Source: a virus. From it: a stretch of DNA of 34,312 bases. Made by a program: the position numbers and the translations under genes. The notes beneath the pieces are model-generated. The model was not told the origin of the DNA. It ran no database searches and was given only the letters and a program-made list of their open reading frames with translations. Of this stretch, positions 1 through 34,312 are shown piece by piece. The DNA lies in IMG/VR virus record IMGVR_UViG_3300028844_004752, positions 1-34,312 of that record, one strand, 5' to 3'. Within the stretch, counting starts at the first letter, position 1. Each line of letters opens with the position of its first letter.

Positions 1-371
1 TTTCTACCTACAATAGATAAATTTACTAGCCCAGGTCGTTCTTCAATATGAATGCCAGTTCTAACAGGAAATTCACTTTCGCATATTTCTTTATTTAGAT
101 AACCCCACATGGTGTCAGGTAGTTTTATTGTACCTCTATGAATATTCTTACCGCGTTCCCATACATCATTACCAGAACATTGATAATTACGTTTAGTCAT
201 ACCCCAAATAACTTCACCAACTTGTTCTCGCGTCTTTTGAATATCACTACCTGTAACAAGATATACATTATTCAATGTACAAAAGTCAAAGAAGAATGAA
301 CTAAACTTTTCATCCATTTTTCCACGACTAGGTGTAAGTGTGCCATCAACATCAAAGATATAATGAATCAT
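1..371 (-). CDS. Phosphomannomutase-like HAD phosphatase/mutase (partial, N-terminal part)
   Basis: The open frame begins at ATG 371 and runs off the left edge, giving about 123 residues. The start reads MIHYIFDVDGTLTPSRG, the HAD motif I DxDGT in the form typical of eukaryotic-type phosphomannomutase (PMM/SEC53: DVDGTLT followed by P-x-R). The sequence PGLVNLSIVGR near the window edge resembles the PMM segment (N-G-M-x-N-V-S-P-x-G-R). PMM converts mannose-6-phosphate to mannose-1-phosphate, the precursor of GDP-mannose. The gene overlaps the end of the PEP carboxykinase frame by ATGA, so the two are translationally coupled. The C-terminal half is outside the window; another Cof-type HAD sugar phosphatase is possible. 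Confidence 0.72.
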   Translation of the reverse strand, partial: MIHYIFDVDGTLTPSRGKMDEKFSSFFFDFCTLNNVYLVTGSDIQKTREQVGEVIWGMTKRNYQCSGNDVWERGKNIHRGTIKLPDTMWGYLNKEICESEFPVRTGIHIEERPGLVNLSIVGR

Positions 372-589
372 ATTCTATTGCCTATCAGATCCTCTAGAGT
401 TTTTAATACTTCTTTGCTCTCGTCTTGAATATTACTTTCTATGCACATTCTAACACATTTGCGAGTAAAGTCAAGAGAAAAACGCTTTCCGTCTTTATCC
501 ATTCCAGTGTTAATCAAATATACATTACAATTATTTGCATGAATTTTTTTCATCAGCAAATCACTGTATTCTTTTACAGGTCTTGGCAT
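368..589 (-). pseudogene. C-terminal fragment of PEP carboxykinase, out of frame with the main part
   Basis: This frame encodes MPRPVKEYSDLLMKKI, then VYLINTG and FSLDFTRK. These match the C-terminal region of ATP-dependent PEP carboxykinase (E. coli: Y-A-E-V-L-V-K-R-M, YLVNTGW, and a D-T-R segment). It is separated from the rest of the enzyme (574-1611) only by a 26-bp tandem duplication at 607-658; with one copy removed, the frame reads straight through as FSPCYGSPFMPRPVKEY. The ATG at 589 is an internal methionine with no visible ribosome binding site, so it is probably not an independent gene. The protein would end soon after the TRK segment and lacks the last ~70-80 residues of the bacterial enzyme. 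Confidence 0.85.
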
Positions 590-1611
590 AAATGGTGATC
601 CATAACAGGGGCTAAATAATGGTTTGATCTGAAGGGGCTAAATAATGGTTTGATCTGATTATCACCAGCTTCTGTACCAGGCATCTGACTTGTATAGCCC
701 GTTTCAAAAAATCGTCGTACTGTGTCGCCGCTAATTTTACTGTATGGTGGAAATACACCCTTTGCGTCCATAGTTAAGAAAAATATATTATCTGGATGAT
801 CAAACTTTTGAGGACTATGATATGCGTTTTCAACACATGTAATTGGATAACTTAGTCTTGCGTTTGGCACACCTGGATTTTCTACAACTAAGCAATCTTC
901 CGATCTTGCTTTTTCAACTGCATCAAAGATTGTTTTGTGTGTTTCGGGTGTAAGTCCTTCACTCTTAGCATAACATCCAGTTTCAATCATGTTTATGCCT
1001 TGCATATCCCAATAAACTTCATCGTCACTAATCAACGCATAATTTGGATCACTACTTAATGTAGTTTTACCTGTACCACTCAAGCCAAACATTAAATTAG
1101 TAGTTGCATCATATGTAAAAGCACTACAATGCATTGGTAAAATATCATGTCTCGGCAGTTCAAATCCAATGATACCAAACACACCTTTCTTAATCTCACC
1201 AAGAAAGGTGGTTCCAGCAATAAACATGGTTTTAGTATCAAGGTTTACATAGATTTTAGGATGTGGCACTTCTAATTCTGTGTTGTGCCAAATTGTCCAA
1301 TCTGGAACATAATGCCCAAATCCTTTAGGTAGTACATCAAACATATTTTTTACAAATTGTTCATGGCGTTCATCATTAGTATATACTTGAAATCTAATAT
1401 TTGCAGATTTGAATTGTAAGGGTTTTCTATAAACTTTTTCTGTTATCATTCTAGGAAGCATTCGATCTGCAAACAAAAGATAATCGTCCATATTACCAAT
1501 CTTGCAATATTTCGGTCTTTCTTTACATAACTCTGAAGTTGCTTCTCCAAAAAAGTATTTGTTCTCTGGACTACGACCTGTTGGTTTTGTTGTAATGTTG
1601 ATATTAGTCAT
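574..1611 (-). CDS. pckA: ATP-dependent phosphoenolpyruvate carboxykinase, N-terminal and catalytic part, frameshifted near the end
   Basis: The enzyme converts oxaloacetate plus ATP to PEP, CO2 and ADP, the entry step of gluconeogenesis. From ATG 1611 (MTNINITT, one base after the metK stop) the frame gives 345 residues. Visible motifs are TGRSPENKY (11-19, substrate-binding Arg of the family), LGEIKKG (137-143, metal/substrate Lys), PMHCSA (159-164, metal-binding His), the P-loop GLSGTGKTTLS (176-186), SDDE (195-198) and ARLSYP (251-256, Arg). Compared with the ~540-residue E. coli enzyme it lacks roughly 50 N-terminal residues. After SP at 325-326 the sequence becomes unrelated for 19 residues and stops. 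The correct continuation lies in the frame 368-589. The original enzyme would be about 405 residues. Whether the break is a true mutation or an assembly error cannot be told from sequence alone. Confidence 0.88.
   Translation of the reverse strand: MTNINITTKPTGRSPENKYFFGEATSELCKERPKYCKIGNMDDYLLFADRMLPRMITEKVYRKPLQFKSANIRFQVYTNDERHEQFVKNMFDVLPKGFGHYVPDWTIWHNTELEVPHPKIYVNLDTKTMFIAGTTFLGEIKKGVFGIIGFELPRHDILPMHCSAFTYDATTNLMFGLSGTGKTTLSSDPNYALISDDEVYWDMQGINMIETGCYAKSEGLTPETHKTIFDAVEKARSEDCLVVENPGVPNARLSYPITCVENAYHSPQKFDHPDNIFFLTMDAKGVFPPYSKISGDTVRRFFETGYTSQMPGTEAGDNQIKPLFSPFRSNHYLAPVMDHHLCQDL
607..658. repeat. Perfect 26-bp tandem duplication that breaks the PEP carboxykinase frame
   Basis: Positions 607-632 and 633-658 are identical 26-bp units. 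Since 26 is not a multiple of three, the second copy shifts the frame. Removing either copy restores a continuous PEP carboxykinase from 1611 to 368 with family-like sequence across the junction (FSPCYGSPF). Confidence 0.97.
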
Positions 1612-1612
1612 A

Positions 1613-2701
1613 CTACCATCCAATCTTTTCCCATGGTACATCTTTATTGCCAAAATGACCATGTACACAATTTTCACTATACTTGTAGAAGTTGAATAAA
1701 TCAAATCTATCAATAATTCCTTTTGGAGTCAAATCAATTTCATTTCTAATAAATTTTTCTATTGATCTATTATGACCATTACTATCAATGTATATACTAG
1801 TAGGCTCTTTTACTCCAATTGCATACGATAGTTGAATATTACACCAATCAGCCATTTCATCTGCTACAATATTCTTAGCAAGCCATCGGGCAATATATGC
1901 ACCACTTCTATCTACTTTTGTAGGATCTTTTCCACTAAATGCGCCACCACCATGAGGAGCAAAACCCCCATAGGTATCAACAATGATCTTACGTCCAGTG
2001 ACGCCAGCATCGCCATCTGGACCACCGATAACAAAATTACCAGTGGGATTAAGATGCCATTTAGTATTTTCATCAATCAAATCTCCTAATACACTATGTG
2101 CCGATTGCTTAGATAATTTTCTTGCAATATCGCATTTGCCTTCATCATGCTGAGTACTGATAACAACTTGATCAATGCGTTTAATATTGCCGTCGCGCCT
2201 AGGACCATTATATTCAACACTTACTTGTGCTTTTGCATCTGGACCTAAAATTTGAGATTGGCGCCTTTGTTTATTTAACTCTTTCATGATTTCATGTGAA
2301 AAATGAATAGGCGCTGGCATCATACTTTTTGTGTGATTACACGCATATCCAAACATAATGCCTTGATCGCCTGCACCAAAATCATCTGTTCCTAGTGCAA
2401 TATCATCACTTTGCTCATGAATCTTATCAGTTATAATTACATTTTTATGATGAAAACCTTCTTGCTCATAACCTATTTCTTTTATAACATTACGGACAAT
2501 TTCGGCTCTTTTAAGAAAGCCGACGTTATAATTTTTTACTTCACCAGCAATAGTTACGGAATTTGTAGTAACTAAAGTTTCTATCGCAACACGAGTCGTT
2601 TCATTACCAGCGTGTAGTCCTGCATCTACCAATGCATCTGAGATTTGATCGGCAACTTTATCAGGATGACCTGCGCTAACACTTTCACTCGTAAAAATCA
2701 T
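1613..2701 (-). CDS. metK: S-adenosylmethionine synthetase (methionine adenosyltransferase)
   Basis: The enzyme makes S-adenosylmethionine from ATP and methionine. The 362-residue protein is close to the bacterial length (about 384) and carries all signature motifs: GHPDKVADQ (11-19), GAGDQGIMFGYA (109-120), NPTGNFVIGGPDGDAG (218-233) and GGGAFSGKDPTKVDRS (251-266). It appears intact. The start overlaps the stop of the cupin-like gene by ATGA, and the stop lies one base before the PEP carboxykinase start, so it sits inside a tightly packed operon. A phage copy would raise SAM for methylation of phage DNA or RNA or for polyamine synthesis; which of these applies is inference, and no methyltransferase is visible in the window. 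Confidence 0.95.
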   Translation of the reverse strand: MIFTSESVSAGHPDKVADQISDALVDAGLHAGNETTRVAIETLVTTNSVTIAGEVKNYNVGFLKRAEIVRNVIKEIGYEQEGFHHKNVIITDKIHEQSDDIALGTDDFGAGDQGIMFGYACNHTKSMMPAPIHFSHEIMKELNKQRRQSQILGPDAKAQVSVEYNGPRRDGNIKRIDQVVISTQHDEGKCDIARKLSKQSAHSVLGDLIDENTKWHLNPTGNFVIGGPDGDAGVTGRKIIVDTYGGFAPHGGGAFSGKDPTKVDRSGAYIARWLAKNIVADEMADWCNIQLSYAIGVKEPTSIYIDSNGHNRSIEKFIRNEIDLTPKGIIDRFDLFNFYKYSENCVHGHFGNKDVPWEKIGW

Positions 2702-2883
2702 TTATGTCCTACCGTTTCTCTTATAATATCGTTGTGATTAAACTCTGCCCAATATAATTCAAACGCAACACCCGACTCTAGGCATTCAAACTGATGATAT
2801 AGACCAGGTTTTACTTTTGTATAGTCTAAAGCACAGTTGGCTTCCAGTAACTCAGTATTACCCCAAACTTTACCTGCTTGCAT
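2698..2883 (-). CDS. Small cupin-like protein, 61 residues
   Basis: Start at ATG 2883 (MQAGKVWG) is chosen because GGAG sits six bases upstream and the ATG overlaps the aldolase stop as TAATG; an ATG at 2895 is also possible. The pattern KVWG near the start, PGLYHQFECLESG, then an aromatic strand and NDIIRETVG resembles one half of a sugar-isomerase-type cupin, whose end often reads (E/D)DI(V/I)R. It is too short for a complete double-stranded beta-helix unless it dimerises. The position between aldolase and metK, near a phosphomannomutase-like gene, makes a sugar-related role plausible, but no function is shown. Confidence 0.5.
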   Translation of the reverse strand: MQAGKVWGNTELLEANCALDYTKVKPGLYHQFECLESGVAFELYWAEFNHNDIIRETVGHK

Positions 2884-3683
2884 TATTTGCTCCATTCACT
2901 TGCAATAAAAATATTATCTATATTCTCTGCTATTTGCATAGAAAATTCTCTGTCGCTCATACTATATTGTAAACCTTCACTCAATGCTCGACTAAAACTA
3001 GCACCCATATGCTCAACTCCAGAAAGTTTTCCACAAGCTTCCTGTGTTGTGTATCCACCACTTAATGCAACAATTCTTTCAACTGAATTGTAATCATAAA
3101 GCTTTTTATACCTTGTCTTATTAGTTGGAATAGTAAGTTTTAAAATAAGCTTACCTTCAAAATCACGGCATCTATTTTGTAACTGACTTTCTAATTCAAT
3201 TTCATATGAATCTTTATTCATAATATCAATAGGAACTTCTGGTTCTACTATTGGTATAAGACCTGCGTTTGCAATTCTTTGAGCAAAAATAAATTGTTGA
3301 TCTAAAATAGGACTAACGTGCCACCTATCTTTTACAATGCTTCGCATTTTCGTGCCAACACACCCGTGTTGTAATGCAAATCGAATCATTCCATCAAGAT
3401 CAAAAACTTTTAAAGTGCCTTCTGGTGTATTGCCACTATCAACTTTTAGAATAGCGTCAATATTCTTATCATTTAAATTCTTTACTAATCCTCTTTCAAC
3501 TGAGTCTTTATAGAGAATAGCATGACTAATCTTATCTTTTGTAAAGTTAGGATCAGATACCATCCGCAATCGAAATTGATTTACTTTTTCCATCTTATCA
3601 GTTTCAGTCCACTCTTGACCATAATTATCTAAAACACCACCAGCACTACCACCGGAGTTATCCATTGCTGCAATAAAAGTCAT
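2883..3683 (-). CDS. fda: Class I fructose-1,6-bisphosphate aldolase
   Basis: The enzyme interconverts fructose-1,6-bisphosphate with glyceraldehyde-3-phosphate and dihydroxyacetone phosphate. The 266-residue protein follows the bacterial class I Fda type (Staphylococcus aureus Fda is about 296 residues). Motifs in order: FIAAMDNSGGS (3-13), AILYKDSVE (55-63), KVDSG (80-84), GTKMRS (110-115), PIVEPEV (144-150), LKLTIP (181-186, with the Schiff-base lysine at 182), VALSGGYT, and ASFSRALSEGLQ near the end. All expected catalytic residues appear present. A strong AAGGAG precedes ATG 3683. Together with PEP carboxykinase and the phosphomannomutase-like gene it suggests steering of carbon toward hexose phosphates. 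Confidence 0.93.
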   Translation of the reverse strand: MTFIAAMDNSGGSAGGVLDNYGQEWTETDKMEKVNQFRLRMVSDPNFTKDKISHAILYKDSVERGLVKNLNDKNIDAILKVDSGNTPEGTLKVFDLDGMIRFALQHGCVGTKMRSIVKDRWHVSPILDQQFIFAQRIANAGLIPIVEPEVPIDIMNKDSYEIELESQLQNRCRDFEGKLILKLTIPTNKTRYKKLYDYNSVERIVALSGGYTTQEACGKLSGVEHMGASFSRALSEGLQYSMSDREFSMQIAENIDNIFIASEWSK

Positions 3684-3693
3684 TCAAATCTCC

Positions 3694-4626
3694 TTATACA
3701 TTTCTATATGCGTATTCTATGGCTCTATCGGCTTCCACATTTAGCGGTCGCTTTTCATATCTTCTAGAACTTTCATTATCTAATTCTCTAACCAATTGTT
3801 CTATCTCAAATGCAGTTATAGGATACTCTTTCTTGATAGCGTTCATAGCAGTAGAAACCATAATCTTATAGATCATTGCATATCTTCCACTGTTATCTAT
3901 GCCTGAAATATCGAACCATTCTTTAACATGCTTTTTATTAACAAATGGACAATCTCTATATCCACTCCAATGATAGCTGGTATTTGTTTGTTTATCTTTT
4001 CTGTACTGTATTAGTTTTTCAACAGTATGTTTAGGCAGTCTATCTAAAAAGGTACTACCCACTTTTTCTTTATATGGGTGCTTTGCTATTAATTCGTCAG
4101 GATCAATATCATTGCCAGTATTACTGAATATAAAGTTGTGAGAATTAGCATAATTAGCAGGTATGTAATACATTCTAGATAAGTCTTTAGTCTGACCATC
4201 TCCGATTTCACCGAGTTCTTTGTTGAGAGCAAACCAAAAGTGTCTGATTTTAATAGCTTCAACCTCTGTAGTGAGTGGAAATACAAGTCTAAATTTTGGG
4301 TGATTAATCTTACTACTAGCAGTACTATAGCAAATGTAAGTAAAATTACCAAACCTAGAATGTAATTCACTTTCTAGATTTCCTTGAAATTCATGATCAT
4401 CAACATCAACAGCAGCCCAAGATCCCCAAGAATCAACAGCTTTGTTTGACCTAGTTGTGTTAGGTAGATAAGTAGCCGGGGATATAAGTTGTGCATCATG
4501 TTTGCCTTGTTTTTGTATCTCTGATAATTTATATAAAAAATTACTAAAGCTTTCCCACCGCAAGAAATTCATCCTGCGGTGGGTTTTGTTGTCATACAGA
4601 TTTTTAAATATAGTAAGACTATACAC
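3694..4626 (-). CDS. Archaeo-eukaryotic primase (AEP/PrimPol)-like protein
   Basis: The 310-residue protein has an AEP-like motif set: a hydrophobic strand ending in acidic residues (AAVDVDDHEF, 71-80), ICYSTASSKINHPKFRLVFPL around 98-118 (the S-x-x-x-x-H/R segment), and DLSRMYYIPANY (148-159). The C-terminal third ends KRPLNVEADRAIEYAY, like PriCT-type domains that follow AEP cores in phage and plasmid primases. This would make primers for replication or act as a lesion-tolerant polymerase. T4 itself uses the unrelated DnaG-type gp61, so this would be a different primase lineage. It lies in one operon with mazG, with no gap after it. The assignment rests on motif layout only. Confidence 0.55.
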   Translation of the reverse strand: MYSLTIFKNLYDNKTHRRMNFLRWESFSNFLYKLSEIQKQGKHDAQLISPATYLPNTTRSNKAVDSWGSWAAVDVDDHEFQGNLESELHSRFGNFTYICYSTASSKINHPKFRLVFPLTTEVEAIKIRHFWFALNKELGEIGDGQTKDLSRMYYIPANYANSHNFIFSNTGNDIDPDELIAKHPYKEKVGSTFLDRLPKHTVEKLIQYRKDKQTNTSYHWSGYRDCPFVNKKHVKEWFDISGIDNSGRYAMIYKIMVSTAMNAIKKEYPITAFEIEQLVRELDNESSRRYEKRPLNVEADRAIEYAYRNV

Positions 4627-4959
4627 TTATAAATCCGCTTCCTTTACAAAGATGCCATCAATCATTCGACCTTTACGATCTTTAATATCATTATAAGCAA
4701 CTGTTAAACACTCATTCATAGTAATATTATTACGCTTCATAATATTGATCATTACAACCATCATATCACCTAGATCATCCCGAATATCATTGCCCTTACA
4801 TACACTATCAGACAACTCTCCCAACTCTTGCATCAACTTCAAAACTTGGTCTTTGTCACTTGAGCCATCAATCAAATTACGATTTTCATGCCAATCACCA
4901 ATCTTATTGATTAGTGCCATCACGGGAAATTCGTGCGTTTTGATTTTTTTAGTTTCCAT
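4627..4959 (-). CDS. mazG: MazG-like nucleotide pyrophosphohydrolase
   Basis: The 110-residue protein has the MazG/all-alpha NTP pyrophosphatase pattern: LMQELGELSDSV (42-53, Glu45 and Glu48) followed by DDLGDMMVVM (61-70, Asp61/Asp65) on the next helix. These acidic residues bind the metal used to cleave nucleoside triphosphates to monophosphates. MazG is common in marine T4-like phages and has been proposed to act on nucleotides or alarmones. A near-perfect sigma70 promoter (4989-5017) and an AAGGAT ribosome binding site lie just upstream, so it is the first gene of an early operon that continues into the AEP-like gene. Confidence 0.88.
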   Translation of the reverse strand: METKKIKTHEFPVMALINKIGDWHENRNLIDGSSDKDQVLKLMQELGELSDSVCKGNDIRDDLGDMMVVMINIMKRNNITMNECLTVAYNDIKDRKGRMIDGIFVKEADL

Positions 4960-4988
4960 AATGTATCCTTTATTTTTATGTATATACG

Positions 4989-5017
4989 ATTATATACGAT
5001 AATATCTGATTTGTCAA
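4989..5017 (-). promoter_or_regulatory. Consensus sigma70 promoter for mazG
   Basis: On the minus strand: TTGACA (5017-5012), 17-bp spacer, TATAAT (4994-4989), a perfect match to both boxes. The -35 box contains the TGA stop of the DUF262-HNH gene (5014-5016). Transcription would start about 20 bases before the mazG ATG at 4959. Confidence 0.9.
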
Positions 5018-6549
5018 TGAATATTGTCCAAAAGACCTTCATTAACTAAATCTATAGATTGATTGGCTGTCATTCCAGTCCCTGAGGCCTGATTATTCCG
5101 AAAAATTGATCTATATTGATCACAGTCCATTGTACCCATATCACTATTATATTTTTTTCTCACCATTGCAAAATTATCATACTCAGTTAGACCACCTTTA
5201 CTATGAGCAATCTTGTGGGCTGCTTCAGCATCTGGCATCAGTAAAGCCTCTCCATCAATATAGCATTTGTAATTTTGATCACTCAACTTGCTATCTTGGT
5301 CTGAATTACTGAAACATCTAGTAGGATCTTTCCAGACAATAAGTTTATTAATATTATTTTTCCAAACTTCATGACCTCTAATCATCTCAACAAGGTAGCG
5401 TTGCTTTTTCTCATTATCAAGGCACTTCGTATAATCTCTGTAAATTTGAGATTTTGTAAGTTCGGCAGATTCAAAAGATAATGTTACAACTTCCTTATAT
5501 TTTTTATTTGCATCATTGTAATAGTCATTGTTTACCGTATTAAGAACTTGATAAAATTCCCCATAATTAATTGGCTCTAGTAAAGAACCATGATCTTGAT
5601 AATGAGCAACATATAAGGTCAATAAAAGCTGCATTTTATATTCTGGCATTTCACCACGAGATACGCCTTTATTGGCTTTCGCCATTTCATACAAAAAGTC
5701 AAAATATTTATCTACCTTTTCTGTTAAAGATTTTACTTTTTGTTCGTTCAAACCTTTATCATTATACATTTCTTCCAAACAACTGGTCTTTCTATTACAG
5801 AGTTTTATGCCTTTATAAAAGACCCAATATGTCTGAGCAACATACTCCTCAAGTTCTAATCTTTTATTAGTCTTTTTCAGCCACTTATATTTTTCATCAC
5901 TGAGGCGCTTTAATTCAAATAAATCATGTGGATTTGACATTTTTCCACCATACGTATCAAACGGTAAGCGGACTTTCTCACGAACAGCATTAGCAATTGG
6001 AATATTGCCATAAGAGTTTAGTGTTTCCATCTGATTCGGAGGAGTTGTTTTATTTAAGGTTCGCCAAACTTTACCTTTCATTTCATTAGTCATTGGACCA
6101 TATAAAGTAAAATTCAACTTAAATTGTAGAAAAGGTTCGCGTTCATCTTCAGTTAAGTCAGAATAAGATTTACCTCTAACTTTGAATTTATTGTTTTTAA
6201 AATCTCTAATTGCCCTCTTACGGTGACCACCATCAAGTGATTCCCATGCCCATTGACTTTTTTCATGCTTAACATCTACTAATGTGATAGTGCCAAGGTC
6301 AATATTCATATATAGCATTGAATCTATTATATTTACAGATTTAGCATTATCTGCTCTAATATAAACGGAAGGTCTCTGCCCAATTGGATTGCAATCAGTT
6401 TCTTGTAGAAGCCCTGTCGCGCTCAAAAATTCTTTTATTGACTCTGAATACGTTTCACGATATAAACGCCCAGTTTCATCACTTTCACTTTTTTTATTCG
6501 GACGTTTTTTCATAGGTGTCCGTATAGGTCCGTTTGGCATACAGTTCAT
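5014..6549 (-). CDS. DUF262-like protein with C-terminal HNH nuclease domain
   Basis: The 511-residue protein has a DUF262/ParB-like N-terminal domain with SLDGGHRKRAIRDF at 104-117 (the DGxxR NTP-binding motif) and the usual follow-up LNKTTPPNQMETLN. The C-terminal ~85 residues look like an HNH nuclease: CYIDG, then EAAHKIAHSKGGLTEYDN and MVRKKYNSDMG (Cys ~429, His ~445 and ~449, Asn ~459). DUF262 joined to a nuclease is the layout of GmrSD/BrxU-type modification-dependent restriction enzymes, where NTP binding controls DNA cutting. In a phage it might attack competing phage or host DNA, or be a homing-type element; this is inference. It is transcribed from its own promoter (6595-6623). Confidence 0.7.
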   Translation of the reverse strand: MNCMPNGPIRTPMKKRPNKKSESDETGRLYRETYSESIKEFLSATGLLQETDCNPIGQRPSVYIRADNAKSVNIIDSMLYMNIDLGTITLVDVKHEKSQWAWESLDGGHRKRAIRDFKNNKFKVRGKSYSDLTEDEREPFLQFKLNFTLYGPMTNEMKGKVWRTLNKTTPPNQMETLNSYGNIPIANAVREKVRLPFDTYGGKMSNPHDLFELKRLSDEKYKWLKKTNKRLELEEYVAQTYWVFYKGIKLCNRKTSCLEEMYNDKGLNEQKVKSLTEKVDKYFDFLYEMAKANKGVSRGEMPEYKMQLLLTLYVAHYQDHGSLLEPINYGEFYQVLNTVNNDYYNDANKKYKEVVTLSFESAELTKSQIYRDYTKCLDNEKKQRYLVEMIRGHEVWKNNINKLIVWKDPTRCFSNSDQDSKLSDQNYKCYIDGEALLMPDAEAAHKIAHSKGGLTEYDNFAMVRKKYNSDMGTMDCDQYRSIFRNNQASGTGMTANQSIDLVNEGLLDNIH

Positions 6550-6594
6550 GATTTTCTCTTTTCATATAATTTGCATGATTCTATTTACTATTAC

Positions 6595-6623
6595 ATAGTA
6601 GCATAACCATGCTTCATTGTCAA
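6595..6623 (-). promoter_or_regulatory. Sigma70 promoter for the DUF262-HNH gene
   Basis: On the minus strand: TTGACA (6623-6618), 17-bp spacer, TACTAT (6600-6595). The -35 box contains the TGA stop codon of the gp43 polymerase gene (6620-6622). The leader to ATG 6549 is about 40 bases. Confidence 0.82.
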
Positions 6624-9121
6624 CCAAAAAAATCTTCTAATGTTGCTTTTTCTTCAATTGACCAACCAACAGCATCTAAGATAGGTTCAATTGGATCAAC
6701 AAAAGTCTTAGCAAATTGAGTATCATAATCGACATATCTTGACAGATTCATCTCCGGTGGAATATAGTCTGGAAATGAAATGACATTTTCACGAATAGGA
6801 TTAGGTAGTTTCAGATATGTGAATAATATTTTTTCGCCGTTCTGAATTTCTGTATATTTCTTTTCAAGGGCTTTGTCTTTTACTTGATGATTATACAGGA
6901 GAGCACCACGAACATGAATGGGTGTGCCTTTCTTATAAATCATCTTACGATCACTATACTTTTTAACTTCACTACAACCTCGAGGAAAAGCTACCGCCTC
7001 TGCAGGTAAGCTTTTAAATTCTGTCTTAAAATCATTAATAAATTTTCTGGTTTCAATCTCACTACCAGAGATAATAATTTTAAACACTTGCATAAACTTA
7101 TCACGAACCACCTGAGGTGTAGAAGATTTGATAGCTTCAATACCCATGATTTTTAGTTTTGGTTCTTTATATTGAACACCTTCATTATTGTGGACATTTA
7201 GAATATAACGTTTCTTTGCCATCCAGATACCACGATCTGCAATCGCTTCACGTTCCATAACCATACGATTTGTGTATGCATTCATTTGATTAAACAATTC
7301 ATCATACGCTTCTTTAAGAACCTTTTCAAAATGTTCTGCACAAATCTTATCAAGTGCCTTTACAGGATCTTTTGGTTTCAATTGATTTACAAGTGGACCA
7401 AAATTAATATAAAGTGAATCTGTATCGATAGCTAGAACATAATCAATATTTTTGGTTTTCAGAATTTTATTCATTTCTTTATTGATGGCACGTTCAGCCC
7501 ATTGAATTGCCAGCTGACCAGATAATGTGATACCTTCAGCAACCCGTTGGTCAAAGTATCGAAAGTGTTGATTGCCAATTGCACCATAAAGAGAATTCAA
7601 TAGAATTTTAATTGCCATTTGTCTATTTTCAAATTGATTGATTTCTCGCGCAACAGCATCACTAGAGTCTGTCTGTTGTTTTTGAATAGCAGCAAGCATG
7701 CCATTCTTGGCAATCTTTCTATCCGACATATAGTCATCAATCAATTTTGGTAGAATACCCTGTCTGTCTTTAGCAAACGTGGCACCGTTTGCAGCAATAG
7801 AAACATCATTACGAATTTTTGGTGCATTATTCATATAGTGATCAACGCCACCTTGATGCATATCATCAGGATCTACAATCAAGGTTTCTGGTGACATATT
7901 GTATTGAACAATCAAGTTCGGATAAAGAGAATTCAAATCAAAAGAAACTACCCAGTCATGACCACCGACATGAGGATCTTTTACATAGCCACCGGGATAT
8001 GGAGTTTTTCTCGTATCTTCTTTAGGAGGTACTGCAATCTTCTGTTGATTTAATTCACGATGGATAATAGAATCCCATATAGCAGTCGTACCAAGTGTTG
8101 CATCATAATTCACACCGCCACGATATGCCATAGTAAGTGCAAGAGTAATCAAGTCCATCTTTTCGTCTATCTTATCTACCAAATAAACGTCTTTGATATT
8201 ATAATCAATAAACTTTTGATGGTCATTTTTATACAGTGTATGTAAATTACCATGTTCTTCATATGACAATTTCTTTTCACCGAGGACAACATTTGCAATG
8301 TGATCTAACTTGTAAGATGCTTGGTTGCCATAAGAGTAGCCGAACTTCTTAAAAAGATCAAGATAGTCTAGCTGAGATATGCCAGTGATTTCATAGCTTT
8401 TATTTACACGACCAGCAATAGTAACTTTTCTTTCACTGATAAGACCCCACGGCGAAAACTTATTAGCAGCTTCAGTACCAGCCAACTTTGTTACTCTGTT
8501 AATTAGATATGGCATATCAAAGTTTTTGATATACCAGCCAGTAATTACATCTGGTGTATTCTTTTTCCAATACTCAATAAACTTAGCCAGCAATTCAACT
8601 TCAGTTTCACATTTACGATATTGAACTAATAGATTTTGATTCTCACGAACATCAGCATCATATTCACCAAGACCCCAAACATGATAGATTTCGCTCTTAG
8701 AACTTTTCAAACAAATTGAAATAACTGGATAGTCTGCAGTATCTGGTTCTGGAAAGCCATCGTCGGATGCAACTTCAATATCAAGATTTGCGACATTTAC
8801 AGTTTTTCTATCAAATGAAATATCTTTAGGAAATGCACTAGCAATAAATTGTTGGACATAATTGGTATTGCCATATATTTTAACATTGTCCATATCTTTG
8901 TATTGTTCAAGCCACTCTTTTGCGGCTCTCATACTTTCAAATTCAACAGGTTGTAATGCTAAATTATCTAAAGATTTCCATACAGCACTACTACTTTTAC
9001 TACGGACATATAATGTGGGTTTAAACTTTATTCTTTTTTCTATACGAATACCGTGGTCATTATAACCACGGTATAAGAGTGAGTTGCCATATCGTGCTAC
9101 GTTTGTATAAAATGCTTTCAA
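6620..9121 (-). CDS. 43: DNA polymerase, family B (T4 gp43)
   Basis: This is the replicative DNA polymerase with 3'-5' proofreading. The 833-residue chain is uninterrupted (T4 gp43 has 898). Exonuclease motifs: LDIEV (113-117), [12 protein letters not shown] (195-206) and YNIKDV (307-312). Polymerase motifs: [12 protein letters not shown] (393-404), [13 protein letters not shown] (505-517) and IDTDSLY (565-571). The C-terminus ends LEDFFG, matching the T4 LDFLFG tail that docks on the gp45 clamp. ATG 9121 is preceded by GGAG and by a strong sigma70 promoter at 9147-9175. T4 has regA directly upstream of 43; here about 7 kb (9173-16154) has been inserted between them. Confidence 0.97.
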
Positions 9122-9146
9122 TAATCTATCTCCATAATTAGTCTAC

Positions 9147-9175
9147 ATTATAACACATATATTGAAAGTTGTCTA
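9147..9175 (-). promoter_or_regulatory. Sigma70 promoter for gp43
   Basis: On the minus strand: TAGACA (9175-9170), 17-bp spacer, TATAAT (9152-9147). The TAG of the -35 box is the stop codon of the preceding small gene (9173-9175). Confidence 0.85.
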
Positions 9176-9394
9176 GTCTTTCTTTGACACAAAAGAGTAC
9201 ATTTCTTTAGCTTTTGCCATCAAATCTTCTGTAGAATAAATTTGATATGCTTCTTTAACTTCATCCATTGTCTTTTGACCTTGCTCATACATATCATTTG
9301 CAAGTTGAATGTTCATAGTCCATTGTTGGTCCATATAGTCTTTTGCCATCGCTAACATATCAGCGCGAATTTCAAAGGGATTTTTGTGTGTCAT
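9173..9394 (-). CDS. Conserved-looking small helical protein, 73 residues
   Basis: The protein begins MTHKNPFEIRADMLAMAKDY and is predicted almost wholly helical with many Met, Gln, Glu and Lys and no cysteine or membrane segment. I do not recognise a named family, although short proteins with a PFE-(I/L)-R-x-x-(M/L)-L-x-(M)-A-K start occur next to replication genes in marine T4-like phages (from memory, not checked). It is the gene immediately before gp43, and its stop codon is part of the gp43 promoter. Function unknown. Confidence 0.7.
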   Translation of the reverse strand: MTHKNPFEIRADMLAMAKDYMDQQWTMNIQLANDMYEQGQKTMDEVKEAYQIYSTEDLMAKAKEMYSFVSKKD

Positions 9395-9413
9395 TGTGTG
9401 TTCCTATCTAAAT

Positions 9414-9719
9414 TTAATTATGTTCGCCGTTATTTTGGCGTCCGTTGTATCCATCAATTCTGTCAAAAATTTTAGGCTTTCGCTTTGCGGTTTCAAACGT
9501 ACCAACAGTAATTACAATTGCGGCAAGTAATAGTGTGTGTGCAATTGCGTTAATTCCCCAGAACATTATGCTTCCTAAATACATAGAGCATACCGATACC
9601 CACATCCATGCAAGAATTTGCATAATCAAATGGCGTACTTGTAAATTAGGAATATTTCTTAGTGGATTTATATTTGAATCCATTACACTGTTCCAAGTGT
9701 CAAAAATATGTTGTCTCAT
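9414..9719 (-). CDS. Small membrane protein with two transmembrane segments
   Basis: I take ATG 9719 (MRQHIFDTWNSV) because GGAG lies six bases upstream; an in-frame ATG at 9731 overlaps that site. About 101 residues. Two hydrophobic stretches, LIMQILAWMWVSVCSMYLG and then FWGINAIAHTLLLAAIVITV, suggest a helical hairpin in the inner membrane, followed by a basic tail ending GYNGRQNNGEHN. It lies between the hsp20 side and the polymerase genes. No family recognised; function unknown. Confidence 0.65.
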   Translation of the reverse strand: MRQHIFDTWNSVMDSNINPLRNIPNLQVRHLIMQILAWMWVSVCSMYLGSIMFWGINAIAHTLLLAAIVITVGTFETAKRKPKIFDRIDGYNGRQNNGEHN

Positions 9720-9748
9720 TTTAATCTCCATAATTTGTGTGTGTGAAA

Positions 9749-9768
9749 GAAGGGCAATGATGCCCTTC
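9749..9768. terminator. Perfect 8-bp hairpin with tetraloop, possible terminator or leader element
   Basis: GAAGGGCA and TGCCCTTC pair across an ATGA loop on the plus strand. On the minus strand the stem is followed by a weak TTTC run, about 30 bases before the 9719 start. It could end the transcript from hsp20 or shape the leader of the membrane protein gene. Confidence 0.5.
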
Positions 9769-9851
9769 CTAGTTTTAAGGTAAAACTCTAATCAAGATAT
9801 ATTCTGCAATCTGTCTATAGAGTTTCCATTTCATCATAATATGGTATAAGA

Positions 9852-10016
9852 TCAAACCCATCCGCGAAGATTTTGATTCGTTGATGTTTTGTCCCACGCC
9901 CTCATTCTACGTTCCAGATCGCATAAGTCTTTTGCTTCAGCAAAATATGCATCTCTGGTTTCTATTTCAGTCATAGGTGTTACAATTTGAAAGAAATTCT
10001 TGATCCATTTAATCAT
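9852..10016 (-). CDS. Very small protein, 54 residues, DUF3563-like
   Basis: From ATG 10016 the frame encodes MIKWIKNFFQIVTPMTE, then RDAYFAEAKDLCDLERRMRAWDK, ending RGWV and TGA at 9852. A strong GGAGG lies seven bases upstream inside the end of the previous gene, and the start overlaps that gene's stop as ATGA, so translation is well supported despite the size. The segment AYFAEAKDLCDLERRMR resembles small bacterial DUF3563 proteins (A-Y-L-A-x-A-x-D-L-x-D-L-E-x-R-M-R). Function unknown. Confidence 0.68.
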   Translation of the reverse strand: MIKWIKNFFQIVTPMTEIETRDAYFAEAKDLCDLERRMRAWDKTSTNQNLRGWV

Positions 10017-10225
10017 TTAAAATCCTCCAAAGTTCTCCTATTCAATTCAGCCAGTATTTCATGGTCAGACATATTTGGATATTCTATTCTAAAATATTGA
10101 ACCAAATCTGCATTTGCAGAACACTGCCTTGAAAATTGAATAGTTTTTCCTACAGAAAGAATAAAGTCAAAGAGACCTGTTAGACCTCTCGTTAAGAAGT
10201 TGTGCGTTGTTAGTATGTGTTGCAT
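10013..10225 (-). CDS. Small hypothetical protein, 70 residues, overlapping hsp20
   Basis: Start ATG 10225 (MQHILTTHNFLTRG) is chosen because GAGGA lies eight bases upstream; the gene then overlaps the last 59 bases of hsp20 in another frame. The end reads FRIEYPNMSDHEILAELNRR, a helical segment seen in short regulatory-type proteins, but I recognise no family. It is coupled to the next small gene by ATGA. The long overlap makes the exact start less certain than the existence of the gene. Confidence 0.55.
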   Translation of the reverse strand: MQHILTTHNFLTRGLTGLFDFILSVGKTIQFSRQCSANADLVQYFRIEYPNMSDHEILAELNRRTLEDFK

Positions 10226-10649
10226 TTGAGTTTTCCTCGTAATTGCCAATATGAATTTTACGAGGACGCATTTCTTCTGGTATAACATATTCCAATTTAA
10301 TTGCTAATATGCCATCCTGAATATCTGCTCCGTTTACTTGTACATGTTCGGACAGCCTAAAGGTTCGCTTAAATTTCTTTGTCGAAATGCCACGATGGAT
10401 AAATTCTCTACCTTTAGACACATGTTCTCCAGTAACCATCAAAGTTCTGTCTTTTACTTCAATGTTAATTTCATCTTTACTAAACCCAGCAATAGCAAGT
10501 TCAATCAAATAATCTGATTCCCCTACTTTAATAATATTGTGTGGTGGATAGTGGTCTTGAGCATGTTTTGCAGTGAATTCTAATTCCTGAAATAAATGGT
10601 CAAATCCCACAAAAGATGAACGTGGAAATAGTGTTTGTAAGCCTGTCAT
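10167..10649 (-). CDS. hsp20: Small heat-shock protein, Hsp20/alpha-crystallin family
   Basis: An ATP-independent holdase chaperone that binds unfolding proteins. From ATG 10649 (MTGLQTLFP, GGAG upstream) it has 160 residues, matching IbpA-like proteins. The alpha-crystallin domain is clear: YLIELAIAGFSKDEINIEV, TLMVTGEH, FKRTFRLSEHVQVNGADIQ, GILAIKLE and PEEMRPRKIHI (the I-x-I anchor motif). Hsp20 is a frequent gene in T4-like cyanophages and related marine phages. A sigma70-like promoter lies at 10710-10738, whose -35 region also resembles a heat-shock (sigma32) -35. Confidence 0.93.
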   Translation of the reverse strand: MTGLQTLFPRSSFVGFDHLFQELEFTAKHAQDHYPPHNIIKVGESDYLIELAIAGFSKDEINIEVKDRTLMVTGEHVSKGREFIHRGISTKKFKRTFRLSEHVQVNGADIQDGILAIKLEYVIPEEMRPRKIHIGNYEENSNATHTNNAQLLNERSNRSL

Positions 10650-10709
10650 TGTTATCTCCTTTTGATCAAGCAAGATTGTTTTAAGACCGGGTAACCCGCA
10701 TCTTATTAG

Positions 10710-10738
10710 TATATAGTATTTTTTTTTCTGTATTTCAA
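10710..10738 (-). promoter_or_regulatory. Promoter for hsp20
   Basis: On the minus strand: TTGAAA (10738-10733), 17-bp A-rich spacer, TATATA (10715-10710). The -35 context CCCCTTGAAA also fits the sigma32 -35 element, but the -10 is not of sigma32 type. A short inverted repeat CGGGTTACCCG (10688-10698) lies in the leader. Confidence 0.65.
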
Positions 10739-10746
10739 GGGGTTAA

Positions 10747-11436
10747 TTAAAAAATAATGCTTTTTATTTTCCATGGTGTAAAACATACTGTTCCCAGACT
10801 TACATAGTCTGCACCTTTATCGAAATAATATTCAGCATCTTCTTTCTCTGTTACTCCTCCACCAGCTATTATCTTAACATGCGAATGTTTATTCTTTATA
10901 TAATCTATAATCTGAGTCGTATATGGTTTAAGTATTTTACCACTGCGACCGCCGTTTACAGAGTATAATGTGTTACTCGCATGGATTTGATTATAACCCA
11001 TATCTACTATTTTGTCTATAAGACATTTTGACGCAGTTGGTGGTATTTTACATATACACCACTCGCGCTGAGTTTTTGGCCAAAGATCAAAGCCTGGCAA
11101 CTCTGTAGCGCCAACATCTTTATCTATATTTGGACAACTAATATTTATTTCAACGGAAGTATTACTTGGAACAATACTATCGATATTTATCCAATCCCAC
11201 TTATCAATAGCTGCTAAACTCATAACATCTGTAATTCTTGATCTTCTTAAACCCTCTAAAACGCCAGCATTTCTAAGACCAATTTTATTTTGCCAAGCGC
11301 CGTTAGTATAGCGTAGTGTCTTTAATATTTGGGGTAAAAGTCCAGGTCTATTTTTGTAAGTCCAACTGCCTGTCACACTTGTAGCACCAGAAAACTTGAT
11401 ATAGTTTCCGAATGGCGCTGATATGAAATATTTCAT
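10747..11436 (-). CDS. Dihydroorotate dehydrogenase-like flavoprotein, shortened
   Basis: The 229-residue protein has the FMN-binding TIM-barrel motifs of the PyrD family: EINISCPN (96-103), CKIPP (129-133, phosphate/substrate Lys), HASNT (152-156), GGRSGKILKP (162-171), KIIAGGGV (188-195) and SLGTVCF near the end (FMN phosphate site). PyrD oxidises dihydroorotate to orotate in pyrimidine synthesis. It is about 80-100 residues shorter than class 1 or class 2 PyrD and has no membrane-binding N-terminus, so it is either a compact catalytic core or a related flavoprotein. It sits at the end of the tagged-protein cassette but carries no such tag itself (MKYFISAPFG). Substrate not proven. Confidence 0.75.
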   Translation of the reverse strand: MKYFISAPFGNYIKFSGATSVTGSWTYKNRPGLLPQILKTLRYTNGAWQNKIGLRNAGVLEGLRRSRITDVMSLAAIDKWDWINIDSIVPSNTSVEINISCPNIDKDVGATELPGFDLWPKTQREWCICKIPPTASKCLIDKIVDMGYNQIHASNTLYSVNGGRSGKILKPYTTQIIDYIKNKHSHVKIIAGGGVTEKEDAEYYFDKGADYVSLGTVCFTPWKIKSIIF

Positions 11437-12381
11437 CTAAAGTTTTATTCGCTTTTTAGCGTTTATTCTAGAAATCTCTTTTGCCAAATCTTGATTTCTG
11501 TCGTGCATCTCAATCTCTTTGCCAAGTAGTCTTTCTATCTGAGTTTCAATTTTGTCCCATTCAAATTTAGGTCCATTGCCCATGTCGTTATATATCTCAT
11601 GTGTCATATGTACTTGAAATATTTTATAATTATTTACAATTACTTCATCCCATTGACCTGCGGGCATTTTATCTTCATTATAGTGTTTTTGCATTTTTCT
11701 AGCAATAGATTTTGCATTTTTTCTATATGTTTTTGTTGCAGCATCAATATAGCCTTTAATAATGCCCGCCATTTCTTTTTCCCTGTCAAAAAAACGTAAG
11801 TGTTCAGGAATGCCTTGCCATAGTTCAATCATATCTTCGTCATTATCACTAGGTGATTTTTCCCAAACTTTCTTTATTACATTCATCACATATTTTTCCA
11901 TATCGGCAGGCATACTACCTAAGTCGGACATATCAACAGGGTTGCCACTAAACTTATCAAAGTATTCATCTGCTAATGCAAGTTCATACATTTCAAACCA
12001 ACGCCGTCCGGACGTATCTGGCGAAGATCCAATATCTCCAGAAAATGATCCTAATAAATCAGCCTCTAATTGATATATAACTTGAGGTCCCACTGTGCCA
12101 ACACCTCGGCCAAGATTATTAGCAGACATATTCAAAAACGCAGAGATACCTCGTTTCTTTTTTTGACCTTTAAACATATTTTTATAAAGATTCATACTAG
12201 CTACATGCCAACAAGTTATTCTTGGAGGAGTAGGAGTTATCTCTTTAATCTGTGCTGCAGACATGGGCATCCAGAAATTTGCAATACCCTCATGTTCATC
12301 AGATGGATGTATATCAAAAAGTTTTTGAGATAAACTACTTTTATTGAACAATTCTGATAAGTAAGATTTAAAATTTTGCAT
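11437..12381 (-). CDS. Tagged, probably capsid-packaged protein of unknown function, 314 residues
   Basis: The N-terminus MQNFKSYLSE|L fits a T4-type capsid-targeting tag with a prohead-protease site (L-S-E). The body has RITCWHVASMNLYK, then KRGISAFLNMSAN, GVGTVGPQVIYQLEAD and SSPDTSGRRWFEM, a motif order I associate with uncharacterised phage proteins. The Arg/His strand followed by an I-S-A-F strand is faintly reminiscent of ADP-ribosyltransferase folds such as T4 Alt, which is also packaged, but the final Glu motif is not clear. The C-terminal third is charged and helical. It is the last tagged gene of the cassette. Confidence 0.75.
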   Translation of the reverse strand: MQNFKSYLSELFNKSSLSQKLFDIHPSDEHEGIANFWMPMSAAQIKEITPTPPRITCWHVASMNLYKNMFKGQKKKRGISAFLNMSANNLGRGVGTVGPQVIYQLEADLLGSFSGDIGSSPDTSGRRWFEMYELALADEYFDKFSGNPVDMSDLGSMPADMEKYVMNVIKKVWEKSPSDNDEDMIELWQGIPEHLRFFDREKEMAGIIKGYIDAATKTYRKNAKSIARKMQKHYNEDKMPAGQWDEVIVNNYKIFQVHMTHEIYNDMGNGPKFEWDKIETQIERLLGKEIEMHDRNQDLAKEISRINAKKRIKL

Positions 12382-13227
12382 TTATTTTGCTTTCCTTTTT
12401 AAAACATACAACACCATAACATCAATGTCTATTTCTTCCACCTTGAAGCCCATTTTAGATGCATATCGTTTTACCAATCTACTGTATAACTTTGATCTGC
12501 TGTTTTCATCTGGATCATCGGGATCTTCTTTGTGGGCGCTGAAATTTACAAGATTTATTCTGGGGTGTTCATTGATCCAAGAAGTTATATGATTTATAAC
12601 TGCGCCAAATATTTTCATTTGATTGCCTTTGGCCGTAACTTTCATGCTACCATCTACAGTAAATACTATATTTACCTCTGGGGCTTTGGGCGCAAAATTA
12701 TAGATCATTTCTATATTATGTTTGTCAATTTTACCGCGATATTTTTTTATATGTCCACCAGTAGAAGCTGGTCGATCAGCCGTTTTAGTCCATTTAATTT
12801 TAGTATTGAAAGCTTCAGCAATGTATGATTCGTATTTTATAACTTTATCTGGCGTATGAAAGTTTTTCTTTCTCATAATAGTTTTCATTACAACATCAAA
12901 TTCATCATTTTTCTGATCATATTTAACCGCAACAGGAATATTCAAATCGCTCTGCATATCTTTAATAACTGCTTCTGCTCCTGCAACACCTTTAATCGAT
13001 TTACCTTGACGTTTATATATCTTCTTAATAAAATCTGCCAATTCTTTCATACTGATGCAAGGATCATTTCGATCATCACCCATTCTGTCACCAAAATGCT
13101 TAGTAAAATTAAAATCTATATTAAACCTCTTGAACATGTTATCTACAAATTTTTCAAATGCTTTGATTTGTTTCATGGTAACAAGGTCACAAGCCCTTTC
13201 ATCTAGATATGAATTGAATCTTTTCAT
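12382..13227 (-). CDS. Tagged two-module protein of unknown function, 281 residues
   Basis: The N-terminal tag MKRFNSYLDE|R has the expected L-x-E site. The first module (about 20-130) includes FTKHFGDRMGDDRN and VVMKTIMRKKNF, a layout seen in RelE/DUF4258-like folds (H...R...R), though this is only a resemblance. At 132-140 a second tag-like stretch YESYIAEAF occurs, followed by a separate module with IYNFAPKAPEVNIVFTVDG, NLVNFSAHKEDP and SRSKLYSRLVKRYASKMGF. The gene therefore looks like a fusion of two packaged proteins, each with its own tag. It overlaps the next gene upstream by ATGA. Confidence 0.78.
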   Translation of the reverse strand: MKRFNSYLDERACDLVTMKQIKAFEKFVDNMFKRFNIDFNFTKHFGDRMGDDRNDPCISMKELADFIKKIYKRQGKSIKGVAGAEAVIKDMQSDLNIPVAVKYDQKNDEFDVVMKTIMRKKNFHTPDKVIKYESYIAEAFNTKIKWTKTADRPASTGGHIKKYRGKIDKHNIEMIYNFAPKAPEVNIVFTVDGSMKVTAKGNQMKIFGAVINHITSWINEHPRINLVNFSAHKEDPDDPDENSRSKLYSRLVKRYASKMGFKVEEIDIDVMVLYVLKRKAK

Positions 13228-13487
13228 TTTTTATTTCTTAATCTTGGTTCTCGGCGATTGTAATGTACAGTAACGCTTGACAAGTTTGATTTGTCATTAT
13301 TCATAGGATTACCGTCTTTGTGATGAATATCGCGCCCATCACCATCTTCAGCCATTCCAGCTTTTACTGCGGCACGTCTGGCTCTTTTCCTAGCAGCATT
13401 TCTAGCCATCTGTTTAGGAGTACCAAGATAGTTTTCACGCTCTTTCTTGTAGTCTCTTTCACCTATGAATTCTACAAAACTTTTCAT
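13224..13487 (-). CDS. Tagged HNH-like protein, 87 residues
   Basis: ATG 13487 (MKSFVEFIGE|R) is chosen because it starts the capsid-tag motif; a TTG 15 bases upstream is less likely. After the tag come a very basic helix (ARNAARKRARRAAVKAG) and the HNH-type core DGRDIHHKDGNPMNNDKSNL with a final N-R segment. HNH proteins cut DNA using His and Asn around one metal ion. If the tag works, this protein would be inside the head with the genome and trimmed after Glu at position 10. A DNA-binding structural role is also possible. Confidence 0.75.
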   Translation of the reverse strand: MKSFVEFIGERDYKKERENYLGTPKQMARNAARKRARRAAVKAGMAEDGDGRDIHHKDGNPMNNDKSNLSSVTVHYNRREPRLRNKK

Positions 13488-13508
13488 TACTGAGTTACCC
13501 AAGTCATA

Positions 13509-13742
13509 TTATTTTCCTATTTTATCTAAAGTCGCATTAATATCTTTCCTAAGCTGGGCATAACCACTAGGACTATCCAATTCAACATGAGTGCGTATAT
13601 GTTTCCTTAGCTCATCTTCATACTTTGGAAATCTTTTTATAATAGGTTGCAAAAACTTAGTAGGACTTTGCTTTTTATTATTTAATTCTTTTGCTTTTTT
13701 TATAGCAACACCGTCTGTAAATTTACTAAAGCTTTTAATCAT
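13509..13742 (-). CDS. Small basic protein, 77 residues, with imperfect capsid tag
   Basis: The start MIKSFSKFTDGV resembles the tag of its neighbours but lacks the L/I-x-E cleavage site. The rest is basic and helical (KKAKELNNKKQSPTKFLQ and HIRTHVELDSPSGYAQLRKD), suggesting a nucleic-acid-associated protein. It has its own T4-type late promoter at 13777-13784, 35 bases before the ATG, within the 3' end of the CCA-adding enzyme gene. Function unknown. Confidence 0.68.
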   Translation of the reverse strand: MIKSFSKFTDGVAIKKAKELNNKKQSPTKFLQPIIKRFPKYEDELRKHIRTHVELDSPSGYAQLRKDINATLDKIGK

Positions 13743-13765
13743 TCTAAGTCTACCTTTGTATTGGG

Positions 13766-14971
13766 TTATTTTTTACTATTTATATGTTTTAGTAAATCTT
13801 CTTTGCTACTTTTACCAGTTCTAATTGAATAGTCCAGTGCAGATTGTAATACATCTCCAATAGCTTTACCCTTAAATCCAGCTTGTGCGGCATCTCTGCC
13901 AGAGATTGGCATATCTTTTATAGCGGTGTATTTGATGCCTTTGAGTCGAGCCGACGCTGATATTTTTTGTCCTATAGCTTTCAAATACATATCAGTCATT
14001 TTAATATCTGCATTCTGAGACCATTTAACTAATTCAACGTTATCCATATTTTTCCAAGTGGCTATACTGTTGACTGAATTTACGTCAGTGTTAGATAATC
14101 TAAGTGCAGATTTTGCAACAGAACCAGCTTTTTCTCCATAACTTTTTAACATAAGTGCAACGAATACTGGAAATGCATTTTTATCTAATCTATCAATTGC
14201 TTTCTTATCAATGCTACTTTGTCTAGCGTCTTTGAAAATATGTTTCATAATACCTGAAGAAAACAAGATTTCTACTCCATGACTAGGAGATTTAGATTTC
14301 TTAAATAGCTTTTTAAATTCTTCATTAAATCTGTCGGCAGATATTGTTTTGATTGTAGAAGCTTGTTTCTTCATTTCTTTGAAAGTTTCTCTTTCAATCT
14401 TAAATTCAAATCTAGCTGCAAACTGAATGGCACGTAACATTCTCAAAGGATCATCTTCAAATGATGTAGGGCTAATCATACGAATCTGCTTATTCTTAAT
14501 GTCCTTCATACCCTTGCCATCAGTATCGATAATCTCTCCAGTATCAATATCTTTAGCAAGTTGATTTATCCAGAAATCTCTCCGTAGCTGATCTTGTTGA
14601 AGTGTAATACCTTTACCAAGCTGTACTTCAAAGTCTTTATGACCAGAGCCTGTACTTTTAGAATCAATGCGAGGCACAGAAATGTCTATATCTTCTTCTT
14701 CTGTAGAACCTGTGGGTACAAATTTTAGAATACCGAAAGATTTACCAACCATATTCACTTTACCGTGCGGCTTTAATATTCTTTCTAAATCATTGAGTTC
14801 CACACCTACGACGATAAGATCCAAGTCTTTTGAAACTTTTCCTAGTAGTTCATCACGAACCACACCGCCGATTTGGTAGATTTTACCACCAGCAGACTTT
14901 ATACTTTTTCTCACTTTCATTGAAAGTATATCAAGCATACTTTCATTCAAATGAGTTATAAAAGATTTCAT
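13766..14971 (-). CDS. cca: CCA-adding enzyme (tRNA nucleotidyltransferase) with capsid-targeting tag
   Basis: The enzyme adds or repairs the 3' CCA end of tRNA. From ATG 14971 (GGAAG five bases upstream, TAATG overlap with DUF6321) it has 401 residues. Class II motifs: QIGGVVRDELLG (33-44), KDLDLIVVG (48-56, catalytic Asp49 and Asp51), RRDFWINQLA (130-139) and DDPLRMLRAIQFAARF (173-188). The first ten residues MKSFITHLNE fit the capsid tag with an L-N-E cleavage site, and the conserved fold starts only about residue 14, so the tag is an extra. Poly(A) polymerase of the same superfamily is an alternative. Confidence 0.9.
   Translation of the reverse strand: MKSFITHLNESMLDILSMKVRKSIKSAGGKIYQIGGVVRDELLGKVSKDLDLIVVGVELNDLERILKPHGKVNMVGKSFGILKFVPTGSTEEEDIDISVPRIDSKSTGSGHKDFEVQLGKGITLQQDQLRRDFWINQLAKDIDTGEIIDTDGKGMKDIKNKQIRMISPTSFEDDPLRMLRAIQFAARFEFKIERETFKEMKKQASTIKTISADRFNEEFKKLFKKSKSPSHGVEILFSSGIMKHIFKDARQSSIDKKAIDRLDKNAFPVFVALMLKSYGEKAGSVAKSALRLSNTDVNSVNSIATWKNMDNVELVKWSQNADIKMTDMYLKAIGQKISASARLKGIKYTAIKDMPISGRDAAQAGFKGKAIGDVLQSALDYSIRTGKSSKEDLLKHINSKK
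13777..13784 (-). promoter_or_regulatory. T4-type late promoter before the 13509-13742 gene
   Basis: TATAAATA on the minus strand, in the context ACTAAAACATATAAATA, which is the same 17 bases found at the regA late promoter. It lies in the last codons of the upstream gene, 35 bases before ATG 13742. Confidence 0.68.
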
Positions 14972-15249
14972 TAGCACTTCCAGCGTTTTCTAGCTTGCCT
15001 TAAACGACTATTCGGATCTTTCGCAGCTTTTGGCCACATTTTTAACTGACCTGCGGATCTAGCGCAGTATGATTTGCGACGACCAGCATCTTTTGATCCT
15101 GGTTTAGGATTACCAGTAACTGCAGTTTTTAAATTTCCACCAGTTTTTCTATTCACAGCATCAACGCCCTTTTGCGTCATACCTGCACCACTTTTAGTTG
15201 GGCGATAATGCTTATCTTTTTCAGATAAAAATGCGATAAAACTTTTCAT
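14971..15249 (-). CDS. DUF6321-like basic protein with capsid-targeting tag
   Basis: After the tag MKSFIAFLSE|K the protein has the pattern of small phage/bacterial DUF6321 proteins: SGAGMTQKGVDAVNRKTGG, LKTAVTG, then GRRKSYCARSAGQLKMW and a final RQARKRWKC with two cysteines. It is highly basic (many Lys and Arg), so nucleic acid binding is likely. 92 residues; TAGGAG precedes the start. It lies between a small unknown gene and the CCA-adding enzyme in the tagged cassette. Confidence 0.85.
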   Translation of the reverse strand: MKSFIAFLSEKDKHYRPTKSGAGMTQKGVDAVNRKTGGNLKTAVTGNPKPGSKDAGRRKSYCARSAGQLKMWPKAAKDPNSRLRQARKRWKC

Positions 15250-15258
15250 TTATTTCTC

Positions 15259-15606
15259 CTACCAGTGCTGTACATCTGGATATCTAACAATTGCTCGGAT
15301 TGCTCTCACTGCTAGTTTTGCAGTCGGATCACCCCTATCATATAATACAACTTCTGTACCATTTACAAAATCAGATACGTTTACACCTTTACCTATAAGA
15401 GTCATTGTTCTGTGTAGATAATCGTTTTCATCATAATTGTTTTCAAATCCTGCTTTGCCTCTAACCTCAACCCACTTACTGCCTGGCAATGGTCGAATTC
15501 TTAGAATGCCCATTTTACCTTGCCTAATATATGTTAGAGCATAAGACTCTTTCTTTTTACGTTGATTTTTGGTCAATTCAGTTATGAAAGAAAAAAAAGT
15601 TTTCAT
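15259..15606 (-). CDS. Tagged protein of unknown function, 115 residues
   Basis: The N-terminus MKTFFSFITE|L is one of the best matches to the T4 internal-protein tag (MKTYQEFIAE). The remainder looks like a small beta-rich domain: SYALTYIRQGKMGILRIRP, KWVEVRGKAGFENN and VVLYDRGDPTAKLAVRAIR. No family recognised. Its start overlaps the stop of the HD hydrolase gene (15606), so the two are coupled. Confidence 0.75.
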   Translation of the reverse strand: MKTFFSFITELTKNQRKKKESYALTYIRQGKMGILRIRPLPGSKWVEVRGKAGFENNYDENDYLHRTMTLIGKGVNVSDFVNGTEVVLYDRGDPTAKLAVRAIRAIVRYPDVQHW

Positions 15607-16154
15607 TAAACGTATTCCTTAATTTTTTTCTCAATTGCTGAAATAATTTTATTATGAGTTTTACTTAGATATCTATCTTTTCTTAATTTTTTTATAGCTA
15701 AAGTAGTTTGTGCTGCATATTTCTTTTGAAAATCTTTTGGTCTAGTGTCAATATCTTGTACATTAGCGAGTCTATCTGCTAACTTAACAACTAATGACCA
15801 ACTGGACATTTTAGCCATTTTGTTTGCAATATATTCACCTTTACCAATAGCATCAGAAGCAGCCTTATCTGTAGTCAATTCTTGAACCATATCAGCCACA
15901 AGAGCACCAAACTGCTTTACCAAATCTTCATAGGTAGTGTCGGTATCCTCAAGTGTGTCATGAAGATATGCTGCCTGTATTAGGGCAGATAGATTATTAG
16001 ATTTTTTGAATTGTTTTACAAAACGCGCAACTTCTTTGGGATGATTTATATACTCACCACCACTCTTCCGAGTTTGTCCTTTATGGGCTTTTGTTGCAAC
16101 CCTTAATGCTTTTAAAGCATTTTCGTTTAAAGTATATGCGCTAAAACTCTGCAT
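15606..16154 (-). CDS. SpoT/MESH1-like HD hydrolase (putative small alarmone hydrolase) with capsid tag
   Basis: The 182-residue protein matches the hydrolase domain of SpoT/Rel enzymes, which removes pyrophosphate from (p)ppGpp. Motifs: AHKGQTRKSGGEYINHP (23-39, His24 and His38), AAYLHDTLEDTDTTYEDL (61-78, with the HD pair at 65-66 and ED at 69-70), QFGALVADMVQELT, and VKLADRLANV (123-132, Asp127). No synthetase, TGS or ACT domain is present, as in small alarmone hydrolases. The first residues MQSFSAYTLNE|N fit the capsid tag (L-N-E). It is the first cassette gene after regA. Another nucleotide substrate is possible. Confidence 0.88.
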   Translation of the reverse strand: MQSFSAYTLNENALKALRVATKAHKGQTRKSGGEYINHPKEVARFVKQFKKSNNLSALIQAAYLHDTLEDTDTTYEDLVKQFGALVADMVQELTTDKAASDAIGKGEYIANKMAKMSSWSLVVKLADRLANVQDIDTRPKDFQKKYAAQTTLAIKKLRKDRYLSKTHNKIISAIEKKIKEYV

Positions 16155-16565
16155 TTATTTTCTTCCAATATTATACTTGGGACATAACTCCCACTTGTCT
16201 TTATCTTTGAAAGGAATAATCTTAATTTGTCGCAGAGGTGCTAAATTTTCAGCTACCTTACCATTTTCTATTGTGACAAGTCCCCAGTCCGACATTAGTG
16301 TTGCTATTGTATTTCTTCTAGCTAAATCACTTTCTTCTATGTTTGACTTCTTACCGTCTAATAAAAATAGTTCCTTAAAATGTACTATAAAGTATCTACC
16401 TTGCTTGTGAAGGATATGACACGATTGAAATAGTTTGTTTTCTTTTCTACTTGATACGCCTATTCTTGTTAGTGTTTCTCTTACCTTTAAAAAATCATCA
16501 GGTTCATTCAGTGTAACTTCTAACATAGAATCTGGAGTCCAAGATACTATATTTGATTCTTCCAT
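16155..16565 (-). CDS. regA: RegA translational repressor
   Basis: RegA binds start regions of early mRNAs and blocks translation. The 136-residue protein (T4 RegA has 122) shows the family pattern LEVTLNEPDDFLKVRETLTR, CHILHKQGRYFIVHFKELF and ARRNTIATLMSDWGL. ATG 16565 (MEESNIV) is preferred to a TTG two codons upstream. In T4 regA lies between 62 and 43; here it is next to 62, but the tagged cassette and other genes separate it from 43. A late promoter lies 42 bases upstream. Confidence 0.93.
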   Translation of the reverse strand: MEESNIVSWTPDSMLEVTLNEPDDFLKVRETLTRIGVSSRKENKLFQSCHILHKQGRYFIVHFKELFLLDGKKSNIEESDLARRNTIATLMSDWGLVTIENGKVAENLAPLRQIKIIPFKDKDKWELCPKYNIGRK

Positions 16566-16606
16566 TGTCAACTCACTTTTTTGTTATATTCATTTTATGA
16601 CAATGT

Positions 16607-16614
16607 TATTTATA
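16607..16614 (-). promoter_or_regulatory. T4-type late promoter before regA and the tagged cassette
   Basis: TATAAATA on the minus strand, just after the gp62 stop codon and 42 bases before the regA ATG. The flanking sequence ACTAAAACATATAAATA is identical over 17 bases to that at 13777-13793. It would put regA and the packaged-protein genes under gp55 control. Confidence 0.7.
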
Positions 16615-16618
16615 TGTT

Positions 16619-16996
16619 TTAGTTTTTGCCGCCTTTACGCAACTTAAATCTAATGTGATCTAGTTGTTCTTTTGGTAATAAACTAAGTGCTTCACGCGCT
16701 CTTTGATTATTATATCCATAATATTCTTTTATTAATTCAAGATCATTGATTTTTTCAGCTTTAAACCACTTTGAAAATCTTTTGCGCTTTCTTACCAAAG
16801 TTCTCAATAAATCATATTGCATTCTTGCTGGAATATTGTGTCTATAATTCATTTCATTTGCTAAGAGAATAGTATCGTTGAAATATGATAAACCTCTATT
16901 TACCATATAACTAGAATATTTCTTTTCTGCAATATCATCTACCATAATATCATCTTTAGTAGTATTAATTGAATTCAGATAATCAAAGTGATTCAT
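16619..16996 (-). CDS. 62: Clamp loader small subunit (T4 gp62)
   Basis: With gp44 it forms the ATP-driven loader that places the gp45 clamp on DNA. The 125-residue protein (T4 gp62 has 187) reads FDYLNSINTTKDDIM (4-18), YSSYMVNRGLSYFNDTI, RKRKRFSKWFKAEK and EYYGYNNQRAREAL, all typical of gp62. It starts by TAATG overlap at the dexA stop. Marine T4-like phages usually have this shorter form. Confidence 0.93.
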   Translation of the reverse strand: MNHFDYLNSINTTKDDIMVDDIAEKKYSSYMVNRGLSYFNDTILLANEMNYRHNIPARMQYDLLRTLVRKRKRFSKWFKAEKINDLELIKEYYGYNNQRAREALSLLPKEQLDHIRFKLRKGGKN

Positions 16997-17607
16997 TAAA
17001 GTGCCTGTATAATTGTTTGCATTCTCATTACATCCATTACAACATCATGTCTCGCGTCATGTGCAACAAACTTTTCTTTACAACCCTCAGGAATGTAACT
17101 ATTTCTTTGACCACTGCCGTATAGTAGACCATCAAGAAAAGAACGTGTATCACGAACCATCCAAAAAGGATAAGGAACTGAATAACCCGTTTGTTTCATT
17201 ATACCTTCCATAAGAGGAATATCAAAAGTGTTTCCTCTACAAAACACAGTCTTTAAGTTGTTCATATTGACATTCAATACAAAGAAATTATACAGTTGAG
17301 AAATAGATTCGTCAAGTTCTAAATTTGGTTTTAGTACACTCTTTGCATCTTCACCTTGTTTATTCCACCACTCAAGTGTACTTTTTGAAACTTTTCTATT
17401 GTAATTTTTTACTTGATCTTCAACATCAAATTTCATATACTTTGAATTTTCTAACAATTCATCATATGAATAAGGAATATCACCTGTAAATCTTGTATCT
17501 GAATAACTAAGCAAACCAAGAGATAAAACTACCCCTTGGTTTACATCAACTGAAAGAGTTTCAAAATCAAAGATAACACAATTATCTAAGCCTTCATATG
17601 CAGCCAT
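16996..17607 (-). CDS. dexA: DexA-like 3'-5' exonuclease (DnaQ fold)
   Basis: Start ATG 17607 (MAAYEGLDNCVIFDFETLS) overlaps the gp44 stop as TAATG and has GTGGAG upstream; an earlier in-frame start at 17646 would overlap gp44 needlessly. The 203-residue protein has the DEDD exonuclease motifs: IFDFETLS (12-19), FCRGNTFDIPLMEG, and VAHDARHDVVMDV near the end. This matches T4 exonuclease A (DexA, 227 residues), which degrades single-stranded DNA. It sits unusually between gp44 and gp62. Confidence 0.88.
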   Translation of the reverse strand: MAAYEGLDNCVIFDFETLSVDVNQGVVLSLGLLSYSDTRFTGDIPYSYDELLENSKYMKFDVEDQVKNYNRKVSKSTLEWWNKQGEDAKSVLKPNLELDESISQLYNFFVLNVNMNNLKTVFCRGNTFDIPLMEGIMKQTGYSVPYPFWMVRDTRSFLDGLLYGSGQRNSYIPEGCKEKFVAHDARHDVVMDVMRMQTIIQAL

Positions 17608-18569
17608 TATAACCACTCCACTTCTGCCATAAGAGTTGTGAGACAAGCAACAGTATTTATTTCGATATCCGCAACAAATGCCGCCTTGTATTGATATTCA
17701 GCTAAAGTTAAAACGACCTGAGGAATACTACGAGGATTTACATTATCTTGCATAGTATCATATATCGATCTAAATATTGCTGAGGTGTCGGTATCAATAT
17801 TATTTGCTACCCACTGTTTCATTTTTTTAAAGTCTTTTTCTTTTAAATGCTTTATGAGAGTGCTACTTTCACCCAAAGTAGAATTAGTAATACCGTTAGT
17901 ACTAAGTATACCACCCACAGATCGTCTTTGGATTTCATTGAGTACTCTTCTCCAATCTGGCGCATGTTTAGAAATAATTGTTGCAACATCTTTATCTGCC
18001 CATTTTACATTTTGATCTTCTAAGATACTTCTTACATTCTGTAGCATTTGACCACATAGTTCTGCCATAACTTTCTTACTTGTATTAAATTCATATACAC
18101 CACATCTAGAATGAAGTGGTTCAATAATACGATTCTTAAAATTACAAGTAAGAATGAAACGACAGTTATTACTAAATTCTTCTATAAATCCACGCAATGC
18201 AGGCTGCGTAGATTGTGCGTTTAGATAATCTGCCTCATCAAGAATAACTACCTTGTAGCCACCCTGTAAAGATACTGTAGATGCAAACTGTTTAATTTTA
18301 CCACGCAAGGTGTCAATATTGCCTTCTTCAGAACCATTTACAATTATGTAATCTAAATTCATTTCATTACATAATGCTTTGGCAACAGTAGTTTTGCCAA
18401 GACCAGCAGTGCCTGTAAATAACATATTAGGCAACTCACCAGTCTTGACAATATCTTTAAAAGTTTTCTTCAGATCATTTGGTAGGATAGTTCTAGCGAT
18501 AGTTTGTGGTCTATAACGTTCAACCCACAAAAATTCATTGTCCAGCTTGCGCTGTTTTTCTACGTCCAT
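17607..18569 (-). CDS. 44: Clamp loader ATPase subunit (T4 gp44)
   Basis: AAA+ ATPase that opens and closes the gp45 clamp. The 320 residues match T4 gp44 (319). Motifs: WVERYRPQT (15-23), Walker A TGTAGLGKTT (52-61), Walker B VVILDEADYL (107-116), sensor TCNFKNRI (141-148) and the arginine-finger segment HSRC (153-156). It has AAGGAT upstream of ATG 18569 and is followed by dexA and gp62 in one operon. Confidence 0.96.
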   Translation of the reverse strand: MDVEKQRKLDNEFLWVERYRPQTIARTILPNDLKKTFKDIVKTGELPNMLFTGTAGLGKTTVAKALCNEMNLDYIIVNGSEEGNIDTLRGKIKQFASTVSLQGGYKVVILDEADYLNAQSTQPALRGFIEEFSNNCRFILTCNFKNRIIEPLHSRCGVYEFNTSKKVMAELCGQMLQNVRSILEDQNVKWADKDVATIISKHAPDWRRVLNEIQRRSVGGILSTNGITNSTLGESSTLIKHLKEKDFKKMKQWVANNIDTDTSAIFRSIYDTMQDNVNPRSIPQVVLTLAEYQYKAAFVADIEINTVACLTTLMAEVEWL

Positions 18570-18595
18570 AATATAATTCTATCCTTGTTAAACGA

Positions 18596-18796
18596 TTACT
18601 CTGCTTCGGCTTGCTCTTGCTTCCAGTTTTCTACAATCTGCACACCTTGAGTACATTGATCACGCAGTTGTCCAATCGTTGAAAGTTCTTCACCACGAAA
18701 GCCACCTCTTTGTGTTACAGTGTCAATTACAGCAATTGCACTACGAGAGATTTGATTCATAAGGTCATATGCCTTTTTGTGTTGATCATCAGCCAT
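18596..18796 (-). CDS. Small acidic helical protein between gp45 and gp44, 66 residues
   Basis: The protein MADDQHKKAYDLMNQISR... is helical and ends in an acidic tail (KQEQAEAE). It has the conserved-looking central segment TQRGGFRGEELSTIGQLRDQ. In T4 the gene next to 45 is rpbA (RNA polymerase-binding protein, 129 residues), but this one is half that size and has no obvious similarity. The leader carries the TTATGGAGA motif shared with several neighbouring genes. Function unknown. Confidence 0.72.
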   Translation of the reverse strand: MADDQHKKAYDLMNQISRSAIAVIDTVTQRGGFRGEELSTIGQLRDQCTQGVQIVENWKQEQAEAE

Positions 18797-18801
18797 TAAT
18801 A

Positions 18802-19491
18802 TTATTCTCCATAAGTTGATGTTTTTTCAAGTGCAATCCAATATTGCAGCCCGTTAGTTGAATTCGTTAGTTTTGAGATTTTTTGTGAAGAAATCTCAAC
18901 TTCATAGTTACCAGGTAAAATCTTCAAATTGTTAATGTTGTATATGAACTTGTATGTAGCATTTGGAGAAGTCGCTGGAATTTCGATAGAAAAAGTATTT
19001 GCAGTTGCATTTTCTGATGTGGTAACAGTAATCTTTGCCAACTTATCGGATACACCTTCAATAATTAATTCAGTGTGACCCAATGCAGATGCCGCAGCTT
19101 TTAACTTTTGTAGTACACCTTCATCTAAATCAAATTTAACTTCACCTTCTGGCATTCTAACATCTTTACCAGCTTTTGTCAACATGTCTGTATCTGAAAA
19201 GAAGTATTTAATATTAGCTAAACCAGATGCATCTGAAATAGTTACAAAATTCTCTTGAAAATTGAGTGTCGGTTTGTTCTCAGGGCTATCTACCAAATTG
19301 ATAACTCCAAGAAATTCATTCAGATCATAGATACCAAATTCTTGATCAAAGGTTTCTTCAACATCAATTTTTGCTAGAATATTCTTAGCTTCTGAAATTG
19401 TCCTGATAGTGTTTCCAGTATCGATTACAATATTGCTATTAATTGATGCAAAGTTTTTCAATACAGAAATAGTATTATCTGATAGTTTCAT
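18802..19491 (-). CDS. 45: Sliding clamp (T4 gp45)
   Basis: The trimeric clamp tethers gp43 to DNA and in T4 also activates late transcription with gp55 and gp33. From ATG 19491 (MKLSDNTISVLKNFASIN, like T4 MKLSKDTTALLKNFATIN) it has 229 residues (T4 228). IYDLNEFLGVINLV and LKILPGNYEVEI near the C-terminus also match. The GGAG six bases before this ATG decides against the upstream ATG at 19503. It has its own sigma70 promoter at 19520-19548. Confidence 0.96.
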   Translation of the reverse strand: MKLSDNTISVLKNFASINSNIVIDTGNTIRTISEAKNILAKIDVEETFDQEFGIYDLNEFLGVINLVDSPENKPTLNFQENFVTISDASGLANIKYFFSDTDMLTKAGKDVRMPEGEVKFDLDEGVLQKLKAAASALGHTELIIEGVSDKLAKITVTTSENATANTFSIEIPATSPNATYKFIYNINNLKILPGNYEVEISSQKISKLTNSTNGLQYWIALEKTSTYGE

Positions 19492-19519
19492 TTTAGTCTC
19501 CATTATGTATATCTACTGC

Positions 19520-19548
19520 ATTATATCAAATATGCAGGAAAGAGTCAA
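19520..19548 (-). promoter_or_regulatory. Sigma70 promoter for gp45
   Basis: On the minus strand: TTGACT (19548-19543), 17-bp spacer, TATAAT (19525-19520), lying between the gp46 stop and the gp45 start. Confidence 0.87.
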
Positions 19549-19553
19549 TAGGT

Positions 19554-21263
19554 TTATTTAATTTTACTGAAATTTTTGTCTTTATAAAATTCTAACTTGT
19601 CTACAAATTTACCATCTAATATCTCACCTTTATGGGAAATGACAAAAACATTAGTATCATCATCCAGAGTATACAGTATTTTCATCAGATTGTCAACCCC
19701 TTCATGGTCAAGAGAGGAGTCAAAGGTTTCATCTAATATCAATAAATTTGTAGCTACAGAATTTTTCATCTTGGCAATCTGGCGCCAAGTGAATAGAAGT
19801 GCTAAATCAATGCGTTGTTTTTCTCCTTCACTAAACGAATCATATGAAAATGCATCACGGTGCCTTGACCGTATAGTTTCTTGAAAGCTTTCATCAAGAT
19901 CAAAATGAACAAAAAAGTCTAGCGTTTGCAGATACTGGTTTACTAGATGATTTATTACTGGTAGATACTGTTTTATTACTTTAGTTTTAATGCCAGTATC
20001 CTTTAACATTTCTGCCATTACTTGATTATATAATAGATTTTCATTTAATCCATAACCAGATTCTTTTATAGAATTTTGTTCATCCGAAAGTACTTGTAGT
20101 TCTTCATTAGCTTTTGTCAGATCCCCATCAGATTTTTTAGTCAGTTCGTCTTGATAAGATTGTATCTGTCTTTGGAGCCTGTTGATCGTATTATTGTTAG
20201 AAGATACAACGGACAAATTCTGTCGGATGTTTTCTGCCAACTCAGTATACCGTCCAATAGTCTGTTCCACAATAGCAGACTCTTTAAGTCCATGGTCCAT
20301 CGCTTCTTTAAGTTCTTTTGCTTTCTTTTGTGCAGCGTTGAGGTTGTTTGATCTGAGTACTGGATCAATACTCTGGGTACAAGTTGGACACGTTTCGTTT
20401 TGCTCATAGAATTTCGCTTCTTTAACCAAGACTTTGATTTTGGTTTGAAACTGCGCTTGATATTGAAGTAATGCTTGTTTCTTATCGTTTGCACGATCCA
20501 ACTCCTCTTGCATTGTTTTTTGATTTTCATCTATAAAATTTTGACATACTTCATTATCTTTTTCTAAGTCCACTATTTCAGAATTCAGATTAGATATATC
20601 TATTTTCTTTTTTTCTATAAATCCTTCATTCAATGTCATTATATCACCAATATATTTCTTTTGGGTATCAATCTTATTGGATAATACATCAAGACTATAC
20701 TTAACATCTTTAATCTTTGATTTTAATTCTGCAGTTTTTTCTTTCAATAATTGGTTCATCTTTGAAAAAATATTGATATCTAACAAATCTTCAATAACAT
20801 CACGCCTATGTTGTGCTGGCAACTGCATAAATGGAATGAACGAACTACTACCTAATACCACAATCTGATGAAAAGATTTGTGGTTTAGTTTCAAAATATT
20901 CTGTTCTAATATTTTCTGGTATTCTTTAGCGTGTGAAGATTGATCAAACATATTGCCGTTTTGATATATTTCAAATAGCGTAGGTTTGATACCTCTTACA
21001 ACTTTAAAATTATTAGAACCAATAGTAAATTCAACCTCTACAATACAATCCCGATTGTTAATAGAATTGACTAGCTGAGGTTTGTTGATATTACGATGTG
21101 GTTTACCAAACAATGCAAAAGATATGGCATCTAGCATGGTAGATTTGCCTGCACCGTTTGAGCCAATTATCAATGTTGATTTGGCTTTATTTAAATTAAT
21201 ATCAGTCCAATTATCACCAGTTGATAAAAAATTCTTATACTTTAGCGATTTAAATAATATCAT
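19554..21263 (-). CDS. 46: Recombination endonuclease ATPase subunit (T4 gp46, SbcC/Rad50-like)
   Basis: With gp47 it resects DNA ends for recombination-dependent replication and degrades host DNA. The 569 residues (T4 560) include Walker A IIGSNGAGKST (32-42), two coiled-coil arms, the zinc hook CPTC (292-295), the signature FSEGEKQRIDLALLF and Walker B LLILDETFDSSLD. The start overlaps the gp47 stop by ATGA. Confidence 0.96.
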   Translation of the reverse strand: MILFKSLKYKNFLSTGDNWTDINLNKAKSTLIIGSNGAGKSTMLDAISFALFGKPHRNINKPQLVNSINNRDCIVEVEFTIGSNNFKVVRGIKPTLFEIYQNGNMFDQSSHAKEYQKILEQNILKLNHKSFHQIVVLGSSSFIPFMQLPAQHRRDVIEDLLDINIFSKMNQLLKEKTAELKSKIKDVKYSLDVLSNKIDTQKKYIGDIMTLNEGFIEKKKIDISNLNSEIVDLEKDNEVCQNFIDENQKTMQEELDRANDKKQALLQYQAQFQTKIKVLVKEAKFYEQNETCPTCTQSIDPVLRSNNLNAAQKKAKELKEAMDHGLKESAIVEQTIGRYTELAENIRQNLSVVSSNNNTINRLQRQIQSYQDELTKKSDGDLTKANEELQVLSDEQNSIKESGYGLNENLLYNQVMAEMLKDTGIKTKVIKQYLPVINHLVNQYLQTLDFFVHFDLDESFQETIRSRHRDAFSYDSFSEGEKQRIDLALLFTWRQIAKMKNSVATNLLILDETFDSSLDHEGVDNLMKILYTLDDDTNVFVISHKGEILDGKFVDKLEFYKDKNFSKIK

Positions 21264-22321
21264 GTAATTTCTAGTGCCTGTGCTTCGGTCAACAAATTTC
21301 TCATTTCTACTTTGATCCTGTCTTTATCTAATTCAGTATCTACGGATTCAACATAACTATCAAGTAATGTTGTAGTATCTTCTACAGATACTCCTTCATC
21401 ACCCACGCGCTCACCCATAAATTCTTCAAAGTTTTCGCTTATCTTTAGTTCATGGATATTCTTAGCGTGTATTCTATCACAAAATTTGTCAAATGTAAAG
21501 GGGTCTTGTTTATTGACTACTACTACCTTGACGAATTTATGATCAATATGATTGAGAGAATAATTATTATAATCAGTTCTGGTATCGTCATATACTATCT
21601 TTTCAAATAATGTGAATGGATTAACAATAGCCTCGATTTCTCTTGTTTCAGTGTCTAGCACATGAAAGTGTTTAGGATCATGGGCGTCAGACCAGAAAAA
21701 TTCCATTTGAGTACCGAGGTACATAATATTATCTTGCTGAGATTTGGTATGAAAGTGACCAGATAGAACTAACTCAAATCTAGAAAATTCTTCTTTTGAC
21801 ATGCCGTGGGTATTTTTAATACCGCGCATCATATCAAAACCATTTAGTTCTAAGTGACCACCAAGTATAGATGCTTTACAATTTTTAACAAAATTCATAG
21901 ACTCTGAATGATTTTCACTAGTAATCCATGGTAGCAATGCAATGTCAAGACCGCCATAATTCATGACTGTAGGTTTCATAATTATATGAACTTCATTCAT
22001 ATAGTGACCTAACAACTCTTTCAATGAATTTAATTCATTTGTATTTTTAAAATATGTGTCATGATTACCAGGTATGATATCCATAGTCATGCCACGCTCA
22101 CGCATAGGATTTAAAAAACTCTTACGATTGTGAGTTAGTGCTTTAAAGTTAATAAATTTACGATGGTCATAATAATCACCCAGATGTAATATCTGTTTTA
22201 TACCGTGCGCGTCACAGTACGGAAACATTATCTCAGAATAAAATTTACTGGCGTTTTCTAAGAATATGTCCGAACTATTTCTGATGCCGGTGTGGGTATC
22301 GTTTATGATTAGTAATTTCAT
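21260..22321 (-). CDS. 47: Recombination nuclease subunit (T4 gp47, SbcD/Mre11-like)
   Basis: Metallophosphoesterase nuclease partner of gp46. The 353 residues (T4 339) carry the phosphoesterase motifs: INDTHTG (6-12), LHLGDYYDHRK, IPGNHDTYFKN, GGHLELNG and LSGHFHTKS. Overlaps gp55 upstream and gp46 downstream by ATGA, giving a tight 55-47-46 operon driven from the promoter at 22935-22963. Confidence 0.96.
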   Translation of the reverse strand: MKLLIINDTHTGIRNSSDIFLENASKFYSEIMFPYCDAHGIKQILHLGDYYDHRKFINFKALTHNRKSFLNPMRERGMTMDIIPGNHDTYFKNTNELNSLKELLGHYMNEVHIIMKPTVMNYGGLDIALLPWITSENHSESMNFVKNCKASILGGHLELNGFDMMRGIKNTHGMSKEEFSRFELVLSGHFHTKSQQDNIMYLGTQMEFFWSDAHDPKHFHVLDTETREIEAIVNPFTLFEKIVYDDTRTDYNNYSLNHIDHKFVKVVVVNKQDPFTFDKFCDRIHAKNIHELKISENFEEFMGERVGDEGVSVEDTTTLLDSYVESVDTELDKDRIKVEMRNLLTEAQALEIT

Positions 22322-22911
22322 ATTAAAAAGTCTTTCAAATCAGAATCGACATTAACAGTTCTTTTCTTTCGTTGCTTTTCTTTTTTAGCAAACTCTTTCA
22401 TGGAAGTATCTGCTTCTTTTACCTTGTCGATTCTATCTTTTAAAACATCAATAAAATGCGTAGCAACTCCAGTTGCAGCTTCTCCTTGTTCGGTTACAAG
22501 AAATGCTTCAATGCCTGATTGAGAAAGGTATTTTTCTTTTATATCTTGTTGGCGTTTTTCTTTTGCAATTCTTCTTAAAAAAGCATACCAAATTATTTGA
22601 GTGAAATAAGCAAATGCATTTGGATTACCTGAGCGTGTAGCTGCATTGATATTATAATTTTCAACAGCTTTTAAACAGTTTTCTACCGCGTCCATTACCA
22701 TTTCTTCACGGTAAGTATATCTAATAAAATTAGATTTATGCGATAGATTTTCTGCAATTTTCAAAAAACATTCTGCCAAATAGTTAGGAACTATAGGCAA
22801 AGCTTCTTCATTTTCTCTAGCTGTATTAATTGTTTTTACATATTCCACTATATTGTGAGAAAATTCTTTATTATCCACATAATGGGTACTCTTAGATTTC
22901 TTCTTTGCCAT
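22318..22911 (-). CDS. 55: Late-transcription sigma factor (T4 gp55)
   Basis: gp55 directs host RNA polymerase to TATAAATA late promoters. ATG 22911 (MAKKKSKSTHYVDNKEF) has GGAG five bases upstream, giving 197 residues (T4 185). The core YREEMVMDAVENCLKAVENYN and PNAFAYFTQIIWYAFLRRI is sigma region-2-like and characteristic of the gp55 family. The late promoters seen at 13777, 16607, 25976 and 31292 are consistent with its activity. Confidence 0.94.
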   Translation of the reverse strand: MAKKKSKSTHYVDNKEFSHNIVEYVKTINTARENEEALPIVPNYLAECFLKIAENLSHKSNFIRYTYREEMVMDAVENCLKAVENYNINAATRSGNPNAFAYFTQIIWYAFLRRIAKEKRQQDIKEKYLSQSGIEAFLVTEQGEAATGVATHFIDVLKDRIDKVKEADTSMKEFAKKEKQRKKRTVNVDSDLKDFLI

Positions 22912-22934
22912 AATCACTCCTTCATAATACATAC

Positions 22935-22963
22935 ATTATATCACATATTTTATTTCTTGTCAA
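22935..22963 (-). promoter_or_regulatory. Consensus sigma70 promoter for the gp55-gp47-gp46 operon
   Basis: On the minus strand: TTGACA (22963-22958), 17-bp spacer, TATAAT (22940-22935), perfect in both boxes, about 25 bases before ATG 22911. Confidence 0.9.
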
Positions 22964-22977
22964 CCGTCTTTTATGGG

Positions 22978-23005
22978 TTGACAAATCCTGAGAACCTGTT
23001 ATAAT
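22978..23005 (+). promoter_or_regulatory. Plus-strand sigma70-like promoter facing into the antisense of 23035-23490
   Basis: On the plus strand: TTGACA (22978-22983), 16-bp spacer, TATAAT (23000-23005). It points away from the gp55 promoter, whose -35 box is 14 bases to the left. No plus-strand gene follows; the transcript would be antisense to the Sm-like gene and perhaps uvsW. Confidence 0.6.
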
Positions 23006-23034
23006 AAGATTCTTCTTAGTGAGTGGGGTAGTAA

Positions 23035-23490
23035 CTAGTGTTTAGTTCCAGATGGAAAGTTTATCACGTTTTGATCTGAATCGTATATATCTACTAGTTT
23101 CTCTTTTAACCCCAATCTTTCCATCCAATTAGATGCATCTAAATATTCAGTATCATCTTGACTAGAAATCTCTGTAGTTTCTATAGCGTTTAAATACTGT
23201 TCCATGACTTCTTCACTTGGAATACACTTTGCTATGATATGCTGTGGATTTAAAGAAGCTATATTATTTTTATTAACATCTTGAAAAGAAATCCAGGGAT
23301 CAAGCGTACAAAATAGTTTGTTTTCTGAAACTCTAACTTTAGTAATACTAAGACAATTTTTAACAATTACTTCAAATTCATCATCAATTTCTTCTTCCAC
23401 TAGGTCTTTAGGAATATCAATCATCTCACAAAGAATTTCTTCACCGTTGGTAAGTTTTAACTGTAGAATATTATTTTTTCTTATAGTCAT
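23035..23490 (-). CDS. Conserved-looking phage protein with Sm-like N-terminus, 151 residues
   Basis: The N-terminal part LQLKLTNGEEILCEMIDIP (10-28), then VIVKNCLSITKVRV and FCTLDPWISF, has the strand pattern of LSM/Sm-like small barrels. It continues with LNPQHIIAKCIPSEEVMEQYLNAI, a pattern I recall from uncharacterised proteins next to uvsW or gene 55 in marine T4-like phages (not checked). An acidic C-terminal half follows. It overlaps uvsW by ATGA and is the last gene of the uvsY-uvsW unit. A role in RNA binding is only suggested by the fold guess. Confidence 0.72.
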   Translation of the reverse strand: MTIRKNNILQLKLTNGEEILCEMIDIPKDLVEEEIDDEFEVIVKNCLSITKVRVSENKLFCTLDPWISFQDVNKNNIASLNPQHIIAKCIPSEEVMEQYLNAIETTEISSQDDTEYLDASNWMERLGLKEKLVDIYDSDQNVINFPSGTKH

Positions 23491-24992
23491 ATCTTTATCC
23501 TATACTCTTTATACTGGAATTGCTCTTTTTGGTATATCTTCAATCTTTCTTCACCATGAAGTAATGTATAATTTTTTCTAGATTTATGTTGTAGATTATC
23601 AACTAGATCGTATAGTTTACTTATACGACCATCATCACTCTTCCTTAAGCTTCTACCAATACTTTGCAGTACTCTAATTTGAGACTTACTAGGAGATGCA
23701 AATACTATATTGTGTAGATTCTTTATATTTATACCTGTACTAAAAGTACCAAGACTAGCAACAATAATAGAATCTTTTTGCGTTTCAACAATTTTTCTTA
23801 TCGTTTCTCGGTCTGTAGCATCCGTTTGACCCGAGACGTAAAATACCTTTCTGCTATCTTCGGCTTTATTTGAAATTAGATCATACAATACTTTGCCGTG
23901 TTTGTCAACAAATTGAAATAATACCAAAGTGTTACCTTTCATATCAATTGAAAGATTTCTTATAAAATTATTTCTGCGCTCATTTGCTACGATCCAATTA
24001 ATCTCTTGTTGATATGTTTTGCCTACATTTTCTTTTTTATCTGTTTCATTGTAATCTAAAGTTAGCATAAAAATATTAAGAGGCGCAAGTGTGTCATCAT
24101 CTTGCAATTTTTTAGTGGTAGTAACTTTTCTTACTTTACCAAAAAGACCTTCTAGTACAAGTTTATGTGTTTGGGTACCATCAAGTGTGCCTGTTGTGCC
24201 GTATCGATATGCAGTATTTACACATTTATTCATAATGGAAGTTAATGATTTTGATTTGAATCCATGACATTCATCTCCAAAAACACCATAGAATTGTTGA
24301 AACCAAGCAGGAGGTAGTTTATATACAGACTGCCAAGTTGAAATGACAACATTTTCATCCATATCTTTTGCTTTACCCGAAAATATTTTGTGACATTCTT
24401 GAGTAGCATTCCAAGAATCGTGAGATGAATAATCAGCAAAGTCAGCATACATCTGTTCAACCAATGAAGTTGTCGGTACAATGATCAGAATTTTTCTATC
24501 ATCACACCTTTCAAGTAACCAACGTAGTAACACATAAATTATTAGAGATTTACCACTACCCGTAGGAGATAACAATATCGATCTTTTATTTGTAATTGCA
24601 GTACAGATAGCATCGAATTGATAATCTCTTACAGTAATAGGATTACCATTACCTCTCAGATTAAGACTGGTAATAAATTTCATTATTTCTTCTGGATCAA
24701 CAGCATTGTATTGTTCTGGTGATCCATATTCGCTATCTTCATATTCTAATTCATAACCGCGTTTTTTTGTAAACTCTTTAAGTTGATGTAAAAGACCAAC
24801 AGGTAATTCTTGTGCTAAAGCATTGAATATTCGTATCTTGCCATCCCAAACTTTGTTTCGGTAGAGTGGCATGTACTTATAGCCGTCAACAAAAAATGAG
24901 AAATATTCATTCAATTCCATCAAGATGCCACTATCAGCATCAACTAGCAATTGACTCTCATTCTTTTTACCTACTGTAATCTTTTCAATCAT
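23487..24992 (-). CDS. uvsW: UvsW RNA-DNA/DNA helicase
   Basis: Superfamily 2 helicase that unwinds R-loops and branched DNA and, in T4, shifts replication from origin- to recombination-dependent mode. The 501 residues equal T4 UvsW (503). Motifs: LSPTGSGKS (Walker A), LIIVPTTSLVEQMYADF, GDECHGFKSKS (DExH box), GTTGTLDG, VYYVSGQ-like FYVSGQTDATDRETI, VASLGTFSTGINIKNLHN and QSIGRSLRKS (motif VI). The N-terminal region FFVDGYKYMPLYRNKVWDG also matches T4. Confidence 0.96.
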   Translation of the reverse strand: MIEKITVGKKNESQLLVDADSGILMELNEYFSFFVDGYKYMPLYRNKVWDGKIRIFNALAQELPVGLLHQLKEFTKKRGYELEYEDSEYGSPEQYNAVDPEEIMKFITSLNLRGNGNPITVRDYQFDAICTAITNKRSILLSPTGSGKSLIIYVLLRWLLERCDDRKILIIVPTTSLVEQMYADFADYSSHDSWNATQECHKIFSGKAKDMDENVVISTWQSVYKLPPAWFQQFYGVFGDECHGFKSKSLTSIMNKCVNTAYRYGTTGTLDGTQTHKLVLEGLFGKVRKVTTTKKLQDDDTLAPLNIFMLTLDYNETDKKENVGKTYQQEINWIVANERRNNFIRNLSIDMKGNTLVLFQFVDKHGKVLYDLISNKAEDSRKVFYVSGQTDATDRETIRKIVETQKDSIIVASLGTFSTGINIKNLHNIVFASPSKSQIRVLQSIGRSLRKSDDGRISKLYDLVDNLQHKSRKNYTLLHGEERLKIYQKEQFQYKEYRIKI

Positions 24993-25438
24993 TATCCACC
25001 AGCCTCAAACTGTTTCCATTTAATAATATTACCTATCGACTGGTGTTTCCATTTGAGGTTTTCAACAATCTCACTCAAAGTTTCTACAAAAGTTTTATAA
25101 TATGCAATTTTTTCTTCACTTTTTTGTATATCTATATCTGCATCATAATAGCGATTCATATCACCTTTTATTACTTTGATACCATTGAAAGGATCGTATT
25201 CCCATCCATGAGCCTCAATTTCGTCTTGTGATAGTTTGCCATTGTAATATTTCCACTTCTCCAAAAGAAGTGTTTGTTGTCTCATTTGAGATTTTTTTAA
25301 TTGAAGTTTATTGATAGACAAAACTTGTAGATATTTTGCATGTAGTTTTGCAATTTCTACGGTCGATCTTACCAAGTTATTTTCATCAATTTTACAATCA
25401 GTTTGCCATTCTTCTAAAGTACTTTCAAGTGTCAGCAA
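24992..25438 (-). CDS. uvsY: UvsY recombination mediator
   Basis: UvsY loads the UvsX recombinase on gp32-coated single-stranded DNA. The 148 residues (T4 137) show the marine-phage form: KKSQMRQQTLLLEKWKYYNG, EIEAHGWEYDPF, MNRYYDADIDIQKSE and the final NIIKWKQFEAGG (T4 ends MRAFEAGK). The start appears to be TTG 25438, with GGAG six bases upstream in the TTATGGAGA leader shared with other replication genes. It ends at the uvsW start. Confidence 0.9.
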   Translation of the reverse strand: MLTLESTLEEWQTDCKIDENNLVRSTVEIAKLHAKYLQVLSINKLQLKKSQMRQQTLLLEKWKYYNGKLSQDEIEAHGWEYDPFNGIKVIKGDMNRYYDADIDIQKSEEKIAYYKTFVETLSEIVENLKWKHQSIGNIIKWKQFEAGG

Positions 25439-25457
25439 TTAACTCTCCATAATATAA

Positions 25458-25955
25458 TTATTTTATTTCATAATATCCAATTTTAAAAGTCACCGGAAAT
25501 GTGATTACAGGTGATGTTTCTGAAGTAGCTTCTAAAAGTATTGTTCCTATGTTTGTAGCTACACAATCTATATATCTAATTTGTTTGACTACATTATTAG
25601 CACTACTTGTTATCGTCAATGTGATATCCATAGTTTGATCATTAGTAGCATCTTTTCTTAATGCATCTTGTTGTGCAGTTTGAACCATACTACTAATTAA
25701 ATTAAACACTTCAACATAAGTGTTCATTTGTTCGTCCACTAAAACATCCATTGACAAATCTTCAAATGCAAGGGTATCTCCAGGAACTGATATAGAAGCA
25801 ATTCTTTTATATGGTACAAGCGGCGCTTGAACAGAAACACCTGGGTGTATAACTCTTTGTGCAAAAAATTCTAGATTGCCAAACTTTGTATGATCTATAA
25901 CGACCTTAAAGTTTGTCGGCTGTAAAAAATTTGATGTTTGTGTTAAATTTGCCAT
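25458..25955 (-). CDS. Tail-tube-like protein (gp19 family)
   Basis: ATG 25955 (MANLTQTSNFLQ) with GGGGAA upstream gives 165 residues (T4 gp19 has 163). The pattern PTNFKVVIDH, HPGVSVQAPLVPY, VPGDTLAFEDLSMDVLVDEQ and the final FPVTFKIGYYEI follows the tail-tube fold (A/P-N-x-F-x-V, V-x-G-D, F-x-D, D-E). Tube monomers stack as hexameric rings through which DNA passes. A TATAAATA late promoter sits 21 bases upstream, as expected for a virion gene. It could be a paralogous baseplate-tube protein. Confidence 0.72.
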   Translation of the reverse strand: MANLTQTSNFLQPTNFKVVIDHTKFGNLEFFAQRVIHPGVSVQAPLVPYKRIASISVPGDTLAFEDLSMDVLVDEQMNTYVEVFNLISSMVQTAQQDALRKDATNDQTMDITLTITSSANNVVKQIRYIDCVATNIGTILLEATSETSPVITFPVTFKIGYYEIK

Positions 25956-25975
25956 ATAATTCCCCTTTATATCTA

Positions 25976-25983
25976 TATTTATA
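25976..25983 (-). promoter_or_regulatory. T4-type late promoter before the tail-tube-like gene
   Basis: TATAAATA on the minus strand, 21 bases before ATG 25955. It lies one base from the -35 box of the divergent plus-strand promoter at 25985-26013. Confidence 0.8.
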
Positions 25984-25984
25984 C

Positions 25985-26013
25985 TTGACAATACCTCTTT
26001 TTTATGCTAGTTT
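25985..26013 (+). promoter_or_regulatory. Promoter for the plus-strand three-gene operon
   Basis: TTGACA (25985-25990), 17-bp spacer, then TAGTTT (26008-26013) preceded by TG at 26005-26006, an extended -10 layout. The -10 is weak, so confidence rests on the perfect -35 and position 37 bases before ATG 26050. Confidence 0.55.
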
Positions 26014-26049
26014 ATTAGTATAGAAAGAATCACTTGAAAGGGTTCACAA

Positions 26050-26412
26050 ATGACTAAGTTCAACAAAAAAGACTTCACATACTACGGTGGATACCTTCAC
26101 TACACTGGAGATTATACAGATCGTCCAGTTTGGCCAGCAGTTTCAAAAAATGGCGTAAATGTTCATCCATCACGTGTCGGCAAAGGCAAAGACCTTTTTA
26201 TAGCCCGCTTTAAGTATGGTGGTCCATTCACAAAAGCAAAATTTGTTGCAGAACTGGTAAAATCTTTTACTGTTGAAGAATATGTAGAAGCAAGAAATGC
26301 TGAAGGTTTAGAAGTAAGCCACGCACCTCTTGATATTCTTCGTAATAAAAATGAAGATTGGTACAACACAACAATCCAAAACTGGAAAATGAAAAGAGGA
26401 GTTGCTTTATGA
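26050..26412 (+). CDS. Plus-strand orphan protein 1, 120 residues
   Basis: First of three plus-strand genes. MTKFNKKDFTYYGGYLHYTG starts a basic, aromatic-rich protein with FIARFKYGGPFTKAKFVAEL and SFTVEEYVEARNAEGL. It has no signal peptide, membrane segment or family I recognise. GAAAGGG precedes the start, and the stop overlaps the next start by ATGA. Given its sigma70-type promoter and opposite orientation it is probably an early accessory gene. Confidence 0.75.
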   Translation: MTKFNKKDFTYYGGYLHYTGDYTDRPVWPAVSKNGVNVHPSRVGKGKDLFIARFKYGGPFTKAKFVAELVKSFTVEEYVEARNAEGLEVSHAPLDILRNKNEDWYNTTIQNWKMKRGVAL

Positions 26413-26879
26413 GTTGCAGACGGTGTGAAGCTAAAAAGATTAAGACTGTTGACAAAGAATACAACAGAGTTTTTTCAAATGATGAAAGTGCATTTTTATG
26501 GTTTAAAAACTTTTGTCATAAATATGGGTTGCACGTAATTGAATGTCAGAAGTACAATAGGTGGATAGTCGAGGGTTGGAATGATTGCTGCCGTCAGTGG
26601 CAACCAGATTATTGGACAAATTTTATGTTATGGAAAAGTGTGTCTGGGCCGAGGTTCTCGCCTGATGAAATAGAATTGGGTGCACCCGCCGACTTTAGAA
26701 AAATCGCAGAGTTGCGGGGAGATCGTCCACATATTGAAACCAACATAGACTATCCGTTTGAACTGGTTGATTACAGCTTTGGAGATAAATCGATAGATAC
26801 ATTATCCATCGTGGAAGAAAAAATGAAAGAAATTATTGAAATAAAACAGGAGGTATATAATGCAAGTCGTAACAGTTAG
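26409..26879 (+). CDS. Plus-strand orphan protein 2 with N-terminal CxxC, 156 residues
   Basis: ATG 26409 (MSCRRCEAKKIK) is supported by GAGGAG and the ATGA overlap. The CxxC near the start and further Cys at FCHKYG, IECQKY and DCCRQW could bind zinc. A Trp/Tyr-rich middle (WIVEGWNDCC, QWQPDYWTNF) and a helical C-terminal tail (IVEEKMKEIIEIKQE) follow. No family recognised; function unknown. Confidence 0.75.
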   Translation: MSCRRCEAKKIKTVDKEYNRVFSNDESAFLWFKNFCHKYGLHVIECQKYNRWIVEGWNDCCRQWQPDYWTNFMLWKSVSGPRFSPDEIELGAPADFRKIAELRGDRPHIETNIDYPFELVDYSFGDKSIDTLSIVEEKMKEIIEIKQEVYNASRNS

Positions 26880-27069
26880 ATTTACAGGTTCGATGGTTAA
26901 GCCATCACACCACGATTGTCAAATTGTAGAAGGTTCTATGAGTATGCGATATGATGTGCGGGAAGATGATACTAATCCTCCAGTATGTAAAATTATCTCG
27001 CCATTCGGTAAAGATAATACATTAGAAGCATTTTATATGAACGAACAATGGAACTGTTGGTTAGATTGA
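26860..27069 (+). CDS. Plus-strand orphan protein 3, 69 residues
   Basis: MQVVTVRFTGSMVKP begins a small beta-rich protein with PPVCKIISPFGKDNTLEAFY and a final EQWNCWLD. It starts 20 bases inside the previous gene with a strong AGGAGG seven bases upstream, which supports translation. A strong terminator follows directly. Function unknown. Confidence 0.75.
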   Translation: MQVVTVRFTGSMVKPSHHDCQIVEGSMSMRYDVREDDTNPPVCKIISPFGKDNTLEAFYMNEQWNCWLD

Positions 27070-27072
27070 ATA

Positions 27073-27105
27073 AAGGGCGCCCGAAAGCGCCCTTAACAGT
27101 TTTTC
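27073..27105 (+). terminator. Rho-independent terminator of the plus-strand operon
   Basis: Stem AAGGGCGC/GCGCCCTT with loop CCGAAA (27073-27094), followed shortly by TTTTT. It starts three bases after the last stop codon. The reverse strand has a partial T-run, so it may also stop gp23 transcripts. Confidence 0.88.
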
Positions 27106-27109
27106 TTTG

Positions 27110-27134
27110 AGAGAGGTTAAAGCCTCTCTTTTTT
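27110..27134 (+). terminator. Second, tandem terminator hairpin
   Basis: Stem AGAGAGG/CCTCTCT with loop TTAAAG, followed by TTTTTT on the plus strand, immediately before the gp23 stop region. It backs up the first terminator and protects gp23 from antisense read-through. Confidence 0.8.
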
Positions 27135-27135
27135 A

Positions 27136-28479
27136 TTATGAACTTACCAGAAGATCGTCTACACGGAAAATTCTGTAGTATTGGTTAGTTCTAGCTGTTG
27201 CGAGTCCATCAGATGCAGTTGCACCAACAAATGGGTTCGATACCATGCCATAACGAGTTTTGAAACCAATTTTTGGCTGGAAGCTATCCTCAGCAACGGC
27301 GCGAACCATTGTGAGAGGTACGTATGGGCAATAGAAGATACCAGCATCATATGCGTTAGTACCTTTATAACCTACGGTGATATAGTCTACAACAGCATAT
27401 GGATCAATATATACTTTTGTGCGACCATTAAGAACACCAGCAAATGTATTGCCAGTATCATCTACACTCAGGTTATCTTTCAACGCTGGTGCGTAATCAA
27501 GCATACCAGTTGCAGACAATGCAGAAGCAACGTCCGAAGATGTAATGATAAAGTTACCACGACCTCTACGAGTTTCTTTTGCGATTGTGTTTGCTTCACG
27601 CTCGATTTGAACCATGAGACCTTTAAACTTCTCAACGCTCCAACGACCGTCTGCATCTGTGTTCAGGTTAAATGCGCCATTCAGTGCAGTGTTTCCTGTA
27701 GAAGCACCAGTTTTAGCTTGGCTGTTGATCGAACGGATAACTTCGCGGTTAATCTCTGCAAGAATTTCAGTTGAAAGAATGTTAGCCAGTTCGCTTTCAG
27801 CGTCCAGACCGTGAATTGCTTTCAAATCCTGTGCGAGTTCAAGCGAATATTCCGCTTTCAATGCGCGTGTTTTCGCTGTTACTTGCGCTTTATCAATGGT
27901 AAAACCCATTTCATTAAACGCAGGCGAACCAGATGTACCCAGTGCTTCACCAGCTGCGAGAGACATACCAGTACCAGTCAGAGGATCATTACGATCATCG
28001 TCCAGACCAGCTGCACCAGCGTTAGTAACGCCACTAAAACCAGAACCATCAGTGCTATGAATACCGGTGGAATCACCTGAGAATGCATGACCTGCTTCAT
28101 TGAACAGGGCTTCTCCGCCATCAGTTTGACCTTTGGATGTGGTACGATATGTGGATTTCATTGCAAAGATCAGTCCAGTTGGACCAGTCATTGGCTGAAC
28201 ACCACAAACGTCATATGCCATCATATTTGGCATGGAACGACGAACAAGTGAAATCAGAATTGGATCCCAATTTTGTACGTTTGCACCTGTTGAGTTAGTT
28301 GGTGCGGCTTCGCTCAATTCACCGAAACCTGTCATTTGTGCGCGTTGCTCTTTCAGAGCATTTTCTTGGTTCTCAAGCACAACAGCGGTAACTGCTTTGC
28401 GGTGCTTGTCGTGGATGTTTCCGGCTGATTCTTCATTCAGAACCGGTGCCCACTTTTCTACGAGTTGATTGTATTGCAT
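27136..28479 (-). CDS. 23: Major capsid protein (T4 gp23)
   Basis: Forms the hexamers of the head. The 447-residue precursor reads QLVEKWAPVL (5-14), HRKAVTAVVLENQE (26-39), then GELSE|AAP (54-60), the gp21 cleavage site. The mature part has NWDPILISLVRRSMPNMMAYDVCGVQPMTGPTGLIFAM split over 70-107, the hallmark of gp23 in marine T4-like phages. GC content is visibly higher than in the neighbours, as often seen for highly expressed capsid genes. AAGGAG precedes the start. Confidence 0.97.
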   Translation of the reverse strand: MQYNQLVEKWAPVLNEESAGNIHDKHRKAVTAVVLENQENALKEQRAQMTGFGELSEAAPTNSTGANVQNWDPILISLVRRSMPNMMAYDVCGVQPMTGPTGLIFAMKSTYRTTSKGQTDGGEALFNEAGHAFSGDSTGIHSTDGSGFSGVTNAGAAGLDDDRNDPLTGTGMSLAAGEALGTSGSPAFNEMGFTIDKAQVTAKTRALKAEYSLELAQDLKAIHGLDAESELANILSTEILAEINREVIRSINSQAKTGASTGNTALNGAFNLNTDADGRWSVEKFKGLMVQIEREANTIAKETRRGRGNFIITSSDVASALSATGMLDYAPALKDNLSVDDTGNTFAGVLNGRTKVYIDPYAVVDYITVGYKGTNAYDAGIFYCPYVPLTMVRAVAEDSFQPKIGFKTRYGMVSNPFVGATASDGLATARTNQYYRIFRVDDLLVSS

Positions 28480-28493
28480 AACTTTAATACTCC

Positions 28494-29585
28494 TTAGTTA
28501 GCTTTTAGGGCAGCAATATATTGCGCCATACTAGAAGAAACTTCTACTTGATCAGTATCCTCTTGAGTTTCTTCGGTAAGCGTTTCTTCAACAATTGCTG
28601 CTGGCGTTTCCGCTTCACTTTTTGCTGAAAAATACGACTCTTTGATGGTTTCGATTTTGAACGCAAATGTTTCCTCGTTCTCAAAATCTACACCTTCAGC
28701 CAATTTTAGTAATTTTGCAGCTTGTGTTTCAGCAAGATCCTTAGACGCTTCTGTAATAATCATACTACGCTTAAGGTTATTTACTTTTTCATTCATTGCA
28801 ACATTATTGGCGGTTTCTGCATTCAAAAGACCTTCTAGTTCTTGGACTTCTTCAGCAAGTTGGTCAACTAGATCAACTTTGGATTCTGGTACTTCAATAT
28901 AAGACTCAGTAAACAGGTCTTTCAACTTGCTCATGAAACCTTCTGCAATTTCAGTACGAATACCTTGCTCAACAGCAAGTCTATTCTCTTCCATCCAATT
29001 TTCGACTACATAGTTGAGATAAGAATCCATTTTGTCTACCAAATCAACTTTGGCTTCTTCAATTGATTCTTCTGTCTCGGTAGCAAACTGCTCCTCAAGA
29101 CTCTCGATTTTTGCAGCAAATTCTTCGTCTAATTCTGAAACTTTAGTTGCAACACGATTGTTAATTGCAGCTTCAAAAAGTACGCTTGCTTTTGCTTTAA
29201 AATCTTCACTTAGAGACTCATCTTCAGAAATCATGACTTCCAATTCGTCTTTTGTGGTATCTTCCACAATAGCTTCCTCATCATCCAATTCAACTTCTTC
29301 TTCCATTACACTTGCGTACAATGATTGTAGTTGAATTTTCGTCATTCCTTCTGCTTTTGCTGCCATAGCAGCTTTCATTCCCGCTTTAGTTTTAGGCGGA
29401 GATGCTTTTTTAGTTTTACCGGCAGCGGCTTTTACAGACGCGACCGAATCAGCTTCAGTTGGAGGCGTAGTCATGGTCGATGGTTTATCGCCCATAGGTT
29501 CGCTTCTTTCGTTTAGCTGATCTTCGTGAGATTCCACAATTTCGTTGTCATCATGGATCTCAAGTTCCTGGTTTTCATCAGTCAT
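28494..29585 (-). CDS. 22: Prohead core scaffold protein (T4 gp22)
   Basis: Scaffold of the prohead core, later degraded by gp21. The 363-residue protein is acidic and coiled-coil-rich, with an Ala/Lys-rich segment (AGKTKKASPPKTKAGMKAAM). The diagnostic segment is YLNYVVENWMEENRLAVEQG, followed by RTEIAEGFMSKLKDLF and IEVPESKVDLVDQL. Its position between 21 and 23 is as in T4. Several L/I-x-E sites in it could be cut by gp21. Confidence 0.95.
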   Translation of the reverse strand: MTDENQELEIHDDNEIVESHEDQLNERSEPMGDKPSTMTTPPTEADSVASVKAAAGKTKKASPPKTKAGMKAAMAAKAEGMTKIQLQSLYASVMEEEVELDDEEAIVEDTTKDELEVMISEDESLSEDFKAKASVLFEAAINNRVATKVSELDEEFAAKIESLEEQFATETEESIEEAKVDLVDKMDSYLNYVVENWMEENRLAVEQGIRTEIAEGFMSKLKDLFTESYIEVPESKVDLVDQLAEEVQELEGLLNAETANNVAMNEKVNNLKRSMIITEASKDLAETQAAKLLKLAEGVDFENEETFAFKIETIKESYFSAKSEAETPAAIVEETLTEETQEDTDQVEVSSSMAQYIAALKAN

Positions 29586-29600
29586 ACTTGACTCCTTTTC

Positions 29601-30251
29601 TTATTTAAGCAACGAGAGGAAATTTTGAAACCCACGAACTTGTGCTTCCACAAGTGAGCGTGAAGATGTTTTCTTAATTTCAGTCTCTATTTTTTCAATG
29701 TCTTGTGATTCAATCAAGCCATTATTCCATACCCATTCTACGCCTTCCATTATTCCATTAACAAAAGCTCCAGGCGCTGATGGATCTTGAACAATGTCAA
29801 CGGTGTTGAGTTGAAAATCATTCCCAACCTCCATTATTCCATTCTGTTTTACAAGACTTCCCATACCACGAGTCGAAACACCTAGTTGAACACCACCATC
29901 AAGCAAGCCTTTTACAACTTTACCCATAGGAGTATCTAATATAAGTGCTTTACCCATCACATTACTTTCATCAAATTTCATTTCCGTAATACGATGGGAT
30001 ACCTTATCCAAATTAACAGTGGGTCCTTCTGGATGATTTAACTCACCTACAGCACGACCAGTATTAACTTGTTCTGATATATATTTTTCAACGGCAGGCT
30101 TCATTACTTCCATTCTATAAATTCTGCCATTTCTATTTGGTTGATCGGCTTGTGCAAATACACCTTCGATCTGATAAGACTTTTCACCATTTGCCTTTGC
30201 TTCTGTGACTAGATGTATATCATGATCACAATATTCTGCGATTAGTTTCAT
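29601..30251 (-). CDS. 21: Prohead core protease (T4 gp21)
   Basis: Serine protease that matures the prohead, cutting after L/I-x-E. The 216 residues (T4 212) show IEGVFAQADQPNRNGRIY (28-45), GELNHPEGP (69-77, catalytic His73), GVSTRGMGS (124-132, catalytic Ser126) and DIVQDPSAPGAF (152-163, Asp). This is the enzyme expected to cut the N-terminal tags in the 11437-16154 cassette. Confidence 0.96.
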   Translation of the reverse strand: MKLIAEYCDHDIHLVTEAKANGEKSYQIEGVFAQADQPNRNGRIYRMEVMKPAVEKYISEQVNTGRAVGELNHPEGPTVNLDKVSHRITEMKFDESNVMGKALILDTPMGKVVKGLLDGGVQLGVSTRGMGSLVKQNGIMEVGNDFQLNTVDIVQDPSAPGAFVNGIMEGVEWVWNNGLIESQDIEKIETEIKKTSSRSLVEAQVRGFQNFLSLLK

Positions 30252-30293
30252 GTCTTATCCTTTTTTATATTAATTAATAAATTCTTTTTAACT

Positions 30294-30764
30294 TTATTTA
30301 AGCGCATTGTGCCCACGCTCAGTAATATCTGATATTTTTTTAGCTACTTCAGCATGATTAGCTTTATGAAAAATACCCTTTTTTTGACTTGCCAAGCTTC
30401 GACCTGGGTTTACTTTACCTGATAGGCCTTCGTGTTGTGCAGCAATCGTATTATGTTCACCACTTTTTTCTTTGTCCCCTATAAATCCGTGCACACTCGC
30501 AAGACCTCTATGAAACTTGGATAATTCACTATGATGAACCAGAAGAGCATTCAGATGTTTCTGTTCTTTTTCACTATGCTTGCCTTCACTATTTTTATAC
30601 TTACTATGAATTTTATTAATGCCCTCTGTATGCTTTTTATATACTGATACATGAGGACCTGCAATTTTAACTTCATAAAGACTACTTACATCTTTGTCTC
30701 CTCTTATATTTTGCAGCAAAGAAGCATATGTTGTAAGTCGTTTTTCATTATTATTACTAAGCAT
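30294..30764 (-). CDS. Lys/His-rich protein in the prohead block, 156 residues
   Basis: Located between a small core protein and gp21, in a place where T4-like phages keep prohead core components. The sequence is very rich in Lys, His, Ser and Gly (NKIHSKYKNSEGKHSEKEQK, LLVHHSELSKFHRGLASVHG) and ends ERGHNALK. It resembles internal head proteins in composition but has no N-terminal tag, although LYE at 29-31 could be a weak cleavage site. GGGAAG precedes ATG 30764. Family not recognised. Confidence 0.7.
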   Translation of the reverse strand: MLSNNNEKRLTTYASLLQNIRGDKDVSSLYEVKIAGPHVSVYKKHTEGINKIHSKYKNSEGKHSEKEQKHLNALLVHHSELSKFHRGLASVHGFIGDKEKSGEHNTIAAQHEGLSGKVNPGRSLASQKKGIFHKANHAEVAKKISDITERGHNALK

Positions 30765-30767
30765 TTA

Positions 30768-30968
30768 CTACTTCCCTTTAGAAAATTGTTTAATAAATTC
30801 TTTTGCCATAGCAATTGCTTCTTTTTCAGATTCATAATCGTCCAAATGTTCTCCATCAATAGAAGCTTTGAATCTGTTACCAGATTTAGTCACAACAATT
30901 TTGCTTTTGCCGACCATAACATTTTTTTCTACGACTAAATTTTTTATTAAATCTTTAAAAGTTTTCAT
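30768..30968 (-). CDS. Small prohead core-like protein with capsid-type N-terminus, 66 residues
   Basis: The start MKTFKDLIKNLVVEKN resembles the capsid tag, with V-V-E in place of the L/I-x-E site. The rest is a small KIVVTKSGNRFKASIDGEHL beta-hairpin followed by a helix (EKEAIAMAKEFIKQF). Its place between the acidic core protein and gp21 corresponds to T4 gene 68, but the similarity is positional. Late region. Confidence 0.7.
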   Translation of the reverse strand: MKTFKDLIKNLVVEKNVMVGKSKIVVTKSGNRFKASIDGEHLDDYESEKEAIAMAKEFIKQFSKGK

Positions 30969-30982
30969 TTAAATTCTCTATT

Positions 30983-31267
30983 TTATTCTTCTGCCATTTC
31001 AGAACCAAACATTTGAGTTCCTATATTAATTCTTTCAGCCTCTATAGCATCTTTAATCTTATCACCTAGCATAGACTGAAAAGAATTTCCAGCATCTCTA
31101 AGTTCATTATTATGTACTGAATTAACAAAATCTAACATAGGTTGAGGTTCTTCAAAATCATCATCGGTATACTCATATTCATCATCCTCAGAACCAAACT
31201 CATATTCTTCTAGTTCATCTTCATCATCGGATACTTCATAATCTATTTCAAAATCTTCATCTTCCAT
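30983..31267 (-). CDS. Acidic prohead core protein (gp67-like)
   Basis: The first 40 residues are extremely acidic (MEDEDFEIDYEVSDDEDELE, then EEYEFGSEDDEYEYTDDDFE), similar in composition to the acidic part of T4 gp67 (PIP). The C-terminal part PMLDFVNSVHNNELRDAGNS, then KIKDAIEAERINIGTQMFG, looks like a conserved core helix pair. AAGGAG precedes ATG 31267 and a late promoter lies at 31292-31299. It heads the block 67-like, 68-like, 21, 22, 23. Assigned on composition and position. Confidence 0.72.
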   Translation of the reverse strand: MEDEDFEIDYEVSDDEDELEEYEFGSEDDEYEYTDDDFEEPQPMLDFVNSVHNNELRDAGNSFQSMLGDKIKDAIEAERINIGTQMFGSEMAEE

Positions 31268-31291
31268 ATCAATATCTCCTTGTAATAGTAT

Positions 31292-31299
31292 TATTTATA
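31292..31299 (-). promoter_or_regulatory. T4-type late promoter for the prohead block
   Basis: TATAAATA on the minus strand, followed by ATACTATT, 25 bases before ATG 31267, with AAGGAG between. Confidence 0.8.
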
Positions 31300-31319
31300 C
31301 AAAATAGAATTTACAAATA

Positions 31320-32477
31320 TTATGCTAATGCAGCAACATTAAAAGTTAAATCATCTCCACTAGCATTACCGCCCAACTGTTGACCACCAACAAATCCTGA
31401 ACCACCATCAATAACCCTAATAATAGCTTGAGTGCCAACAGTTTGTATATTTAATACAGCATCTATTCCATTTCCGCTTGTAGTGAATGTTACTGCAGAA
31501 GTTGTTGTATTTGATGTCCAGTTAGGATTATTACCAACATTACTAAAGCCGCCATTTTCTGTGAGGCTACCACCCGCCAATACTTCTACATCAGTTACAT
31601 ACAATGATGCACCTGCCGCTCTTCCTCCTGAATAATCAAATGTTCCATTTATAAAAACAAAATAATAACTACCTGAAGTTGTAACTGTGGTTGTAACTGT
31701 TATCCAATCAGTTGCACCTCCACTAGAACTTTGAGTCGCATCTAATACAAATTGATGTACCAAAGATGATCCGGTATCATCCATAATAATTCCTAAAACA
31801 TCAAAAGCATCGTTTCCAGCAACAGCCCTATATACAAATCTAACTTTTTCTCCAGCAGTAATCTGTCTCCTATCTTTGGATACTAAGAGTGGACCACGTA
31901 CAATATCAAAACCCGTCTGCGTTACTACACTTGCAAGTTCTAATTGCATAGCATTTTTCCCAGAATAGATTTCGTTGCCATATTGAACCTGTCCGGAGAT
32001 AATTGTATCTGGAGTTGCGAATGAGACTGAATAATTACCAGCAGTTGACGGAACATTTGTATCACCGCCAGACGCACTATAAGAACCCATAGGATTAGGA
32101 GTAGGATCACTTGGTATGGGAAAGTTTATTCCAGGAATAGTACTAGTTCCTGAGACAAATCTACCTAAATATACCTCCCAACCAGTATAATTGTTTATCG
32201 TCTGACTGGCTCCGCTTGCATCTGTAAATGATCCGGCTGTACCGGGTACTGAATGAACCATATTATGATTTGTATTAAACAATCCAGGCCCAGAAATTGG
32301 GGCTTTTATTGTATAAAAATCCTGAAGAGCTATTTCTCCAGATGCTGGAATGTTTGGATGATCGTCGTGTTGTGTGGAAGTTAAATTACCACTGTAATTT
32401 TGAAATAGAGATGCTCCATTACCAAACTCCGAATCTATATCTTCTAATGTTATTGTTCCTCTATTAGGTAAAGGCAT
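31320..32477 (-). CDS. Virion structural/tail-fibre-like protein, 385 residues
   Basis: The N-terminus PLPNRGTITLEDIDSEFG followed by GEIALQDFYTI is the common start of phage fibre and appendage proteins (P-x-x-G-x-I-x-x-x-D-I-x-x-E-F-G ... L-x-D-F-Y). The remainder is Gly/Ser/Thr-rich beta structure without lysine-rich helices, e.g. TTTVTTSGSYYFVFINGTFD, and ends with RVIDGGSGFVGGQQLGG, a repeat-like tip motif. It probably forms part of the host-recognition apparatus. It starts by TAATG overlap with the upstream fibre gene. Confidence 0.75.
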   Translation of the reverse strand: MPLPNRGTITLEDIDSEFGNGASLFQNYSGNLTSTQHDDHPNIPASGEIALQDFYTIKAPISGPGLFNTNHNMVHSVPGTAGSFTDASGASQTINNYTGWEVYLGRFVSGTSTIPGINFPIPSDPTPNPMGSYSASGGDTNVPSTAGNYSVSFATPDTIISGQVQYGNEIYSGKNAMQLELASVVTQTGFDIVRGPLLVSKDRRQITAGEKVRFVYRAVAGNDAFDVLGIIMDDTGSSLVHQFVLDATQSSSGGATDWITVTTTVTTSGSYYFVFINGTFDYSGGRAAGASLYVTDVEVLAGGSLTENGGFSNVGNNPNWTSNTTTSAVTFTTSGNGIDAVLNIQTVGTQAIIRVIDGGSGFVGGQQLGGNASGDDLTFNVAALA

Positions 32478-34312
32478 TATTTACCTTCCAATTCTTCAAC
32501 TCTTGATTTTAATTCTTTAATTGATTCGATCAAGATAGGAACAAGTTTTTCATAATAAACAGCTTTGTATCCATCAACTCTATCCACAACAACTTCTGGC
32601 ATTACCTTTTCAACTTCCTGAGCAATAACTCCAGCTTCTCTTTTATTGTTAGGTGTAGAACCTAAGTCGGCTTTTTTATTCCAATTAAATGTATAACCAT
32701 TTAAATTGTCTACTTTTTCAAGAGCATTATCAATTTTTTCTAAGTTTTCTTTAAGTCTCAAGTCCGAAGAAAATGCTGCAGTCACATTTCCAGTCGCTGT
32801 AATCGCTCCAGTTACAGCAAGAGTTGAACCATTAAACGTCATATTAGCTTCACCATTTAAAGTGTTTGCGGTTCCACTACCTGTTATGACTCTATTGTCA
32901 GCATTTGAATTAATTGTAGTTCCTGGAGATGAAGATATTTTAATTTTATCACCATTTGATGATGCAGAAGAAGTTCCTAGAATTGTTATTCCTGTACCTG
33001 CTACAAAATCTAGTCTATCTGTTCCAGAATTGGCATTTGCACTAGAAGCACTTGCAACAAACGATCCTGTACCACCATCTTCAGATATTGTGAAACCAGT
33101 ATATGCATTATCAGACGCAGATATTTTAATATCATCACTACCCGCACCACCCGCAGTTCCTGTGATTATTATTCCTGCACCTGCAGTAAAACCTAATCTA
33201 TCTGTTCCACTGGCAGCAGTGCCAATAGTGTTGCCATTAACTGTGCCACCGTCCGCAGTTAATGTAAACCCGGTATATGCATTATCACCAGATGTACCAC
33301 TAGATGCCGCTGTTATTCTACCCTGTGCATCAACAGTAATATCTGCAGTAGTATATGATCCTGCCGTTACCGTAGTATTTGCCAAGTTAATAGTGCCTGT
33401 AGAAGTAATAGGTCCGCCAGACAGTCCTGTTCCGGTAGCAACAGAAGTAACTCCAGTTACAGGCGGATCTATAAAAGTAAATGCACCAGAGCCATCAGTT
33501 TTTAAAATTTGACCAGAAGTACCGTCACTTATTCCTAGATCAGTTATTGATGTTGGTGTACCGGTAACTTCAGAGTATGACATAGTGGGAATTCTAGCTG
33601 AGTCAAAAATGCCAGAATTTATTTTTGAAGCAGCTAAATTAGGTATTCTAGCATCAGCGAGAGTGCCAGAATTTATTTTTGAAGCAGCTAAATTAGGTAT
33701 TCTAGCATCAGCGAGAGTGCCAGAATTTATTTTTGAAGCAGCTAAATTAGGTATTTCAGAAGCGTCTAAGGGATCTACATTTAGAGTATATACACCACTA
33801 CTATATACCAATTGTGCATAGTTTGCGGTACCAGAGTTTACGGCTGAAAAATGTGCCCGCGTCTCAGAGGCACTTGGTCCTGTGTAAGATATAACTCCTG
33901 TTGATGAATTATAGCTAAATGAACCATCACCACCATTGTCGGATGATCCAATAGATGCTCTTGCTCTTGCCGTAGTATGATACTGATTTGTACCCTCATT
34001 CAAGTTATCTGTATTATATCCTGATATTAAATTTGTACCGCCTGCAAGAGGACTGGCAAAAGCTTTGTTAAGTGCAAACGCATCACTATCTGCGTTATAT
34101 AATATTGTAGCACCAGCACCATCTATTGTGATGCCACCACCATCAGCGGCGGCTGCATTTGCTGCACCTTTTGCAATTTCTATATTCTTATCGGCAATAC
34201 TGAGTTCGGTGGAATTGACAGTAGTGGTTGTTCCTTGAACTTCTAAATCACCTTTTATTTGAACCGTTCCACCAATGCCATTGGCTGGTGCTGGATCAAT
34301 CACAATAGGACC
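32477..34312 (-). CDS. Tail fibre protein with C-terminal S74 intramolecular chaperone (partial, N-terminus off window)
   Basis: The frame is open to the right edge (GPIVIDPAPANG...), so the start lies outside. The end has the Peptidase S74 / chaperone-of-endosialidase pattern: SSDLRLKENLEKIDNALEKV (Ser and Asp used for self-cleavage), then GYTFNWNK, EAGVIAQEVEKVMPEVV and YEKLVPILIESIKEL. This domain folds the fibre trimer and then cuts itself off. The middle contains 18-residue tandem repeats (IPNLAASKINSGTLADAR) and two imperfect ~60-residue repeats beginning DNAYTGFT. Probably a side tail fibre involved in host binding. Confidence 0.88.
   Translation of the reverse strand, partial: GPIVIDPAPANGIGGTVQIKGDLEVQGTTTTVNSTELSIADKNIEIAKGAANAAAADGGGITIDGAGATILYNADSDAFALNKAFASPLAGGTNLISGYNTDNLNEGTNQYHTTARARASIGSSDNGGDGSFSYNSSTGVISYTGPSASETRAHFSAVNSGTANYAQLVYSSGVYTLNVDPLDASEIPNLAASKINSGTLADARIPNLAASKINSGTLADARIPNLAASKINSGIFDSARIPTMSYSEVTGTPTSITDLGISDGTSGQILKTDGSGAFTFIDPPVTGVTSVATGTGLSGGPITSTGTINLANTTVTAGSYTTADITVDAQGRITAASSGTSGDNAYTGFTLTADGGTVNGNTIGTAASGTDRLGFTAGAGIIITGTAGGAGSDDIKISASDNAYTGFTISEDGGTGSFVASASSANANSGTDRLDFVAGTGITILGTSSASSNGDKIKISSSPGTTINSNADNRVITGSGTANTLNGEANMTFNGSTLAVTGAITATGNVTAAFSSDLRLKENLEKIDNALEKVDNLNGYTFNWNKKADLGSTPNNKREAGVIAQEVEKVMPEVVVDRVDGYKAVYYEKLVPILIESIKELKSRVEELEGK
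33611..33756. repeat. 54-bp tandem repeat in the fibre gene (nearly three copies)
   Basis: Units start at 33611, 33665 and 33719 and are identical over most of their length; the third is truncated. Being in frame (18 codons) it encodes repeated IPNLAASKINSGTLADAR in the fibre shaft. Such repeats can change copy number by recombination and alter shaft length. Confidence 0.93.

What the first reader, a model, noticed from the sequence alone, without database searches (positions are those of the whole stretch)
368..1611. 26-bp perfect duplication disrupts a phage PEP carboxykinase
Removing one of two identical 26-bp units at 607-658 restores a continuous enzyme with family-like sequence at the joint. 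All visible catalytic motifs upstream are intact, so the break is recent, a mixed population state, or an assembly error. If real, this is loss of function in progress, or a reversible on/off switch by slippage or recombination between the repeats.
Basis: seen in the sequence. Interest (0 to 1): 0.62.

Follow-up and report, generated by a model that had tools for sequence, protein, structure and literature searches.

The report
Isolated duplication breaks phage metabolic gene
One assembled marine phage sequence carries a stray repeated stretch of 26 bases that cuts a metabolic enzyme gene (PEP carboxykinase) in two, while every related phage found has the gene whole, so this is most likely an ordinary fresh mutation or assembly slip and not a genetic switch.

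Summary
Two identical, adjacent 26-base units (607-632, 633-658) lie in the minus-strand gene for an ATP-type PEP carboxykinase of a T4-like phage contig. Because 26 is not a multiple of 3, the product is cut to 345 aa and the last ~80 residues, including part of the ATP site, fall into another frame. All 38 relatives whose sequence spans the joint (36, 2; some near-identical to each other) have one copy and an unbroken joint, including the nearest (97% aa identity over the N-terminal part). The exact two-copy sequence was not found in viral contigs. Both halves still look like a gene under purifying selection (dN/dS 0.07 and 0.12). It is the only frame break seen in the window against relatives. 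No perfect tandem unit of 13+ bases occurs in 1.0 Mb of related loci. There is no sign of a programmed switch, frameshift or bypass. The duplication is an isolated event without history: an assembly/consensus error or a fresh loss-of-function mutation. Without reads these cannot be told apart; I lean slightly to error. Low interest.

The parts
574..1611 (-). N-terminal part of the PEP carboxykinase gene with shifted tail and premature stop (345 aa)
   Evidence: Pfam PF01293, E 1e-67, profile 33-379; translation
633..658 (-). 26-bp unit, first copy in reading direction
607..632 (-). 26-bp unit, second copy in reading direction
   Evidence: aligned against relatives as an insertion of exactly 26 columns
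368..589 (-). C-terminal part of the gene, out of frame (73 aa from an in-frame ATG), holds GKR-x5-TR of the ATP site
   Evidence: Pfam PF01293, E 7e-10, profile 383-445; for the motif in solved PEPCKs

Best explanation
The duplication is an isolated event with no evolutionary history. In one consensus sequence a 26-bp stretch of an otherwise normal phage PEPCK gene appears twice in tandem, which shifts the frame and truncates the protein. It has no evolved function. Its origin is either an assembly or consensus error (about 0.5; for example two sequence ends that overlap by 26 bases joined without collapsing the overlap) or a very recent real tandem duplication in some or all phages of that population (about 0.42). 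If real, it is a loss-of-function allele that ordinary recombination or slippage between the copies could undo. That the event is isolated and recent is shown by the comparisons; the choice between error and mutation is inference.
For: All 36 loci with both gene parts have a 45-nt joint and one copy, and two more, L059 and L060, agree. The nearest relative L001 (97% aa identity over 317 residues) has one copy and an unbroken frame. The two-copy 52-mer has no exact match in viral contigs; a 23-mer from the unit matches only L001's contig, once. Codon changes against L001 are mostly synonymous in both halves: 45 syn/14 non, dN/dS 0.067; 11 syn/7 non, dN/dS 0.122. Few of the differing amino acids can be placed on the window's branch: 2 of 11 in the N part, 1 of 5 in the C part. 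PEPCK is the only gene split between frames when relatives' ORFs are laid on the window. The copies are letter-identical. The unit shares no base with its borders (preceding base A against its last base T; following base G against its first base T; sequence). The site lies about 600 bp from the contig end (direct reading).
Against: No reads were available, so artefact and mutation cannot be separated. No other frame break was found in the 34 kb, so the contig is not generally error-prone. 26 is not a usual assembler k-mer size, so the simplest overlap artefact would not predict it (own knowledge). Records very near the window may be left out of the collections by the tool, so a same-population contig with two copies could have been hidden.
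Confidence: 0.92

Rival explanations
1. Reversible on/off switch: the phage population gains and loses one 26-bp unit and so turns PEPCK expression off and on.
For: Unit length is not a multiple of 3, so copy number decides the frame; both halves still look constrained.
Against: No relative has any repeat at this site; no perfect tandem units of 13+ bp in 1.0 Mb of related loci; the single-copy state offers nothing for slippage to re-create the repeat.
Confidence: 0.04
2. Recoding: ribosomes frameshift or hop from a codon in copy one to the same codon in copy two and make the full enzyme.
For: Identical copies give matching take-off and landing codons automatically; T4-like phages have one known bypass case (gene 60; own knowledge).
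Against: No canonical slippery heptamer between the first copy and the stop; predicted RNA fold is weaker than most shuffles, z 0.77; no stop codon at a take-off site; no relative has the element.
Confidence: 0.01
3. Two-piece enzyme: the 73-aa remnant is translated separately from the ATG at 589, which overlaps the upstream stop, and the pieces assemble.
For: In-frame ATG 589-587 lies 11 nt before the new stop at 576-574.
Against: No ribosome-binding-like sequence upstream (CCCCTGTTATGGATCACCATTTATG); no relative is split, and the ATG is just a conserved internal Met.
Confidence: 0.02

Closest known systems
Viral ATP-dependent PEP carboxykinase (pckA) as an auxiliary metabolic gene: trench-sediment viruses (PMC12448302); Staphylococcus phage UPMK_1 MG543995
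   Same: Same enzyme family (PF01293) carried by a virus
   Different: The copy in this window is broken by a duplication; the UPMK_1 protein is only 35% identical to the intact phage protein of L001
Spontaneous short tandem duplication mutations (own knowledge)
   Same: Perfect adjacent duplication of a few dozen bases causing a frameshift
   Different: Not shown here to exist in DNA rather than only in the assembly; no homology at the borders
Tandem-repeat contingency (phase-variable) loci (own knowledge)
   Same: Copy number would decide the reading frame
   Different: Such loci keep repeat tracts over evolution; here all relatives have a single copy
Translational bypassing in T4 gene 60 (own knowledge)
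   Same: A stretch in a T4-like phage gene that would have to be skipped to make the full protein
   Different: No take-off stop, no notable structure, not conserved

Membership tests
ATP-dependent PEP carboxykinase (PF01293) | Profile match above the gathering score | tested here: met
   229 bits (cut-off 26.5) for the N part, 38.6 bits for the C part
ATP-dependent PEP carboxykinase (PF01293) | P-loop (GLSGTGKT) and the conserved GEIKKG...MHCSA region | tested here: met
   window translation compared with the alignment of L001 to solved PEPCKs
ATP-dependent PEP carboxykinase (PF01293) | C-terminal GKR-x5-TR segment of the ATP site in frame with the rest | tested here: not met
   GKRFSLDFTR lies in the out-of-frame 73-aa remnant; in frame in relatives. 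So: a broken member of the family, not an intact one
Phase-variable (contingency) locus | Repeat tract kept at the site in relatives, with varying copy number | tested here: not met
   one copy in all 38 relatives
Phase-variable (contingency) locus | Both states present in one population | not testable with these tools
   needs raw reads
Translational bypassing (T4 gene 60 type) | Stop codon and stem-loop at the take-off codon | tested here: not met
   no stop at take-off, fold not better than shuffles

The most novel reading that the evidence does not exclude
The two-copy allele is real and segregates with the one-copy allele in a marine phage population, switching an auxiliary PEPCK gene off and on by gain and loss of one 26-bp unit.
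Probability: 0.04. Interest if true: 0.55.

Novelty: already known. Interest (0 to 1): 0.1.

Why it matters
It matters mainly as quality control: a single stray duplication in one assembled contig can make an intact phage metabolic gene look lost. If the allele were real and common, it would show loss of an auxiliary metabolic gene in progress, since all relatives keep it under purifying selection.

Tried and rejected
Searched the viral collection for the two-copy 52-mer (none) and for the unit itself (only L001's contig, one copy). Searched GenBank phages by DNA (none) and by protein (only distant, under 36% identity). Looked for a slippery heptamer and an RNA structure (none). Noted a 6-bp inverted repeat GGTGAT...ATCACC flanking the unit; it is also in L001 with one copy and short enough to be chance, so rejected as a cause. 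Considered that the window's CCC (Pro) codon at the unit's end, against CCA/CCT/CCG in relatives, marks an error; one change in a region 93% identical to L001 is not informative. Literature searches on recoding and short duplications gave nothing that bears on this site.

Full report
The observation. Two identical 26-base units stand side by side at 607-632 and 633-658. This is far beyond chance: shuffled versions of the window gave no perfect tandem unit of 12 or more bases, and about 1.0 Mb of related loci gave none of 13 or more (with a positive control on the window). The repeat lies in a minus-strand gene starting at the ATG at 1611. The first part (to the stop at 574) matches Pfam PEPCK_ATP over profile positions 33-379 and the part from 589 to 368 matches positions 383-445 in another frame.

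What breaks. Reading through both copies gives ...GDNQIKPLFSPFRSNHYLAPVMDHHLCQDL and a stop, 345 aa in all. Relatives read ...IKPLFSPCYGSPFMPRP... at the same place and go on to the end of the enzyme, about 404 aa in L001. The part lost from the frame includes GKRFSLDFTR, which aligns with GKRISIKDTR of solved ATP-dependent PEPCKs, a segment of the ATP site (own knowledge of the family). The truncated product is therefore probably inactive.

Relatives. A scan of IMG/VR with the upstream part alone, so not biased towards intact genes, found 41 loci. In all 36 that span the joint the two parts are 45 nt apart, against 71 nt in the window. An independent scan with the neighbouring MetK protein added two more loci with PEPCK, also one-copy. 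Some of these loci are near-identical, so they are fewer than 38 independent lineages. The nearest, L001, is 97% identical over the N part and has one copy. A direct alignment shows the extra 26 columns in the window only. The exact two-copy sequence has no match in the viral collection. The tool warns that records very near the window may be left out, which limits this point.

Age of the break. Against L001 the N part has dN/dS 0.067 and the C part 0.122. Of the differing amino acids only 2 of 11 and 1 of 5 can be placed on the window's branch. There is thus no sign of decay after the break. When the ORFs of four related contigs are laid on the window, PEPCK is the only one split between frames, so the contig is otherwise sound.

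Mechanism. The evidence fits an isolated event without history. It may be an assembly or consensus error: the copies are letter-perfect, the borders share no base, the site is about 600 bp from the contig end, and the gene otherwise looks functional. It may equally be a fresh tandem duplication in the phage. I put these at about 0.5 and 0.42; only reads can decide. A reversible switch is unlikely, because no relative keeps a repeat and the single-copy form offers nothing to slip on. Recoding is unlikely: no slippery heptamer, no structure beyond shuffles, no conservation. A two-piece enzyme is unlikely: the internal ATG is a conserved methionine of the intact enzyme with no ribosome-binding-like sequence before it.

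Setting. The contig is 34,312 bases, a fragment, from a T4-like phage: the major capsid protein matches Gp23 and is closest to Phage C48C1 (67%), Stenotrophomonas phage DLP_6 (63%), Methylophilales phage Melnitz (62%) and Pelagibacter phage HTVC008M (61%). PEPCK has been reported as a viral auxiliary metabolic gene (PMC12448302), so the gene itself is not new as a kind, though no close relative is in the GenBank phage set.

Verdict. Ordinary; interest 0.1.

Noticed in passing
window 368-1611: The phage PEPCK family (intact in L001, about 404 aa) is much shorter than E. coli PEPCK (540 aa): it lacks stretches at both ends, and 41 viral loci carry this compact form.
   Followed up: partly
window 1-3683: PEPCK sits next to S-adenosylmethionine synthetase (1613-2701), a weakly matching class I fructose-bisphosphate aldolase-like gene (2883-3683, below Pfam cut-off) and a HAD/PMM-like gene (3-371): a small central-metabolism cluster kept in relatives.
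   Followed up: partly
window 33610-33755: Perfect 54-bp tandem array (2.7 copies) in frame in a tail-fibre-like gene (NLAASKINSGTLADARIP repeats).
   Followed up: no
window 13766-14977 and 15606-16154: tRNA nucleotidyltransferase and a metal-dependent phosphohydrolase; Hsp20 at 10167-10673.
   Followed up: no
window 5014-6549: 511-aa protein without a Pfam match at E 0.001; only a weak PHROG of unknown function; its C-terminal part looks HNH-like by eye.
   Followed up: no
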